A stretch of 64,000 nt of DNA from Desulfocapsaceae bacterium (GTDB lineage: Bacteria; Desulfobacterota; Desulfobulbia; Desulfobulbales; Desulfocapsaceae), in NCBI GenBank assembly GCA_031292275.1, contig JARLHL010000114.1:1-64000 (forward strand). The letters are read 5' to 3'. Shown here piece by piece: positions 1 to 64,000 of the stretch. Every line of letters starts with the position of its first letter. Within the stretch, counting starts at the first letter, position 1. The position numbers and the translations under genes were made by a program. The notes under the pieces were generated by a model. That model searched no databases, was not told the DNA's origin, and was given only the letters and a program-made list of their open reading frames with translations.

Positions 1-597
1 GCCGCAGATGCCGGGGAAGGGGTGTTCCTGCTTGAAAAGCTTCAGGGCCTGCTCATACCGGCCGTCGTTGATCAGGGCGATATAACCCTGGATGCTGACA
101 TGGGCAGGGCAGGTCGCCTTGCAGGGCGCCGTGCCCCGCTTATCCAGGGCATAGGCCCCCGGCATCCCCTGGGGATAGAGCTTGTAGGCCGCCTTGCGGT
201 CCCGAAGTCCCTCGTCGAATGCGTTTTTGGTGTCGACGGGACAGACCTTGGCGCATTCTCCGCAGCTGGTACATTTAGCCAGATCCACGTAACGGGGATG
301 CTGCAGGAGGTTGACAGTAAAGTTGCCGGCCTCGCCGCTGATGCTCTCCACCTCCGTCAAAGTGTGCAGGTTGATATTCAGATGGCGGCCTGCTTCGACC
401 AGCTTAGGAGAAATCACGCACATCGCACAGTCGTTGGTGGGAAAAGTCTTGTCCAACTGGGCCATCTTGCCGCCGATGGCGGGTTTACTCTCGACAAGGT
501 GGACCAGATAGCCGGAATTTGCCAGGTCCAGTGAGGCCTGAATCCCGGCGATACCGCCGCCGACCACCAGGACGGCCCCTGTAATTTCACGAGTCAT
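1..597 (-). CDS. HdrA-like FAD/iron-sulfur oxidoreductase (3' end outside window)
   Basis: N-terminal 199 residues of a heterodisulfide reductase subunit A-like flavoprotein; the frame stays open to base 1. Visible: a Rossmann FAD motif VVGGGIAG near residues 10-17, the HdrA signature around TNDCAMC (about residues 45-52), a [4Fe-4S] motif CTSCGECAKVCP near 116-127, and then CKATCPAHVSIQGYIA, typical of the N-terminal alpha-helical iron-sulfur domain of glutamate synthase small subunits. The protein is therefore an HdrA fused to a GltD-like module, a form common in sulfate reducers and probably used for electron transfer or flavin-based bifurcation in the cytoplasm (inference). AGGAG overlaps the end of the upstream HdrD-like gene and lies a few bases before the ATG at 597, so the two are a translationally linked operon. 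The exact electron carrier cannot be told. Confidence 0.9.
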   Translation of the reverse strand, partial: MTREITGAVLVVGGGIAGIQASLDLANSGYLVHLVESKPAIGGKMAQLDKTFPTNDCAMCVISPKLVEAGRHLNINLHTLTEVESISGEAGNFTVNLLQHPRYVDLAKCTSCGECAKVCPVDTKNAFDEGLRDRKAAYKLYPQGMPGAYALDKRGTAPCKATCPAHVSIQGYIALINDGRYEQALKLFKQEHPFPGICG

Positions 598-601
598 TGT
601 T

Positions 602-1912
602 TTATTCTCCTGTGTTGGGAAGATTGACCTCTTGCAGCTCCGGTCCAAGATAGATGCGCTCGTTTTCGGCCAGGATCCCGAGAGAGAGGGCAATGATGGT
701 CCAGAGATGAACGGTGCGGTAGGAGGCTCCGTGATGTTCTGCCAGGTCCTCGATCTGGGCATGACAGTTATGACAGGGGGTGATCACATAACTGGCCTGG
801 GTGGCCATGACCTGCTCATGCTTCAGGCGACCGTAATAAAATCGGGCCTCCCTGTAGCCATTCTGGAGAAAACCACCGCCACCGCCGCAGCAGTAGTTGT
901 TGGAACGGTTAGGGACCATGTCGATCAGATTTTCTTCGCCGACGATGGCCCTGACGACGTAGCGCAGCTCTTCGGCCAGCGGGTCGCCGAAGCTCTTCCG
1001 GACATGGTTGCAGGGATCCTGCACGGTGAATTTTATCTTGAGCTCCCGATTCCAGTCGGAGCTGACTTTCAGTTTTCCTTCCCGGATCCACTGGGCGTAG
1101 TATTTGACCATGGGGGCGATCTCGAGATCGGTCTTGATCCCGAATTTCTTCTGGCCCATCCAGACGGAATAGGTGGAGTGCCCGCATTCGGTGTTGAGAT
1201 AGACCTCGCAGCCCAAGGAATTGGCCTTTTGGATCGTGGTGGCGGCTATCTTCTCCCAGTTCTCCTCGTCGGCCAGGAACATGCAGTAGTTCTCTCCGGC
1301 CCACCCCTGGCTTCCATAGGTCCAGTCTACTCCGGCCAGATGCAGGATTTTCCACAGGGGGGCCATCTCCTCGGGCTCCTTCACCGGCTCCCGGGAATTC
1401 TGGCTGACAAAGAAACGGGCGCCCTGCTTGTCAATGGGCGCCTGCAGTTCCTCCCAGCCCGGCTGGGTATCGCGGACCTCCTGGAGTACGTCCTCGACCA
1501 CGAAGCGGAAATCCTCCTCGGAGATTCCTGTGGCGGCGCAGCTCATGTTCCTGAGGGCCATATCGCAGGAACCCAGGATCCCTTTGGGCCTTTTTTCCCG
1601 CGGCCAGAGTTTTCTTCCCTCGAAGATCAGCGCCGGGATATTGATTTTCATCGGACAGACGTACATGCAGCGGCCGCACATGGTACACATCCAGACCCAG
1701 GGGTGCTCTGTGATCTCTTCATCCAGGCCGTAGGCGACCATCCTGATGAATTTTCTGGGATCCATGTCTTCAAGCCCCGTTGCCGGGCACCCCGAGGCAC
1801 AGGCCCCGCAGGTCAGACAGAGACTCAGGTTCCCGCCCTCGGGCAGGATATCCTTCACCTTGTCCATGAAATTGGATTTTTTGTCTCTTTCTAAATGGAT
1901 AGCTACAGTCAT
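602..1912 (-). CDS. HdrD/DsrK-like iron-sulfur protein with CCG domain
   Basis: A 436-residue (Fe-S)-binding protein. Near the N terminus are two [4Fe-4S] motifs, CLTCGACASGCP and CTMCGRCMYVCP (within about residues 30-95). In the C-terminal half there is one clear cysteine-rich CCG motif: C in PCNHVRK, CCGGGGG, then CHNC. An earlier region with YCMF and TECGH may be a degenerate first CCG repeat. The family (HdrD, DsrK, TmcB and relatives) handles thiol/disulfide electron transfer via a noncubane cluster. ATG at 1912 is chosen because AAGGAG lies 5 nt upstream; a GTG at 1918 overlaps that site. The HdrA-like gene starts 4 nt after the stop. Partner membrane subunits are not visible, so whether it faces quinones or soluble carriers is unknown. 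Confidence 0.88.
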   Translation of the reverse strand: MTVAIHLERDKKSNFMDKVKDILPEGGNLSLCLTCGACASGCPATGLEDMDPRKFIRMVAYGLDEEITEHPWVWMCTMCGRCMYVCPMKINIPALIFEGRKLWPREKRPKGILGSCDMALRNMSCAATGISEEDFRFVVEDVLQEVRDTQPGWEELQAPIDKQGARFFVSQNSREPVKEPEEMAPLWKILHLAGVDWTYGSQGWAGENYCMFLADEENWEKIAATTIQKANSLGCEVYLNTECGHSTYSVWMGQKKFGIKTDLEIAPMVKYYAQWIREGKLKVSSDWNRELKIKFTVQDPCNHVRKSFGDPLAEELRYVVRAIVGEENLIDMVPNRSNNYCCGGGGGFLQNGYREARFYYGRLKHEQVMATQASYVITPCHNCHAQIEDLAEHHGASYRTVHLWTIIALSLGILAENERIYLGPELQEVNLPNTGE

Positions 1913-3036
1913 AGTCACTCCTTTTCAGATAAAAGTTCAATCCCAATAAAATATATCGGCCGCTGGATGAATTCGTATTTCAGGTATCGCTCTCCTCTCC
2001 GGCAGCTGTTGCCAGTGCTTTCAGCTTGATAATATTAATAAAAACAGATCATGTTCATAAAAAGACAAAGATTCTCGCCAGCGCATAATAATAGATTGAA
2101 ACAATGTGTCAAATCGATTATCCCTATAGGTAGGCCATCAGCCATACTGCTTTCCGTGGACAGAGTCCAGCCTGAGAACTCCTCTTGGAGGGCTGCGCAT
2201 TCATACAGGTCGGGAAGAGAGAGGGAGCAGGCTGCCGTCCATTCGCGGGAGGATAGAGGCAACAGGCCGGAGAGCCTGAAAGCACAGGGCCTGGTGATGG
2301 ACAGGCTGAATATGGCCTGATGAGCAAGGAAGCAGGAGCAGGTGCCAGGTCTCCGCATATTTTTTCCGGACGATGTGTCGGAAATCATTTGATCACCGGC
2401 GGCGGGGCATCCGGACAGGTTTTGGCCTTGGATCCTCCCGTACAACGCTCCATATGCAGGAAATCTTCAGGATCCTTCGTTTTCGCTGTTAATATTGTAT
2501 AATTTCAATTTTCAAACAGTATTACGCAATTATACCCTAACTACAAAAATAATTTATCTGTGATAGGAAAAGACGTTGCATAAATGTCATCACTCTGTTA
2601 GGATACTCTCAATGCATAATGTCATGAATATGATAGGAACATGATATCTTGACTACTATAATGTCGCTCTGCGAAAATTGTTTTTCCGATCCGATCGGTC
2701 GCTCTGGTTGTAATTGTATCGCCAGCTGATTGTCTCGCGTGGGAGAATTGCCGGCAGGTTGCCGGTCTTGGATTGAAATTTCAATTATTCAAGGCACTCA
2801 ACAGTGACTGTTGAAGCAGAGGCAATGCGGCATAGTCAACAGGAGAAAAACAACGGCAGGTCTATTCATCTGCAAGTCGTTTTTTCTGTAGAAAATTACT
2901 GCCGACCACACTATATATTTCAAGGCCTCCGGCAGAGCGAAGCAACAGCGCGACGCAACAGCGGCGTGCAACCAATTTAAAAGACCGGTCCCGGACCAGC
3001 GAGAGGGAAACCGGTGCTACTCGAGAGGACAAGATC
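1913..3036. other. long intergenic region, no supported gene
   Basis: About 1.1 kb between the divergent hdrD-like and LysR genes. Open frames here (for example 2035-2445 minus and 2051-2320 plus) have no recognisable composition, domain or ribosome binding site. The stretch 2490-2660 is strongly AT-rich and could hold promoters for either side, but no hexamer pair is convincing. Nothing resembling a tRNA, riboswitch or repeat copy was recognised. Confidence 0.5.
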
Positions 3037-3921
3037 ATCGAAACCAGGCATCTAAAAATATTCGTTGCGGTCTATAAGCACAAGAGCTTCACCAAGGCTT
3101 CTGAGCTCCTTCATACCAGCCAGCCGACAATCAGCGAACATATCCGAAACCTTGAGACCAGGCTTGACTGCCAGATGTTTGACCGGCTCGGTCGTTCTAT
3201 CATGCCCACTCTGGAGGCGGATATTCTGTATCCCAGGGCCCTGGCCATCCTGGAGGATATCAAACGACTGGAGGAAGAAGTGACATCGGCCAGAAAAGAT
3301 ATATCGGGTGAGCTCGTCATAGGCGCCAGCACCATGCCAGGCACGTATATCCTGCCTGAAATAGCTGCCACATTCAAAATGCAGCATCCCGGCATCTCCT
3401 TCGAAATCCGGACCAACGATTCCGCCCAGGTGGCGAACGCGGTCCTCAATCATGAGCTCATGCTGGGTATTGTCGGGGCCAAGATAGTATCCAAGAAGCT
3501 TAATTATCATCCTTTCCTCGAGGATGAGCTGGTCCTGGCGGCATCGACCAAAAGGAAGATCGCCTCCACCATTACCCTTGACGAGCTGAAAGAACTTCCC
3601 TTTCTGATGAGAGAGGAGGGCTCCGGTACCAGGAAGACCATCGAGGGCTTTCTCTCCCAGAAGGGCGTGGATATCGATCAGCTCGATACCTGCGCGGTGC
3701 TCGGATCCAGTGCCGCCATCCAGGAAGGGATCAAATCCGATATGGGGGTATCGATACTCTCCCGGCATGCGATTCAGGATGGACTCAAGTTCAAACAGAT
3801 CCAGGAAATCGCAATTGAAGGTATGACCATGCGGCGGACCTGCTACATTATTACCGCCAAGAAACGAACCCTCCCCAATCAGTACCAGGTCTTTCTTGCC
3901 TCGATGCTGAACAAGCAATGA
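3037..3921 (+). CDS. LysR-family transcriptional regulator with apparent ATC start
   Basis: A 294-residue LysR-type regulator. The N-terminal helix-turn-helix (about residues 3-62) reads TRHLKIFVAVYKHKSFTKA then SQPTISEHIRNLE; a long linker helix follows (IKRLEEEVTSARKD) and a periplasmic-binding-protein-like effector domain from about residue 90 (GELVIGASTMPGTYILPE). Back to the in-frame stop at 2833 there is no ATG, GTG or TTG before the HTH; the first ATG (3175) would delete it. Codon 3037 is ATC, followed by GAAACCAGGCATCTA (ETRHL), the usual start point of this subfamily, and GAGAGGA lies a few bases upstream. Either ATC initiates or one base of an ATG has changed. It is 39 bp upstream of the pterin-binding methyltransferase gene, which it may control (inference). 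Confidence 0.85.
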   Translation: METRHLKIFVAVYKHKSFTKASELLHTSQPTISEHIRNLETRLDCQMFDRLGRSIMPTLEADILYPRALAILEDIKRLEEEVTSARKDISGELVIGASTMPGTYILPEIAATFKMQHPGISFEIRTNDSAQVANAVLNHELMLGIVGAKIVSKKLNYHPFLEDELVLAASTKRKIASTITLDELKELPFLMREEGSGTRKTIEGFLSQKGVDIDQLDTCAVLGSSAAIQEGIKSDMGVSILSRHAIQDGLKFKQIQEIAIEGMTMRRTCYIITAKKRTLPNQYQVFLASMLNKQ

Positions 3922-3960
3922 TCGTTTCTTCACCTAAAAACAGGCGCGGCCTCACCTCAT

Positions 3961-4743
3961 ATGCAGATTGTTGCTGATAACCTGACCATTACCAGCACCA
4001 GTATTGCAAACGCAGTGCAGCAGAGAGATCCAGGACCCATCATGGATCTGGTGCGGCGCTGCGAGGCCGCCGGCGCCGGGATGATCGATATTAATTCCGG
4101 CCCGCTCACTCGTGCCCCGGCAGAAACAATGGCTTTTTTGGTCGAAAGCGTCCAAAAGGCCACCAGTCTCCCCCTGCTCCTGGACACATCCAATCCTGTT
4201 GCCATGGAAGCAGGCCTGATGACCTGCAGGAGCAAGGCCATTATCAATGGTTTTTCTCTGGAACCGGATAAACTCACCAATATCCTGCCCCTGGCCCGAA
4301 GGTTCAATACCAGGATTATCGGCTATCTCCTCTACCCCGACAGCAATGTCCCGACCAGCGGCACAGAACGGCTGACGGTGGCCCTGGAACTCTACGCCCG
4401 ATTCGTAGAAGCGGAACTGGCCCCGGAGCAGCTGATCATCGATCCGGTTGTCCCGCCTCTGATCTGGCCCAATGGTCACAGCCAGGCCATGGACGTCGTC
4501 CAGGTCATCAGGACCCTGCCCGACCTGCTGGACTTCAGGGTAACCAGCATAGCGGGAATCTCCAATCTGACCAGCGGTCCCGGCGACGCGCCCCGCAAGC
4601 CCGTCTTTGAACAGTGTTATGTTGCCATGCTGGCCGAGGCCGGCCTCGACATGGCCCTCATGAATGTGACGCATGCGGGGACCATGACTGCGGTCCAGGC
4701 CTGCAACACCCTCACCGGCACTAAAATATTTTCCTGGATCTAA
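3961..4743 (+). CDS. Pterin-binding methyltransferase, AcsE/MtrH-like
   Basis: A 260-residue TIM-barrel protein of the dihydropteroate synthase-like pterin-binding superfamily. Signs: AGAGMIDINSGP near residues 37-48, LLLDTSNP near 75-82, IINGFSLEP near 97-105, LIIDPVVPP near 159-167 and the C-terminal NVTHAG. The length equals that of methyltetrahydrofolate:corrinoid methyltransferases (AcsE type), which move a methyl group from methyl-H4folate to a corrinoid protein. No corrinoid protein or CO dehydrogenase gene is in the window, so it may serve a demethylation or anabolic role instead of the Wood-Ljungdahl pathway. No strong ribosome binding site precedes the ATG. True DHPS (FolP) is less likely because folP genes usually sit with other folate genes. 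Confidence 0.8.
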   Translation: MQIVADNLTITSTSIANAVQQRDPGPIMDLVRRCEAAGAGMIDINSGPLTRAPAETMAFLVESVQKATSLPLLLDTSNPVAMEAGLMTCRSKAIINGFSLEPDKLTNILPLARRFNTRIIGYLLYPDSNVPTSGTERLTVALELYARFVEAELAPEQLIIDPVVPPLIWPNGHSQAMDVVQVIRTLPDLLDFRVTSIAGISNLTSGPGDAPRKPVFEQCYVAMLAEAGLDMALMNVTHAGTMTAVQACNTLTGTKIFSWI

Positions 4744-4747
4744 ACAG

Positions 4748-4786
4748 ACGTGATTTCTTCACGTAAGGCTCACTGGCGGCCTTACG
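4748..4786. terminator. Hairpin between convergent genes
   Basis: CGTAAGGC (4762-4769) pairs with GCCTTACG (4779-4786) over a 9-nt loop; it lies between the convergent methyltransferase and transglutaminase-like genes and overlaps the stop of the latter. An overlapping hairpin, ACGTGA/TCACGT (4748-4764), competes with it. No T-run follows, so intrinsic termination is only plausible. Confidence 0.4.
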
Positions 4787-5351
4787 GCAAATCCGGTAAA
4801 TGGGCGTTGAGGTCTTCGATGGTCCTGTTTACCGTGAGGGCCGTGACCACATTTTCCAGAGGGAAGGCTAGAATTTCCGGCAGGATCCGCTCCCCTTCGC
4901 CATCAGAGTGATAGGCCAAGGCCTCAACAGGCGGACAGAACCGGGCATTCACACCTGCCTTGTTGCCGCGGGGATCGATCCGGTACCAGCCATATTCCTG
5001 CAGGAAGACCGCATTCAGGCCATGCAGGCAGTATCTGCCATCCTCTAAACGCAACCGTTGGTAACAGAGCCCGGCCGGGACCCCGCCCGCCCGCAGCAGG
5101 GCCGCCAGCAGATGGCTCTTGGCATAGCAGAAGCCGGTCCGGAAGCGAAGGACATCGGAGGCAATGCAGGTCACCGGTCCCTGGCCCCGATCCCAGCTGT
5201 GGCTGATCTGGTCCCGGACCCACAGGAAGGCCTTCTCGGCAAACTGCCCATCGGTATCGTTGACGGATCGCAATTCTGCAGACAAATCCCTGATGGACCC
5301 ATGCTGCCAATCAATGATCATACTGTGCTGCAGATATCCGGACAGTTCCAT
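4782..5351 (-). CDS. Transglutaminase-like superfamily protein
   Basis: A 189-residue protein with the cysteine-protease-like transglutaminase core. The presumed triad is Cys in FRTGFCYAKSHLLAAL (about residue 77), His in YCLHGLNAVFL and Asp in WYRIDPRGN. The spacing and the 'GFCYAKSHLL' start of the catalytic helix are typical of prokaryotic transglutaminase-like proteins, many of which act as cysteine proteases or amidases. No signal peptide is seen, so it is probably cytoplasmic. ATG at 5351 follows GGGAGAAGAGAT; an upstream ATG at 5417 would add 22 Arg/Gly-rich residues and is less likely. Substrate unknown. It is not obviously linked to the liv operon that begins 150 bp upstream on the same strand. 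Confidence 0.78.
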   Translation of the reverse strand: MELSGYLQHSMIIDWQHGSIRDLSAELRSVNDTDGQFAEKAFLWVRDQISHSWDRGQGPVTCIASDVLRFRTGFCYAKSHLLAALLRAGGVPAGLCYQRLRLEDGRYCLHGLNAVFLQEYGWYRIDPRGNKAGVNARFCPPVEALAYHSDGEGERILPEILAFPLENVVTALTVNRTIEDLNAHLPDLP

Positions 5352-5501
5352 ATCTCTTCTCCCTCGCCGGGCCATGCTGCCGGCCGTTTTCCTTCCCTCT
5401 TCCACCTTTTCCCCCATCCCGGCACGCCGATCACGTAAAAAAGCAAGCAGGACCGAGAGAGAATGTTTTTCTCGAGAACACCGGAAGATGACGTCTTTTT
5501 T

Positions 5502-6209
5502 TCAGATGGCCTGGCCCAGATAGGCGCTGATAATGGCGGCCTCTGACCGCAGGGTCTGGGCAGGGCCATCCATCACCATCTTTCCCGATTCGAGGACATA
5601 GGCATGGGAGGAGGAGGCCAGGGCCAGGTGGGCGTTCTGCTCCACCAGGAGTATGGTCAGGCCTTCAGCCTTGAGCTGGGCAATGGTTTCAAATACCGCC
5701 TGCACCATCTTGGGGGCAAGCCCCAGGGAGGGCTCGTCCAGAAGCAAAAGCTTCGGTCGGGCCATCATTCCCCGGGCAATGGCCAGCAGCTGCTGCTCAC
5801 CGCCGGAGAGGGAACCCGCCATCATCTGACGCCGCTCCCCCAGGATCGGGAAACGTTCCTCCATCCGCACCACGTCCTGCATCACCTCCCGAATTGGCCG
5901 CCTGTACCCGCCCAGCTCCAGATTTTCCCTGACTGTCATCCCGGCCAGGACCTGTCTGCCCTCAGGGACCTGGACCAGGCCCTCGGACACCCGCCGGTGC
6001 GCGGGAAGCCGGGTGATATCCCGTCCGTCAAACAGGATCCTTCCCCGGCGTGCCGGCACCACCCCGCTGACGGCATTAAGGATGGAGGTCTTGCCGGCAC
6101 CGTTGGGGCCGATCAGGGTGACGACAGTTCCCTTTTTCACCTGGAACGAGACCCTGCGGACCACCTCCAAAGGGCCATAGGCCACGGTCAGTTCAACAAT
6201 CTCAAGCAT
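5502..6209 (-). CDS. livF: Branched-chain amino acid-type ABC transporter ATPase LivF
   Basis: ABC ATPase of about 235 residues. Walker A GPNGAGKTS (about residues 35-43), Q-loop region VQVPEGRQVL, signature LSGGEQQLLAIARGM and Walker B LLLLDEPSLGLAP are intact; the PEGRQVLAGMTVRENLELG stretch is typical of LivF. It energises uptake of a branched-chain amino acid or related amide/short acid together with LivG. It is the last gene of livKHMGF. ATG at 6209 overlaps the livG stop by 8 bases and gives the usual MLEI start; a GTG at 6218 would add three residues. Confidence 0.93.
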   Translation of the reverse strand: MLEIVELTVAYGPLEVVRRVSFQVKKGTVVTLIGPNGAGKTSILNAVSGVVPARRGRILFDGRDITRLPAHRRVSEGLVQVPEGRQVLAGMTVRENLELGGYRRPIREVMQDVVRMEERFPILGERRQMMAGSLSGGEQQLLAIARGMMARPKLLLLDEPSLGLAPKMVQAVFETIAQLKAEGLTILLVEQNAHLALASSSHAYVLESGKMVMDGPAQTLRSEAAIISAYLGQAI

Positions 6210-6969
6210 GGCTTTCACTCACTCCCAGGTAAGCCTCGATGACTTCAGAATGGTGGCTCACCTGCTCCGGATTGCCAGTGGTCAGGGTACGCCCGAAATT
6301 CAGCACGGTGATTCGGGAACAGAGTCCCATCACAAAGGCCATGTTGTGTTCGATAAGCAGGAGGGTCATCCCCTCGGCCGCCAGGGATTGAACCAGACGC
6401 CCCATCTCTTGCACCCCCTTCTGCCGCATCCCCGCCACCGGTTCGTCAAGGAGGAGCAGGCGGGGACGGGAGGCCAGGGCCCGGGCTATCTCCAGCCGGC
6501 GCCGTTCTCCATAGGAGAGGGCCTTTGCAGGAAAGTCGGCCCGGGCTTCAATGCCGACCCGCCGCAGGCAGGCCAAGGCCTCAATCCGCTGATCCTTCTC
6601 CCGCCGCCGGGCCGACGGCAGGCAGAACAAGCGGGGGAAAAACGGACGGGAGGCCACCATATGCTGACCGGCCATAACATTTTCCAGACAGGTCATGGCC
6701 GGAAAGATGCGGATATTCTGAAAGGTCCGCGCCACCCCCATGGCCGCCAGCCGGTGGGCAGGAAGGCCGTGGACAGCCTGCCCGTCCAGCAGCACCTCGC
6801 CGGAGCTGGGGGCGGTGATCCCGCTTAAGATATTGATGAGCGTTGTCTTCCCGGCACCGTTGGGCCCGATGAGCCCGTGCACTCCACCCTTCTCAACCTC
6901 AAGGCATACACCGTCCAGGGCCTTCACCCCGCCGAAAGTGCGGGTGACGTCTCTGACCTGCAGCAGCAC
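6202..6969 (-). CDS. livG: Branched-chain amino acid-type ABC transporter ATPase LivG
   Basis: A 255-residue ABC ATPase. Walker A GPNGAGKTT (about residues 35-43), LivG-type FQNIRIFPAMTCLENVM, signature LSYGERRRLEIARALA, Walker B LLLLDEPVAGM and the H-loop in LLLIEHNMAFVMGL are all present. In this family it pairs with LivF on the cytoplasmic face of the LivH/LivM permease. It starts 3 nt after livM stops and overlaps livF, so the operon is tightly coupled. Confidence 0.94.
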   Translation of the reverse strand: MLLQVRDVTRTFGGVKALDGVCLEVEKGGVHGLIGPNGAGKTTLINILSGITAPSSGEVLLDGQAVHGLPAHRLAAMGVARTFQNIRIFPAMTCLENVMAGQHMVASRPFFPRLFCLPSARRREKDQRIEALACLRRVGIEARADFPAKALSYGERRRLEIARALASRPRLLLLDEPVAGMRQKGVQEMGRLVQSLAAEGMTLLLIEHNMAFVMGLCSRITVLNFGRTLTTGNPEQVSHHSEVIEAYLGVSESHA

Positions 6970-6972
6970 GAC

Positions 6973-7863
6973 CTAAACCTCCTCGGCGACTGCCGCAGGC
7001 GGCAGCCCTGCCTGCGGCCTCCCGGGCCTCGTAAAGACCGAGACCAGACCGTTGGGGAGAAAGAGGATCACCAGCAAGAGGATCAGCCCGTTTGCCGCCA
7101 TCCGCACAGGGCCTGCAGCGACACCGGTCCCCCGCAGGATTTCAGGCAGGGCCGTGAGCAGGAAGGCCCCCAGCATCGGGCCGTACCAGCACCGGACACC
7201 GCCGACGATATTGTAGATCAGCAGGTCCACCGCCACCGAAAAGCCGAACTCCCGGGGAGTGATGATGTAGTTGAGATGGGCGTAGAGCCCTCCGGCCAGC
7301 CCCGCCAGCAGGGCCCCCAGAGTGAAGGCCAGGGTCTTGTAATAGGTAGTGTTGATACCCATAGCCGCGGCGGCGGTTTCATCCTCCCTGATGCTCTCGA
7401 AACACCAGCCCGCCCGGGAGCGGCGCAATCTGGCGATACTGTAGCCAGCCAGAGCCAGGGTCAGATATATTCCCCAGGTCTTTGTAAGATTGGGGATCCC
7501 CACCAGCCCCTGGGCGCCGCCGGTGATGTCAAGATTGAGGACGATGATACGGACGACTTCCCCGAAGCTCAAGGTGGCAATGGCCAGGAACACCCCCCTG
7601 AGCCTCAGCACCGGCAGGCCGATCACCAGCCCTACCAGCCCGGAGAGGATCGAGCCGATGGCGACGGAGAGGAGAAAGGGGAATCCGCACTTCATGGTCA
7701 GGATGCCGGCCGTATAACCGCCGATGGCGGCAAAGGCTGCGCTGCCCAGCGACAGCTGGCCCGCCGCCAGGGTCAGATAAAGACTTAAAGCCAGCAGGGC
7801 GTTGATGCCGATGAAATTAACCAGACTGCCGTAGATGGCAAAAAATTGTCCAAGGGCTTCCAC
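6973..7863 (-). CDS. livM: Branched-chain amino acid-type ABC permease LivM
   Basis: A 296-residue inner-membrane permease with about eight to ten hydrophobic segments. The conserved LivM core is seen in LTLAAGQLSLGSAAFAAIGG near residue 30 and in GVFLAIATLSFGEVVRIIV, and the EAA-like cytoplasmic loop reads AAAAMGINTTYYKTLAF. The C-terminal tail after residue 280 is Pro/Ala-rich and probably cytoplasmic. It begins 2 nt after livH ends. With LivH it forms the translocation path. Confidence 0.93.
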   Translation of the reverse strand: MEALGQFFAIYGSLVNFIGINALLALSLYLTLAAGQLSLGSAAFAAIGGYTAGILTMKCGFPFLLSVAIGSILSGLVGLVIGLPVLRLRGVFLAIATLSFGEVVRIIVLNLDITGGAQGLVGIPNLTKTWGIYLTLALAGYSIARLRRSRAGWCFESIREDETAAAAMGINTTYYKTLAFTLGALLAGLAGGLYAHLNYIITPREFGFSVAVDLLIYNIVGGVRCWYGPMLGAFLLTALPEILRGTGVAAGPVRMAANGLILLLVILFLPNGLVSVFTRPGRPQAGLPPAAVAEEV

Positions 7864-7865
7864 GC

Positions 7866-8756
7866 TCAGGCCTCCCGCATCTTCCTGCGTCCGAAGATAC
7901 CTGAAGGCCGCAGGATCAGGACCGCGAAGAGAACGGTGAAGGCCACCGCATCCCGCAAGTTGGAGGTCCCGGTGATGGCCACAGTCAGGACCTCGCTGAG
8001 ACCGAAGGCCAGACCGCCGATGATGGCACCGGGGATGCTGCCCATGCCGCCCAGGATGATGACGGCCAGCCCCTTCAGCTCGATGGAGCGGCCCATGTCC
8101 GGCGAGAGGGAATCGAAATACAGGCCGAAGAGGATCCCGGCAGCCCCTCCCAAGGCCGATGAGATGAAGAAGGTGAAGGCGATGATGCCGTCCACATGAA
8201 TACCCAGGAGCCGGGCTGTGCGGTCGTTTTCCGCCACAGCCCGGATGGCCTTGCCCGCCCGGGCCCGGTTCAGGAACTGGGTCAGGCCGACCATCAGCAG
8301 GAGGGCCACGGCCACGATCTCCACCTGCAGGGAGGTGATGGAGATGCCTCCCCAGCGCCAGATATGAACCGAAACGGTATGGGCGGGGAAACGCACGGTG
8401 CGGGCCCCGAAGAGGCCCAAGGCGGCGCTCTCGAAGATGATGGCCATGGCAATACTCGAGATCAGCCCGGAAAAGTTGGAGTCGGCCCGCTGTCGCAGCG
8501 GGGCAAAGGCGACCCTGTCCAGAATCAGGCCGAGCACGCCGCAGGCCAGCACCGAGGCCGGAAAGGCCAGCCAGAGGGAAAGGCCGGCGGTCTCCACCAG
8601 CCAGAGGGCCAGGAGACCGCCCAGAGTGAAGACAGCGGCATGGGCCAGGTTCAGGATGTCAAGCACACCGAAGACCAGCGTGTACCCCACCGCAAAGAGT
8701 CCGTAGACGCTGCCGATAAAGAGACCGTTAATCAGCTGTTGAGCCAGAAGGTCCAT
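7866..8756 (-). CDS. livH: Branched-chain amino acid-type ABC permease LivH
   Basis: A 296-residue inner-membrane permease. The N terminus LINGLFIGSVYGLFAVGYTL and the following VLDILNLAHAAVFTLGG are diagnostic of LivH. The coupling loop RAVAENDRTARLLGI and LAVIILGGMGSIPGAIIGG near residues 235-255 are also standard. It sits 18 nt downstream of the binding-protein gene. The substrate cannot be read from the permease. Confidence 0.94.
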   Translation of the reverse strand: MDLLAQQLINGLFIGSVYGLFAVGYTLVFGVLDILNLAHAAVFTLGGLLALWLVETAGLSLWLAFPASVLACGVLGLILDRVAFAPLRQRADSNFSGLISSIAMAIIFESAALGLFGARTVRFPAHTVSVHIWRWGGISITSLQVEIVAVALLLMVGLTQFLNRARAGKAIRAVAENDRTARLLGIHVDGIIAFTFFISSALGGAAGILFGLYFDSLSPDMGRSIELKGLAVIILGGMGSIPGAIIGGLAFGLSEVLTVAITGTSNLRDAVAFTVLFAVLILRPSGIFGRRKMREA

Positions 8757-8774
8757 CAGGCACCCCCAGCCCGG

Positions 8775-9929
8775 TTATTCGCCGAACACCGCAAATTTAC
8801 CCCCCTTGACGACCTGAACTACCGGGGTATGGTCTGCATCCCGTTCAGGAGTGAAGGAGAATTTTCCCAATACCGTGTCCAGGTCCTTGATCTCGCTCAT
8901 CGCCTTGCGGATGGCCTTATGATCCGTGGCCGAGCCGGCCCTCTTGACGGCCTCACAGGCAAGATAGACGCCGGCGTAGGCCTGGGCCGCGAACTGGTCG
9001 GGTGGATGGCCGTATTTCGCAGTGAAGGCTTCGACAAACTTCTTGTTCAACGGCAGGATTGAGGAGGCATTCCAGGCGGCGCCCATCATGACACCCTCGG
9101 CTGCCTCGCCGGCGTTGGCAAGCAGGGCGGGCGAGTTGAACCCGTTACCGCCGATGATCGGAATGCTGGCGGGAATACCCAGCTGACGCGCCTGGATGAC
9201 AATCCCCGAGGCCTCCTCCACCAGGGCCGAGACAACGATTGCATCGGGGTTCTTCCCTTTAATCTGCGTCAGTTGCGGTGAGAAATCCCGGTCTCCTTTG
9301 GCAAAAGTCTGTTCGGTTACGATCTCGATATGGGCATCGGCCAGGGCCTTTTTGAAGGCATCGTAGCCTCCCTTGGTGAAGGCATCGTCATTGCCGTAGA
9401 AGACCGCGACCTTATGCACACCCAGTTTTTCCCTGGCGATCTTCATGGTGTAGGGGATGACAATCATTTCAGTCAGGGAATCCCGGAAGATATAATCGCC
9501 GATCTCGGTAATCCCCTTGGCGGTATTGCTGACAGCCAGGACCGGCATCCCCGCCTGCTGGGCAATGCGATCCGTGACCTGGGCCGTATTGCTGAGGGTC
9601 GGCCCGATGATCAGCGCAACCTTATCGCCGTTGATAAACTTATTGAAAACGGTGATCCCCTGCTGCGGCTGACTGGCATCGTCCTCAAAGACGGGAACAA
9701 CCTTGATCCCAGCGGCCCCTGTGGCGGCGTTGATCTCATCCACTGCCAGCTGAGCCCCCTGCTTCTGCGTGGCGCCATAGGCAGCGGCACCGCCGGTCAT
9801 ACTCAGAGCCAGACCGATTTTTGCCTCCAACACCGCCGCTGCAGCCCCGGTGCACAGCTGCCCCGACAGGAGGATAAAGGCCAGGAAAAGGGTTGCGAGG
9901 ACGCCGGAACGGCAATGGTTTGAGCGCAT
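8775..9929 (-). CDS. livK: Periplasmic substrate-binding protein LivK-like
   Basis: A 384-residue ABC-type binding protein (Peripla_BP_6 fold) with a Sec signal peptide: Arg/His-rich start, hydrophobic stretch LATLFLAFILLSG, probable cleavage after the Ala run before VLEAKIGLA. The mature protein shows GLALSMTGGAAAYG, LIIGPTLSNTAQ and the second-lobe IIGGNGFNSP, all typical of Leu/Ile/Val, amide or urea binding proteins. ATG at 9929 is set by GGAGGAATCT directly upstream; the frame remains open to 9971 without a good ribosome site. It is the first and probably most strongly expressed gene of livKHMGF. The ligand is uncertain; urea and short-chain amides are alternatives to branched-chain amino acids. 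Confidence 0.9.
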   Translation of the reverse strand: MRSNHCRSGVLATLFLAFILLSGQLCTGAAAAVLEAKIGLALSMTGGAAAYGATQKQGAQLAVDEINAATGAAGIKVVPVFEDDASQPQQGITVFNKFINGDKVALIIGPTLSNTAQVTDRIAQQAGMPVLAVSNTAKGITEIGDYIFRDSLTEMIVIPYTMKIAREKLGVHKVAVFYGNDDAFTKGGYDAFKKALADAHIEIVTEQTFAKGDRDFSPQLTQIKGKNPDAIVVSALVEEASGIVIQARQLGIPASIPIIGGNGFNSPALLANAGEAAEGVMMGAAWNASSILPLNKKFVEAFTAKYGHPPDQFAAQAYAGVYLACEAVKRAGSATDHKAIRKAMSEIKDLDTVLGKFSFTPERDADHTPVVQVVKGGKFAVFGE

Positions 9930-10146
9930 AGATTCCTCCGGAGATAAAAAAAGAAAGCAGGGAAAGACCACGTTGAACCTGAACCCTATGTATCACTGAC
10001 AAATTATATTGTCAAGCTGTCAACTGAGCTTGAACACTGTACAATTTCCCGCTGCTGCCAGGCCGCACACCATGGGTTTCATCTCCGCGCAGACCAGGCC
10101 TCGGGAATGCAGGACCAGGCCTGACCGCACCGGATCCTCGGCCCAT

Positions 10147-10695
10147 TCACGGTTCTTTGATCATCCGGTCGAAGACCCCAATCATCTCAGGCGTATTCCA
10201 CTGCCGATAGCCCATGGCGGCAAAAACCAGCTTTCCTTTTTTATCTATCAGAAATTTCGTAGGATGGGCGCGGACGCGGTAGGCGGCACTGACGGCGCCT
10301 TCCTGATCGAGAAGCACGTCGAAGGCATATCTCTGGCGGACGACAAGAGACCGTACCGTTTCAGGCGATTCTCCGGCATCAATCATAACAACACTGAACG
10401 GCTGATTCTGATAATGACTTACAAGGCTCTGCAGGAAAGGCAACTCCTTTCGACACCAGCCTCAGCCGGTAGTCCAGAACCCCAGCAGGACGACCCTGCC
10501 CTGATAGTCGCTCAGATTGACCAGGTGACCGGAAAGATCCCGCAAGGCAAGACCAGGAGCCTCCGTCCTTTTGTCTGGCGGAAGCAGGTTTGCTGTCATA
10601 TTTTCATGGTCCCGCCCCCCTGAACCGGGACGGAGAAAGGTGATCACGCCGAACAATGCGATCAGTCCAAGGATTATCAGCAGTTTTGCTCTCAT
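10147..10695 (-). CDS. TlpA-like thioredoxin selenoprotein (in-frame TGA = Sec78)
   Basis: A membrane-anchored TlpA/ResA-like thiol oxidoreductase of 182 residues if the in-frame TGA at 10464-10462 is read as selenocysteine. The N terminus MRAKLLIILGLIALFGVI is a signal anchor; the thioredoxin fold starts at about residue 45 (APGLALRDLSG, the usual GxVVxLxFW strand as GRVVLLGFW). The active site reads FWTTGUGWCRKELPFL, i.e. U78-G-W-C81 exactly where the family has C-x-x-C. Homology continues in the same frame after the TGA (VVMIDAGESPE, the cis-Pro region AHPTKFLIDKKGKLV, C-terminal helix). A hairpin of bacterial SECIS type lies directly downstream of the TGA. ATG at 10695 follows AGGAATAAA. 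Likely a periplasmic disulfide reductase. The alternative, a nonsense-disrupted pseudogene, is less likely because the TGA replaces precisely the catalytic Cys. Confidence 0.85.
10425..10464 (-). promoter_or_regulatory. UGA codon and SECIS-like hairpin
   Basis: Immediately after the UGA (10464-10462) the mRNA can fold as GGCU (10461-10458) with AGCC (10428-10425), an internal loop, then GAAAGG (10451-10446) with CCUUUC (10440-10435) closing the 5-nt loop AGUUG (10445-10441). The apical loop begins 16 nt after the UGA and has G at its second position. Both points agree with the bacterial SECIS rules (loop 16-37 nt downstream of the UGA, a G among the first two loop bases). This would recruit SelB. 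Confidence 0.7.
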
Positions 10696-10954
10696 TTTAT
10701 TCCTGACGGCAGATTGAAACCGAAGCATCTGAAACCATAAGCGGAACACGATGGCACATACACTAAGAACTGCCGGTCTGCTTTGCAAGGGAACACTTGT
10801 CTGCAGATTCATCCGCCTATCACCCTCCATTTTCAAGGAGGCGAGGAACTGCACGAGGAGGGGCAGGGAGGGAAGGGAAACTGATGGTGAGGCGCCGCAC
10901 GGTCGGACCAACGGAGCGGATCGGCGGGCCGCACACCGGCAGGAGGGAAGCAGA

Positions 10955-10986
10955 GAGAAGAAAGGGGCCGGCGAAGCCCGACCCCT
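10955..10986 (-). terminator. Intrinsic terminator after zraP-like gene
   Basis: On the minus strand AGGGGTCGG (10986-10978) pairs with CCGGCCCCT (10971-10963) around a TTCG-containing loop, with one G-U pair, followed by a pyrimidine-rich tail TTCTTCTCTC. It lies just after the stop of the zraP-like gene at 11003. Confidence 0.65.
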
Positions 10987-11002
10987 CCAGAGACAGTACA
11001 GC

Positions 11003-11431
11003 TCATTTGGCCTGCGGGACCTGCCGGTACTGATCCGCCTTCTCAGCGATCCTGGTACGCAGATCGATCATTGATTTCTCAAGCACCGCCAGCTGCTCTC
11101 GGTTGGTATCCGGCTTTCTCTGTAATTCCCGGTACTGAAAGCGCTTGTCATTCATCTCCTTACGCAGTCCAGCGGTATCATCAAGAAATTTCTGTCGATT
11201 TTCACTGGTCCAGTTTCCCTGCCCGAATCCCGCGGCCCTGGGGCAATAGAAACTTCCGTCATCACCACTGTAACCGCCCATCATGCCGCCACCACCTCCG
11301 CCCATCATGCCGCCGCCACAGCCGCCGCCCCTCATACCATAGCCGGGACCATAACCATTGCCCGCGGCATAGACCATACCGGAAACAGCAAGCCCGAGAA
11401 CGAGAATACTTGCAGCCAACGTCTTTTTCAT
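11003..11431 (-). CDS. zraP: ZraP-like periplasmic zinc/stress-associated protein
   Basis: A 142-residue exported protein of the ZraP/CpxP/Spy-like family. Signal peptide MKKTLAASILVLGLAVSGMVYA, then a Gly/Met-rich low-complexity segment (GGGCGGGMMGG and similar, about residues 32-58), then a helical region with QGNWTSENRQKFLDDTAGLRKEM and coiled-coil-like continuation, as in metal-responsive periplasmic chaperones. The family binds Zn and dampens or reports envelope stress to the ZraS kinase. ATG at 11431 follows AGGTGATAGGT. A sigma-54 promoter lies about 110 bp upstream and an NtrC-type regulator and kinase follow upstream in the same direction, reproducing the zraP-zraSR arrangement of enterobacteria. 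Metal specificity is not shown by sequence. Confidence 0.85.
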   Translation of the reverse strand: MKKTLAASILVLGLAVSGMVYAAGNGYGPGYGMRGGGCGGGMMGGGGGGMMGGYSGDDGSFYCPRAAGFGQGNWTSENRQKFLDDTAGLRKEMNDKRFQYRELQRKPDTNREQLAVLEKSMIDLRTRIAEKADQYRQVPQAK

Positions 11432-11541
11432 ACCTATCACCTTTTTTTCTTGAATGCACCATCCCGGATCGACAGGACAGTCCGATTTTGAGCCTTGATG
11501 TAAAAACACCGGTCAAGACCATACTCTTTGGTTTCTTCAAA

Positions 11542-11556
11542 GCAGGGATCGTGCCA
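11542..11556 (-). promoter_or_regulatory. Sigma-54 (-24/-12) promoter of zraP-like gene
   Basis: Minus-strand TGGCAC (11556-11551), 5-nt spacer GATCC, then CTGC (11545-11542), against the consensus TGGCAC-N5-TTGC: only one mismatch and the invariant GG and GC in place. Distance to the zraP ATG is about 110 bp. The neighbouring regulator has an intact GAFTGA motif. Confidence 0.8.
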
Positions 11557-11650
11557 GATGGCGCAATAATATAGAAAATCGTTTATATGGCTGAATATAT
11601 TTAAATTATTCAAACGAGGCAAGAGAAGAGATGGAGAGACGCCCAAGGTT

Positions 11651-11669
11651 CTGTCCATTTTCTGGACAG
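11651..11669. promoter_or_regulatory. Palindrome, likely activator (ZraR-type) binding site
   Basis: CTGTCCATTTTCTGGACAG is a perfect 7-bp inverted repeat with a 5-bp centre, centred about 105 bp upstream of the -24 element, the normal position of an enhancer-type site for a sigma-54 activator. The regulator encoded at 11850-13208 is the obvious candidate (inference). Confidence 0.65.
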
Positions 11670-11799
11670 ACAGCCCGGCATCGGCTGCAACCAACCGTCT
11701 GATTTTTTAACAGTCAGGCCCCGCAGGTATCCAGGAGGGCGAAAGGAGTGAAAGATGAACGGTCCCCGTCGCGACGGAGTCTGGCCGCCTCGGCAGAAA

Positions 11800-11831
11800 A
11801 GAGCGTCCTGTCCCCCTTTCCTTCGGACAGG
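11800..11831 (-). terminator. Hairpin after zraSR-like operon
   Basis: CCTGTCC (11807-11813) and GGACAGG (11825-11831) form a 7-bp stem with an 11-nt loop just beyond the regulator stop; on the minus strand it is followed by ACGCTCTTTTC. Probably the operon terminator. Its arms share CTGTCC/GGACAG with the palindrome at 11651-11669, so a second regulator site is an alternative reading. Confidence 0.5.
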
Positions 11832-11849
11832 GCATTCTCCGCATTCCCC

Positions 11850-13208
11850 CTATAGGTCATACTCCTTAATCTTGTTGAGCAGCGTCTGCCGGGAGACTCC
11901 CAGTTTTTTTGCCGCCTGACTCCGGTTGTTCCCCGTCTTGCTCAGGGTTGTCTTTATGACTTCCCGCTCCATATCCCGCAGGGTATAACCGACGTCAACC
12001 TGCGGACGTCTTGCAGCCTGGGCATCTTCGGCCAAGAGATGCAGGGGCAGATCCGAGGGAAAAATCTGTTCCCCAAGGCAGAGAATGGTGGCACGTTCCA
12101 TGGTGTTTTCCAGCTCCCGGATATTCCCGGGCCAATCATACTGCATCAGAAGATTCATGGCCTCAGGGTGAATCCCTTTAATATCCTTTCTGTTCTTGTC
12201 TGCATAGCGCCGCAGAAAAGACTGCGCCAGCTCCGGGATATCGAGGACCCTGTCCTGCAGGGACGGGAGGTGGACCGGGACGACGGACAGGCGGAAATAA
12301 AGGTCCTGGCGGAACGTCCCCTGGGCAATCATCGTCTGCAGGTCCTTATGGGTGGCCGCCAGCAGGCGGACATCCACCTTGATTGTTTCAGTGCCTCCCA
12401 GCCTCTCGAACTCACCCTCCTGCAGGACCCTGAGGATCTTCGCCTGGGTCGTCAGGCTCATATCCCCGATCTCATCGAGAAACAGCGTCCCCCTGTGTGC
12501 CAGCTCAAACCGGCCCTTGCGCCTGCCGGCAGCACCGGTGAATGCCCCGGCCTCATGTCCGAACAACTCGCTTTCCAGGAGGTGTTCGTTCAGCGCCGCA
12601 CAATTCAATTTGATAAAGGGAAGGTCTCTCCGGCCGCTGTTGTGTTGAAGGGCATTGGCAACCAACTCCTTTCCGGTCCCCGATTCACCGGTGATCAGCA
12701 CAGTGGCGTCCGTGGGAGCGACCATGGCCAGGACGGCAAACATCTCCTGCATGGCAGCACTTCTGCCGATAATGGCATCAAAGGAGTACTGCCGGGCCAA
12801 CCTGCTCCTGAGAGTCTTGTTCTCTTCGCTGAGGCTCCTGATGGTGACGGCCCTCCGGATGAGGATCATGAGTTCACCGATATCCACCGGTTTAACGATG
12901 TAGTCAAAGGCACCCTTCTTCATCGCTTCCACCGCGCCCTCCACCGAGGAAAAGGCTGTCAGCACAATAACCGGGATGGTATATCCGGCCTGCAGCAGGA
13001 GGGATAAGGTCGTCGCTCCATCCATTCTGGCCATCTTCATATCCAAAAGGATCAGATCCACATCATGATCCGCCAGAAAGGATAAGACCTCATCACCATC
13101 CGTCACCGCCTCAACCTGAAAGCCCTCAGCCATCAGGTTGACCCTGAGCATAGTCCGGTGAGCGGCATCATCATCAACCAGCAGAATTTTTCTGGTAATT
13201 GTTTCCAT
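11850..13208 (-). CDS. zraR: Sigma-54-dependent response regulator, ZraR-like
   Basis: A 452-residue NtrC-type activator. Receiver (about residues 5-120) with phospho-acceptor Asp in VDLILLDMKMARMDG; AAA+ domain (about 145-375) with Walker A GESGTGKE, the sigma-54 contact motif GAFTGA, Walker B LFLDEIGDM and arginine finger region FRQDLYFRL; Fis-type HTH at the C terminus (NNRSQAAKKLGVSRQTLLNKI). It needs ATP hydrolysis to open sigma-54 promoters. The start overlaps the kinase gene by 35 bp, so the pair is co-translated. The target most clearly suggested is the zraP-like gene 400 bp downstream, which carries a -24/-12 promoter and an upstream palindrome. Confidence 0.92.
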   Translation of the reverse strand: METITRKILLVDDDAAHRTMLRVNLMAEGFQVEAVTDGDEVLSFLADHDVDLILLDMKMARMDGATTLSLLLQAGYTIPVIVLTAFSSVEGAVEAMKKGAFDYIVKPVDIGELMILIRRAVTIRSLSEENKTLRSRLARQYSFDAIIGRSAAMQEMFAVLAMVAPTDATVLITGESGTGKELVANALQHNSGRRDLPFIKLNCAALNEHLLESELFGHEAGAFTGAAGRRKGRFELAHRGTLFLDEIGDMSLTTQAKILRVLQEGEFERLGGTETIKVDVRLLAATHKDLQTMIAQGTFRQDLYFRLSVVPVHLPSLQDRVLDIPELAQSFLRRYADKNRKDIKGIHPEAMNLLMQYDWPGNIRELENTMERATILCLGEQIFPSDLPLHLLAEDAQAARRPQVDVGYTLRDMEREVIKTTLSKTGNNRSQAAKKLGVSRQTLLNKIKEYDL

Positions 13209-14952
13209 CAGCCCCCCTCCTCATCTTCTGTAACACCACCGTCACTGTTGTACCTTCTCCGGGAGCGGTATTCACCTCAAGGTGGCCGCCATGCTGCTCA
13301 ACGATCTGATGGCTGACCGCAAGTCCAAGCCCGGTGCCTGTTTTGCCTGTTGAAAAGAACGGATCGAACATTCTCTCCCGCTCGTGGTCAGTCATGCCGC
13401 AGCCGGTATCCGTCACTGAGATCCTGACAAGATCATCCGCCCATCCCCTCAACCGGATCTCTCCTCCGGAGGACGTGGCATGGACGCTGTTCAGCAGGAG
13501 ATTCATAAAGACCTGCAGCAGCAGATCCGGGTCCGCATCAAAGCAGATACCGCCGTCACACTGCCAGAGGAACTTCAGTCCATGGCCGTTGAAATCGCCC
13601 TCCATCAGGGCAGCGGTCCTTCCCAGCAGCTGATCGAGCACGACCGGGACCAGCTGCGGTTCCCGGGGCCTCGCGAACTGCAAGAGACCAGCAACGGTGC
13701 GGTTGAGACGATCGACCTCGCTGATCATAAGCTCCGCATACCCTTTCCCCTCGGAATCCTCCCCTGCCTGATTGCCGAAATAATGGGCAAATCCCCGCAG
13801 CGTCCCCAGCGGATTGCGGATCTCATGGGCGATGCCTGCGGCCATTTTCCCCAGGGCTGCCATCCGGCGTGAACGTTCGAGCTGCTGCTCCATGTCCTTA
13901 ATCTGGCTCATGTCCCTGATAATCAAGACTGTTCCGATGACTTCGCCCAGGCTGTTGGCAAGCGTCGACCCTCCGATATTGACGGGGAGACTGCGGCCAT
14001 TACCGATACTGCACAGGCAAGACTGCTCAAGGCCTGTCCGACAGATCTGCGCGCAGTTGATCGGCCAGCCTGGAAGAACGGCGCTGAGCGTTTTCCCTTT
14101 GCACTTTTCTAGAGAAAACCCCAGAATATCCTCGATTCTTCTGTTGCAGGAGACAATCCTCTCCTGGGTATCAAGGGTCATCACCCCTACAGGAATGCTC
14201 TCAATGACGTTGTCCGTATAGAGTTTGACATTGGCAAGGGTCAACTGGGCGACACGCATTCCTTGATAGAGGGTAAGGAAATACAGGCCGGCCCCGCCGA
14301 CAAGAAAGAGCACCCCTCCCATAAGCAGGGCATGCTGGACATCATGCCTGCGGGCCTGGTCAAACTCCGTTGTCAACAGACCGACAGTGACAATTCCTTC
14401 GCTGAGCTGGCCCCTGCCGCCCCCCCAGCCCAGGCGCCGCTGTTCCCGCCGCATCATCGGCATGGCCCTGCCGCCGCCGGACTGGAAGTGAAAGTGTTTG
14501 GAAAGGGCAAAGACATTTTTATCCATGTGGACGACAGACGTCTCGGAGGCCAGAATGCGCTGGCGCTCTGCATCGGTAAGTTCCGGTCCCTGGACCTGAC
14601 CGGCCTGGTTGACCACGGTCCCGTCCGCCCGGATAATGCGGATAAAGGCAATATCGTTCTCCCGGCTGCTTTCAGTAATCAGAGTCTGGAGAGGATCGTC
14701 GTCGCCCAGAAAATGCATCATCGAGGTCCTCATTCCGGCCTCAACCGCCATGACGATGGTCTCCCCTTTCTGCTGGAGGAAACCTTCCATCCGGCTTCGG
14801 GCGCTATGAATATTCTCGACAATGGAGACGACAAGCAGGATGACCAGAAGGACCGCCGCTGCCATCAGGCCCAGAGCCGTCGGGGAGGCTTTAAAAGGCA
14901 GACGCGAAGAGAAGATATCCTGCTGCTGAGGGGAAGTTTCGAGGCTGTTCAT
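13174..14952 (-). CDS. zraS: Membrane sensor histidine kinase, ZraS-like
   Basis: A 592-residue kinase. Two membrane spans (about residues 25-50, LGLMAAAVLLVILLVVSIVE, and about 205-225, LLMGGVLFLVGGAGLYFLTL) bracket a periplasmic sensor with His/Met/Gly-rich stretches (HFHFQSGGGRAMPMMRREQ), which suits metal sensing. A PAS domain (about 245-360; with ICRTGLEQSCLC, cysteine-rich) precedes the H-box LGKMAAGIAHEIRNPLG and a HATPase domain (DTGCGM, GTGLGLAVSHQIVEQHGG). ATG at 14952 is used because the upstream in-frame extension looks non-coding; the ribosome site is weak. It overlaps the zraR-like gene and probably phosphorylates its product. Confidence 0.88.
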   Translation of the reverse strand: MNSLETSPQQQDIFSSRLPFKASPTALGLMAAAVLLVILLVVSIVENIHSARSRMEGFLQQKGETIVMAVEAGMRTSMMHFLGDDDPLQTLITESSRENDIAFIRIIRADGTVVNQAGQVQGPELTDAERQRILASETSVVHMDKNVFALSKHFHFQSGGGRAMPMMRREQRRLGWGGGRGQLSEGIVTVGLLTTEFDQARRHDVQHALLMGGVLFLVGGAGLYFLTLYQGMRVAQLTLANVKLYTDNVIESIPVGVMTLDTQERIVSCNRRIEDILGFSLEKCKGKTLSAVLPGWPINCAQICRTGLEQSCLCSIGNGRSLPVNIGGSTLANSLGEVIGTVLIIRDMSQIKDMEQQLERSRRMAALGKMAAGIAHEIRNPLGTLRGFAHYFGNQAGEDSEGKGYAELMISEVDRLNRTVAGLLQFARPREPQLVPVVLDQLLGRTAALMEGDFNGHGLKFLWQCDGGICFDADPDLLLQVFMNLLLNSVHATSSGGEIRLRGWADDLVRISVTDTGCGMTDHERERMFDPFFSTGKTGTGLGLAVSHQIVEQHGGHLEVNTAPGEGTTVTVVLQKMRRGADGNNYQKNSAG

Positions 14953-15087
14953 GGGATACGCATGTTCCCTTTTCTGTTTGAATTTATCTTTTCGGCACCC
15001 TGAATTGTATCTGCCGGCAGCAGGTATCGACAGACGCCGCAGGCCTTTCCCCGCCACGCCTTCCGGAGTGTGCAGGGACCGGGTGAC

Positions 15088-16617
15088 TCAGCCCTTGCGC
15101 TGCCATTTCAGCCACCACTTCAAGGCGGCGGCGACAGGGGGCGTCAGCCGGGTCCGGTTATAGGCCGCCGCCACCCGGCGGATGGCCTCAGCCTGCGTCG
15201 GATAGGGATGAATGATATCGGCCAGTTTTTTGAGACCGACCTTCCCGGCCATGGCCACCGAGATCTCATTGATGAGGTCTCCGGCATGGGAACCGACAAT
15301 AGTGGCGCCGAGAATCCGGTCCGTGCCCCTCCGGACCAGGACCTTGACAAAGCCTTCACTTTCGCCATCGACAAGAGCCCGGTCCACCTCATCCAGGCCC
15401 ACCCTGTAAGTATCGACAGCCATGCCTCTGGCCTCGGCCCCGGCCTCAGAGAGGCCGACGTGGGCAATTTCAGGAGACGTATAGGTGCACCAAGGCATAT
15501 TCAATCGACTGAGGCGTTTTCTGCCCCGGAACAGGGCGTTCTGCACAGCGATACGGGCGGCGGCATCGGCGGCATGAGTGAACTTCCAGTCCATGCAGAT
15601 ATCGCCGGCCGCAAAGACGGCCGCATTGGTGGTGCGCAGAAAATCATCCACCAGGACACCCCGACGGGAATCGTAGGCCACGCCGGCCTTCTCCAGTCCG
15701 AGCCCTTCCACATTGGGCGCCCGGCCGGCACCGATCAGAATCCGGTCCACCGCAATGGTCTCCTCCTGTCCCCCTGTCCGGACAGTGATCTCCCGGCCGG
15801 CATCCGTCTTCTTGACGGTGAGGAGTCTGGCATCGAGCAGCACCCGAATGCCCTCTCTTCTGAAGACCCGGGCCAGCACATCCGATGCCTCAGCATCCTC
15901 CCGGGGTAGAAAACGACTGTGCTGAATGAGTGTCACAGCAGATCCCAGGCGGGCAAAGGCCTGGGCCAGTTCACAGCCGATGGGGCCTCCGCCCACCACT
16001 GCCAGGCGTCCGGGGAGTTCCGTCAGGTCAAAAACCGTCTCGCTGGTCAGAAATCCGGCGGCATTCAGGCCCGCGATCTCCGGGTGCACGGCACGGGCCC
16101 CGGCAGCAATTATGGCCCTGCGGAAATGGAGGTCCACGCCATCGACGCTGACAGTCCCGCGATCCGCGAACGAAGCAGAACCGAAAAACACGTCCACGCC
16201 CATCGCTTTAAAACGATGGGCGGAATCATTATGGCTGATATCCGCCCTCAGCCGCCGCAGCCGTTCCATGACCGCAGGAAAATCAGCCGGGCTCACCTGC
16301 CCCGGCCGCAGTCCGAAACAGGAGGCACCGGCCATTTCGGCGGCAGCCCGGGATGAGCGGATCAGACACTTGGACGGCACGCAACCCGTGTTCAGGCAGT
16401 CTCCTCCCATCAGATGGCGCTCCACCAGAGCGACCTTGCCGCCGAGCGCGGCGCAGGCTGCAGCAGAAATGAGCCCTGCCGTTCCGGCGCCGATCACCAC
16501 CAGATTATACATGGACGCTGGCCGGGGCGACACCCAGCCGGCAGGATGCACCTGGGCCAGCAGCCTCTGATCATCGTCCCTGCGGCCTGAAGCCAGACCC
16601 TGCAGACAGTCCTCCAT
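15088..16617 (-). CDS. MerA/dihydrolipoamide dehydrogenase-like flavoprotein
   Basis: A 509-residue pyridine nucleotide-disulfide oxidoreductase. After a 38-residue N-terminal extension (HPAGWVSPRPASMYNL), the FAD motif VVIGAGTAGL and the redox-active pair in GGDCLNTGCVPSK are clear; the NAD(P) motif is VVGGGPIGCELAQAFARLG and the second FAD contact FAAGDICMDW. The dimerisation domain ends in HPYPTQAEAIRRVAAAY. The C-terminal vicinal Cys pair of mercuric reductase is absent, so this is one of the 'MerA-like' disulfide reductases of unknown substrate and not a proven Hg(II) reductase. ATG at 16617 follows GGAGAGGTGCTC; an ATG at 16656 has no such site. It follows the zraS-like gene upstream on the same strand by 135 bp. 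Confidence 0.86.
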   Translation of the reverse strand: MEDCLQGLASGRRDDDQRLLAQVHPAGWVSPRPASMYNLVVIGAGTAGLISAAACAALGGKVALVERHLMGGDCLNTGCVPSKCLIRSSRAAAEMAGASCFGLRPGQVSPADFPAVMERLRRLRADISHNDSAHRFKAMGVDVFFGSASFADRGTVSVDGVDLHFRRAIIAAGARAVHPEIAGLNAAGFLTSETVFDLTELPGRLAVVGGGPIGCELAQAFARLGSAVTLIQHSRFLPREDAEASDVLARVFRREGIRVLLDARLLTVKKTDAGREITVRTGGQEETIAVDRILIGAGRAPNVEGLGLEKAGVAYDSRRGVLVDDFLRTTNAAVFAAGDICMDWKFTHAADAAARIAVQNALFRGRKRLSRLNMPWCTYTSPEIAHVGLSEAGAEARGMAVDTYRVGLDEVDRALVDGESEGFVKVLVRRGTDRILGATIVGSHAGDLINEISVAMAGKVGLKKLADIIHPYPTQAEAIRRVAAAYNRTRLTPPVAAALKWWLKWQRKG

Positions 16618-16855
16618 GAGCACCTCTCCGTAAACGCCGCTCCGATCCGCCATCATCGCGCCGAAGCAAGCCTTCTTCCCCTCTCCCCCTGCCCTCCTTG
16701 CGCCCGCAGGCTCAGACTGATCAGCCGGGTCTGAATACCGGGAGCAGGACGAGGCGCCGGGGCGGCGCCTCCAGGTTCGAGCCGGAAAGGCAGGAGAGGA
16801 TCACGCGTCAGGCCTGCATCGCACTTTCTCCACTCCATTCTCTTGTCCGGCAGGA

Positions 16856-17449
16856 CTACCGGACAGCGACCGTCCCCTGCCGCTCCGGCTCTTTGTAGGG
16901 ATAATCCATCTGCCCTGCTATGCTTATCCTGGCCTTGGGGCCGGCCAGCCGCTCGACGAGATGCAGCCCCAGATCAATTGAGGCTGTGACCCCCGCCGCC
17001 GTGATGATATCCCCCTCATCGACAATACGCCGGGCGACCACATGACGACAGTATGGTCTCAGCTCATCAAGGGCAAGAGGATGGGTCGTCGCCTCCCGGC
17101 CATCGAGGAAGCCTGCCGCCCCCAGAAGGAGGGCACCGGTACAGACCGAGACTTTCAGCTTCACCGGTTCCGCCGTCCTCAGCCAGGCGACAAAACCCTC
17201 ATTGAATTGCAGGCCCCGGGTGCCGATACCTCCGGGAACAACCAGGAGGTCGTAATTGCTGAGAGAGGCGGCAACAGTGTCCGGGATAAAGCGCAGACCT
17301 CTGTCGTCGGTAATTTCCGCGGCAAAGGAGCAGATCGCCCAATCGAAATCCGGCAGGAAACCCATAGTTTTCAAGCGGGTAAGAGGATCAAAAATACCCA
17401 CAAAATCCATGGACGTCATGCGATCAAACAGGATGAATGCGGTTTTCAT
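16856..17449 (-). CDS. DJ-1/PfpI family protein
   Basis: A 197-residue class I glutamine amidotransferase-like protein. LLVVPGGIGTRGL (about residues 69-81) supplies the acidic-loop/oxyanion region and SVCTGALLLGAAGFLDG (about 101-117) the nucleophile elbow with Cys103, followed by ATTHPLALDEL. This pattern is nearest to the isonitrile hydratase/AraC-N-terminal branch of the family. The role could be isonitrile hydration, glyoxalase-like or a stress function; nothing nearby decides. No signal peptide. No convincing ribosome site before the ATG at 17449. Confidence 0.85.
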   Translation of the reverse strand: MKTAFILFDRMTSMDFVGIFDPLTRLKTMGFLPDFDWAICSFAAEITDDRGLRFIPDTVAASLSNYDLLVVPGGIGTRGLQFNEGFVAWLRTAEPVKLKVSVCTGALLLGAAGFLDGREATTHPLALDELRPYCRHVVARRIVDEGDIITAAGVTASIDLGLHLVERLAGPKARISIAGQMDYPYKEPERQGTVAVR

Positions 17450-17587
17450 ATTGCATAGTAGGACATTCTTTCCCCCTGGGGCAAGGCATTTTCCTTATGA
17501 CCCGTCAGTTCACCGTTAGAGAGGGGCACTGTCAAGAGAATGGAGATCTCCCAATCATACCGCTCCTGTATCTCCGGCATATACCCG

Positions 17588-17806
17588 TTAATCGTCCTCG
17601 GAAAATTCCATGCACCCTGTATAGGGGTTGATCTTGAAACGCGCCTTGTCCGTAGCGAATTCCTCTTTCCCGGTATAGGGATTCATTCGCAGGACGGCAC
17701 CGGGTTCCGCAAATTCCATCTGGCCGGTGCGGGGATTAATCCGCAACTGGGCCCGATCAGTGGCAAATTCCCTCTGGTTTGTGTAGGAATTGATTTTCAG
17801 TCCCAT
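17588..17806 (-). CDS. 72-residue protein of four 18-residue NPYTG repeats
   Basis: The entire protein is four tandem units of 18 residues: LKINSYTNQREFATDRAQ, LRINPRTGQMEFAEPGAV, LRMNPYTGKEEFATDKAR and FKINPYTGCMEFSEDD (last one short). The shared pattern is hydrophobic-[KR]-[IM]-N-x-[YR]-T-[GN]-x-x-E-F-[AS]. Alternating short strands and turns would suit a small beta-repeat structure. AAGGAGGGCGGTC gives a strong ribosome site 4 nt before the ATG, so the gene is real despite its size. No signal peptide and no known function. DJ-1-family gene follows 138 bp downstream on the same strand. A low-copy sequence of this type could bind a small ligand or wrap another protein, but this is speculation. 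Confidence 0.75.
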   Translation of the reverse strand: MGLKINSYTNQREFATDRAQLRINPRTGQMEFAEPGAVLRMNPYTGKEEFATDKARFKINPYTGCMEFSEDD

Positions 17807-18131
17807 GACCGCCCTCCTTCAAAAGTTCAACCTGTCATCCAACGGTACTGCCCTGTCTGTATGGTCTCTGCAAGCGGCAAAGAACGGCATCTCGCTGCAC
17901 TGTAGTGTAATGATAACAACGAAACGGGCCTTTGCCTATAGGAGCGGCGACCAATAAAATCGGGCACGGATCCGGATAATTGCGACATCCTCAGAGTGAG
18001 GCGATAAGAGAAGGAATGGCTTCCGGTCAGGCGGCCCCCGGCAGCGAGCGGCAGTCCGCCTGATGCCTGAGGCGGTTTTGTTCTCAAAAAAAGGGGAGAC
18101 AGACCAGGCTCCCCTTTACCGTCAGGTCCGT
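17807..18131. other. intergenic region with terminator
   Basis: No supported gene between the repeat protein and the hybrid kinase, both on the minus strand. The part next to the kinase stop is a strong intrinsic terminator; the rest should hold the promoter of the repeat-protein gene, but no clear hexamers were found. Confidence 0.5.
18084..18117 (-). terminator. Intrinsic terminator after hybrid kinase
   Basis: AAAGGGGAG (18090-18098) and CTCCCCTTT (18109-18117) form a perfect 9-bp stem with a 10-nt loop; read on the minus strand it is followed by a run of T. It lies 15 bp beyond the kinase stop. Confidence 0.85.
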
Positions 18132-20036
18132 TTAATTGCGGGAAAATGACCGTTGAAGGGCTTGACTGAGCTTTACCAGCGTCACCGGCTTCTCCAGAAA
18201 CTGCGTAACGCCCAGGGCCTGCGCCTGCAGGAGATCCTCATTCTTGGAGCAGCCGCTGATAATGATAACCTTCTGCCCCGGCCGAATCTGCAGAATCCGC
18301 TCATAGGTCTCACGCCCGTTCAGTCCGTCGCCCATGATCATATCCAGCAGAATTAAATCAACCGGCTGACTATGCAGAAAAGCAAGGCCCTCCTCACCGC
18401 TGCTTACCCAGAAGGTCTTATACCCCAGACTGGTGACCAGTTTTTCCAAAATCTCGTTCTGCTCCGGCTCATCATCAATCAAGAGGATCTTTTCTCCATT
18501 GCCCCGCAGCAGGCGGCTTGCGCCTACGCCTTCCATGCAGCTCCTCTTTTCAAGGGTTGCAGGCAGATAGATTTCAAAAAGAGCGCCGGGCTCATTGTCC
18601 CTGACCTCGATCCAGCCATTATGATCCCTGACCGCATTCCAGACGATGGACAGGCCAAGGCCGGTACCGCTCTTCCCCATGATCTTGGTGGTATAGAAGG
18701 GTTCAAAGATATGCTCCGCATACTTCAGCGGTATCCCGTGCCCATCATCGGCGATGGACATTTTTATGTATCTCCCGGCGCGGTGAGGGGCAGGATCCGG
18801 GGCAAGGGAGTTGACGCATCTGCAGTTTTGGGTACTGATCCGGATCCTGCCGTGTCTTTGTACGGCTTCAAGGGCATTGCCCAGCAGGTTCAACAGGATT
18901 TTCTGGATATGCAGGTTCGAGCAATGGGTATTGTGCAGGTCCGGCTGCAGATCGGTCTCAATGACGACATCGGGATAATTGGCCATCCGCCCGCAGTGTT
19001 CGATGGATCCCAGATGACTGAGGATGATATCGTTAATATTTTCGACAGTTGTCAGCGATGACCCGCCCCTGGCCAGCATGACCAGATCGGCCACTACCGC
19101 TGCGGCCCTCTTGCCTGCATCCTGGATTTTCTTGATCTTCGCGTAAAACTGATCGGATTCCTGCATCTGGGCCAGAAGCAGATCGGGATAGCTGACGACA
19201 CCGGACAGGATATTGTTGAGATCGTGCGCAACGGAACCGGCCATCTGTCCCAATGACCGCAGATTATCGGCTTTTAATAATTTTTTATGCAGAGCCAGTT
19301 TCTCTTCCTCGGCCCTGACTCGCTCTGAGATATCCCTTATGGCGCAGACCCGGGCAGGCCTCCCCTGAAAGTTGATGAAGCGGACGTTGGCCTCCAGAGG
19401 AAACTCGGTCCTGTCCTTTCTTCTTCCCCTGGCCTCACAGGTCCCGAAGAAATTGTTTTCAATATACCGATTGACCCTCTTCAGCGAGGCAGGAACGAGG
19501 ATTTTCTCAAGAAACAGCCCCTGTCCGAGGTCCTCCGCCTCGTACCCGAACATCGCGTAAAATTGTCTGTTGGCCTCGAGCAGCATGCCTTTCTCGTGGA
19601 TAACGATGCCTTCCCAGGCTGCCTCTGCCAGGATCTGAAATCTCTTTTCGCTGACCGCAAGCTCACAGGTCAGGGTATGATGCCGTACGGCCTTATCTAT
19701 GGTTTTTACCAAGAGATCGGGGTCAATCGGCTTATTCAGGAAATCGTACGCCCCCTGCTTCATCGCCGTTACGGCCATCTGCACCATGCTGACTCCCGTC
19801 AGCATGATGACGCTGGTCTTAATACCGGCTGTTTTTATGTTCTCGAGGATATCGCATCCCGACATATCCGGCAGTTGCAGATCCAGCAAGACGACATCAA
19901 AGCTTCTTGCCTGTAGAAGCCGCATCGCCTCAGTCCCGCTCAATGCCTCCGTGCACTCATACTTGTGAAACTTGAGAATACTGTGCAAACTTTTGACAAA
20001 CCGTTCTTCGTCATCAACCAGAAGAATATTTGGCAT
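18132..20036 (-). CDS. Hybrid sensor kinase REC-PAS-HisKA-HATPase-REC
   Basis: A 634-residue soluble phosphorelay protein. N-terminal receiver (about residues 3-118, Asp in FDVVLLDLQLPDMSG, Lys in FLNKPIDPD), PAS domain (about 130-250, followed by RVCAIRDISERVRAEEE), dimerisation/H-box LGQMAGSVAHDLNNILSG (about 270), HATPase with LLNLLGNALEAV and GTGLGLSIVWNAV, then a second receiver (about 515-634, Asp in DLILLDMIMGDGLNG). Presence of an input receiver and an output receiver means it can be controlled by another kinase and pass phosphate on. No membrane span. ATG at 20036 follows AAGGAG. A strong terminator follows the gene and two tandem copies of the dispersed repeat lie upstream. Confidence 0.92.
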   Translation of the reverse strand: MPNILLVDDEERFVKSLHSILKFHKYECTEALSGTEAMRLLQARSFDVVLLDLQLPDMSGCDILENIKTAGIKTSVIMLTGVSMVQMAVTAMKQGAYDFLNKPIDPDLLVKTIDKAVRHHTLTCELAVSEKRFQILAEAAWEGIVIHEKGMLLEANRQFYAMFGYEAEDLGQGLFLEKILVPASLKRVNRYIENNFFGTCEARGRRKDRTEFPLEANVRFINFQGRPARVCAIRDISERVRAEEEKLALHKKLLKADNLRSLGQMAGSVAHDLNNILSGVVSYPDLLLAQMQESDQFYAKIKKIQDAGKRAAAVVADLVMLARGGSSLTTVENINDIILSHLGSIEHCGRMANYPDVVIETDLQPDLHNTHCSNLHIQKILLNLLGNALEAVQRHGRIRISTQNCRCVNSLAPDPAPHRAGRYIKMSIADDGHGIPLKYAEHIFEPFYTTKIMGKSGTGLGLSIVWNAVRDHNGWIEVRDNEPGALFEIYLPATLEKRSCMEGVGASRLLRGNGEKILLIDDEPEQNEILEKLVTSLGYKTFWVSSGEEGLAFLHSQPVDLILLDMIMGDGLNGRETYERILQIRPGQKVIIISGCSKNEDLLQAQALGVTQFLEKPVTLVKLSQALQRSFSRN

Positions 20037-20060
20037 GGGGGCAACTCTCCTTCTCCACTC

Positions 20061-20156
20061 ACCAGCATGGCTGGGCCGGACTGGCCGACCACAACAAATT
20101 ATAAAAACTCAACACTTCGGCATGGCCAGGGCCGTTGCTCTAAAAGAGCATTCCTA
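20061..20156 (+). repeat. Dispersed ~95-bp intergenic element, copy A
   Basis: Begins ACCAGCATGGCTGGGCC, continues GGACTGGCCGACCACAACAA, and matches the other copies over its first 45 bases and around CACTTCGGCATGGCC. The 3' part has a small hairpin GCTC/GAGC (20137-20149) instead of the long inverted repeat of copy B. It is in tandem with copy B in the gap between two kinase genes. Confidence 0.7.
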
Positions 20157-20160
20157 TAAA

Positions 20161-20253
20161 CCCGCATGGCCGGAGCGGACTGGCCAGCCATAATAAATCA
20201 TGAAAGCTCCTCTCCCAGGCATGGAAGGATCCCGACTCCCTGGGAGCTTTCAT
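20161..20253 (+). repeat. Dispersed ~95-bp intergenic element, copy B (overlaps kinase 3' end)
   Basis: Begins CCCGCATGGCCGGAGCGGAC, then TGGCCAGCCATAATAA. Terminal part: ATGAAAGCTCC (20200-20210) is a perfect inverted repeat of GGAGCTTTCAT (20243-20253); inside, CTCCCAGG (20212-20219) can pair with CCTGGGAG (20239-20246), competing with the outer pairing. The stop codon of the HDOD kinase (20198-20200) and its last codons lie inside this copy. Confidence 0.72.
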
Positions 20254-22477
20254 TTAAACCAAAATCATTTTTTTCCAAAGGAAGACAGAGAGAAAATCTC
20301 GTCCCTTCATCCGGTATACTTGCGCATGAAATGGAACCTCCGAGATCCCTGACAGTCTTGCGAACTATGGATAGACCAAGTCCGGAATGGCCATTTTTTT
20401 TGGTGGTGACAAATGGTTTGTACAGATTTTTCATTACGGGATCGGGCAGTCCCGGCCCTGTATCCTCGACAGTAATTTCGAGCCCGTTTCCATCGGGGAC
20501 GTCTCTGCCGTGGTTATTTTTCACGAGAAGTGCAGTCCTGACCTCGACCATATCACCGCGGGACATTGCCTCCGCGGCATTTTTCAACAGGTTGAGCATG
20601 ATCTGCTTGAGGGCGTCTCCGGAGGTCATTATCTGAGGAAGGTCAAGGGCCGGCTGGAAACTGACCTCCATTCCCGCTTCGGTGAACAGAGGCGTTCTGA
20701 CAATATGGATGATGTCTTCAATAACTGCATTGATATCGGTCAATTCGAATCGGTTGACGGCGCTATTCGAGAAGAGGTCCATATGGTTGACCATTGAGGA
20801 GATCCGGCTAATTTCCTCCCCTATGATCCTCAACTCCTCCTGGCTCTCATTTTCTCCGCTGAGCTTCAAGCCCATCGTCGTCAGGCAATTGACAATAATA
20901 CCGAGGGGATTATTGATCTCATGGGCAAATTTTCGTGCCGTCATCGACACCTCAGCCTTCCTGTCGGCCTCAATTTCCTCAGCTCTTCTGAGCCTCCTGT
21001 CCTCCTGAGACAGACAGAGCCCGACCTGCCGGGCGATCATCCGAACCAGCCGGTTCTCTCCCTCCGTGAGCCTCGCCGCCGCCTCCGGAAGCCCCAGCAG
21101 GATAATCCCCACAGGCCTCTTTTCAGCCGTCAGGGGGACCAAGCATACCGCCATGCACCTGAAGACGGCCAGGATCTGCCCGTCCGCGAAGTTATCCCGG
21201 GTATTCTCCTCGGTCAGATACAGCAGCCGGCTCTCACTGTAGGCTCTGACTATCAGACTGGTACTCCCCGGCACCGGCAGGACAAGCCCCTTGCTCAGAT
21301 GCCGCAGACTGCTGGATGCCGAGGCGCGCCCCTTAAGCAGATGGCCGTCCTTGTCCGGCAGGAAAAAAAGCACCCGGGTCAGATTGAAGAGGATATTCAT
21401 GGACCGCTCGAAGATTGCAATCACAGCCTCGCTGTCATCTGCATGCACAAGATCCTCAAGGATTCCAGACAGGACAGTACTGCTCTTCACCCGTTCGGCA
21501 AGGACTGCGCCCGCCTCCGTACCGCTGTCTGTGTCTTCGTAGAGAGAAAGGTTCTCCGGAATATCCTTTACGGCCTCCCCCTCCTGATCTTCCTCACAAG
21601 CAGTCTCCTCCCCACGTCCTTTCACCACGGACGGGGCCGAACCGATCTTGATATGCAGATCACGGGCATTGCGCAAGACCTCTTCCTCGGCCCCCTCCAC
21701 GATCTCCTGGAGGTCGGCACGGTCCAGGTCCATCAGGAGTTTGCCTGCCTCGCAGTTTCTCTGGCAGCTCTTCTTCTCCCGCAGCAGATTGGCAAGATAC
21801 ACGATCCGGATCAGGGGAAAAGCCTCCCGGACCTGTTCCAGGGGCCCGTGGTGAAACCGAAGCGCATCAGCCATCAGGGAGTTCATTTGCCATGTATCGA
21901 CCAGCCAGGCCCCGGCATCACAATGCGTTATCCCGATCAGACGCGTTTCTGCCCAGAGTTCGTTGTGGATATCCTCAGTCTCGAACAGAAACCATTCATG
22001 CTCTTTTGGAAAGGTGGATACCAGAACGAGCCGGCCTATATCGTGCAGCAGGCCCGCCAGATAGACCTCATCGAGACCGTCAAATCCGGTCTTCACCGCG
22101 ATCTGCCTGGCCAGGGTGGCGCAGAGCTGTGAATTCCACCAGAAAGATTGGAGGTCAAACAGGCCCGGCGCCCATTTTTTTTGAACGAAGACCTGTTCAA
22201 CGGAAGAGTTGAGGGCGATGCTTCTTATACTGTCGGACCCAAGAATGTTCACAGCCTGCTCAATTCCGATAAACGGGCTGCAGGGTCCTGAAGAGGAGTT
22301 GACAAGCTGCAGGACCCTATAGCTCAGAGCCGGATCCATGCTGATGATTGCGGCCATGGCTGCCGGCCGTACGGCGGCATGATCACAGGCCTCAAGCAGT
22401 TTGAAGAGGATTTCAGGCAATGTCGGAAGGCTCCCGGACTGCCTGATTTGCCTGTAGACATTTTCCTTGATGGTCAT
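20198..22477 (-). CDS. HDOD-GAF sensor histidine kinase (paralogue 1)
   Basis: A 759-residue soluble protein: HDOD domain (about residues 15-215, SLPTLPEILFKLLEA, DPALSYRVLQLVNSS, LAGLLHDIGRLVLV), a GAF-like domain (about 340-510), H-box ARKFAHEINNPLGIIVN (about 530) and a HATPase domain (LNLLKNAAEAM, DTGPGLPDPV, GHSGLGLSIVRKTV). HDOD domains are protein-interaction modules related to HD hydrolases; here the HD residues in LLHDIG are kept. ATG at 22477 matches the MTIK start of the paralogue at 51129-53366. The last 18 or so residues (SSQGVGILPCLGEELS) have no counterpart in the paralogue and are encoded by repeat copy B. Its partner response regulator is unknown. Confidence 0.9.
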   Translation of the reverse strand: MTIKENVYRQIRQSGSLPTLPEILFKLLEACDHAAVRPAAMAAIISMDPALSYRVLQLVNSSSGPCSPFIGIEQAVNILGSDSIRSIALNSSVEQVFVQKKWAPGLFDLQSFWWNSQLCATLARQIAVKTGFDGLDEVYLAGLLHDIGRLVLVSTFPKEHEWFLFETEDIHNELWAETRLIGITHCDAGAWLVDTWQMNSLMADALRFHHGPLEQVREAFPLIRIVYLANLLREKKSCQRNCEAGKLLMDLDRADLQEIVEGAEEEVLRNARDLHIKIGSAPSVVKGRGEETACEEDQEGEAVKDIPENLSLYEDTDSGTEAGAVLAERVKSSTVLSGILEDLVHADDSEAVIAIFERSMNILFNLTRVLFFLPDKDGHLLKGRASASSSLRHLSKGLVLPVPGSTSLIVRAYSESRLLYLTEENTRDNFADGQILAVFRCMAVCLVPLTAEKRPVGIILLGLPEAAARLTEGENRLVRMIARQVGLCLSQEDRRLRRAEEIEADRKAEVSMTARKFAHEINNPLGIIVNCLTTMGLKLSGENESQEELRIIGEEISRISSMVNHMDLFSNSAVNRFELTDINAVIEDIIHIVRTPLFTEAGMEVSFQPALDLPQIMTSGDALKQIMLNLLKNAAEAMSRGDMVEVRTALLVKNNHGRDVPDGNGLEITVEDTGPGLPDPVMKNLYKPFVTTKKNGHSGLGLSIVRKTVRDLGGSISCASIPDEGTRFSLCLPLEKNDFGLNESSQGVGILPCLGEELS

Positions 22478-23035
22478 ATTCCGATCCGGTGCAGGTGCTG
22501 TTCTCAATGGAAAAAGCAAAATCTTATAAATTTTATAAAAACAACAACACCATCCCCCCACACAACCTCAATTCTCCCTGGAAATATAAAGGGTATTTGC
22601 AAGATTGAGTTTCCGCCGGATATTATCCTCAAGGCTTGTACTAGTTTTACTCTTATTTTTGTATTTTACAACCCTCTTTTTCCTCCCGGCAGGTCAATGA
22701 TACGACAACAAGTCAGGGACTTGAGAGATATCCACCTCTCATGCCGCCCCCATCTGAATCCTCCGGATGGAGCAAACAGCCCGTCTCTTTGCAGGGCCTC
22801 ATCCTACCACAAATGCTTACAATTTAGGCAGAGAACATAGAATTTCTCGGGGCATCCTTAAGATCTTCACAAAGCGGTCGATACATATGTACGCCCGCAA
22901 GCGACACTCAATTTATTTGAGAGGAAGAAGAGAGCCGAATGCGGGTTGCAGGATGTCTCCTACCGACAGGAGCCCGCCCACTCAAGACCCGTACAACAGA
23001 AGGCTGCAGAAATTTCAATGAATTGAGGTCACCCC
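22478..23035. other. intergenic region between divergent genes
   Basis: About 560 bp, AT-rich between 22500 and 22690, separating the HDOD kinase and the methyltransferase. It must contain both promoters. No open frame here has a ribosome site or a recognisable product, and no copy of the dispersed repeat was seen. Confidence 0.5.
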
Positions 23036-24070
23036 ATGTATGATCGTCCTTTATACTTTCTGGCGCAGGAAAAGGATCTCCAACTTTTTCTGGATTCGCT
23101 TGACTTGAAACTCCCTGCTGAGGATCTGAATCTCCCCGACGGTTTCATCGTGATCCCGCTTGCCTCAAAGGCTGCTTCCATATTTGAGGCTGCAGATAAT
23201 AAGGCGGTGCTCCTCGCCTACCGGAATCAGGGAAGCGTCTTCCCGGTATCACTGGTATTTCTGGTTGGAAAACCGCAGGCTCTTTTCTGTCACGCAACGC
23301 TTCTGCTGGACGCCTATGCCCAGGGAAACGGGACAGTGCCACTGCTCAGAAAGGCAGTGCAGGAGTTTTTTGCCCAGAAGGCGGATGACCTGCTGGCGAC
23401 ATTGGAGCCGGCATGGGTAGACGCTGATCTGGTGGGGCAGATGGACTGCCGGATACTCTGGAACCTGCAGCCGGACATAAAGATCGTCACCGATCTGTTT
23501 CTGGAAAAACGCGGTCTGGTCTGCGATATCCCACTTTTCCCGACAGTGTATTATTATAACACGCCCTACGAGCAGAACATGCTGGAAGAGGTTCTCCCTA
23601 AACTGGAAGGGTGCAAAGACATCCTGATCCTGGGTACTGGCGCAGGCCTGGAGGCAGCGTGCGTGACCATGCAGTACGGGACTCAGGTGGATGCAACCGA
23701 TATCAACCCCCTGGCTGTAGCTAATACCATTGCCACCTGCAGACGGGCCGGAACCGATCATCTGGTCAAGGCCTGGGTCAGCGACGGCCTGAAAAATGTA
23801 ACCAAGGCCTACGACGCGATTATCTTTGAGGCGCCCCTGGCGACCAATCAGGCCCCGACCAAGGATCTCAACCGTTTTGACCCGGGCGGCAAGCTGCTCA
23901 AGGAGGTCCTGTCTGCACTCCCCTCTCATCTGCAGGCAGGAGGACGCCTCTATGTCATGTCGCGTCCGGATCTTTCCCCTTATATTCCAGCAAACGGATT
24001 ACAGTGGCAGGTCCTGCGATCCTTTGAGGCAAAGACTCAATTCGCAATCCTCGAAGTCTGGCAAGGTTGA
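23036..24070 (+). CDS. Class I SAM-dependent methyltransferase
   Basis: A 344-residue protein. The C-terminal half has a Rossmann methyltransferase: motif I ILILGTGAGLEAACV (about residues 197-211), motif II VDATDINPLAVANTIA (about 219-234) and motif IV DAIIFEAPLAT in the position of NPPY/DPPY (about 262-272). The N-terminal 150 residues form an unrecognised domain, a layout seen in HemK/RsmC-type enzymes where that part recognises the substrate. The acidic-free 'EAPLAT' in place of the classic NPPY makes an rRNA or protein N-methyltransferase uncertain. GAGGTCACCCC precedes the ATG. Single-gene unit. Confidence 0.75.
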   Translation: MYDRPLYFLAQEKDLQLFLDSLDLKLPAEDLNLPDGFIVIPLASKAASIFEAADNKAVLLAYRNQGSVFPVSLVFLVGKPQALFCHATLLLDAYAQGNGTVPLLRKAVQEFFAQKADDLLATLEPAWVDADLVGQMDCRILWNLQPDIKIVTDLFLEKRGLVCDIPLFPTVYYYNTPYEQNMLEEVLPKLEGCKDILILGTGAGLEAACVTMQYGTQVDATDINPLAVANTIATCRRAGTDHLVKAWVSDGLKNVTKAYDAIIFEAPLATNQAPTKDLNRFDPGGKLLKEVLSALPSHLQAGGRLYVMSRPDLSPYIPANGLQWQVLRSFEAKTQFAILEVWQG

Positions 24071-24296
24071 GCAGGTTCCCTAAAATCAGCGCCCCCGCCA
24101 CGGTCGGACACACCGGCCAGCAGAGACCGGCCTCGAAATCACAGCTATTCAGTACCAGTCTCCGATGAGATTGGTGAGGCCCTTGTAGCATTCCGGCAAG
24201 AAAACAGGTAAACAAATGAGAAGATTTTTGGTACATCGAGATTGAAGCAATCTTCCGACGGCCCGGAGCAAGAGCAATCATCCAGGGGGCGAATAC

Positions 24297-24827
24297 ATGA
24301 AAAAAAGCGTCGTCACTGCATCTATCGTTTCGTTTTTATGCTGCTTATCATCGATTGCCCTGGGTCTTGGCCCTGAGATTGACGGCTTTCGAGGGTTGAA
24401 ATGGGGCATGTCTCTTGAAGACGTCAAAAAGACCAAGGCGGTGGATATCCTGGCAACCGACCAGGAAAACAGGACTGTTGTCTGCACCATCGGTACTGAT
24501 GCATTACGGATCGGCGGATCACAGATCACGGCAATCACCTATCTCTTTTGGGACAATAAACTGACAAGCGTCGATATACACACCAACGGCGAGGTGAACT
24601 TCACCGCCCTGAAGGCGGTGACCTTTGATAAATTCGGCAAGGGAACGAATGATGGGGGGGCCGAGGAGGAACGATTCTACTGGAAGGAAGAAATCTCGAC
24701 CATCGTCCTCACCTTCAAAGAACCATCGGAGAAAGGCCACCTGCATATCGGGTCCAGAAAAATCGAGGAACAGTTGCAGGCCTTCCAGGCAGAGCAGGCC
24801 AGGAAGGGAGCGACGACGGATTTTTAA
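24297..24827 (+). CDS. Exported protein of unknown function
   Basis: A 176-residue protein with a signal peptide (MKKSVVTASIVSFLCCLSS, cleavage probably before LGPEID). The mature start FRGLKWGMSLEDVKKTK is a pattern seen in many uncharacterised periplasmic proteins of proteobacteria. The rest alternates strands and ends in a charged helix (KIEEQLQAFQAEQARKG). One Cys (VVCTIG) in the mature part. GGGGGCGAATAC is the ribosome site. Convergent with the creA-like gene; no function can be assigned. Confidence 0.75.
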   Translation: MKKSVVTASIVSFLCCLSSIALGLGPEIDGFRGLKWGMSLEDVKKTKAVDILATDQENRTVVCTIGTDALRIGGSQITAITYLFWDNKLTSVDIHTNGEVNFTALKAVTFDKFGKGTNDGGAEEERFYWKEEISTIVLTFKEPSEKGHLHIGSRKIEEQLQAFQAEQARKGATTDF

Positions 24828-24853
24828 AACACCGCCGAGCGAAAAAACGGGGC

Positions 24854-25342
24854 TCAGGGGACCTGCCACCCCATGATGGGCACCGTGCTGATGCTGCTCT
24901 TGGGGCTCCCCCCGACAAACCGGTCGCTGTAGGAGACGTAGACCAGCACGTTACGCTGGCGATCCCAGAACCGGACAACTCGCAGCCGTTTGAACACCAG
25001 GCTGCGGTGTTCGTCAAAGACCTGTTCTCCGTCCTTCAAGTCCCCCAGGATCTTGATCGGGCCCACCTGGCGGCAGGCAATACTGGCATCGCTTGTATCC
25101 TCGGCCACACCCAGTTGGCCTTTTATCCCCCCCGTCTGTGCCCGGGAGATATGGCAGGCCACCCCCTGAACCTTGGGGTCGTCGAAGCCGTCTATAACAA
25201 TTTTATCATTGGGGCCAAGGAAACGAAAATTCGTGCTAACCGAGCCTGTGCTGCCTCGCTCGGGGCGCTCAAAGATCCAGAAGGCCAGTACTCCTGCTAC
25301 AATGAGAACTGCACAGCCCAGAATAATTTTGATCTGCTTCAT
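24854..25342 (-). CDS. creA: CreA family protein
   Basis: A 162-residue exported protein of the CreA family. Signal/anchor segment MKQIKIILGCAVLIVAGVLA; mature part has VSTNFRFLGPNDKIVIDGFD, DPKVQGVACHISRAQTGG and SIACRQVGPI, which with RSLVFKRLRVVRFWD and VSYSDR are the conserved blocks of the family; two Cys are positioned for a disulfide. The biochemical role of CreA is unknown. AAGGTGATTTAGC is the ribosome site. The ORF runs convergently with the exported protein upstream in coordinates. Confidence 0.87.
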   Translation of the reverse strand: MKQIKIILGCAVLIVAGVLAFWIFERPERGSTGSVSTNFRFLGPNDKIVIDGFDDPKVQGVACHISRAQTGGIKGQLGVAEDTSDASIACRQVGPIKILGDLKDGEQVFDEHRSLVFKRLRVVRFWDRQRNVLVYVSYSDRFVGGSPKSSISTVPIMGWQVP

Positions 25343-25434
25343 GCTAAATCACCTTGTCTGATGTCTTGCTGATAAAAAAAGCCTACCCACGCCTCAGAAC
25401 GCCCTCACCCCGTATGACTCTTGGAAAAACCTTC

Positions 25435-25923
25435 TCACCAGGACGGATCCTGCCTGACATGCCTGTACTCCAGCCAGGTCAGGAGAAGGAGGGCGAGATC
25501 AAGGATCGTAAGCCAGATAAGCCATTGAGAATGGGTATAACTATAACGATAAACCTGATAGATGATGAAGAGTATCAGCAGCAGACCCATGGCCGGATAG
25601 GCCCAGCGTTTGCCGCACAGCAGTGCGGCGATAACGATTATTTTCATTCCCCCGTGCGAAAGAAGATACACGGCAAGAAAGATTTGCCCCTCCGTGGTGC
25701 AATAGTCTCTGAAATCCAGGAGCGTCCGAACCAGGAAGCCGTCAGGATCCAGGACAAACCCATGCAGGGTCAAGGCCGTCATCCAGTGATGCAGCCTTTC
25801 CGGCGAGGCCAGAAGAAAAAGCCCGCCGCCGGCCATCTGCAGAATGGCATTAATCGCCTTCAACAACACACCCAGAACGAATGTCTTGTGAACAACGCCC
25901 GGATTACTGTACGTTTTAATCAT
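25435..25923 (-). CDS. DUF2127-like membrane protein
   Basis: A 162-residue integral membrane protein with four predicted spans (LLKAINAILQMAGGGLFLLA; FLAVYLLSHGGMKIIVIAAL; RWAYPAMGLLLILFIIYQVY; WLIWLTILDLALLLLTWLEY). The order, the short cytoplasmic N terminus (VVHKTFVLGVLLKAINA) and the SHGGMKI segment match DUF2127 proteins. Function unknown. ATG at 25923 preferred because the longer frame adds a Gly-rich stretch without a ribosome site. It is 90 bp upstream of creA on the same strand and may be co-transcribed. Confidence 0.72.
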   Translation of the reverse strand: MIKTYSNPGVVHKTFVLGVLLKAINAILQMAGGGLFLLASPERLHHWMTALTLHGFVLDPDGFLVRTLLDFRDYCTTEGQIFLAVYLLSHGGMKIIVIAALLCGKRWAYPAMGLLLILFIIYQVYRYSYTHSQWLIWLTILDLALLLLTWLEYRHVRQDPSW

Positions 25924-26229
25924 TGTAAAAATACACCCGAAAAGCTGCACCCCGCCCCCATCCTGCACTCCAGGCACAGCACAGGCTCCCGGCGCCTCTC
26001 TGAAGGAAGCGGATTCATTGATCCCGCCCCCGGCAAGGCCCGAAAAAGATGTCCGCCGTCAGCATGACCTGGAAAAAGTCACAGGACTCCTGGAAATAAT
26101 ACATTGCAGGGTATTAACAGAGAAGCAACCGTAATGTCGGGCATAAAAATACCCTGAAAAGACGAGGAATGCACTCCCTTTGGTTACGCCGGTCTCATTA
26201 TGATGGGGCCGGCGTAACGAATATGACCT

Positions 26230-26319
26230 ACCAGCATGGCTGGTCCAGATTGGCCGGCCTCAACAAAACATGAAAGCTCGTCACTCGGCAGTACGGCCTG
26301 CGCCAGGGACATTTGACTC
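26230..26319 (+). repeat. Dispersed ~95-bp intergenic element, copy C
   Basis: ACCAGCATGGCTGGTCCAGA followed by TTGGCCGGCCTCAACAAA and ACATGAAAGCTCGTCACT; the clearest 5' half among all copies. It ends exactly at the stop codon of the chemoreceptor gene (26320-26322). The 3' inverted-repeat arm is lost. Confidence 0.72.
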
Positions 26320-27687
26320 TCAAGTACGGAACTTCTGGGTTGTCTTTGCCGAATCATCAGCCAATTGCCGTATCGTCTCCGAGGTTTCGGAGATCGCGCC
26401 GATCGCCTCGTCGACCTCAACAGTGGCTTCAGTAACGGTATTTGCCATCTTAGCCATCTCATCGGCATAGACGGATGCCTTGGAAACCTTCTCGTTGGAA
26501 TAGACCAACTTCTCCGATGCAGCGGAAAGTGACAGGGCAATCTCTTTAACGGTGGCCGACTGTTCTTCCACGGCGCTGGCGATTGTAGAGACGACATCAC
26601 TGTTCTGGGAGACGATTTCGGCCGCCTCCTTAATACCTGCGATCGTACTTTTCGTCACGGTCTGGACATGATCAATACGGCTTTGGATCTCGGTTGCAGC
26701 ACTGGCGGTCTGCTTGGCCAGCTCCTTGATTTCATTGGCAACCACGGCAAACCCCTTGCCTGCCTCACCAGCCCTGGCCGCCTCTATGGTGGCATTAAGG
26801 GCAAGGAGATTCACCTGGTCGGAGATTGCGGTTATAGTCTCCGTGACCTTGCTGATGTCTTCACCCGCCTGCCCCAGCTCGGTAACCTCCCCTTCGAGTT
26901 GTTCCATCTTTTTCTTGGTATTTTCGGTATTCATATGCGCCCGCCCCGACGTCTCCGAGATCTCCGTCACCGTGGTGGTCAAGTCTTCGATGGCCATGGT
27001 CACCGTCTGAATGTTTCCGGTGGATTCCTCCATTATCGCAGATATTTCCCGCATGTCTGCGCTCATATACCCGGCAGACCGGAAGACAGTTTCAGAGATG
27101 GTCTTAGATGAAGACGCCTTTTCCCGAATCTTGACGATCAGGGCATGAATAGACTTGACGGCGGCATGCAACGTATCCGCATCATGCTGCAAAGTCTTGA
27201 TCATCCCCCGGAGATTTTCCAGAAAGGTATTGAAATACTGAGAGACCTTACCGGTTTCGTCATTTCCGGTGACAGTGAGTCTCTGGGTCAGATCCGCGTC
27301 TCCCGAACTGATGTTTTCCAAGCGGGCGGCCATTCTCTGCACCGGCCTGCCGATAAGACTGGAAATGATCATGGCGCCGATCGTCGCCATGATGATCACC
27401 GCCACAACGATGGTAATAAAGAGCATTCCTATATCATGAATTTTTTCATCGGCCTTGGCCGAGATATCCCGCAATATCCTTTCAGTGTTTTTATCCCCCG
27501 CAGCAATTTTGTTTTCCTGCTGGATTTTTTCGACGACCTGAGCAAAGTCGTTTATTGATGTATTTTTGTAGTCATTCAAGACATATAAAGCAATAAAGGT
27601 CATTACCAGGCCAAAGGCGATCGTCGAAGGAATAATAAATCCTGATATTTTTATCCTGATTGATACATCTTTGAAAAACTGCAGCAT
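26320..27687 (-). CDS. Methyl-accepting chemotaxis protein
   Basis: A 455-residue chemoreceptor. Two membrane spans (about residues 12-35, [20 protein letters not shown], and about 95-120, [20 protein letters not shown]) enclose a short periplasmic sensor of about 60 residues; HAMP (about 120-175, [20 protein letters not shown]), then a long coiled-coil signalling domain with the conserved hairpin tip [19 protein letters not shown]. There is no CheR-docking pentapeptide at the C terminus. AGGAGGAACGTCAT fixes the start at 27687. No che genes are nearby, so it is an orphan receptor feeding a distant array. Confidence 0.92.
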
Positions 27688-28333
27688 ATGACGTTCCTCC
27701 TGTTTCTCTATTTTCATCTCCCTCCGACAATCAGGGCTTGGCATAAAATCTCCCTGAAACTCCGTGCAAAAGGACAGCATTCACGCAAGAATAGCAATCA
27801 AAATTCATCCCGTCAGCAGCCCGCGGCCTCTGTCCTGACAACAAGAAAGGGTAGCAGCAAATCGTCTACCCCTTGAAATCATGAATAACCGTTAAATAAC
27901 ACCAAAAAGTCGGGATAAAATGAAAAATAAATCTCTTTTTGACCCAAGCCCGCCCGCCTCCTCTGCCGGCAAAGATTCAATAAAGAGAAGACCGATCATA
28001 GGATCAGGATTTTATGCAAAAACTGCTGCGATAAGGAGGGGAATGAAGGCCCTTCCAAATCCGCGTCCTCCTCCCTACGCCCTTATTATCTTGAAAAGCC
28101 GACAGAAAACGTCTACTATTGGCACCGTTGAGGCCTCTGCAATTCCTCAACGGGCGGTATTCCCGGAGCCCCATTGCGAATCGGCTCGTCTGCAGGACAC
28201 CGTCAGCCTTTCCCTGAAAGCCTCCTCAGAAACCGGGCTCCTGCCGTAAAAGAGAGAAAAGCTTTCAGAATGTATTGCGACGGGTCGGTCCGGTCCTGCC
28301 ATGCTGGTTTAACAATCAACACACGCATCTGAT
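27688..28333. other. intergenic region with one repeat copy
   Basis: About 650 bp between the divergent chemoreceptor and kinase genes. An open frame at 27920-28249 lacks a ribosome site and has Pro/Ser/Arg-rich random composition. The only recognisable content is a minus-strand copy of the dispersed element at 28214-28308, next to the kinase start. Confidence 0.5.
28214..28308 (-). repeat. Dispersed ~95-bp intergenic element, copy G (inverted)
   Basis: Read on the minus strand it begins ACCAGCATGGCAGGACCGGA, then CCGACCCGTCGCAATACA and CTGAAAGCTTTTC, and closes with GGAGGCTTTCAG. CTGAAAGC (28214-28221) and GCTTTCAG (28261-28268) are a perfect 8-bp inverted repeat corresponding to the ATGAAAG...CTTTCAT pairs of copies B and D. 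It lies 25 bp upstream of the kinase gene. Confidence 0.6.
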
Positions 28334-29773
28334 ATGAAATTTATCCCCAGTACTATTCGTGTTCAGATCATGATGGCATTTTCGGGGTGCTTTCTTTTCA
28401 TGGCAGTTATCATTGCCGTTAATTATCACAATTTCAGCAGGTTATCTGGTTCACTATGGTTCTTCGAACTGGCCGGAGAGCTGAACAGCACTATCCTTGA
28501 GATGAGACGATATGAGAAAAATTATTTTCTCTTTCGCCAGGATTTCAATTTCGAAGAAAACGTGACTTATACCAATCGGCTGATGATGACGCTGAAGCGG
28601 GAGCAGGACAGCCTCGTTTCTGCGATCGGTCGGGAAAATTACGATCATTTTCTCAAGGATGTGGAAAATTATACCGTTCTAATGCTGAGGCTGCACCAGC
28701 AGGAATGCGATGCCGACGGCTGCACCGACATCAAGGCCCTGATCCGCGGCGCTGGCCAAAATCTGCTGTCTCTTGCCGATCAATTCGTAGTGGCGGAGAA
28801 ACGGGACGCCGATCGCCTGCTGAAACAGATGATCCCGATGCCGCTGATCAGCCTGATGAGCCTGCTGGTCCTGCTGGTTTTCATCATCCTGCTGATCGCC
28901 GAAAAGGTTATCCGTCCCCTGGCCCGGATCACCCGGGAGTCGGAGGCCGTCGCCCAGGGGGCCTTTCAGAGGATCACCCCCTATGGCGATACCGGCAATG
29001 AGATCAATGCCCTGGTCAATGCCCTGAACCGGATGATGGCGGAGTTGGAAAAGCGGCAGGAGCAGCTGGTTCAGTCCCGCAAGATCGCCTCCATCGGCAC
29101 CCTGACCGCCGGAATCGCCCATGAAATCAACAACCCGGTAAACAATATCTCCCTGATCCTGGAGTCCCTGATTGAAGACGGGGAGACCATGACCGGAGAG
29201 GAGAGGAGCAGGACCTACAGGGAGGCCCTGGAACAGGCAGACAGGACCAGTGAGATCGTCAAGAATCTTCTTGAATTTTCCCGGGCCAGCAAGCCGATTC
29301 TCGGGGCAGTGGATCTGGTATCGGTTGTGGACAAAACCGCCAGCCTCCTGAATAATGAGATGAACCTCCACAAGGTGAAGTTCACCAGGGAAGTCGAGAC
29401 CGCCCAGCCTGACATTTACTTCGACAAAGGCGGGTTGCAGCAGGTCCTGCTCAACCTGTTCATGAACAGCATCCATGCCATGTCCGGAGGCGGCGAACTC
29501 CGGGTGATCATAGGGCCCTCCGAGAGGAAAAACGAATGCAGGATTGATGTTATTGATAACGGCCCCGGGATTCCCCCCGAGAATATCGAACAGATATTCG
29601 ACCCCTTTTTCACCACCAAAAAGGAGGGGATCGGTACCGGTCTCGGGCTGTCAGTGAGCTACAATATCATCAAGAAAAATGGAGGCCGGATGAAGGTGGA
29701 AAGCCAGCCCGGTCATGGGGCACGCTTCACGCTGTACCTGCCGCAGACGAAGAATGTGATCATTGAAGGATGA
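28334..29773 (+). CDS. Membrane sensor histidine kinase (NtrB-type)
   Basis: A 479-residue kinase: membrane span about residues 12-30, periplasmic sensor about 31-165 (helical, with [18 protein letters not shown]), second span about 167-192 ([20 protein letters not shown]), HAMP about 190-245, H-box [20 protein letters not shown] (about 258), HATPase with [21 protein letters not shown] and [18 protein letters not shown]. The stop is 3 nt from the NtrC-type regulator, so they are a two-component pair. The start lacks a clear ribosome site. Located directly before a sigma-54-controlled operon encoding a stress protein and TSUP transporter, which is its likely output (inference). Confidence 0.9.
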
Positions 29774-29776
29774 TAA

Positions 29777-31123
29777 ATGGACCGTTTCCGCATTGCCATT
29801 GTTGACGATGAGCCGCTGGTCTGCCGCGAGGTCAAACGGTGCCTTTCCAAAGAGCCGTATATTATTGAAACATTCCCCAACGGGGAATCGGTCATCAAGA
29901 GGATGGAGGAGTTTCAATTTGATCTGGTCCTCTGCGACCTGAACCTCCCCGGGGTAAACGGCCTCGATGTCCTGAAGTTCGTGCGCAAACACTATCCCCA
30001 GAGCGAAATAATCCTGATCACCGCCTACAGTTCAGTGGATACCGCCATCGATGCAATCCGGGCCGGTGCCTTTCACTATGTAACGAAACCTGTCAGGTTT
30101 GCCGAGCTTCGGGTCCTGGTCAAACGGGCCCTGGATAAGGTGCTGCTGGTCCGGGAAAAGGAAGCCCTGAAGGAGGCGCTCTTTTCCCAGAAACGTCCGG
30201 CCGAGATCATCAGCAACAGCAAGATCATGTTTGAGGTCTTTCAGCTCATTGACAAGGTCGGACCTCTGGACTGCAATGTCCTCATCTACGGTGAGAGCGG
30301 AACGGGCAAGGAGATGGTCGCCCAGGCCCTGCACCAACGGAGTTCCCGCCGCAATCAATCCTTCGTGTCATTCAACTGCGGCGGCTTTTCGGAAGAGCTG
30401 ATCACCAACGAGCTCTTCGGCCATGAAAAGGGTGCCTTCACCGGGGCCAACGAGACCAAGGTCGGCCTGCTTGAGGCCGCCAACAAAGGCACTATCTTTC
30501 TCGATGAAATCAGTGAGATGCCCGCCAGCATGCAGGTAAAGCTGCTGCGTTTCGTCGAAGAGCGTTTTCTGCTGCGGGTCGGCGGCATCAGACAGATCCC
30601 CGTGGATGTCCGATTGATCGCCGCCAGCAACCAGGATCTCAAGGGACTGGTTAAAGCCGGCTCCTTCAGAGAAGATCTTTTCTACCGACTCAATGTGGTC
30701 CTGATCAACCTGCCGCCGCTGCGTACCAGACCGGAGGATATCCCGCTTTTGATCCGCCACTTTCTGACAAAATACAGCCGGGCCTTCGGCAAAGAGGTCA
30801 AACATGTCTCCACCGAGGTTCTGGATATCCTTACCCATTACCCCTTTCCAGGCAATGTCAGAGAGTTGGAAAACATCATCGAAAGGGCGGTTGCACTCTC
30901 CGACGACTCTGAGATTTCCGCAGGTGACCTGCCCTCGGATCTCCAGGAACTCTCCATCAGCACCATAGACCCCCAATCCTGGCTCTCTCTGGAAGAGAAG
31001 GAAAAGCTGTATATCCAGGAAGTCCTGGCCAAGACTAATCATCGTAAAAACATCGCCGCCGATATCCTGGGCCTGCCCAGGACCTCGCTCTGGCGGAAGA
31101 TGAAACGCTATGGCCTCTCATAA
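29777..31123 (+). CDS. Sigma-54-dependent response regulator (NtrC family)
   Basis: A 448-residue activator. Receiver about residues 4-118 (Asp in FDLVLCDLNLPGVNG), AAA+ about 140-370 with Walker A GESGTGKE, intact GAFTGA, Walker B IFLDEISEMP and FREDLFYRLN, then Fis-type HTH (HRKNIAADILGLPRTSLWRKM). AAGGATGATAA provides the ribosome site. Downstream lie a perfect palindrome and a TGGCAC-N5-TTGT promoter ahead of the usp-cytidylate kinase-like-TSUP operon, the natural candidate target. Confidence 0.92.
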   Translation: MDRFRIAIVDDEPLVCREVKRCLSKEPYIIETFPNGESVIKRMEEFQFDLVLCDLNLPGVNGLDVLKFVRKHYPQSEIILITAYSSVDTAIDAIRAGAFHYVTKPVRFAELRVLVKRALDKVLLVREKEALKEALFSQKRPAEIISNSKIMFEVFQLIDKVGPLDCNVLIYGESGTGKEMVAQALHQRSSRRNQSFVSFNCGGFSEELITNELFGHEKGAFTGANETKVGLLEAANKGTIFLDEISEMPASMQVKLLRFVEERFLLRVGGIRQIPVDVRLIAASNQDLKGLVKAGSFREDLFYRLNVVLINLPPLRTRPEDIPLLIRHFLTKYSRAFGKEVKHVSTEVLDILTHYPFPGNVRELENIIERAVALSDDSEISAGDLPSDLQELSISTIDPQSWLSLEEKEKLYIQEVLAKTNHRKNIAADILGLPRTSLWRKMKRYGLS

Positions 31124-31411
31124 GCCCGCCGCCGGGAGTTCGTACCGCCTGCCGGAGGTCCCTGGAAGGGCGGCAGGCCCTGGATTTTCCCGGTATAGAC
31201 CTTAAAGGATTCACGGCCCCTCGCCTCCTAGACGCCACCTGCCGGGACCGGGCCTGGACGCCGCCCCGAGATTTGACCGGCTTGTAACACCTCCTTTTCT
31301 CGATAGCCGCAGGGCGGGGACGCGCCTCCCTCCTGCACCGCCTCTTTGAAAATAATTCGGCTGATTGCCAATTTATCCCCCCTCTCTCTTGCCCTGCATT
31401 TTTTCCGCCAT

Positions 31412-31434
31412 AAGAGTTTCATTCTGAAACTCTT
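31412..31434. promoter_or_regulatory. Perfect palindrome, likely enhancer site for NtrC-type regulator
   Basis: AAGAGTTTCA (31412-31421), 3-bp centre, TGAAACTCTT (31425-31434): perfect 10-bp inverted repeat centred about 155 bp upstream of the -24 element. A half-site-like CTGAAACCTCT occurs near 31504. Position and symmetry suit a dimeric sigma-54 activator, probably that encoded immediately upstream. Confidence 0.65.
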
Positions 31435-31576
31435 CTCTCAATATACTGAATTATAAGAACTTATTCATCAAATGCAATCCCGCGAAATGCGTTATGTCCC
31501 AATCTGAAACCTCTAGCACCCAAAAAAACAGAGGGAACAACTCACATGATAGCGATATTATTACATAACACCATAG

Positions 31577-31591
31577 TGGCACAATATTTGT
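31577..31591 (+). promoter_or_regulatory. Sigma-54 promoter of the usp-TSUP operon
   Basis: TGGCAC (31577-31582), spacer AATAT, TTGT (31588-31591); consensus except the last C. The transcript would start about 12 bp later, about 30 bp ahead of the ATG at 31632. The rest of the 31124-31631 gap contains the palindrome above and an otherwise AT-rich leader, with no gene. Confidence 0.75.
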
Positions 31592-31631
31592 AACGTGAGG
31601 CACAGCCATATTAAACCGGGAGAAGAGCAGC

Positions 31632-32030
31632 ATGCATCAACAGAGGATTCTCGTTCTGGTCGGAGTCTCCGCTAAGGATCTCAAGGGCGTACACTATACC
31701 CTGGCTCTGGCCGAAAGAATTACTACCAAGGTGTTCATTGTCCAGCAGTCCAAAGGAGAAGGGGAACTCGAACCGCATTCTGTCTGGCTGGAGGAAGCCC
31801 TGCACGACCTGATCAGCAGTGCGCGCCTGGCCGGGTTGGATGTGACCCACCTCGTCACCACTGGTGATACAGCAGGGAAGATCATCTCCCTGGTCAAATC
31901 TGAGGGTATTACTTTATTGGTTTTGGGCGTTGACGACGGAGATTATGAAAATTTCATCCTGCAGATGAAACCTCATCTTCCCTGCCAGATCGTCCAAGTT
32001 AAAGAGAAGGATCATATTAGTTACCTATAA
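31632..32030 (+). CDS. Universal stress-like protein
   Basis: A 132-residue protein with the alpha/beta fold of the UspA family: first strand ILVLVGVSAKDLKGVHYTLALAE, and a C-terminal LLVLGVDDGDYENF in place of the usual GSxxxG nucleotide loop. The ATP-binding G-2x-G-9x-G-S/T motif is not intact, so nucleotide binding is doubtful. First gene of a four-gene operon behind a sigma-54 promoter; ribosome site GGGAGAAG. Likely cytoplasmic helper or sensor for the transporter encoded downstream (inference). Confidence 0.75.
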   Translation: MHQQRILVLVGVSAKDLKGVHYTLALAERITTKVFIVQQSKGEGELEPHSVWLEEALHDLISSARLAGLDVTHLVTTGDTAGKIISLVKSEGITLLVLGVDDGDYENFILQMKPHLPCQIVQVKEKDHISYL

Positions 32031-32044
32031 GGAAGGTGTAACAC

Positions 32045-33559
32045 ATGGCAATTGTAATGATCTCAAGTTTGTATCAAAGCGGCCGCAAGGAATTGGCCGA
32101 AGCGTTGGCCAAAAAGACAAACTGGCCGCTGCTGAGTCGTGAGGAATTGGTCGACCGTGCGCGCGAACAAGGCATTAAGATCGGCCGCCTTGAAGTCGCC
32201 ATGATTAAGACCCCGAATCAGTCCGAGAAGCTTGCACATGAAAAGGATCTCTACCTGGCATTTCTGACCGCGACCCTGTGCGAAAAGGCCCGTGAAGGCA
32301 GTTTTATTTACTACGGGCGCGGCGGCCATCTGCTGCTGCCGGGCGTGAGTCATCGGCTCCGAGTAGGTCTGTCCACACCCCAGGAGGTCAGGGTTGACCG
32401 AACCGCCCAGGCACTGGGCTTGAGTCCGGACAAGGCAGTTGGCTACCTCAAGGAGATCGATGAGGATTTTGAAAAATGGATCCGTTTTATCCATAAGGTT
32501 GACAGCCGTGATGCGAAAAACTTTGATGCTGTTTTCAATCTGGAAAACATCGGCTTATCCAATGCGGCGGAGATACTCTGCCATATGGCTGGGATGCCGG
32601 AATTTCAGCCGACAGCCGCCAGCAACAGGATGGTTGAGAATCTCTGGCTGGCAGCCCAGTCCAAACTGCGTCTTGCCTTAGATGAACGCACAGCTGCCGC
32701 AGACTTGCAGGTTCAGGCGGATAATGGTGTTGTCACGGTAACCTATCCGCCTCAACAGTCACAGTTCCGCACGAATATCCCGGAAGTCCTTGCCGAGCTC
32801 AAAGGCTGTCATGAAATCCAGTGCACCATGGCTGAGACCAATATCCTCTGGATTCAGGAACGCTTTGATCCCCAGGCCGAGAACTACCAGCAGATTATCC
32901 AGTTGGCCCAGCGCTGGGGAGCAGCCGTAGAGTTGATGCGTCTCATTCCGCCGGATGAGGGAGCCGGTGATGCAGCCGGGACAGATATCGACACCGACAG
33001 GGCCTTCAGCAGGAAAAATGCGGTCTACACCGGCGGCGTCGAAGACGACGACCCGCAGACCATCTATAACGATGGCGGCCTGATCCGGACCAAGGAGGAT
33101 CTGCTTGGCCAGGGACGTTTCGGCGGCCAGCATACCGTCTGCGGAGGCTATGCCAGCATCCTGGAAAGGATCCAGGGAAACGGCAACTACACCCTGGTGG
33201 TTATCGGCGACATGTTTCTGTCCAAGGGCCATTCAGCCCGGACACGCCAGACCAGGGAACTGGCGCTGAATATCCGGGACCGACTGAAGGCCCCGGTTAT
33301 AACCGCCGATGAAATGAAATCGCGGCTGCTGTTCGGGAAAAAACAGGGTCTGCAGATGGTGGGCTTCATGGCTGTGGTGCTGTTTCTCTTTGGAACAGTC
33401 TTCACCCACCAGGATCTCCTGTTCAGTTTCCTGAGCGGCCCTCTCCATCAGAGCCACAAGTGGTTCTCGCCGGTGGCCCTCTTCCTCTTCATTCCTCTTC
33501 TGGCCTATCTCTGGGGAACGGTGACGGGATTAGCCCTTAAAATAATAAATATCGATTAA
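32045..33559 (+). CDS. Cytidylate kinase-like protein with two C-terminal membrane spans
   Basis: A 504-residue protein. Residues 1-190 resemble the cytidylate kinase-like family (Cytidylate_kin2): WPLLSREELVDRAREQGI, SFIYYGRGGHLLLPGVSH, RVDRTAQALGLSP. The P-loop position reads SSLYQSGRKELAEALA, lacking the GxGxGK signature. A middle region (about 215-300, VVTVTYPPQQSQFRTNI) is unassigned. Another domain (about 340-430, YTLVVIGDMFLSKGHSARTR) has USP-like strand order, and two hydrophobic segments end the protein (about 445-462, LQMVGFMAVVLFLFGTVF; about 480-500). AGGAAGGTGTAACAC precedes the ATG. The chain is therefore membrane-tethered and probably regulatory, not a housekeeping CMP kinase. 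It is 14 nt from usp and followed by the TSUP transporter. Confidence 0.75.
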   Translation: MAIVMISSLYQSGRKELAEALAKKTNWPLLSREELVDRAREQGIKIGRLEVAMIKTPNQSEKLAHEKDLYLAFLTATLCEKAREGSFIYYGRGGHLLLPGVSHRLRVGLSTPQEVRVDRTAQALGLSPDKAVGYLKEIDEDFEKWIRFIHKVDSRDAKNFDAVFNLENIGLSNAAEILCHMAGMPEFQPTAASNRMVENLWLAAQSKLRLALDERTAAADLQVQADNGVVTVTYPPQQSQFRTNIPEVLAELKGCHEIQCTMAETNILWIQERFDPQAENYQQIIQLAQRWGAAVELMRLIPPDEGAGDAAGTDIDTDRAFSRKNAVYTGGVEDDDPQTIYNDGGLIRTKEDLLGQGRFGGQHTVCGGYASILERIQGNGNYTLVVIGDMFLSKGHSARTRQTRELALNIRDRLKAPVITADEMKSRLLFGKKQGLQMVGFMAVVLFLFGTVFTHQDLLFSFLSGPLHQSHKWFSPVALFLFIPLLAYLWGTVTGLALKIINID

Positions 33560-33584
33560 TTTCAAGAGTCCGGAGGTAGTGAGC

Positions 33585-34721
33585 ATGCACGAATTATTAG
33601 CGATTAATTATATTGACATAAATGTTTCGATTGCCCTGCAGGTCATCCTGCTCGGCTTCATTGGCGGGATTCTCAGCGGCTTTATCGGCAGTGGCGGGGC
33701 CTTCTTCATGACCCCCGGAATGATGAATCTGGGGGTAGACGGCGTCGCCGCCGTTGCCAGCAATATTGCCCACAAGTTCGGCAAGGCCATGGTAGGGGCC
33801 AAAAAACATGCTGCTGCCGGCAACGTTGACCAGAAGCTCGCAGCCTATATGCTGGCCACGGCCCTGGCAGGGGTTCAGGTCGCGGTATGGATCAACGCTT
33901 TTCTGTTCAAGGGAGGGGGGGATAGCGGAGAAGGCCATGGGGCACCGAAGGGGGCTGGCGCCAATCTCTATATCAGCCTTGTCTTCGCAACCATCCTCTC
34001 GGTAGTTGCCATTTCCATGCTGCGCGACATCATCAAGTCCAGCAAAAATGGCGAGGACGGCGCAGGCCCATCCATGAAGATTGCCAACTTCCTGGCAAAA
34101 CTCAACATCCCTCCGGTAATCAACTTCCCCGTTTCAGATACAAAGGTAAGCCTCTGGGTCCTGCTGATCGTAGGCGTGGCCACAGGCTACCTGGCAGGAA
34201 CCATCGGTGTGGGTGGTTTCATAGGAGTACCGTGCATGATCTACGTCTTCGGCGTCCCCACGGCTGTCGCAACCGGAACAGAACTGTATCTGGCACTTTT
34301 TATGGGTGGATTCGGCGCAATCAGTTACGCACTGCAAGGCTTCGTTGATCTCCGCATGACCATGCTCCTCTACGTCGGTTCCCTGATCGGCGTTCATCTT
34401 GGCGTCTATGGCGTCAAGGTCGTTAACGAAAAATATATCCGCATGGTCACTTGCCTGATCATCCTCCTCTGCGTGGTCAGCCGGATTGTTGCTATACCTA
34501 TTTATTTGCGACAGCTTGGATTCATCGATATGAATCCTGCCTGGGATATTTATTTCAATTCAGCGAGCAAATTTTTCCTCTTTGCCAGCGGAATAACGGG
34601 AGCGCTGGTGATTCTGATGAAAGTAATTCAGGCCTACCGCCACAGAAGAAAGATTCAGCAAACGCTCCTGGTGGTCCGAGAACCGGGGCTCCAACAGGCT
34701 GAGACGGCTGAGGCCGCCTAA
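33585..34721 (+). CDS. TauE/SafE (TSUP) family membrane transporter
   Basis: A 378-residue polytopic protein. The duplicated TSUP signature is seen as GFIGGILSGFIGSGGAFFMTP (first 20 residues of it near position 28) and VATGYLAGTIGVGGFIGVP (near 205), separated by an unusually long Gly/His-rich hydrophilic loop (about 110-130) and further spans. The family exports or imports small organosulfur or sulfite-type anions. GGAGG lies 8 nt before the ATG at 33585; a GTG two codons earlier is too close. In sulfur-metabolising anaerobes such a carrier could move sulfite, thiosulfate or a sulfonate; the sequence does not decide. The operon ends with a single receiver 59 bp further on. Confidence 0.88.
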   Translation: MHELLAINYIDINVSIALQVILLGFIGGILSGFIGSGGAFFMTPGMMNLGVDGVAAVASNIAHKFGKAMVGAKKHAAAGNVDQKLAAYMLATALAGVQVAVWINAFLFKGGGDSGEGHGAPKGAGANLYISLVFATILSVVAISMLRDIIKSSKNGEDGAGPSMKIANFLAKLNIPPVINFPVSDTKVSLWVLLIVGVATGYLAGTIGVGGFIGVPCMIYVFGVPTAVATGTELYLALFMGGFGAISYALQGFVDLRMTMLLYVGSLIGVHLGVYGVKVVNEKYIRMVTCLIILLCVVSRIVAIPIYLRQLGFIDMNPAWDIYFNSASKFFLFASGITGALVILMKVIQAYRHRRKIQQTLLVVREPGLQQAETAEAA

Positions 34722-34780
34722 GCTCAACGGCAGAAAACGCTGCCCGGAAAGAAATCAGGCCTTAGGCCAAGGAGATAATC

Positions 34781-35179
34781 ATGGAAAATCATTGCGATAT
34801 TCTAATAGTAGACGACGAACCCATTGTCGGTCAGCGACTGAAGGCATTGCTGGAAAAGGAAGGCCATCGGGTGGAGGCCTTCATTGATTCCGCAGTCGCC
34901 CTGCAACGCCTGGATACGCAACACTTCGATATAGTAATCAGCGACATCCGGATGGGTGATATTGACGGCATCCAGCTGCTGGATCAGGTTCTGAAAAAGT
35001 TCCGCCACATTAAAGTGGTTCTGATCACCGGCTACGCCACCCTGGAACTGGCTCGGGAATCACTGGCGAAGGGTGCCTTCGACTTCATCGCCAAGCCGTT
35101 CAAACTCAATGAGATTCGAACGACAATCAAGAGGGCCATGGAATCAATCGTGTCCCAGCAATCCTCAGCAGTTCACTGA
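34781..35179 (+). CDS. Single-domain response regulator
   Basis: A 132-residue receiver-only protein. Acidic pair DDE near residues 11-13, phospho-acceptor Asp in FDIVISDIRMGDIDG (about 57), conserved Thr in LITGYA and Lys in FIAKPFKLNEI are all intact, with a short Ser/Gln-rich tail. AAGGAGATAATC is a strong ribosome site. As the last gene of the usp-TSUP operon it may report phosphorylation to the cytidylate kinase-like protein or act in a relay with one of the nearby kinases; no output domain is present. Confidence 0.88.
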   Translation: MENHCDILIVDDEPIVGQRLKALLEKEGHRVEAFIDSAVALQRLDTQHFDIVISDIRMGDIDGIQLLDQVLKKFRHIKVVLITGYATLELARESLAKGAFDFIAKPFKLNEIRTTIKRAMESIVSQQSSAVH

Positions 35180-35203
35180 GAGACGGCTGAAACGCTCAAA
35201 ATT

Positions 35204-35242
35204 CAAAGGATGAAAGCGATGCGTTTTCGCCTTCATCCTTTG
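35204..35242. terminator. Hairpin between convergent genes
   Basis: CAAAGGATGAA (35204-35214) pairs perfectly with TTCATCCTTTG (35232-35242), with inner GCGA/TCGC pairing. It lies between the receiver gene and the convergent acyltransferase gene and could end transcription from both, although the flanking T-run is weak. Confidence 0.6.
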
Positions 35243-35321
35243 TCCCCCATCACACCTTCCTGCCTGCAAGAAAGGCGATGCCCTCCCTGCGTCAGGGCAC
35301 AAGATCGGCCTTCCGGTCCGA

Positions 35322-36065
35322 TTACCTCTCAAAAAATGCAGCGAGTTCAGGCCGTCTTCTCCTCATCTCATCTTCCACTCGCCGTATGCAGGCCCCGTAA
35401 ATTCTGACCTTGCCATAGTAATCGATATACTCCGGAGCCAGGAGTTCAAAATAAACCCCATAGCGCTCCAGCATCCGGTAGAGTGAGTCTTCGAAAGTCG
35501 CAATCCAATGCGTTATGCCAAGATCATATCTACTGGAAAGATACATAATCTTGAACAGTTCAAGAATGACAGCAGAAAATCTCTTCCACTGGTCGCGGTT
35601 GTCCGTATTGATCTTAGCGCCGTGCAATCCATCTACGGCACAACTTCGATACTGTCTCGCAATGCAAAGACGTGAAATTTCGGCTGTGGACTCAAGGGGG
35701 AATTTTTGTCTCTCCAGCTTTTTCAGCAGGGAGGGACAATGCAGGACTGTCGGGAAGGACAGACGTTCAGACCATCTGACAAGACGGACTGTACCAATGA
35801 TTTCATTTTTGTTGCGGGCGTTGGAGGCCAGAAAATGCTCGGAGACAGCGTCATATTCGTCTCTCTCCAAATTGTCGGGATAATCGTCCGGATTGAGGAA
35901 TCGGGCCTCATGACAATACACCCTGTAACGGAGATTATAGAGGGCCATGTGCTCTTCGGAAGTCTTTTCCTGCGTGAGTCGCTTCCTTATGAGCAAAAGC
36001 GATCCGGGAGTGAAGAAGGCGTCTTGTATTGTATGGCGGGGAGATGTTTCAAAGGTGTTCGACAT
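35322..36065 (-). CDS. PEP-CTERM/exosortase-associated acyltransferase
   Basis: A 247-residue GNAT-fold protein of the N-acyl amino acid synthase-like group found with exosortase systems. Diagnostic parts: LYNLRYRVYCHEARFLNPDD (near residue 45), IIGTVRLVRW, and the core EISRLCIARQYR followed by LSSRYDLGITHWIATFED. These enzymes are autoinducer-synthase-like acyltransferases whose product in PEP-CTERM organisms is unproven. ATG at 36065 follows CAGGAATT; a longer frame to 36122 would begin inside repeat copy D and is rejected. Neighbour upstream is a PEP-CTERM protein, but no exosortase (EpsH/XrtA) gene is in the window. Cytoplasmic. Confidence 0.85.
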   Translation of the reverse strand: MSNTFETSPRHTIQDAFFTPGSLLLIRKRLTQEKTSEEHMALYNLRYRVYCHEARFLNPDDYPDNLERDEYDAVSEHFLASNARNKNEIIGTVRLVRWSERLSFPTVLHCPSLLKKLERQKFPLESTAEISRLCIARQYRSCAVDGLHGAKINTDNRDQWKRFSAVILELFKIMYLSSRYDLGITHWIATFEDSLYRMLERYGVYFELLAPEYIDYYGKVRIYGACIRRVEDEMRRRRPELAAFFER

Positions 36066-36090
36066 AATTCCTGTTCTCTCTTTCAGCAAA

Positions 36091-36183
36091 ACCAGTAGGG
36101 CTGAACCAGGTTGGCCGGCCATAACAAATATGAAAGCACATCACTTCAACAAGTCAAAGCCGCTGTTCCCGGAGGACTTTCAT
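36091..36183 (+). repeat. Dispersed ~95-bp intergenic element, copy D
   Basis: ACCAGTAGGGCTGAACCAGG, TTGGCCGGCCATAACAAA, TATGAAAGCACATCACTT, then CGGAGGACTTTCAT at its end. ATGAAAG and CTTTCAT form the terminal inverted repeat. Located 26 bp upstream of the acyltransferase start. The rest of the 36066-36636 gap holds only the terminator of the PEP-CTERM gene and unassigned AT-rich DNA. Confidence 0.7.
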
Positions 36184-36576
36184 CTGAATACTGATTGTTC
36201 TCTTAACGAAAGATATCAAGAAGATATGCTGTTGTACCAGCTTACAGTCAGTCTGCCCCGCCACACAAGGGCGGAAACGCCCCCCACGATCTGGCGGCAC
36301 CACATCTGCGGCACGACATCCGCTTTTGATTGAATGCAGCCCCCCTTCCTCGATCCTCATCTCAAAACTGCAACCACTGCCAGCACAGTTTTGACGGATC
36401 AGACACAAAACAATCGCAAGAGGTCTAATGATAAGTTGATTGAGTTCCAGGCTGATTGAGACGCAGCAAGAGCTAAACACCGATTACACTCTCTCGGGGC
36501 ATCATCAATGCCGAGCAAAAGAGAGTCAATATTGCTGTGAAAACAGAGAGAACTGATCTCGAACAATCATTGTTTA

Positions 36577-36616
36577 TTAAAAAAAGAAGGAACCGAGACA
36601 AGCCCGGCTCCTTCTT
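36577..36616 (-). terminator. Intrinsic terminator after PEP-CTERM gene
   Basis: AAGAAGG (36584-36590) pairs with CCTTCTT (36610-36616), extended by CCG/CGG and one mismatch; on the minus strand the stem is followed by seven T. It is 20 bp past the stop of the PEP-CTERM gene. Confidence 0.88.
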
Positions 36617-36636
36617 AGGTCCAACTCAATAACGCC

Positions 36637-37431
36637 TTAATTCTTCAATTTTCTTCGATACAGGCCCGCAAGGCTGACCAGACCGAGGCCGAACAAAGCC
36701 ATCGTTGCCGGCTCCGGAACGGAATTACCGGCATGCATCTCAATCGGATCAGTCAGGCTCTGGCTCCAACCCGCTTCTGCAGCACCAGCCTTGGGAGGCA
36801 TGACGTTGAACGAGAGGAGCATATCATGATAGTTGCCGGAATCATCCATTATAAGACCGGTGTGGAGAAAATCGTACAGCGAACCACCCAACAGTGAACC
36901 GTAGCCTAAGCCTTGACCGGAGGTCGGGGAATTAGCGTTTAAGACGGTCTGCATCAGCGTAACAAGCGAATTTCCCGGGTTTGCGCCGCTATCAAACATA
37001 CCGTAGGCAAGAACATCGTCACCCATACCAACATATCCTGCCTCACCGATACGGCCATTCGGTCCAGCAAGCAAATCGACGCCCCCACTGGTTTGATAAA
37101 TGGTGAAACCACCTCCCTGCAGCCCGATGCTGTAGCCGGTTTCGATCGCTGAGACATAATTATCTGTAAGGCCGTAGAAAGTGCCATAGATCTGGTCGGT
37201 GGCCGAGGAGACCCACAGACGGTTTGCAACAGTCATATTTTGATCAGAAAAAACACCGTTTACCGTGATGACACCCCATGTCTCCCCATCCCGGATACTC
37301 TGCGAATACCCTGACAGATTAAAAAACAGCGGCCCCTCATAGCCGGCAATCGCATCAAGCAGCGTTGCCGATCCCTGTTGAGCGAAGAGCAATGAACCAG
37401 CAGCACATAAACCCATTATTGTCTTTTTCAT
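36637..37431 (-). CDS. PEP-CTERM sorting-domain protein
   Basis: A 264-residue exported protein. Signal peptide MKKTIMGLCAAGSLLFAQQGSA; the mature part is Gly/Ser/Asn/Tyr-rich and low in Lys, as usual for exosortase substrates; the C terminus has the full sorting signal: VPEPATMALFGLGL, a hydrophobic stretch and YRRKLKN. The protein should be processed by an exosortase and released or attached to exopolysaccharide. No enzymatic domain is seen. ATG at 37431 is the only start that gives a signal peptide. A sigma-54 promoter and a perfect palindrome upstream show it is under NtrC-type control; the GAF-kinase/NtrC pair begins 870 bp upstream in the opposite direction. Confidence 0.9.
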   Translation of the reverse strand: MKKTIMGLCAAGSLLFAQQGSATLLDAIAGYEGPLFFNLSGYSQSIRDGETWGVITVNGVFSDQNMTVANRLWVSSATDQIYGTFYGLTDNYVSAIETGYSIGLQGGGFTIYQTSGGVDLLAGPNGRIGEAGYVGMGDDVLAYGMFDSGANPGNSLVTLMQTVLNANSPTSGQGLGYGSLLGGSLYDFLHTGLIMDDSGNYHDMLLSFNVMPPKAGAAEAGWSQSLTDPIEMHAGNSVPEPATMALFGLGLVSLAGLYRRKLKN

Positions 37432-37670
37432 AATTCTAAACTTCTTCCTCCACTTGTTGATGTACAACAGCATTGCCGTACAATCCTTTACTGTTCGAAA
37501 AACGAACCATGGGCGTTCTGCCCCCCAAAAATAGTGGACAAATTCCCTTCCCGGATTATTCACCTGAAAAGCATTGCAGTCCCTAATGCGTCAATCCGGA
37601 GCAGAGAATCCTATCACTATTCATACTGACTAAAACAGTTAGAAAACCGTTACGAATTACCCCTAATAGA

Positions 37671-37685
37671 GCAAACACCGTGCCT
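37671..37685 (-). promoter_or_regulatory. Sigma-54 promoter of PEP-CTERM gene
   Basis: Minus strand AGGCAC (37685-37680), spacer GGTGT, TTGC (37674-37671): a single mismatch at the first base of the consensus. It implies a 5' leader of about 225 nt before the ATG at 37431. PEP-CTERM genes are commonly under sigma-54 activators in other bacteria. Confidence 0.8.
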
Positions 37686-37778
37686 GATACAACAATTGCT
37701 CCATATATTTTATATTTCGTTATATCTATCCGGATTAAAAAAATATTTTCCAATTAAACAGAAAATGCCATTCCGTAA

Positions 37779-37802
37779 ATTAGTGTTGCACGCAACACTA
37801 AT
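37779..37802. promoter_or_regulatory. Perfect 11-bp palindrome, likely enhancer site
   Basis: ATTAGTGTTGC (37779-37789), 2-bp centre AC, GCAACACTAAT (37792-37802). Centred about 105 bp upstream of the -24 element, the same geometry as the palindrome upstream of the zraP-like promoter. The rest of 37432-38305 is AT-rich and shows no supported gene. Confidence 0.7.
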
Positions 37803-38305
37803 GATGCATTCTTACTATTGCAATTTACAGTTTTAGTATTAGAATGTTAGAGAATGATATCATCAGAATGTAATGTTAGGGATTTCGCAACCATCCAGAA
37901 GCTGTATGAAACGGTTAGACAATAACATTGGCACAGGAGGCATAATACGGATGGAATTGACTGCATCGATGGGGTTTGCCGCACGCACACTCCGCTCCCG
38001 GCAAGAAGAGAGTCCTCGCATTTGCGCTCTCACCCTCTCCGATATCGTCCGGATGGTGGAGGCGAAAATTCGGATCATTCAGGCTTCAGCTCAAATAATG
38101 AATAATGGTCGAACCGCACCTTGTTCAGGACGCAACAAGGAGTTCATATACAAAAGGTTGTCTTATGATTGTTCGCGAATATAGACCCATACAGACCGGA
38201 CAGCCGTCGCTGCCCATCACGTCCCTTTACGCCGCTCACGGTATCGGCCGATCATTGCGGATGTCCCGGGCCAGCCGTCTCTCACCAGTCCGCAGGAGAA
38301 AGGAG

Positions 38306-40633
38306 ATGAAGCGAGCCGCACGCCTGCTGACACCGGCAAAGGGAGGCGGAGGTTTTCGCTGGAACCCCTCCATCCCTGCCAAGAATTCAAAAGATGATAT
38401 GCTCAGGGCAATGCCGCGCATACACACGTTGGAGGAAAGGGATAATCCCAACGAAAATAAGTATATTATAAACATTTATCTCGATGCCCTTCACAAGATA
38501 AACAATGCGGCAATGCATTCGGCAAACGAGCTCGGTCTGTTGAATGAAACCTGCAGGATTGTAACTGAAGACTGCAATCATGCCTCCGCATGGATCGGTC
38601 TTACCAACGACGCAGACACAGACTTGCGACCTGTAGCCAGGGCCGGATTGCAGGAGGGTCCACAGGAATGGCAGCATGTCATCGCGGCAGATTCGCCAGC
38701 CAGTACGGCCATGCGGAGCGGCACGGTACAAATTTGCCGCTGGAGCGAAGCAAAGCCGAGAATTGGCCTCTGGAGCGGCCTCGCATTCAAACCAGGATGC
38801 TCCTCAGCAATTTTCCTTCCCTTGAAGTCCGGGGACCGGGCCATCGGGGCCCTGGCAATCTACTCGGAGCAGTCGGACGCCTTCTCGGAGGATGAGGTAG
38901 GGATGCTCGTTGCAATAACCGATGCCCTCACGTGTGGAATCACGGCCTTACGGTCCCGTCTCACCAACGAGGAGACACAAAAGGCCTTACGGGAGAGCGA
39001 ATTTCGCGGCCGACTGCTTTCAGAAACAATCAGCCTGCTGCTGACCACGGAAGATCCGAATAAATTCATCAATGAATTGTGCTGCAATGTCATGGAATAC
39101 CTGGACTGCCAGGCCTTTGCCAACTTCCTCCCCAACAGGAAGGCTGACAATTTTGTCCTCAACGTCTGGACAGGCATCTCCGAAGAACAGGCCCAAAGGG
39201 TTCGCGTCCTTGAGTACGGGATGACCATCAGCGGCCGCGTGGCCCGGGAACACCGCTGCGTCGTGGTGGAAGATATAGCGGCCAGCAATGACCCTCGTAC
39301 GGAGCTGATCAGATCATACGGCCTTCAGGCTTACGCTTGTTATCCGCTGCTGGTCGAGAATCGGCTCATCGGGATCCTCTCGTTCGGCACAAGGACCAGA
39401 AAATCCTTCTCATCGCAGGATCTTTTGCTTATCAAAACCGTCGCCGATCAGGTAGCCGCCGCCCTGGAACGGATACGGCTAGTAAGTGAGCTCAAGGAAT
39501 CCCGGAACACACTGGAGAGGAGGATCTTCGATCGCACAGCTGAACTCAGCGCCAACGAAATCAAATACAGGAAGCTCTCCCAGGAATTCCAAACTCTTTT
39601 GTCTGCGATAAGCGACACCCTGGTTTTGCTCTCTCCCGAACTGGAAGTCCTGTGGACAAACGGCGGGAATGCCTCCCTGCTGAAGGTGCCGGCCACTGAG
39701 GCAGCAGGAAAAAAATGTTTCCAGCTGGTCTGCAACCGATCCACCCCCTGCGAGGTATGCCCGGTGCAGATGTGCATGCAGACGGCAGAAAAGGAGTTTG
39801 TGGTCGAAACCCGTGACGGTACGGTCCTGGATAAAAAGGCGTTCCCGATCAAAGAAGAGGGGAAAGTCACCAGCGCCATCCTCATCGTGAGCGATATTAC
39901 GGAGAAAATGACAATGCAGGCCGAAATGATGCAGGCAGGGCATATGGCCTCACTTGGCGAACTGGCGGCAGGCATTGCCCATGAGATCAACAACCCCATG
40001 ACCGGCATCATCAATTATGGCCAGATTCTGGTCAATGAATGCAGCCCGGAAAGCATGGAAATAGATATCGGCAGGCGCATCGTCAAAGAGGGTGAAAAGA
40101 TAAGCCGCATTGTCAGCAATCTGCTTTCCTACACCCGAGACAGGCGCAAGAGCAAAAGGCCGAACCATCTCCCGGTCATCCTGGAAGAATCAATTTCCCT
40201 CACCCAGGCCCAGATACGCAAGGAGGGCATCGCCATCAATATTGACGTCCCCGCCAGCCTGCCTGAGGTAAATGCCAATTTTCAGCAGATCCAGCAGGGA
40301 TTTATAAATATTATCAATAATGCCCGCTTTGCCCTGAACGAAAAATATCCGGGGAGGCATGCGAACAAGCGCCTGGACATCAGCAGCGAGAGAGTCCTGA
40401 TCGATGGCAGCCCCTTCGTACGAATAATTTTTCATGATCGGGGGACAGGGATTCCGGCCCATCAGCTCCCGATACTGACCAAGCCGTTCTTTTCGACAAA
40501 GCCCTTCAGACAGGGAACAGGACTTGGGTTGAATATTACGAAAAAGATAATCGCCGACCACGGCGGCACGCTCAACTTCGAAAGCATTCAAGGTGAATTC
40601 ACCAAGGTCATCATCGACCTCCCAGCTCATTAA
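38306..40633 (+). CDS. Soluble GAF-GAF-PAS sensor histidine kinase
   Basis: A 775-residue kinase without membrane spans. Two GAF domains (about residues 65-225, with NHASAWIGLTND and AIFLPLKSGDRAIGALAIYS; about 240-395, with AYACYPLLVENRLIGILSFG), a PAS domain (about 430-540) containing the cysteine cluster CNRSTPCEVCPVQMC, which could bind a metal or iron-sulfur cluster, an H-box [19 protein letters not shown] (about 560) and a HATPase domain (GTGLGLNITKKIIADHGG). ATG at 38306 follows AGGAGAAAGG; the frame is open to 38105 with further starts at 38105 and 38165, but the added residues are Arg/Pro-rich and look non-coding. It forms a pair with the regulator 18 nt downstream. Confidence 0.85.
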   Translation: MKRAARLLTPAKGGGGFRWNPSIPAKNSKDDMLRAMPRIHTLEERDNPNENKYIINIYLDALHKINNAAMHSANELGLLNETCRIVTEDCNHASAWIGLTNDADTDLRPVARAGLQEGPQEWQHVIAADSPASTAMRSGTVQICRWSEAKPRIGLWSGLAFKPGCSSAIFLPLKSGDRAIGALAIYSEQSDAFSEDEVGMLVAITDALTCGITALRSRLTNEETQKALRESEFRGRLLSETISLLLTTEDPNKFINELCCNVMEYLDCQAFANFLPNRKADNFVLNVWTGISEEQAQRVRVLEYGMTISGRVAREHRCVVVEDIAASNDPRTELIRSYGLQAYACYPLLVENRLIGILSFGTRTRKSFSSQDLLLIKTVADQVAAALERIRLVSELKESRNTLERRIFDRTAELSANEIKYRKLSQEFQTLLSAISDTLVLLSPELEVLWTNGGNASLLKVPATEAAGKKCFQLVCNRSTPCEVCPVQMCMQTAEKEFVVETRDGTVLDKKAFPIKEEGKVTSAILIVSDITEKMTMQAEMMQAGHMASLGELAAGIAHEINNPMTGIINYGQILVNECSPESMEIDIGRRIVKEGEKISRIVSNLLSYTRDRRKSKRPNHLPVILEESISLTQAQIRKEGIAINIDVPASLPEVNANFQQIQQGFINIINNARFALNEKYPGRHANKRLDISSERVLIDGSPFVRIIFHDRGTGIPAHQLPILTKPFFSTKPFRQGTGLGLNITKKIIADHGGTLNFESIQGEFTKVIIDLPAH

Positions 40634-40651
40634 AGCGGTGAAGAGAGAAAT

Positions 40652-42367
40652 ATGACTGCAAAAATTCTTATAATCGATGACGAAGAATCCATCAGGTTCA
40701 CCTTTGAAAGGTTTCTGAGGGCCGCAGGATATACGGTGGTCACAGCGGAAAGCTGTGCAGAGGCCATAGAGCAGTTTGCTCATTCAAGCTTCGATATGGT
40801 CTTTGCAGATATCATCTTGGGTGACGGAACCGGCATCGACATCCTGCGCGAAATCAAGTCCAGGGGGTTGATCTGCCCTGTCATCATGGTCACGGGAGAT
40901 CCGGGCCTTGAAACAGCCACCGAATCCATACGTCTGGGTGCGTTTGACTATATCCCGAAACCCATCAATCAGGAATCGCTGCTCCACGCGGCCAGAACTG
41001 CGTTGAAATATAAGGCCATCAACGAAGAAAATGAAAAATTCCGGGCAAACCTGGAGGCCATTTTCAGAAGCGTCAAAGATGCCATCATCACTGTGAATGC
41101 AGATGGGGTGGTCATTGAAATCAATGAGGCGGCCGTCAGCATATTCGGATACTCGCCCAACGACAAGGGAAAGGCCTTTAACACCCTGCAGGGGACAGGC
41201 ACCGAACAGTTGGCAAAGATCCTCGACGAGGCCCTCGGAACGGGAGAGCCGCTTACGGTTGATCGCATTGAGTGCCAGTCCGCCGACGGAACGACGCGGG
41301 TTGTCAGCGTCAAGACGTTTCCCCTTCTTACTCCTCAGGGGATACCGTCAGGACTGGTCATGGTTTTGAGGGACGACACCCGTGTCGTCGATCTGGAAAA
41401 GGCCCTGAACAATCAGCGGCAGTTCCATCGGATCGTCGGCAAGAGTGGGCCGATGCAGAAGATTTTCACTCTCATCAGCGCACTGTCCCAGGTACAGACA
41501 ACGGTTTTGATTACAGGAGAGAGCGGGACCGGCAAGGAACTGGTTGCCGATGCACTGTACCAGAGCGGGGAACGCAGCAGTAAACCGATGATCAAGATAA
41601 ACTGCTCGGCCCTGCCTGAAAGCCTGCTTGAAAGCGAACTCTTCGGGCATGTAAAGGGGGCGTTTACAGGTGCCATCAAAGACAACATAGGCCGCTTCCA
41701 CAGCGCCAACGGCGGGAGCATCTTTTTCGATGAGATCGGCGAAATCACCCCCACTGTCCAGGTCAAGCTCCTGCGCGTCCTTGAAGAAAGGGAATTTGAG
41801 CGCCTGGGAAGCTCCACCCCGACCAAAGTCGATATCCGGCTGATTGCGGCGACAAACAAGGATCTCAAGGAAAAAGTCAGCTTGGGAGAATTTCGGGAAG
41901 ACCTCTACTACCGGCTGAAGGTGGTCGAAATCAAGTTACCGGCCCTGCGGGACAGGCGTGAGGACATCCCCCTCCTGGTCAACCATTTCCGCAACAGCTT
42001 CAACGCTACGTTCAAAAAAGACATCAAGGAGGTATCTTCCGACGTGCTGAAGGCCTTTCTCAAATACCCCTGGCCGGGCAACGTTCGGGAACTCCATCAC
42101 ACCATGGAGCATGCCTTTGTCCTGTGCAACCATAATATCATTACCTTTGACCACCTGCCGCCGGACTTTATGGGCGGACGGGCGGGGCAGTCCCCCGAGG
42201 ACAGGTATGAAGCCGACTCCCAGGCAATCCGCGCAGCCCTGACCAAGACCGCCTGGAACAAGGCCAAAGCGGCCCGACTTCTGGGGATCGATCGTGTGAC
42301 CCTCTACCGAAAAATCAAACGGTTCAATATCATGCAGAGCAGCGCATTGGTATACGATGGCCGATAA
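40652..42367 (+). CDS. Sigma-54-dependent response regulator REC-PAS-AAA-HTH
   Basis: A 571-residue NtrC-family activator with an extra PAS domain. Receiver about residues 4-118 (Asp in FDMVFADIILGDGTG), PAS about 135-245 (AIITVNADGVVIEINEAAV), AAA+ about 265-495 with GESGTGKE, GAFTGA and IFFDEIGEITP, and Fis-type HTH at the end (NKAKAARLLGIDRVTLYRKI). The PAS between receiver and AAA+ means it may integrate a second small-molecule or redox signal. GAAGAGAGAAAT is the ribosome site. Nearest sigma-54 promoter in the window is that of the divergent PEP-CTERM gene. The last codons lie inside a 15-bp perfect inverted repeat. Confidence 0.92.
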   Translation: MTAKILIIDDEESIRFTFERFLRAAGYTVVTAESCAEAIEQFAHSSFDMVFADIILGDGTGIDILREIKSRGLICPVIMVTGDPGLETATESIRLGAFDYIPKPINQESLLHAARTALKYKAINEENEKFRANLEAIFRSVKDAIITVNADGVVIEINEAAVSIFGYSPNDKGKAFNTLQGTGTEQLAKILDEALGTGEPLTVDRIECQSADGTTRVVSVKTFPLLTPQGIPSGLVMVLRDDTRVVDLEKALNNQRQFHRIVGKSGPMQKIFTLISALSQVQTTVLITGESGTGKELVADALYQSGERSSKPMIKINCSALPESLLESELFGHVKGAFTGAIKDNIGRFHSANGGSIFFDEIGEITPTVQVKLLRVLEEREFERLGSSTPTKVDIRLIAATNKDLKEKVSLGEFREDLYYRLKVVEIKLPALRDRREDIPLLVNHFRNSFNATFKKDIKEVSSDVLKAFLKYPWPGNVRELHHTMEHAFVLCNHNIITFDHLPPDFMGGRAGQSPEDRYEADSQAIRAALTKTAWNKAKAARLLGIDRVTLYRKIKRFNIMQSSALVYDGR

Positions 42368-42390
42368 GCGGACCCTATCGGCCATCGTAT
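42352..42390. terminator. Long perfect hairpin overlapping regulator stop codon
   Basis: ATACGATGGCCGATA (42352-42366) and TATCGGCCATCGTAT (42376-42390) form a perfect 15-bp stem with a 9-nt loop. The left arm encodes the C-terminal YDGR-stop of the regulator; the minus-strand gene at 42438 converges on it, so it probably serves both directions. Confidence 0.75.
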
Positions 42391-42437
42391 TTCTCAAATC
42401 CGGGCATTACCGGCCCGGATTGCCGACAATTGACGAC

Positions 42438-42779
42438 CTATGCAAGGAAGGGGGAAAGGACCGTTATCAGCAGACTCGCAGTGTTTACAACCTCTGCGGC
42501 GTCGCTGCAGGCAGTACTCACATTTTTGATCTTCGCCGCCGCAGCCATCAATCGTGCGGCGGTATCGGTCAGTGCCTGGACAGCGGCCTGGGCTGAAACA
42601 TCATCCAGATCCTGTTTCAGCTCCATGGCCCGCAGATCGGTCTGTTCGGCAATGAGCTGCCTGATCTGTTCATTAATTCCCGGAATATCCGCACCCGGCT
42701 GTTGAATCAGACCATTTAATTTTTTGATAGAGTCCTGAAGCGTCTGAATACCTGCCGCAGTAACGTCGTTTGGATCCAT
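42438..42779 (-). CDS. Hypothetical helical protein
   Basis: A 113-residue protein predicted to be almost wholly alpha-helical: IQTLQDSIKKLNGLIQQPG, then PGINEQIRQLIAEQTDLRAM, then an Ala-rich C-terminal part (AAVQALTDTAARLMAAAAKI) ending in a hydrophobic helix LLITVLSPFLA. No signal peptide and no recognised family. AGGGGGGTACGCG precedes the ATG. It is the last of three minus-strand genes (phospholipase D-like, lipoprotein, this one) with gaps of 80-140 bp, so it may form a unit with them. Confidence 0.62.
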   Translation of the reverse strand: MDPNDVTAAGIQTLQDSIKKLNGLIQQPGADIPGINEQIRQLIAEQTDLRAMELKQDLDDVSAQAAVQALTDTAARLMAAAAKIKNVSTACSDAAEVVNTASLLITVLSPFLA

Positions 42780-42858
42780 CGCGTACCCCCCTGATTGATT
42801 ATTTACGATACGGATAGTTGCCCGATCATTTCACAACCGAAAGCAGAAATATCCCCTC

Positions 42859-43929
42859 TTATTTCTTTGCGCCAGTCCCGGCAGCGGCAGTCTTCGGTAC
42901 CGCAGTCTTGGGCGCCGCGGTCCCGGCGGCAAGGGAGGCATTGAGCTGCTCGGCTGCAACTGCGAAATTCAGGCTCGCATTCAGAACAACAGGGGCCTGT
43001 CCCGTATCATTGGTCAAGGCTGCCGCCAGCTGCCTGTGGGCCTCGACCAGTGCAGAGATCGTCGCCCGCGGATCGCCGGCACGCGCCTGGTTGAAGGCAG
43101 CAACCTTAGACTCCAGGGCAGTGAGCCTGTCCTGGTATTCAGCCTGACTAAGCTTGCCGGCGGCGCCGGTCTCAAAGGGCTCCGCAAGACTGATCATATC
43201 ATCCGCCATATGGGCAAGCTGCATCTGCCTGATGGATAACAGGGCATCGGTCATTGTCTTGCCCATCGCCGCGACAGACACATCCATGGCAGGCACGGAG
43301 GCCTTCAGTGCCCTGTACCGCTGTTCGTCGAGATATCCAGAAAGTCCCTGGCCGATAAGGTTTGTCGCAGAATCGATGACCGCAGCAGTTTGCGGCGCCT
43401 CCGGTGCAACCGCCGCGGTCGCAGTTGAAAATGTCCCCATTGCTGTGCCCAGATCCTGCGACGCCTGCTTAAGCGAGGTATCGTCGGCGGCATTGGTGAC
43501 GGCAGTCAGGGCTGCCGCATAGATCTTCAAGGCATTGAAAACCTGGGCCGCCCTCGCCACCTGGGCCTGCAGCCTCAGATCATTCTGCGTCGTCTGAGTA
43601 AACGGAGAAGGGTCTCCGCTGAACGGCACGACGCCGCATTCCGGCAAGCCCGGAGGGAGCGCATTGGCATCCAGACAACCCTCCTGCAGGGTCAGCCGCG
43701 TCTTTGCCTTCACATAATCAGCCTGTTTGTCCTGAAGAACCAGACCGGACAGAGACTGCTGGCCACTCTGATAACTCGCCACTGTGGCATTGACACCCGT
43801 ACTGAATCCTGAGATCTCCTGATTGTAGACATACGGAGAACAGGCGGATATCCCCCCCAGGCAGATTGCCGCTACCGCCATGGTTCCGATTCTGTTTTTA
43901 ACGCTTCCCCACCAAGAGTGACATGCCAT
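42859..43929 (-). CDS. Predicted lipoprotein of unknown function
   Basis: A 356-residue protein with a lipobox: Arg/Lys-containing start, hydrophobic AVAAICLGG and ISAC, acylated Cys about residue 30. The mature protein is helix-rich with many Ala/Gln/Thr and no aromatic-rich core, resembling elongated helical-bundle lipoproteins. A cysteine pair (EGCLDA and PECGVV) could form a disulfide. The C terminus repeats PKTA (APKTAVPKTAAAGTG), a disordered tail. GAGGGTAAT is the ribosome site. It lies between the hypothetical helical protein and the phospholipase D-like gene. Function unknown. Confidence 0.7.
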   Translation of the reverse strand: MACHSWWGSVKNRIGTMAVAAICLGGISACSPYVYNQEISGFSTGVNATVASYQSGQQSLSGLVLQDKQADYVKAKTRLTLQEGCLDANALPPGLPECGVVPFSGDPSPFTQTTQNDLRLQAQVARAAQVFNALKIYAAALTAVTNAADDTSLKQASQDLGTAMGTFSTATAAVAPEAPQTAAVIDSATNLIGQGLSGYLDEQRYRALKASVPAMDVSVAAMGKTMTDALLSIRQMQLAHMADDMISLAEPFETGAAGKLSQAEYQDRLTALESKVAAFNQARAGDPRATISALVEAHRQLAAALTNDTGQAPVVLNASLNFAVAAEQLNASLAAGTAAPKTAVPKTAAAGTGAKK

Positions 43930-44071
43930 ATTACCCTCATACGGAAGAGATCAGATTTTCGACAAAAGACCTGTTCGAAGCCTGCCGCCATCACTCAGGC
44001 CAACAATTCTGCAGCACTGCATATTCTCACAGCCCCCCTGACGGGCTCTCTGGCGATGCCTTTAAGCCGGG

Positions 44072-45598
44072 TCAGACAGCCCCCTCCAACTGCCGGGGAG
44101 GAAAGACGATATCCTTCCAAAAATACACCCTTCCTTCGGGCATAGTTCCGCCTTCCATGGCCGCCTTGTTTCGAACCGCCTGCTCTTTGAAAACGGTGAA
44201 GGCGTCATCCGGTTTGCCAAGCAGGGCCCGGGCATCATCAACGGAGATCTGGAGATGCTCCGCCCAGAGCTGCGCCATCCAACTCTTTATACGCCCGACA
44301 TCCGTGAAGGCGATATTCATTTCAGAGTGGAACCACATGCTGGTAAAGGCGATATTGGCGGATCCGCCGGTCATGAGAGCCCAATCGGCCCCCAAAACCA
44401 CCATGGTCTTAGAGTGGATGTAGGTCTCGCTGTTGATAACCTTCCCCTCCTGGCGGGGATCAGGCCTGCTGTTCCCCAGGGTCAGCAGGGCCACATTGTC
44501 CTGGCCTTCAACCAGGGGCGACGCGAGCGAGTAGCTTCCCATGCTTTCCAGCATGCTCTCGACCTTCCCGGCCATGGTCCCCTCATCAGGTTTGGAAGTC
44601 AGCAGAGCCAGGACCTTGGCGCCCCGCAGAGCGGCCTCATGAATTTCGGAAATAATCCCATGATCAAAAAAATACTGGTCTTCAATATAAATCAGATCCC
44701 CGGCCCCGGCTGCGCCCAGGGCATTCAAATAAAACTCCCTGATCCCCCTGTCCCCCCGCTCTGTGCCGGGATAGGTGTCCGGGGCGATGGTCCGCAGGAC
44801 CTGAAGCTCAATCCCATCGGGAACTTGTGGAATCTGTTCGGCGGTCACCGACGCTACGGCATCGGTCGTCACATCTGCATGGCTGATGCTTGCACCATTA
44901 TAGCGTTGAATAAAATTGGCCAGGATATCGCCCACGGCAGGCCCGGTGATCTTGTAAAAAATATCATGCAAGGGAGGCGTCTGCTCAAGCCCCTGCAACG
45001 GATCCTTTCCCTTCGCCACCCGGCGCGCATCCAGGGAATCGTGGGCCTGGGTATCCCAATAGGCCTGGACCGGGTTGATGCCGCCGACAAAGGCCACCAC
45101 GCCGCCGGCGCCGTCATCCATGATATAGGTCTTCTGATGATGGCAGCCGAGATCGGCCGGAAACATCAGGGGAAAGGGCTCAAAATGGCCGTGCGGGGAC
45201 TGATACCAGCCGTGATAGCCTTTTGCGGTATCCCAACGGGCCTGGATACTTCCCGGTCCCTGATTGACGCCCGGAATCGTCGCCGGAGAAGGATCCGGAA
45301 TGGTGTCAGGGGTATGGAGAGCAGGCTCCCACACGACTATGCGGACATCGACCCCCTGTCTTTGCTGGTTTCTGAAAATATCGAAAAGGCCTTCTCCGGT
45401 TTCCGGAACCAGCAGAAAATCCTGGGCACCGAAGGAAATAGTTGAGTAGATAAATGTTCTGGCGCAGTAAAAGGATGTGGCTATCTCCCGGTAGGCCGCC
45501 TGTCCGTCGATAAAGATTTCAAGGCCGTTTCCCTGCCGCGACGGATAGGCTCCCTGCGCGGCCCAGAGCGGCGAAGGGGCATTGTTGTCAGTGGGCAT
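44072..45598 (-). CDS. Phospholipase D-like protein
   Basis: A 508-residue PLD superfamily protein. First HKD motif HQKTYIMDD is complete (H-x-K-x4-D). The second, HSKTMVVLGADWALMTGGSA, keeps H-x-K and the GGSAN segment but has Leu where Asp is expected, so one half-site is altered. Between them are LIYIEDQYFFD, a hallmark of plant-type and bacterial secreted PLDs, and IQRYNG. No signal peptide is apparent from the ATG at 45598 (ribosome site GGGAG 9 nt away); the frame is open to 45916 but that part looks non-coding. Such enzymes act on phospholipids, or as antibacterial effectors; nothing here proves secretion. Neighbours are a lipoprotein downstream and a divergent muramidase. Confidence 0.82.
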   Translation of the reverse strand: MPTDNNAPSPLWAAQGAYPSRQGNGLEIFIDGQAAYREIATSFYCARTFIYSTISFGAQDFLLVPETGEGLFDIFRNQQRQGVDVRIVVWEPALHTPDTIPDPSPATIPGVNQGPGSIQARWDTAKGYHGWYQSPHGHFEPFPLMFPADLGCHHQKTYIMDDGAGGVVAFVGGINPVQAYWDTQAHDSLDARRVAKGKDPLQGLEQTPPLHDIFYKITGPAVGDILANFIQRYNGASISHADVTTDAVASVTAEQIPQVPDGIELQVLRTIAPDTYPGTERGDRGIREFYLNALGAAGAGDLIYIEDQYFFDHGIISEIHEAALRGAKVLALLTSKPDEGTMAGKVESMLESMGSYSLASPLVEGQDNVALLTLGNSRPDPRQEGKVINSETYIHSKTMVVLGADWALMTGGSANIAFTSMWFHSEMNIAFTDVGRIKSWMAQLWAEHLQISVDDARALLGKPDDAFTVFKEQAVRNKAAMEGGTMPEGRVYFWKDIVFPPRQLEGAV

Positions 45599-46235
45599 TG
45601 CTGTGGTCTCCCGGGAAAATGTTTTTGTTGCCGCCTGCGGGCCTGCCCCTGCGGATATCCTGAAATGCACCTCCTGATATCCGGGATCGACGGACGCACG
45701 GATTACAGAACCGTATCGGCAGTCTCCACTGCCGGGCCAAGGCCATTCGAGAGGCCGTAAGCACTGAACCAAGCGCATTTTTTCACTGCAGCCCAGAGGG
45801 CAGCGGCGGGAGATTTGGCCAAAATCCCCCAGAAAAGAGCTGCAAAATCGACGCCAGCAGGAGCTAATTCGCATCCAGTCATTAATTCGCAATGATTTCA
45901 AAATATTAACAATCAATTCCCCCTAAGGCCGACTTCGACATCCGGATGGAATTTTTCTCTTATCCGGCCAAAATCAGAAATATTTCCGGATATACGGATC
46001 GCCAGCCCCTCCGCCGGGATCATCGGCTGATGAGGGGCCTGGCAAAAATACACGGCCTGGCCGGGAAATAGACAGCCAGTCGCCCGGCTATCGTGTACCA
46101 TGAGAATTGCGTTCCTGAACCGCAATGCCTTCTGATCTCCGCGACAGTCGGCACGCACAGCTTTTGCAGGAGAAAACTGACTCCACCAACAATCCGAAAT
46201 TTCAATCATCACATCACGGGCAAGGAGACACGACC
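45599..46235. other. intergenic region between divergent genes
   Basis: About 640 bp separating the phospholipase D-like and GH108 genes. Extended frames enter it from both sides but lack ribosome sites. No repeat copy, clear promoter or RNA gene was recognised. Confidence 0.45.
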
Positions 46236-46718
46236 ATGAATTTTGACACGGCATTTGACGATCTGCTGGGCAATGAGGGCGGTTATGTCAATAATCCGGC
46301 GGATCCGGGCGGGGAGACCAACTGGGGGATCACCAAAAAAGTTGCCCAGGAAAACGGCTATACAGGGGCCATGCAGGACATGAACAAACAGACGGCCAAG
46401 GCCATCTATGCCAAGCTGTACTGGTTGCCGCAGTTTGACTCGCTGCCCTATCCGCTGGCCTTCCAGATATTCGACGCTGCAGTTAACAGCGGCACGGCCA
46501 CCGCCGTCCGATGGCTGCAGAAGGCCGCTGGAGTCACCGACGACGGCAATTTCGGACCGCAGACCCTCGCGGCGGTACAGGCCATGGATCCGCTCAAACT
46601 CATCATGTTCTTCAATGCCACCCGTCTGGATTATTATACCGGCCTGACGACATGGCAGACCTTCGGCAAGGGGTGGACACACAGGATTGCGGCAAATCTC
46701 AGAAAAGGCGCCGCATAG
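46236..46718 (+). CDS. GH108-family muramidase with peptidoglycan-binding domain
   Basis: A 160-residue glycoside hydrolase 108 (N-acetylmuramidase) protein. Catalytic Glu in LLGNEGGYVNNPADPGG (about residue 14), then TNWGITK, the glycosidase domain to about residue 90, then a PG_binding_3-type domain (WLQKAAGVTDDGNFGPQTL) to the end. The full length is typical for phage-type or secretion-associated endolysins. No signal peptide, so it needs a holin, Tat/Sec-independent route or lysis to reach its substrate. AAGGAGACACGACC fixes the start. No other phage genes are present, so it is a domesticated or stand-alone enzyme; an effector role with the neighbouring phospholipase-like protein is possible. 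Confidence 0.88.
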   Translation: MNFDTAFDDLLGNEGGYVNNPADPGGETNWGITKKVAQENGYTGAMQDMNKQTAKAIYAKLYWLPQFDSLPYPLAFQIFDAAVNSGTATAVRWLQKAAGVTDDGNFGPQTLAAVQAMDPLKLIMFFNATRLDYYTGLTTWQTFGKGWTHRIAANLRKGAA

Positions 46719-46752
46719 CTCCCGGTTCCGGGAAAAAGACGACCAGGCTCCC

Positions 46753-48009
46753 TCACAGCCCCCTGCCGAAATCGAGGACAACGGAGGCGACGGAGATTGA
46801 GGTTTGCTCCTGGATCAGGTCACGGCCGGATGAATGAAATGGCAGATAAATGAGGTCTGTCTGCTGCGACCGGACGGCAATGGAAGGCAAATGGGGCAGA
46901 AAATGCCTTTTATCCAGGGTCAGGTCGGCAAGGATGGTCTTTGTCGCCTGCAAGGCCTCGGAGGACGGCAGGGTCACAGGATACATGGTCCCGGCCATCT
47001 CCTGCCCTCCGGCCGGAATCCGGCCCTGGGAAAGGGTCATGCTCCTGGCCAATTGGAGGAAAAAGTTCGGCCGTATCTTGAAGGCCGGAGCCCAGAAGCT
47101 GAGCTCCAGACTGTCATGTTCGCCGGTGACCACCACCGGCTGGTTGGTCAGGCGCAGGAGATCGCCGAAATGCGCCAGCCGCACCCCCTCCACCGTCGGA
47201 CTGATCCGCCAAAAGGGCAGATACCGGCAGTTGTCCTCTCCCCTTCCGGATTTAAGGAGCTGCCAGCTCACCTGCTGGAAGGCCCCGTCCTGTACCGTCC
47301 AGAGAGATTCGCAGGTGGTGCAGGACAGGACCAGGCTATCATGTTCGCCGGTCAGCGTCCCGGCGCAATGCGGGCAGACGGTGGCCAGAAAACGCGGCGA
47401 CCATTCCGGCTGGTATCCCGCCGCCTGCGGCATCATACCGGCAAGCGCATCGCCCTTCCCCAGCGGTCTGTTCACGACGGCGTCGTACAGTGAACCGCTC
47501 TGAAGGTAGAGGGGGAGATAGATACAGCTGACGGTTTCTCCTATAAAGGCACGATGATAGGGGGAAACCATCGGCTGGTTTGAGGAGATCATCCCCGCCA
47601 GCATGGAGGCCTTGGTGAAGACCGTTGAGATCTTGTCGGTCTGTTTGAAAAATTTTCCGCAGATCCTCTCGGTAACCGGAAGGATCTTCATGGCCTGCGG
47701 CCTCAGTCCCAGAGAAAGGGGGAGCAGCGGGGCCTCTGCTCCCACATGAGTCGTATCAATAACCTTATGCTCGACCTGCACTCCCTGGCAGGAAAAGACA
47801 TTGCCCTTGAAACGAAAATAGGGCATGTAGAAAAGATCCTCGCGGGCAATAGACGGCGGGGCCTTATCAGGAAGGACAAAGCGCGAGATTCCTGCGGAGG
47901 CCAGATAATTGCCCATGTCGCAAAAGGGACATTTGAGCAGCCGATCTGTCTCATGCAGTTCTATAGGTGCCCCGCAGGAAGGACAGCTCTGTTCGATGGA
48001 CAGATCCAT
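46753..48009 (-). CDS. Zinc-ribbon protein paired with SPFH protein
   Basis: A 418-residue cytoplasmic protein. N-terminal zinc ribbon CPSCGAPIELHETDRLLKCPFC (first 20 residues of it at about 10), a second CPHCAG...CTTCES ribbon near residues 212-235, and between and after them beta-rich regions without a recognised family (LFYMPYFRFKG, YLPFWRISPTVEG, LIYLPFHSSG). The repeated YLPF/YMPYF phrases suggest an internally repeated fold. Ribosome site AGAGGG. It lies 80 bp downstream of the SPFH-zinc ribbon gene on the same strand; this pairing is likely functional, perhaps at membranes or in protein quality control. No role can be assigned from sequence. Confidence 0.7.
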   Translation of the reverse strand: MDLSIEQSCPSCGAPIELHETDRLLKCPFCDMGNYLASAGISRFVLPDKAPPSIAREDLFYMPYFRFKGNVFSCQGVQVEHKVIDTTHVGAEAPLLPLSLGLRPQAMKILPVTERICGKFFKQTDKISTVFTKASMLAGMISSNQPMVSPYHRAFIGETVSCIYLPLYLQSGSLYDAVVNRPLGKGDALAGMMPQAAGYQPEWSPRFLATVCPHCAGTLTGEHDSLVLSCTTCESLWTVQDGAFQQVSWQLLKSGRGEDNCRYLPFWRISPTVEGVRLAHFGDLLRLTNQPVVVTGEHDSLELSFWAPAFKIRPNFFLQLARSMTLSQGRIPAGGQEMAGTMYPVTLPSSEALQATKTILADLTLDKRHFLPHLPSIAVRSQQTDLIYLPFHSSGRDLIQEQTSISVASVVLDFGRGL

Positions 48010-48089
48010 ATATCCCTCTTGATGCCTTGATTATGAAGACAGCCTCCGCAGCCGGACCGGACACCCCGGACAGGGAGACAGTATCCTGA

Positions 48090-49223
48090 TCAGCTCACAC
48101 GATTTCCGCAATGATTACAGAACATCGCCCCGGGGAGATTCTGGGCCTGGCAATGCGGACAAATCACTGATGCAGGCATACTGCCGGCGGGCTTCCCGCA
48201 TTTGGGGCAGAACTTCGCATGGGGCATCAGATTTTCTCCACAGTTTCCGCACTGGCTGAGCACAAGCTGCTGATGCCCGCAATAGGGGCAGAAGTTGGCA
48301 TCGGCCGCGATTGCATGGCGGCAATCCGAACAGCTTGCCTGGGCCTGCGCCGTCGGTTCGACGGTCCCGCCTCCTCCTGCGAAGCCCCTGGAAAACATGG
48401 CCGGCATCATAAGACCCATGCCCATCCCGATACCTGCCCCCGCCTCACCCTGTCCTGAAGCCACCTTCTCCATAGCCATGGCCGCCTTCATTTTCACAAA
48501 CTTATCCATGTCGTGAATAACATTCATGCGGCTCTGGTCATCGATTGCCTTCTGCACCTCTTCAGGCGGAGTAATGGAGGTAATATAGAGTTTGCTGAGC
48601 CGCAGCCCGAAGTGTGCAAAATCCACGCTTAATTTTTCCTGCAACGCTTTGGAGAACACATCGAACTTCCCAGGAAGATTGAAGAGCGAGTCCAGGTGCT
48701 CACCCAGATAATCGTTAAACCGGGAGACGATTATCCGTTTCAGATAGGCCGAAATGTCCTCCGTCGTGTATTTTCCCATAGTGCCGACCATGGAATTGAT
48801 GAAGAGCACAGGCTGCACGACCTGCATAGTATACATGCCGTGGGCACGCAATCGGATCAGCCCCAGCTCGGAATCTCTGAAGGCCACCGGATCGGGAGTG
48901 CCCCATTTCAAGTCTGCGAAATATTTCAGGTTGACCATATAGACCTCGGCGCGCAACGGGCTCTCACCCCGCCAGGGAAGAGACAGAATCTTGGTCAAAA
49001 TCGGCAGATTGCCGGTTTTCAGGGTATGCAGGCCGGGGCCGAAGGCGTCGCAGGCCTTCCCTTCATAAAAAAGTATACCGGCCTGACTCTCCCGGACGGT
49101 CAACTGCGCCCCGAATTTGATCTCCCCCGAGCCGCTTTCCGGCAGACGGTGGGCAAGCTCCTGCCCCGACTCATCAAACCATTCAATATTTTCGAGAAAC
49201 ATACCGCCGTTAAATGTATTCAT
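48090..49223 (-). CDS. SPFH-domain protein with double zinc ribbon (YdjI-like)
   Basis: A 377-residue protein of the SPFH family related to Bacillus YdjI/'virion core protein'-type proteins. The SPFH part spans about residues 30-270 (QLTVRESQAGILFYEGKACD, YFADLKWGTPDPVAFRDSE), then a Met/Gly-rich linker (GAGIGMGMGLMMPAMFSRG), then zinc ribbons CSDCRHAI...FCPYCGHQ, CGNCGENL...FCPKCGKP and CPHCQAQN...FCNHCGNR. SPFH proteins form membrane-associated scaffolds; here no membrane span is seen. GAGGGG lies 5 nt before the ATG. It precedes the zinc-ribbon gene at 46753 in an apparent operon. The same kind of protein responds to phage-shock/envelope stress in Bacillus (known for the family), but nothing here shows regulation. 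Confidence 0.82.
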   Translation of the reverse strand: MNTFNGGMFLENIEWFDESGQELAHRLPESGSGEIKFGAQLTVRESQAGILFYEGKACDAFGPGLHTLKTGNLPILTKILSLPWRGESPLRAEVYMVNLKYFADLKWGTPDPVAFRDSELGLIRLRAHGMYTMQVVQPVLFINSMVGTMGKYTTEDISAYLKRIIVSRFNDYLGEHLDSLFNLPGKFDVFSKALQEKLSVDFAHFGLRLSKLYITSITPPEEVQKAIDDQSRMNVIHDMDKFVKMKAAMAMEKVASGQGEAGAGIGMGMGLMMPAMFSRGFAGGGGTVEPTAQAQASCSDCRHAIAADANFCPYCGHQQLVLSQCGNCGENLMPHAKFCPKCGKPAGSMPASVICPHCQAQNLPGAMFCNHCGNRVS

Positions 49224-49590
49224 CCATACCCCTCTTCTCGTGATTCCGACCTCTCGGCAGCCAATGAAGAAATCCTCTCTGAAAAATCATAGTATATGGA
49301 CTGAGGACCGCCGTCAAGAGCCAGCGCCGGCCCTGCTGTCCGAATACCAGTTTTAGGCCCCCTTACACCATGGAGATTTCCCTGCCGCTCTGCCGTCCCG
49401 TCATCAATACCGGTGCAGAGGGATAGAGTCACCGTCCCCGGAATCGTTCGCAGATCCCCATTCTTTCCAGAAATCTCATTACGCCGCAACAGCAAGGAAC
49501 GAAAACAACATTGAGTCATCCTCACGGTAATATAATTTGTAATCAGACATACCAATGCATACTATCACAAAATACCAGACAAAACCACTT

Positions 49591-49680
49591 CACCGGCATG
49601 GCCGAACCAGGCCAGCCGGCGGCAACGGACCATTAAAGTTCGTGACTTCGACAGGACAGGGTCCTGCTCTTACAAGACTG
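49591..49680 (+). repeat. Dispersed ~95-bp intergenic element, copy E
   Basis: CACCGGCATGGCCGAACCAG then GCCAGCCGGCGGCAAC, CATTAAAGTTCGTGACTTCG and ACAGGACAGGGTCCTGCTC. More diverged than B, C and D but with the same block order. It lies in the 49224-49750 gap between the SPFH gene and the methyltransferase, both transcribed away from it; the remainder of the gap has no gene. Confidence 0.55.
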
Positions 49681-49750
49681 CCCAAGGAGTCGGAATGCCT
49701 CCTTTCCAGGCATCAGAAGAATCCTCTCTCACTGTTTTCAAGGATAGATT

Positions 49751-50320
49751 ATGGACCTGTTGAAAAAAAATCGTATCTGCCCCGTTGAACGGGCAGGAGG
49801 ACTTGACAATACCATCCGCCGATGGCTGCAGACCCCTCACAAAATCCTGCAGCCATACGTCCATACGGGAATGACCGTTCTGGACCTGGGCTGCGGGCCA
49901 GGATTTTTTTCCCTGGAAATGGGTAGGCTTGTCGGCCATTCAGGGCGGATCATAGCCGCGGATGTCCAGCAGGGAATGCTGACAAAGGTTCAGAAGAAAA
50001 TCAGGGGAACCGATCTTGAGGACCGTATCACCCTGCACCAGTGCGGGCAGGACCGGATCGGAATAGCCGGTCCGGTTGATTTCGTGCTGGCATTCTATAT
50101 GCTTCATGAAGTCCCCCGGCAAGACGCCCTGTTCGGGGAAATGACGACAATCCTGAAAATCGGCGGCAAGATGCTTATCGTCGAACCGCCGCTCCACGTA
50201 TCCCGGCAGGAGTTCGGCAAGACCCTGGAAATCGCCCGAGGCGCAGGATTCGCTGTGATGGATGGACCGAAGATCCTTTTCGGCAGGACAGCCATCCTCA
50301 CAAACTCTCAAGAGGTTTGA
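49751..50320 (+). CDS. SAM-dependent methyltransferase
   Basis: A 189-residue class I methyltransferase (Methyltransf_11/25-like). Motif I VLDLGCGPGFFSLEMG (about residues 43-58), motif II GRIIAADVQQGM (about 67-78), acidic motif and post-motif IV region DFVLAFYMLHEVPRQ (about 110-124) then LKIGGKMLIVEPP. Such small enzymes act on diverse small molecules or quinone precursors; the substrate is unknown. AAGGATAGATT is the ribosome site. It is convergent with the DUF4388 gene. Confidence 0.85.
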   Translation: MDLLKKNRICPVERAGGLDNTIRRWLQTPHKILQPYVHTGMTVLDLGCGPGFFSLEMGRLVGHSGRIIAADVQQGMLTKVQKKIRGTDLEDRITLHQCGQDRIGIAGPVDFVLAFYMLHEVPRQDALFGEMTTILKIGGKMLIVEPPLHVSRQEFGKTLEIARGAGFAVMDGPKILFGRTAILTNSQEV

Positions 50321-50343
50321 ATCACTCAGAGTGCGCTGGACAG

Positions 50344-50847
50344 TTACTCGGCATTGGTTTCATCAAACAAATGAAGCCCTTGAAGGATAAGGGAATCGAT
50401 GTTTGCTTCGACAACGATATCATCATCGGTCAGCGGTGATGAATCGACAAAGGTAAAACTCCCTGTCTTCCAGGTCAACGTCTCAAAGAGGGTTTCTTTA
50501 ACCTGCGCATGGAAGATTTCGACAAGCTCCGAGAGCTGCATATAGCCGTTTTCAACCACAATCGAGCCGAGTTTTTTCCATTTGGCCAGAGACTTCTGAT
50601 CGGCAAGACAGATATTCAACTGGTCGAGGGTAATGAACCCCGAATCGAGGAAGATCTGGCCTATTTTTTTCCGGCTCTCTTGGGAAAACCCATAGTTAAA
50701 CTTCCCCTTCGCGAAGATGAAGTAGGCCGTACCACGATGGCCGCGGATGACAAGCTGCCCTGAAAGTGAGGCAAGCCCGATCATCTGGAACAGGTTTGCC
50801 GGCGAGAGCAGGCTCAGGTCTCCCTGAAAAGAACGTTTGCTGTGCAT
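50344..50847 (-). CDS. DUF4388 (PATAN-type) protein
   Basis: A 167-residue protein. The DUF4388 domain (about residues 5-95: FQGDLSLLSPANLFQMIGLA, SGQLVIRGHRGTAYFIFAKG, KIGQIFLDSGFITLDQLNIC) is followed by a segment (KWKKLGSIVVENGYMQLSELVEIF) related to the helical part of similar proteins, then LTWKTGSFTFVD. DUF4388 proteins accompany receiver and kinase systems of Desulfobacterota and cyanobacteria as signal adaptors. ATG at 50847 lacks a strong ribosome site; a TTG at 50859 is an alternative. It is 280 bp downstream of the HDOD kinase on the same strand. The second DUF4388 domain of the window is in the receiver fusion at 58210. Confidence 0.78.
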   Translation of the reverse strand: MHSKRSFQGDLSLLSPANLFQMIGLASLSGQLVIRGHRGTAYFIFAKGKFNYGFSQESRKKIGQIFLDSGFITLDQLNICLADQKSLAKWKKLGSIVVENGYMQLSELVEIFHAQVKETLFETLTWKTGSFTFVDSSPLTDDDIVVEANIDSLILQGLHLFDETNAE

Positions 50848-51128
50848 TCCTGAATTCAAGTATTGAAAAACAAGGATTTCCTATTGATGAGAGAGTTATT
50901 TCAGATCACCAGTATACTTTGGAAAATAATAAAAACAAGAGCACGGGAAAAATTCCACCTCAAAGGCCGGCCATTAAAAAGAGAGGCCGGACTCATCCTT
51001 TCAGAAACGACGCCAGCAGATCCCGGTGATTTGACCGGTCCGCAGGCTTTTACGGGAAGAGCAGACAAGACCGGAATTGGCGAAACGACAATTTTTATAA
51101 GACAGCGACAACGGTCTTCAGCAGGGCC

Positions 51129-53366
51129 TTATTCATCTCCTTCTGCCGATTTTTTCTCCAAAGGCAGATAGAGAGAAAATTTCGTCCCTTCGTCCGGGAT
51201 GCTTGTACATGAAATAGAGCCGCCGATATCCTTGACGGTCTTATACACTATTGACAGGCCAAGGCCGGAGTGTCCATCCCCCTTTGTCGTGGCCAGCGGT
51301 TTGTATAGATTTGTCACCACTCGCTCAGGCAATCCCGGGCCTGTATCCTCGACTATAACCTCAATTCCATCTCTTGCCGGGACGGTATTTCCACGGCTGC
51401 CTTTTAAAAGCATCGCTGTCCTGACCCCGACGCTGCCGCCGCTGTCCATGGCTTCAGCTGCATTTTTGAGCAGATTGAGCATAATCTGCTTGAGCGCGTC
51501 ACGGGACGTCATAATCTGCGGGAGCCCCGCCTCAGGCCGAAAAACGATTTCCGGCCCAGTTGCCGGAAAAAGCGATGTTTTGACCATACGGATTATATCA
51601 TCTATGGTCCCGTTGACATCGGTCAGCTCAAACCTGGCGACGGCGGCCTGGGACAGCACGTCCATATGCCTGACCATGGAGGAAATACGGTTGATTTCCT
51701 CGCCAATTATCCTCAACTCGTCTTGAATTTCGTTTTCCCGGGCAAGCTTCAGGCCCATAACTGCAAGACAGTTCATAATGATCCCCATCGGATTGTTTAT
51801 CTCATGCGCAAATTTCCGAGCGGTCATCGATATCGCGGCCATCCGTTCAGCCTCAACCTCTTCGGCCTTCTGCTGCTCCATCTTTTCCAGGTACAGACAG
51901 AGACCGACCTGCTGCGCCAGCATACGGAGGACGCGGCTGTCACTCTCAGAGAGAGAAGCGTCTGCTTCCGGAAGCCCCAGGAGGATGACGCCCTCCGGCT
52001 GTTTGCCGGCAAGCAGGGGGACCAGCATAACCCTCGTGCATCTGAAGGCCGCCAGCACTTGCTTATCGGCCATGACATCCAGGTTGTCCCCAGCGTCCAG
52101 ATACATCACGGTCGATTCACGAAAGGCCTTTACGATCAGGCTCGTACTCCCATTCACCGAAAGGGTCATTCCCTGGCTCAGACTGTGCAGGGGGCTGGCT
52201 GCGGAGGTCAGGCCTCTTAACCGCATCTGATCCTTGTCCGACAGGAAAAAAAGTACCTTTGTCAACCCAAACAACAGGCGTACCGACTCTTCGAAGACAG
52301 AAATGACTGCATCGCTCTCGGCAGCCCGGATAAGATCCTCAAGGATTCCAGCCAGAAGAGCGACGCTCTTCACCCGCTCAGCCAGGGCGGTCTGCGCCGA
52401 TGCCTTCACCGCAGGGACCTCTTCAAGCCCCATGCCGTCCGATGTTTCCCGAGAGACGGAGGGGCCTCTGTCTCCTCCGGACGGGGCAGGACTTTCAGGG
52501 GTGCTATCGACGGCAGAGGGCTGCACGATCCGGATATTCAGATCCTGAGCAACCTGTCGCACTTCCTCGCCTGCGTCGGCAAGGATATCCTGAAGAGTAT
52601 TGCTGCGCAGCCCCAGCAACTGATCGCCCACGGCATAATCCCGCTCGCAGGCCTGCGCAGTCTCCTTCAGCAGATTGGCGACATAGACAATTTTGACCAG
52701 GGGAAAGGCCTCTTTCATCTGATCGGCAGGGCCATGATGATATTGTATGGCATCAGCCATCAACGAATTCAGTTTCCAGGCATGAACCAGCCAGAATCCG
52801 GCCTCGCAATGGGAAACACCGATCGCCTGAATTTCCGCATTGATCACCTCCTGACCATCACCGCCCCCGGCAAGAATCGTGTCATACTCCCTGGGAAAGG
52901 CAGTAAGGAGAACAAGCCGACCGATATCATGCAGCAGGCCCGACAGATAGGCCTCATCAGGACTGCTAAACCCTGTTTTTTTGGCAATACGTCTGGCGAG
53001 AGTGGCGCACATCAGTGCATCCCACCAGAATGCCCCCATATTGAACCGCTTGCTCTCAAATCGTTTTTGAGGGAATAACTGATAAACTGCCGTGGTGACT
53101 GCCAGGTTTTTTATACTGTTGCGGCCAAGGTAGACAACAGCCTGTTCCACACCGGTGAAGGTGCGATTCAGGCCGTAAAAGGACGAATTGACCAATTGCA
53201 GGACCCTGGCGCCCAGGGCCGGATCTTTCTGTATTATGGAGGCTATTTCTGCCAGCGACGCAGCAGCATCATCAAAGGCTTCCAGAAGCCTTAAAAGCAC
53301 CTCAGGAAGAGCCGGAAGGTTCCCGGATCTCTTGATCCGGTTGAAGACATTGTCTTTGATTGTCAT
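51129..53366 (-). CDS. HDOD-GAF sensor histidine kinase (paralogue 2)
   Basis: A 745-residue protein of the same order as the kinase at 20198: HDOD (about residues 15-215, with LSGLLHDIGRLVLL), GAF-like region (about 335-500), H-box ARKFAHEINNPMGIIMN (about 525) and HATPase ([35 protein letters not shown]). Its start MTIKDNVFNRIKRSG matches that of its paralogue. Paralogy over full length means one arose by duplication and moved. It is divergent from the hydrogenase operon at 54002 and may answer the redox or hydrogen state, but that is inference from position only. No partner regulator is adjacent. Confidence 0.9.
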   Translation of the reverse strand: MTIKDNVFNRIKRSGNLPALPEVLLRLLEAFDDAAASLAEIASIIQKDPALGARVLQLVNSSFYGLNRTFTGVEQAVVYLGRNSIKNLAVTTAVYQLFPQKRFESKRFNMGAFWWDALMCATLARRIAKKTGFSSPDEAYLSGLLHDIGRLVLLTAFPREYDTILAGGGDGQEVINAEIQAIGVSHCEAGFWLVHAWKLNSLMADAIQYHHGPADQMKEAFPLVKIVYVANLLKETAQACERDYAVGDQLLGLRSNTLQDILADAGEEVRQVAQDLNIRIVQPSAVDSTPESPAPSGGDRGPSVSRETSDGMGLEEVPAVKASAQTALAERVKSVALLAGILEDLIRAAESDAVISVFEESVRLLFGLTKVLFFLSDKDQMRLRGLTSAASPLHSLSQGMTLSVNGSTSLIVKAFRESTVMYLDAGDNLDVMADKQVLAAFRCTRVMLVPLLAGKQPEGVILLGLPEADASLSESDSRVLRMLAQQVGLCLYLEKMEQQKAEEVEAERMAAISMTARKFAHEINNPMGIIMNCLAVMGLKLARENEIQDELRIIGEEINRISSMVRHMDVLSQAAVARFELTDVNGTIDDIIRMVKTSLFPATGPEIVFRPEAGLPQIMTSRDALKQIMLNLLKNAAEAMDSGGSVGVRTAMLLKGSRGNTVPARDGIEVIVEDTGPGLPERVVTNLYKPLATTKGDGHSGLGLSIVYKTVKDIGGSISCTSIPDEGTKFSLYLPLEKKSAEGDE

Positions 53367-54001
53367 ACGATCAGCTCACGAAATCTGCGGGAATTGCCTC
53401 TCAATACACCCTGTACAGGGTACATCCAACTCGCCTGCAGATCGGCAGTCACATTCAACTCATTGGTTACACCCGGATTCAGGAACATAGCCAAACAACC
53501 AGAAGTAGGATATATCCTATAAGAATTTTTATCAATACCATATTGAGCAAGGACGTAATTCCGCCATCTTTATAATCCGAAAAAACAGGCCCCTTCACAG
53601 AGGCCCCTCTTGCAGAGGTACAGAGTTGACAATATTACCACAATAAGTAAATGATTTTTTGATTTTTTATACTGCCCCCTTAAAAGTCCTCCAGCTTGCT
53701 TGATTTAAATATTCTATTAATGATATAAGTATTTCATTGATAAAACCGGCGGCCCCCTCTGTTACTCGAGAGGGCCTCAAAGATGAGGATCGCTCCCCGA
53801 ACATCCGCAATGTCCGGGCTGCACCTGCAGCTGACCGAAACAGTAAAGGCTGCCAGCGTATCCCTCCACTTCCGGAAGGCATGATCAATCAGAGACCGAC
53901 GGACGAGTTACGGCCGTTATTGGTAAAGCGGCCGCATTGTTTTTTGACGGTCAAAGTCTTTACTGTCAACTGGGGCGAAGTACCGACAAGGAGTCAAATA
54001 T
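53367..54001. other. intergenic region upstream of hydrogenase operon
   Basis: About 635 bp between the divergent HDOD kinase and the V4R-hydrogenase operon, AT-rich at 53500-53730. It should carry the operon promoter, but no -24/-12 or good -35/-10 pair was recognised. A direct repeat AGGCCCCT occurs twice near 53590-53610. No gene supported. Confidence 0.45.
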
Positions 54002-54502
54002 ATGGCGGATGCGGAAATTATCAAAAAGAGACGGACCCTGCAGGAAACCATGAATTTCCTGGCCGCTCTGTCGGCAGGTATCGAGCCGATCCTGGGACGC
54101 GGCGCGAACAGCATGACCATGTCGGCCGGCCGAAATCTCGGACGAAAATTCTCGGCTCATGCCAAGACCACCGATGACCTGCTCGAAGCCCTCAACGAGG
54201 TCAAGCGGGTCCTGATCGAAAACAACTGTCTGTGGGGCTTTGAACCGTTTAAACCAGCCGGACAGGCTGAACTGGTGACCATAAACGCGCAGGGCTCCCG
54301 GCAGATTCTCCTCGTCTTTCGAGACTGTATGATCCGCCAGGCCCTGTTTCGTTTCGGGCATCCGCAAATGGGTTCTCTTTGCAACATGATGTATGGCTTC
54401 TTTGCCGGTTCCCTGGAGACCATCATGACGAAAAAAGCGACCCTCGAGATCAAACATGCCGGCGAAAACGCCTGTTTAAAACTCTTGACCATTGAATCCT
54501 AA
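54002..54502 (+). CDS. V4R-domain protein, first of hydrogenase operon
   Basis: A 166-residue protein. The C-terminal half matches the V4R (4-vinyl reductase-like) pattern: CNMMYGFFAGSLETIMTKKA then EIKHAGENACLKLL. The N-terminal half (FLAALSAGIEPILGRGANSM, AGRNLGRKF) forms a helical region shared with the protein at 57235, so the two are paralogues. V4R domains bind hydrophobic small molecules or metals and usually sense or assist enzymes. AAGGAGTCAAATAT is a strong ribosome site. Position as first gene of the hydrogenase operon, with the paralogue near its end, is unusual. A role as ligand sensor or assembly factor is inferred. Confidence 0.72.
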   Translation: MADAEIIKKRRTLQETMNFLAALSAGIEPILGRGANSMTMSAGRNLGRKFSAHAKTTDDLLEALNEVKRVLIENNCLWGFEPFKPAGQAELVTINAQGSRQILLVFRDCMIRQALFRFGHPQMGSLCNMMYGFFAGSLETIMTKKATLEIKHAGENACLKLLTIES

Positions 54503-54597
54503 CCAGCAGGGCTGGACCAGACTGGGCCTGGCACAATCAAACATGAGAGCACATCACTTCAGCAAGGCGCGGCCACTGCTTCTGGGAAGATTTTCAT
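54502..54597 (+). repeat. Dispersed ~95-bp intergenic element, copy F
   Basis: ACCAGCAGGGCTGGACCAGA, CTGGGCCTGGCACAATCAA, ACATGAGAGCACATCACTTC, then CTGGGAAGATTTTCAT. It starts inside the stop codon of the first V4R gene and fills most of the gap to the hydrogenase small subunit. ATGAGAG and TTTTCAT are imperfect terminal inverted repeats. Confidence 0.7.
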
Positions 54598-54634
54598 ATA
54601 CATCACTGCTAATAATCTGCCGGGAAATCGAATA

Positions 54635-55570
54635 ATGAATAATGGGAAAATTCGACTGAATACCGAATGGTTATGCGATTGCGGCGGCTGCCATGTCGCC
54701 CTTGTCGATCTGCATGACAAGATCCTGAATGTCCTTGAAGCCGTGGAGATCCAGAAGTGCCCGGTCCTGACCGACGTGAAAGAGTATCCGGAAGCCGACA
54801 TCGGAATCCTTACCGGATCGATCCGGACCGAACATGACCGGCACGCAGCACTTGAAATGAGAAAGAAATGCAAGAAGATTATAGCCCTCGGGACCTGCGC
54901 GGTCTACGGCGGACTGCATGGAGCCGGTCTGGCGCATTCCCGGGAGGAGATCATGGACACCGTCTATCGCAGGACGCCGACCACAAAAACCGATTTCATC
55001 CCCGATGCGGGCGTAACCGGCCTGGAAAAGATCGTGACCCCTGTGGACGAAATTATCGATGTCGACCTGTATCTGCCCGGTTGCCCGCCGCATGCCCATT
55101 ATATCTTTGAGGCATTAACGGATCTCATCGAGGACCGGGAGATAAAAACGCGTCAGGAGACGGTCTGCTCCGGATGCAGACGAATCATGAAAAAAACCGA
55201 TATATCGGCCATCAGGAACAACAATGACAGTGCCCTTGACGACGAGGTCTGCTTCTTGAGTCAGGGCCACATCTGTCTCGGATCCGTCACCCTTGACCGC
55301 TGCCTGGCGCCCTGCCCGAACCATGGCATCATGTGTACCGGCTGCGCCGGCCCCACCATGCAGATCCTGACAGAACCGACTCATGATATCCGTACAGAGG
55401 TAAGTGACCGGATGTCCCGCCTGACAAAGATCGACGCTGCAGATATCAGAAAACATATGGAAAAATCAGCAAAGACACATTACGCCTATGCGATGGCGAC
55501 AAAGATGATCGGTAATAAACCCACCTTCCTGATCCGGAAATGGATTGCCGAAGTGGAGGATCAGAGATGA
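54635..55570 (+). CDS. mvhG: [NiFe] hydrogenase small subunit, MvhG-like
   Basis: A 311-residue small subunit of the F420-non-reducing (Mvh, group 3c-like) type. The proximal cluster ligands are seen as CDCGGCHVALVDL (about residue 14), IALGTCAVYGG (about 88) and YLPGCPPHAH (about 150). Two further cysteine clusters follow: ETVCSGCRRIM, then LSQGHICLGSVTLDRC, APCPNHGIMCTGCAGP, for additional [4Fe-4S] centres. No twin-arginine signal, so the enzyme is cytoplasmic. The last codons overlap the large-subunit start (ATGA). It passes electrons to the ferredoxin-like protein encoded downstream (inference). No MvhD or heterodisulfide reductase genes are in this operon. Confidence 0.9.
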   Translation: MNNGKIRLNTEWLCDCGGCHVALVDLHDKILNVLEAVEIQKCPVLTDVKEYPEADIGILTGSIRTEHDRHAALEMRKKCKKIIALGTCAVYGGLHGAGLAHSREEIMDTVYRRTPTTKTDFIPDAGVTGLEKIVTPVDEIIDVDLYLPGCPPHAHYIFEALTDLIEDREIKTRQETVCSGCRRIMKKTDISAIRNNNDSALDDEVCFLSQGHICLGSVTLDRCLAPCPNHGIMCTGCAGPTMQILTEPTHDIRTEVSDRMSRLTKIDAADIRKHMEKSAKTHYAYAMATKMIGNKPTFLIRKWIAEVEDQR

Positions 55571-56982
55571 CCACAACCATAACGATAGATCCGGTAACCC
55601 GTATTGAAGGGCATGCCCGCATCCTGCTGGAATGTGATGCCACCGGAGCTGTGGAGAAGGCCCATTTCTGCGTGAACGAGCTGCGCGGTTTTGAACGCAT
55701 CCTGGTCGGCATGGAGGCCCATACGATGCCGCAGATCACCGCCCGGATCTGCGGCGTCTGCCCGACCGCGCACCATCTCGTCGCGGCAAAGGCCCTGGAC
55801 AGGGCTGCGGGCGTTGAGCCGCCTGTCGCGGCCAGGCTGCTGCGGGAACTCATGTATATGGGGCACATGATCCATTCGCATGCCCTTTCGCTCTTTGTGC
55901 TCACCGGGCCGGATCTAGTCTTCGGCCTGGACGGGGCCCCTGCCACCAGAAATATCGTCGGCATGGTGGAGACGACCCCCGATCTGGCCAAAAAGGGACT
56001 TCGTCTGCGAAGTCTCGGCCAAAAGATAAACGAGACCATCGGCGGCCGGGGCATTCACCCGGTCACCGCAGTTGCAGGCGGAATCTCCTTTCGGTTGAAC
56101 GACGCCCAGCGCAGCCGTCTGCAGGAACTGACCGCCGAGGCCGTGACGCTGGTGACGGAACTGTTCGGCAGGACCAAAGGGCTCTTGGAGGATTTTCTGC
56201 AAAAGTATCCATCCCTGCTGGAGAAAATCAACTCTCCGACCTGGTATCTCGGCACGGTCAACGGCGGCAGGCTTAATTTCTATGACGGCAACCTGCGGGC
56301 AATGGATGCAGAGGGCAGGATCAGATCCGAATTTTCGGCAATCGATTATGCCGGGGTGATGGCCGAAAGAGCGGTATCGAGGTCCTACGCGAAGGAGGTC
56401 TTCCTCGACATTGACGGCAACGAACATCTTTACCGGGTGGGGCCTCTTGCCCGGATCAATGTTGCCGACGGAATGGAGACGCCGCTTGCCGAGGCCGAAT
56501 TCGCGACTTTTCGGAAAAATTTCGGCAGGCCCTGCCATAATGCAATCCTGCAGATCTATGCCAAATTGATCGAACTGATCTCCGCCTGCGAAAAGGCGCA
56601 GATGATCGTCAATTATCCTGCGCTGCAAGGCGAGACTCGCGTTGCAGCACACTTCACAGGCGGACGGGGAATTGCCCACATCGAGGCGCCGCGCGGCACC
56701 CTGATCCACGATTACGAGATCGATGAACGGGGTATTGTCAGGAAGGCGAACATGATCATTGCCACCCAGCAGAATACCGCAGCCATCAATGCCTCGCTGA
56801 AGGAGGGGGCAGATGCAGTTCTGGGAGAAGGAAGTGACGAGGCCATCCTGAACCGTCTGGAATTCATTGTCAGGTGTTACGATCCCTGCCTTGCCTGCGC
56901 CACGCACGCCCTGGGCAGGATGGAGATGGATGTCGAGATCATACGAAACGGGCGGACCGTCAGAAGAATGAGGAGGGACTGA
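55567..56982 (+). CDS. mvhA: [NiFe] hydrogenase large subunit, MvhA-like
   Basis: A 471-residue catalytic subunit. L1 motif ARICGVCPTAHH (about residue 60) and L2 motif CYDPCLACATH (about 445) carry the four Cys ligands of the Ni-Fe site; all are cysteine, none is selenocysteine. Beyond the His of L2 a tail of about 23 residues (ALGRMEMDVEIIRNGRTV and on) remains to be removed by the protease encoded at 57712. N-terminal ITIDPVTRIEGHARILLE is universal. Length fits group 3c (Mvh). ATG at 55567 overlaps the small-subunit stop by 4 bases. It should catalyse H2 uptake or evolution in the cytoplasm. Maturation genes hypA-F are elsewhere. Confidence 0.93.
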   Translation: MTTTITIDPVTRIEGHARILLECDATGAVEKAHFCVNELRGFERILVGMEAHTMPQITARICGVCPTAHHLVAAKALDRAAGVEPPVAARLLRELMYMGHMIHSHALSLFVLTGPDLVFGLDGAPATRNIVGMVETTPDLAKKGLRLRSLGQKINETIGGRGIHPVTAVAGGISFRLNDAQRSRLQELTAEAVTLVTELFGRTKGLLEDFLQKYPSLLEKINSPTWYLGTVNGGRLNFYDGNLRAMDAEGRIRSEFSAIDYAGVMAERAVSRSYAKEVFLDIDGNEHLYRVGPLARINVADGMETPLAEAEFATFRKNFGRPCHNAILQIYAKLIELISACEKAQMIVNYPALQGETRVAAHFTGGRGIAHIEAPRGTLIHDYEIDERGIVRKANMIIATQQNTAAINASLKEGADAVLGEGSDEAILNRLEFIVRCYDPCLACATHALGRMEMDVEIIRNGRTVRRMRRD

Positions 56983-56986
56983 AGAG

Positions 56987-57238
56987 ATGCTGGAAATGAC
57001 CATTCATGACAAGTCATGCAGAGGCTGCCGGTTCTGCCTCGATGTCTGCCCCACGGATTGCTTTGTCTTTAACGAGGAGACCCAGAAGGCGATGGTGGCA
57101 AAGGTGGACAACTGCATTGCCTGCCTCAGCTGCACGTCCATCTGCCCTGCCGCTGCGATCACCCACAGAAATCATCATGTGGTGGCAAACTTTTACCGAA
57201 ATATAAATTTCAGCCGCCGTATGGAGAAATTTTTATGA
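56987..57238 (+). CDS. 2[4Fe-4S] ferredoxin of the hydrogenase operon
   Basis: An 83-residue bacterial-type ferredoxin. CRGCRFCLDVCPTDC (about residues 11-25) and CIACLSCTSICP (about 45-56) are two complete CxxCxxCxxxCP-type motifs. The C-terminal tail (NHHVVANFYRNINFSRR) is basic and could interact with a partner. AGGAGGGACTGAAGAG is the ribosome site; the stop overlaps the next ATG. It lies immediately after the large subunit, so it is most likely an electron-transfer subunit of this hydrogenase. Confidence 0.9.
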   Translation: MLEMTIHDKSCRGCRFCLDVCPTDCFVFNEETQKAMVAKVDNCIACLSCTSICPAAAITHRNHHVVANFYRNINFSRRMEKFL

Positions 57239-57708
57239 TCCCCCCCAGCGAGTTGCAGCTTAAAGCTGAAGATTACGATATGGCCTTCACCGAGGTCAGC
57301 TTCCTCCTGGACATGTTCGTCAGCACTATTGAGGCCTTCATCGGAAAATCGACGCCATCGCTGGCGGTTGCAGCAGGCAGAAAAATGGCTGCGAACCTGC
57401 CGATCTACCTGGAAGATCCAAGCCCTGAGAATGCCCTTGACGCCCTCGTCGGCTTTTTTCGCCAGCAGCAGATGGAAATCCAGGGGAGTTTTAAGGGGGC
57501 GGAAGGGCTCCTCGCCCTTGATCACTGTCCGATCCGGAGCGTCTGCCTGGCCAGGAAGATGGAGCTGGACGGGCATGTCTGCCAGATGTTCCACTATTAT
57601 ATCGCCGGCATAATGGCAGAACTTACAGGCCGTCCCGTCAGGCCGAGGACAGTCGGCACGGGAGAGCGGTGCTCGTTTGCCCTTCTTTTCAGCGGGGTGC
57701 GGAAATAG
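57235..57708 (+). CDS. V4R-domain protein, second of hydrogenase operon
   Basis: A 157-residue paralogue of the protein encoded at 54002. N-terminal helical region (EVSFLLDMFVSTIEAFIG, AGRKMAANLP), then CPIRSVCLARKM and the V4R segment CQMFHYYIAGIMAELTGR, VGTGERCSFALLFSG. The Cys residues in CPIRSVC, CQMF and GERCSF are in positions used for metal binding in other V4R proteins. The ATG overlaps the ferredoxin stop (ATGA), with GGAGAAATTTTT ahead, so expression is coupled to the hydrogenase. Possibly an assembly factor or small-molecule sensor; no precedent is known to me for two copies bracketing a group 3c-like enzyme. Confidence 0.75.
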   Translation: MIPPSELQLKAEDYDMAFTEVSFLLDMFVSTIEAFIGKSTPSLAVAAGRKMAANLPIYLEDPSPENALDALVGFFRQQQMEIQGSFKGAEGLLALDHCPIRSVCLARKMELDGHVCQMFHYYIAGIMAELTGRPVRPRTVGTGERCSFALLFSGVRK

Positions 57709-57711
57709 GCA

Positions 57712-58185
57712 ATGGCTCCTGCCCTGATCGTCTGCATAGGCAACGAACTGGCCGCCGACGATGGCGCCGGCCAGGCCGTCTATCTGGCCCTGAAAGAGAC
57801 AAGGCTGCCAGAAGGGACGCGCCTGGAGTTTCTGGGTGTCGGAGGCATGAATCTCCTCGAAACGTTCTCGGGCGAAGACCATCTTGTGGTCGTTGATGCT
57901 GTACAATTCGGGGCAGCACCGGGCACGGTCCACACCCTGGATTGGGACCGGATCCCGTCCCTCGGTCAACGACCGGTCAGTGGCCACGGCATCGGCATCC
58001 GCGAGGCCATTGAGGTTGGACGGCGACTCTATCCCGAAAAGACTCCAAAGCATGTCCATCTGATCGGAATCGAAGGAAAATGCTTCAATACTCTTGGCGC
58101 CGGTCTTTCCGCTGAGGTCGCCGGTGCCCTTGATGCGGCGGTAAAGCAGATTACCGATCTTCTCGGAGGTCTGCAGCCGGCCTGA
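57712..58185 (+). CDS. Hydrogenase maturation endopeptidase
   Basis: A 157-residue protease of the HyaD/HycI/FrcD family. GNELAADDGAGQAVYLAL (about residues 9-26) bears the conserved Glu/Asp Ni ligand, VVVDAVQFGAAPG (about 58-70) the second Asp, and SGHGIGIREAIEV (about 88-100) the His; these bind Ni to check the large-subunit site before cutting. It should remove the C-terminal tail of the large subunit encoded at 55567. It begins 3 nt after the second V4R gene and closes the operon. Confidence 0.92.
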   Translation: MAPALIVCIGNELAADDGAGQAVYLALKETRLPEGTRLEFLGVGGMNLLETFSGEDHLVVVDAVQFGAAPGTVHTLDWDRIPSLGQRPVSGHGIGIREAIEVGRRLYPEKTPKHVHLIGIEGKCFNTLGAGLSAEVAGALDAAVKQITDLLGGLQPA

Positions 58186-58209
58186 ACGGAAAGCCAGGCC
58201 AGACCGTCC

Positions 58210-59478
58210 TCACAGAGAAGCAATTCTTTGAATTTCTTTTGAATTCTTCTTAATTGCTATTCTGATCCAACCAAGATTTGTCTCCTTGTCCGCGACGATA
58301 ACCAGAAAGGCTTCGGCACCGACAGGTGCAAACATAACCGGACCATTATTATATTCGATCATAGTCATGGTAAGCTCTCCCTGTCCGAGTTGATTGCCCA
58401 TGGATTCCGCAGAACCGAAACCACTGGAAGCTATGGCTCCGATCATCTCGGCATCAATTCCCTTACGGGCAATGTTATCCAGCAAAAAGCCGTCCCGCCC
58501 CACGAGGCAAGCAGTGTGAACGCCGTCAATGTTGGTGAATTCTGCCAAAATTTTCTGAATATCTGTCATGGTTGGTTCCTCTTCTGTTGGTGGTGGGTTA
58601 TCTATAATTTTTTCCCCGAACATCTCTTCCTCATCCGCGTCGGGGGCATTGTTCTCATCCAGCCACGACACTGAACTTTCTGTTGCCTCATCGGGACCGG
58701 CCGGCGCCGGACCCTCCCGCCCTTGGCCATCATCCAGGCTGACCGTCGATCTCAACAGCAGCGACTCAAGACTGTTGGTGATGCTGGTAAGGGGTGATGA
58801 GACCCCTTTTATATTTTGCAGCGTTCCTCCCTGAAAGGTGAGAATTTTAAAAAAGGCATTCTCTCCGCTTTCCTCGCCACAGGTAGCGTGTACCGCCTCT
58901 CCATTATCAAAGTAGATCATTCCCTCCTGATCCATGGTGGTCACCTTCAGGGCTGCCGTGGACTTTGAAAGGCCATTGAATTGAACGATATCAAAGAGTT
59001 CAATACTGTCGATGGTTCCCTGAAACCCCTCCTTCTGCTGCAAGACCTCTTCGACTATGGTCCGCATGGTTTGAATATCAAAAGGTTTTTCGATAAATCT
59101 AAGACAACCTCGTTTCATGGCCTCATGTTCAAAGGCGTTCGACGGATAAGCCGTCATGACAATAGCCCTCGTCTTCGGATATTGGTTTTTTATCTCGATG
59201 AGCAGATCGAGGCCGCTGATTCCCGGCATGGTGATATCGGTGATAACCAAATGAAACATGCCGGCGCTGAGGAAGGTCAGGGCTTCTTCGCCGGAACGGG
59301 CGACCAGAATTTCTGCCTCGGGGAGGCTTTTGCTCAGGTTTTTCTGCAACATCCAGAGCATATTTTCTTCGTCATCGACGACCAGTATTCTTTTCATTGG
59401 CTGCCCCTGATCGAGCACCTTTTCGGTTGGAGTGTCTTTTTTTTGGAGCTTTTTATAAAAGTCTGAAATGTAGCTCAT
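58210..59478 (-). CDS. Receiver-DUF4388-roadblock/LC7 fusion protein
   Basis: A 422-residue three-part protein. Receiver about residues 26-145 (KRILVVDDEENMLWMLQ, Asp in FHLVITDITMPGISG, Lys in FIEKPFD), DUF4388 about 150-245 (GTIDSIELFDIVQFNGLSKS, GMIYFDNGEAVHATCG), an acidic linker of about 55 residues (DADEEEMFGEKI, PPPTEEEPT), then a roadblock/LC7 domain about 305-420 (MTDIQKILAEFTNIDGVHTA). LC7 proteins of this kind bind small Ras-like GTPases such as MglA. The linker holds an internal ATG at 58569 with GAGGAACCAACC ahead, so the LC7 part may also be made alone. ATG at 59478 follows GAGGCGATTGTT. It converges on the hydrogenase operon. Confidence 0.87.
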   Translation of the reverse strand: MSYISDFYKKLQKKDTPTEKVLDQGQPMKRILVVDDEENMLWMLQKNLSKSLPEAEILVARSGEEALTFLSAGMFHLVITDITMPGISGLDLLIEIKNQYPKTRAIVMTAYPSNAFEHEAMKRGCLRFIEKPFDIQTMRTIVEEVLQQKEGFQGTIDSIELFDIVQFNGLSKSTAALKVTTMDQEGMIYFDNGEAVHATCGEESGENAFFKILTFQGGTLQNIKGVSSPLTSITNSLESLLLRSTVSLDDGQGREGPAPAGPDEATESSVSWLDENNAPDADEEEMFGEKIIDNPPPTEEEPTMTDIQKILAEFTNIDGVHTACLVGRDGFLLDNIARKGIDAEMIGAIASSGFGSAESMGNQLGQGELTMTMIEYNNGPVMFAPVGAEAFLVIVADKETNLGWIRIAIKKNSKEIQRIASL

Positions 59479-59700
59479 AACAATCGCCTCGAACAACGAT
59501 GTTTCTTGTTTTGAATGGATTGCCTCTCATTAGGTTATCCCTGTCCAAAAGGGCCTTACTCAATATCCTTTACAAAAACTATTCCAGGACTCCGCCGACT
59601 GGCGATACGGCAAAAAAAACGGCTTAACAATATTGAATTATTGAATTCTCAAGAAACAAGCCGGCACCCCGGGCCTGCGGAGAAGGTGGTCGAAAATGAA

Positions 59701-61029
59701 TCAACTGATCGGAAATTGGTCAATCTGAAGTTTTTCTCTGAGAGTGGTCCGGGAAATGCCAAGAATTTTCGCCGCCTGCGACTTGTTATTGTTCACCGCC
59801 TTGAGGACCTTGGAAATATACCGTTTCTCAATCTCTTTCAAGGGAAGGTCAAGTCTGTTTTCAGCGCCACCGGTAAAGACAGCATCCTGGTGGAGGCCCG
59901 ACAGAGAAATCCACCCGGATTTACAGAAAATGACTTCGCGTTCGACCATATTGCGCAATTCCCTGATATTCCCCGGCCAGGCATGTTTCAGCAGAGCCGC
60001 GGAAGCCGCAGCAGTGAAACCATGAATCGTTCTCTTGAATTCCCTGGCGAATCGATGAAGGAAATAGTCAGCCAAGAGCAGGATATCATTTTCACGGTCC
60101 CGCAAAGGAGGGAGGGCAATGGGGATGATGTTGAGCCGATAGTATAGATCGCCCCGGAAATTACCCTGCCTGATCTCCCTGTCCAGATTGCTGTTGGTGG
60201 CGGCAATGATGCGGACATTGATCGCAATATCCGTCAAGCCTCCGACCCTCCTGAAGACGGAATCTTCAATGAGACGCAACAGCTTGGACTGGAGTGATAC
60301 CGGCAGGTTGCCGATCTCATCCAGGAACAGGGTGCCGCCATCCGCTATTTCGACCAATCCCTTTTTATCCGCCCGCGCATCAGTAAACGCCCCCTTCTCA
60401 TAGCCGAAAAGCTCGGATTCAATAAGATTGGCGGCGAGAGTCCCGCAATCAACCTTCACAAAAATTCCGCCCTTCGGCTGCTGCACATCATGGATGGCCC
60501 GGGCGACCAGTTCCTTGCCGGTCCCGGTCTCTCCGGTAATCAGGACCGGTGCATGCACCTCCGAAGCGGACAGGATCTTTTCCTTCACCGCAAGCATGGC
60601 CCTGGAAGAACAGATGATCGTGTCAAGGCCCTTGTCCTGGTGATCGAGAAGCGCTTTTTTGGCAATGATCCTGGATTGCATTATCCGGTGCAGAATAGCC
60701 TTGAATTCGACTATCTCGAAGGGTTTGACGATATAATCAACAGCACCCTCCCTCATTGATATCACTGCAGATTTCGCATCATTGGTGCCCGTGAGCATAA
60801 CGATGTCGACATCGGCCGCAATATTCTTCAAAGAGCCGATCAGCTGGATGCCGTTACCATCCGGCAGGCCAATATCCAGAAAAATAAGGTCTACTATATT
60901 GGACCGCATGATATCGGCGGCCTCTTCTCCGGTCGAGGCGGTAAGAACGCTATATCCCTCTTTTTTTATAACATGGGCCAAGGAATAACGAAGATCCTCC
61001 ATATCATCAACGATAAGCACGGCACCCAT
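59701..61029 (-). CDS. NtrC-family response regulator with altered GAFTGA motif
   Basis: A 442-residue regulator. Receiver about residues 4-118 (Asp in [15 protein letters not shown]), AAA+ about 135-365 ([27 protein letters not shown]), Fis-type HTH at the end ([20 protein letters not shown]). The loop that touches sigma-54 reads GAFTDA instead of GAFTGA: codon 5 is GAT (Asp). Substitutions here often weaken sigma-54 activation in characterised activators, so it may work on a different polymerase form or be conditional. The ATG overlaps the stop of the kinase gene by one base (TAATG). It is co-transcribed with the kinase and roadblock genes. Confidence 0.9.
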
Positions 61030-63047
61030 TATTCCGGTATCCTGAAAAAGAGAGTAAACGTTGCCCCCTGCCCTTCCACACTGTCGACGAGAATCGCTGC
61101 TCCGTTTTCCTTGAGCGTCCGATACACGATGGAAAGGCCGAGACCTGCGCCCTTGTTTTTGGTAGTGAAAAACGGTTCGAAGGCTTTTTCCATCGTCTCC
61201 ACAGACATACCCGCACCATTGTCATAAAAATACAGACGCACATAGCGGTCTCCGGCAAGGAGCCCCGGATATTTCTTTTTGTATTGAGAAAGCGCAGACT
61301 TGCTGAGTTGCATTGCCGTAATCTTAATTATCCCTCCAGAGCGCACTGCATCAATCGCGTTCAGGAACAGGTTCAAAAAAACCTGCTGCAGCTGATGGGG
61401 ATCGGCCTCGACGAGGGGAAGATTTTGCTGGTGGTCATAGGTGTAGGTTATATGTTTGCTGGTGAGCTTATTGCTGACAAGATGGCGCGTCTCCGACAGA
61501 ATTTGCGTAATCGACACCGGCTTGATTTTCGGGGGAGCCGGCCGCGCATAAGAAAAAAAATCCGTCAGGAGTTCATTCAGGCGGTCAACCTGCCTGACGA
61601 TCCTCCTTGAACACTCCTTCTGCTCTTCTATGGTCACCGATTGTTCTTCAATGGACTGGGCCATGATTTTTATGCCGGCCAGGGGATTGCGGACCTCATG
61701 TGCAACTGCCGCCGCAATCTCCGCAATGGTCGAAAGCCGGTTCATCTTTTCCATCTCTCTTCTGACATAGATTACCTCCGAGATATCGGTCATGGAGATG
61801 ATCAGGCCCACCTGATTTCCTGTCGTATCATCTCTTGTAAAGGTCTTATAGCTGATGACCTTTTTATCCCCGCCGCTGGTGGCGAGGGTAATCTCATTGT
61901 TCAGCTGTAACGACGAGGAATCGCCGGAACACATCATTTGTTCGGCCGCTTCATCACCGACAATATCGAAGAGGTTTTCTCCCTGCAGGGTAGGTGCGAA
62001 CGGCTGCAGAATAGACCTGGCAATGGAGTTGCTCTTCTGGATATTACCCTGCCGGTCGACAACAAGGAGGCCGTGGTTCAGGCCTTGGATAATCGATTCG
62101 GAAAATTTTATTTCATTACGAAGGTCCATGATCGAAAGAGGCGATTCATGATCCGAATGGACCGGCCCGCTGTCCGGAGCCGCCGCAAGTATATTTCCTA
62201 TGATATTGCAGATATCTTTGAGAAGCGCCTCCTCTGCGGAACCGATGGAATCGCCGGCCGGATAAAAACAAACGAGTCCGGCAAGCGAGTCATTGTTCAT
62301 GATGGGGACGCAAAGATGACTGCGGGGATCGGTCTGCCCACAGATCGTCAGTGATGCTGCCGCATTGCAACGGGAAAACTGTATCGTCCCGAGCTGCGCG
62401 GCCTTCCCGCAAGGGCAGGTCCCGAAGGGGACCTCAAGGCATTCTTTTTTATGGCGGCTCGAAAATCCCCTGTGCGTTTTCAGAACCAATTTCCGGGAAT
62501 CGAGATCAACGCCAAAGACCCCGGCAACCGGCAGCAGATTGAGCCGAGGAAGCTGCAACACATAATCAAGTATGTGCTGCAGCCGTTCTCCCCAGGAATT
62601 TGACGACAGCGCGACGACCAGGATATCGTCAATAATTTTCTGATTGCAACCGGCATGCTCAGCCTGTTTATGATAATTCTTCCGGCAGACGGCATCCCGG
62701 ACCAGGACCAGATAAGCACCATCTTGCCGGATTTTTCTTGTCATTATCTCTGACAGAAATACCCTGCCGTCGCGATGAGCCATGGTCATTTCCCGGGACT
62801 CCCCCTCGGAGGAAGGATCGAAGAGCCGGGCACTTTCGATATGAGCGTTAATCGCGGAGGAATTGGGAGGGGCCGGTAAAATCAGCTCCCGAAGGGGACG
62901 GCCGACGGCCTCAGGACCGGACCAGCCGAAAAAACATTCTGCCTGAGAGTCCCAATCCGACACAAGCCCCTTTCTGTCGCAGAGAATGAGAGCACATTCC
63001 GGCCAGGATAAATTACGGCTACGGCCGCTGTCGTTTCCGGTCTCCAT
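61029..63047 (-). CDS. PAS-GAF-PAS sensor histidine kinase
   Basis: A 672-residue soluble kinase. PAS (about residues 10-130, [19 protein letters not shown], ending in [10 protein letters not shown]), GAF (about 155-290, with the Cys-rich [10 protein letters not shown] and [10 protein letters not shown]), second PAS (about 325-435, [15 protein letters not shown], then [11 protein letters not shown]), H-box [19 protein letters not shown] (about 460), HATPase ([43 protein letters not shown]). No membrane span. The GAF cysteines (GTCPCG) resemble those of iron-sulfur or NifA-type redox sensors, an inference. It sits between the roadblock gene (11 nt upstream) and the NtrC-type regulator (one-base overlap), forming one operon. 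Confidence 0.9.
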
Positions 63048-63058
63048 TTACGAACCTA

Positions 63059-63400
63059 TTACTGCATCAATGTATCGGCTATGGCAAGCCACTTCTCCTT
63101 GGTCGTCATATAGAAGGTGAAGATCGGCAGATCGGCCATACGCCGGATAACGAAATGATATTTGTTGGTTGTGATCAGGAGGTCATCGGATTCCCTGCTT
63201 TCGGCAAGCAGCCCGATCGCTTTGCTGTTGGACTTTACTATCGAGGCGAGATAGGCTGATACAGCTGCGGTGTCGATCTCCGGGTGCCGCCCCATCTCGG
63301 CGATGGACATGCCATCTTCAATGGTGACCACGGCAGCAACCAGAATACCGGGATGCTTCTGTATCATCTGTTCGAGGAGGTTTGTAATATTTTTGATCAT
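63059..63400 (-). CDS. Roadblock/LC7 domain protein
   Basis: A 113-residue roadblock/LC7 protein. LLEQMIQKHPGILVAAVVTI and DGMSIAEMGRHPEIDTAAVS (about residues 8-50) and ESDDLLITTNKYHFVIRRM (about 70-88) fit the MglB-like fold. Such proteins regulate Ras-like GTPases (MglA) or form filamentous scaffolds. No GTPase gene is in the window. The kinase gene follows by 11 nt, so the protein is probably a module of the kinase-regulator pathway. With the fusion at 58210 it is the second LC7 domain in 5 kb. Confidence 0.87.
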   Translation of the reverse strand: MIKNITNLLEQMIQKHPGILVAAVVTIEDGMSIAEMGRHPEIDTAAVSAYLASIVKSNSKAIGLLAESRESDDLLITTNKYHFVIRRMADLPIFTFYMTTKEKWLAIADTLMQ

Positions 63401-63803
63401 TGTCTCTCCAATGGTAGGGCATTTCTATCGATAGCAACAGAAGCACGTCCAATATCATACCATTGAAGCTCGACAAAGTGAATCAGATTCGCCTATGAAA
63501 AATATAGGTATATTCAGAGAGAACAGCAGCTCCCGCATTCGGGCCGCTTTCCGATGTCGCCCCATCGCGTTATTCCACAGCCGGTATTGACAACGCAACC
63601 GGGAAGAGCGAAGACGGCTCCTGGCGCTGAAGCATCATTCCCGACCTGTTCATGTCGTTGACGATCTCGGCACACCGGAGAATAGAAGAGAGATTACGCA
63701 GGCTTCCGGAAACAAGTCTGTCAGCTGCAATCAGCACTCTTACGCCGGTATGCCCGCACACCGGCTCGCATGGTGAGCGGGCATCCGCCGCATCGGCATA
63801 CAA
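63401..63803. other. region without a well-supported gene
   Basis: A minus-strand frame at 63570-63803 (77 codons, from a TTG placed directly after the stop of the next gene) contains VLIAADRLVSGSLRNLSSIL and could be a small real gene, but it has no ribosome site of its own and no known relatives. The remainder (63401-63569) is the upstream region of the roadblock operon. Confidence 0.35.
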
Positions 63804-63989
63804 TCAGGCGTGAGCAACGCCTTTATATTTTGCGTAGAGATCGTGCACCCGCTGTCTCATTTTTCGCAGTGTCTTTGAATCCTTCTTCGATGTCCAGCGC
63901 GGCTCGCTGAGGGAATATACGTCCCTGGCAACCTCGTCGAGACAATGTTCAACAGCAAGACACCATTCGTCTGTACACAGGGTCTCCAT
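63804..63989 (-). CDS. Hypothetical small protein (start near window edge)
   Basis: At least 61 residues: METLCTDEWCLAVEHCLDEV, a charged middle (WTSKKDSKTLRKMRQRVHDL) and YAKYKGVAHA. Three Cys in the first 16 residues (LCTDEWC, HC) might bind a metal. The frame stays open to base 64000 without another ATG, so the true start could be further upstream. Helical and basic at the C terminus. Not recognised. Confidence 0.5.
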   Translation of the reverse strand: METLCTDEWCLAVEHCLDEVARDVYSLSEPRWTSKKDSKTLRKMRQRVHDLYAKYKGVAHA

Positions 63990-64000
63990 CTCAGCCGCTT

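Follow-up and report, generated by a model that had tools for sequence, protein, structure and literature searches.

The minus strand of the window (the whole stretch of 64,000 nucleotides that was analysed) carries a gene whose product is best read as a genuine, probably periplasm-facing UxxC thiol-disulfide oxidoreductase; the in-frame UGA of the gene very probably encodes an active-site selenocysteine (Sec). A sequence-only reading had described two frames joined by one TGA. Its coordinates and the FWTTG-U-GWC junction are correct, the strand, which it had left unnamed, is the minus strand, and the two frames form a single 182-residue frame with its only internal TGA at 10464-10462. The TGA was said to coincide with the first catalytic position of a CxxC-type motif, and this is indeed where residue 78 of FWTTG-U-GWCRKE lies. 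Translated from 10695 to 10150, the gene reads MRAKLLIILGLIALFGVITFL...VVLLGFWTTG-U-GWCRKELPFL...AHPTKFLID...MIKEP. An AGGA is present a few bases 5' of the ATG at 10695. The features of the gene are collected in Table 1.

Table 1. Position of the predicted selenoprotein gene and its features in the window.
Feature	Position	Strand	Details
Predicted TlpA/ResA-like selenoprotein gene	10147..10695	minus	182 residues and stop; ATG at 10695, stop TGA at 10149-10147 (translated with TGA=U)
In-frame TGA, putative selenocysteine codon, residue 78	10462..10464	minus	first position of U-G-W-C
Cys81, second (resolving) residue of UxxC	10453..10455	minus	invariant in the Sec alignment
bSECIS-like hairpin	10435..10451	minus	stem 10451-10446/10440-10435 (GAAAGG/CCUUUC), loop AGUUG at 10445-10441
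Pro145, presumed cis-proline of the thioredoxin fold (AHPTKFLID)	10261..10263	minus	invariant in the Sec alignment; aligns with PTTFLI of ResA
N-terminal hydrophobic segment, residues 2-21	10633..10692	minus	from sequence; helix 2-21 in the AlphaFold2 model

Purifying selection acts on the frame beyond the UGA (dN/dS about 0.06-0.24), and this part is translated and useful. In the part 3' of the hairpin, dN/dS was about 0.17 between the window gene and G001 and 0.06 between G001 and G002, both values being only rough because dS is high in these two pairs, while 0.24 was obtained for G065 against G067 and 0.18 for G275 against G471. When the remainder of the window was scanned by codon usage for TGA-joined frames, none with an obvious redox motif came up; the hits were mostly antisense-type shadow frames and the present gene itself was unranked, so the scan is insensitive.

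In 16 homologous genes, drawn from two families and several genera, the UGA occupies the same alignment column; 15 of these are genes other than that of the window, and they reach down to about 30% identity. The read-through search covered 93 genomes of the family of the window. In this family the same single TGA was present in G001 and G002 (55% identity), in G031 (48%), in G062 (42%, with a second copy at 38%) and in G064, G065 and G067 (32-36%). The Sec genes of this family come from several genera, and all nine copies seen in their clade have Sec. When the profile of these genes was compared with the class, the other relatives were listed without internal stop, save one flagged match. This match, in G117, had been flagged with a TGA, but the gene actually has CxxC. 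The phylum-wide search added a second set, seven UGA genes in one other family (f33; L189-L195), which read FWATW-U-PNC, -LNC or -PSC and include two copies in G402. The sequence-only reading had called for homologues with Cys or Sec at the UGA position, and the relatives do have UGA or Cys in that column. Stops or frameshifts elsewhere in sister genes, which it had named as evidence against a selenoprotein, were not seen; the sister genes share the single UGA and are free of other stops.

Phylogenetically, the nine Sec genes from the family of the window grouped into one clade (SH-aLRT 99) and the f33 genes into a separate one, in which a Cys relative from G449 was nested. The data do not reject a single origin of Sec for both clades (AU p 0.49), nor is the nesting of the Cys relative in the f33 clade firm (p 0.31). 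This relative (L200) belongs to the f33 family, has CPGC and lacks the stem of the hairpin described below; it is possibly a reversion from Sec to Cys. The scan of named genome contigs was made with a Cys-only pattern, which is blind to UGA forms, and it yielded named Cys relatives only. A TlpA-like match flagged with one TGA was also noticed at G448:C80:8852-9346, with a Cys paralogue 3 kb away in that contig; a motif search of this G448 stretch found the Cys paralogue only.

A hairpin with a 5-nt loop, G as the second loop base and a position 16 nt downstream of the UGA had been claimed from the sequence, and it is borne out by the 10451-10435 hairpin. The published bSECIS model has a loop of 3-9 nt, a stem of 4-16 bp, a G within the first two loop positions, a spacing of 16-37 nt and an MFE of at most -7.5 (PMC13188914 Fig. 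2). The window hairpin lies within all these constraints, with a loop of 5 nt, G second, a stem of 6 bp, 16 nt between UGA and loop and -16.7 kcal/mol for the fold of the 48 nt from the UGA. In this fold the hairpin is situated at the tip (z -2.4; 4 of 200 shuffles were as good), and the 19-nt hairpin core alone gives -6.3 kcal/mol. Several sisters fold with energies no better than those of shuffled sequences, and the global minimum does not always contain the hairpin.

Comparison with Cys homologues was more informative. Each of the 16 UGA genes is able to form the six-pair stem, with 16 nt between the UGA and the loop; the f33 genes add one further pair, which leaves a loop of three bases. 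By the same test the stem was found in one of 147 Cys homologues, and in none of the 29 which share the peptide motif C-[RK]-[KE]-E-[LM]-[PS]. Within the window's family, the nine Sec genes hardly differ in their stem codons (AAG/GAG, GAG, TTG/ATG/TTA, CCT/TCT, TTC/TCC), whereas Cys genes vary the third positions of the corresponding codons. The presence of the stem in every Sec gene against a single Cys gene, along with the fixed codons, indicates that the nucleotide sequence is kept, beyond what the peptide alone asks for. Covariation in the stem went no further than one pair, at which A-U, G-U and G-C occur, and it was not significant on its own in a shuffle control. The weight of the hairpin evidence lies in the comparison with the Cys homologues, covariation alone being weak. 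As the UGA column is conserved in 16 genes and the stem shows this distribution between Sec and Cys genes, the observation goes beyond chance.

The genome of the window (4.14 Mb, 99.98% complete) possesses selA (630 bits, cut-off 268), selB (370 bits, cut-off 242) and a tRNA-Sec (selC; anticodon TCA) that reaches 73 bits against a gathering score of 47; two selD genes also score above their cut-off. With all these components present, the genome very probably decodes Sec. The absence of sel genes had been put forward as evidence against Sec decoding, and selA, selB, selC and selD are all in the genome. The two selD genes are L049 (G000:C64:33414-34343) and L048 (G000:C2:38365-39288); one selD is interrupted by an in-frame TGA (ARTCG-U-AAKIG) and appears to be itself a selenoprotein, and the other has Cys there (QGGCSAKL). 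In the window's family, the 94% complete assembly of G064 has the UGA gene and an intact hairpin, but selA, selB and tRNA-Sec were not found in it. Similarly, selA and tRNA-Sec were not detected in the G031 assembly, nor selB and tRNA-Sec in that of G065, though the UGA gene is present in both. Among the sister genera g11 and g12, selB was seen as fragments in G062 and G067 and was not found in G064 and G065. The undetected sel genes of G064, G031 and G065 and the selB fragments of G062 and G067 are attributed to assembly gaps and fragmented assemblies.

The TlpA-like identity first suggested for the protein agrees with its homology to ResA/TlpA by Pfam, NCBIfam and PDB sequence search. AhpC-TSA was the best Pfam match (7e-22), followed by Redoxin (4e-17). 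In NCBIfam, ResA came top (95.9 bits), then StoA and TlpA, all below cut-off, and the PDB sequence search gave ResA with E 3e-21. The invariant residues of eight aligned Sec proteins include U78, C81, R82, E84 and P145; the CxxC-type motif, here as UxxC, and the presumed cis-Pro loop of TlpA/ResA-like (cd02966) proteins are both present. The AlphaFold2 model, built from eight sequences only, is of moderate confidence (pLDDT 64.5, pTM 0.62). Foldseek matched it to a Geobacter thioredoxin (3kcm), ResA, DsbE and TlpA with high rmsd, as parts of the model are poor. Residues 2-21 probably form a membrane anchor, as suggested by their hydrophobic character and the modelled helix.

It is highly probable that the product is a membrane-anchored, periplasm-facing thioredoxin-fold protein of TlpA/ResA type with a Sec-Gly-Trp-Cys active site, in which Sec is inserted by means of SelB and the hairpin. 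Computation shows the open frame, the place of the UGA, the sel genes, the conservation of the hairpin, the purifying selection and the homology; for decoding efficiency, localisation, redox direction and substrate we infer the following course. SelB carrying Sec-tRNA(Sec) would bind the hairpin after the UGA, so that Sec would be inserted with no termination. The U78 selenol may then attack a disulfide or an oxidised substrate to give a mixed selenide-sulfide, which C81 would resolve into a U78-C81 bond, and by analogy this bond would be re-reduced by a membrane thiol donor of CcdA/DsbD type. These last steps follow the established biology of ResA/TlpA/CcmG and of CcdA/DsbD.

A single in-frame stop is also the pattern expected of a young pseudogene, in which the UGA would be an ordinary nonsense mutation in a decaying gene. 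Decay is scarcely conceivable: 16 genes from two families and several genera keep UGA at this codon, they are free of further stops and frameshifts, and the part downstream of the UGA is under purifying selection. Near-cognate tRNAs are able to read through UGA, and the codon could in this way be read as another amino acid, or act mainly as a terminator giving a short membrane peptide with minor read-through. This is very improbable, for the gene's own stop is also TGA, the UGA position aligns with the catalytic Cys of other homologues, and the bSECIS-like hairpin occurs along with the full Sec machinery.

The function of such a selenoprotein allows for a different choice, namely that it works chiefly as a peroxidase or an oxidising isomerase and not as a ResA/TlpA-type reductase. 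Peroxidases often use Sec and the top Pfam match is AhpC-TSA, but that family is matched by TlpA/ResA proteins as well, the motif is UxxC where peroxiredoxins have TxxU, and the closest family in both NCBIfam and PDB is ResA. A chiefly peroxidase or isomerase role therefore seems unlikely, and the ResA/TlpA-type oxidoreductase with Sec at its active site is preferred.

The upstream region of that strand (window 11003-16656) encodes a small protein that is rich in Gly and Met, looks exported and has no Pfam match, an AtoSC/ZraSR-like pair of histidine kinase and sigma54 response regulator, and a MerA-like FAD disulfide oxidoreductase of PRK06370 type (779 bits). Downstream of the gene there is an ABC transporter set of the branched-chain amino-acid type. 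In G002 a MerA-like gene is directly upstream of the Sec gene, and Sec holders outside the genus have different neighbours. Gene neighbourhood was dropped as a guide to function, since it is not conserved beyond the genus.

It had been foreseen that a gene caller would split or truncate the gene, and standard callers would cut it at residue 77, so that the annotations of this genome and its relatives miss a redox enzyme. The Sec clade of the window's family, the second Sec clade with its nested Cys relative and the many Cys homologues make up a Sec/Cys series, which is a natural set for testing the contribution of Sec to a membrane-anchored thiol oxidoreductase. The understanding of selenoproteins is unchanged by the finding.

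Among known systems, ResA of Bacillus (NF002854, PDB 1st9/3c71) is the closest family by sequence, over residues 44-163; it is a membrane-anchored extracytoplasmic thiol-disulfide oxidoreductase, as the window protein probably is too. It differs in having Cys where the window protein has Sec, and the window protein falls outside strict ResA (NF002854), with 95.9 bits against a cut-off of 170. The WAxxUGC_long ResA-like selenoprotein (NF041054) shares a ResA-like domain and Sec in the active site; its motif is UGC instead of the UxxC seen here, its model has 354 positions, and the window protein scores 45.7 bits against a cut-off of 300. Prx-like thiol:disulfide oxidoreductase selenoproteins of PF00578 with UxxC or UxxU are catalogued (PMC13188914 Table 1). 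By the published description of this group, the window protein resembles it in matching PF00578 and having UxxC, but it is nearer to ResA/TlpA than to peroxiredoxins. It also lacks the TxxU motif of peroxiredoxin selenoproteins (PMC13188914), having UxxC.

The nearest published match is formed by thiol-disulfide isomerase-like selenoproteins of cd02966 (TlpA-like) with UxxC, first reported in PMC1088965 and catalogued in PMC13188914 Table 1. By their published description, they share with the window protein the TlpA-like thioredoxin fold, a UxxC motif that begins with Sec and a bacterial SECIS that follows the UGA. No published clade with a UGWC motif was found in the literature searched. It is rather doubtful that the genes represent an undescribed ResA-like Sec-only clade with a separate function in envelope redox or metal stress, Sec having been acquired twice in the TlpA-type proteins of the phylum; the context invoked for such a function is the MerA-like gene nearby in the genus and the AtoSC/ZraSR-like pair in the window. 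The Sec clade of the window is perhaps a new subfamily, as it reaches no NCBIfam model at its cut-off. The window gene itself belongs to the catalogued TlpA-like UxxC selenoproteins and is not new in kind.
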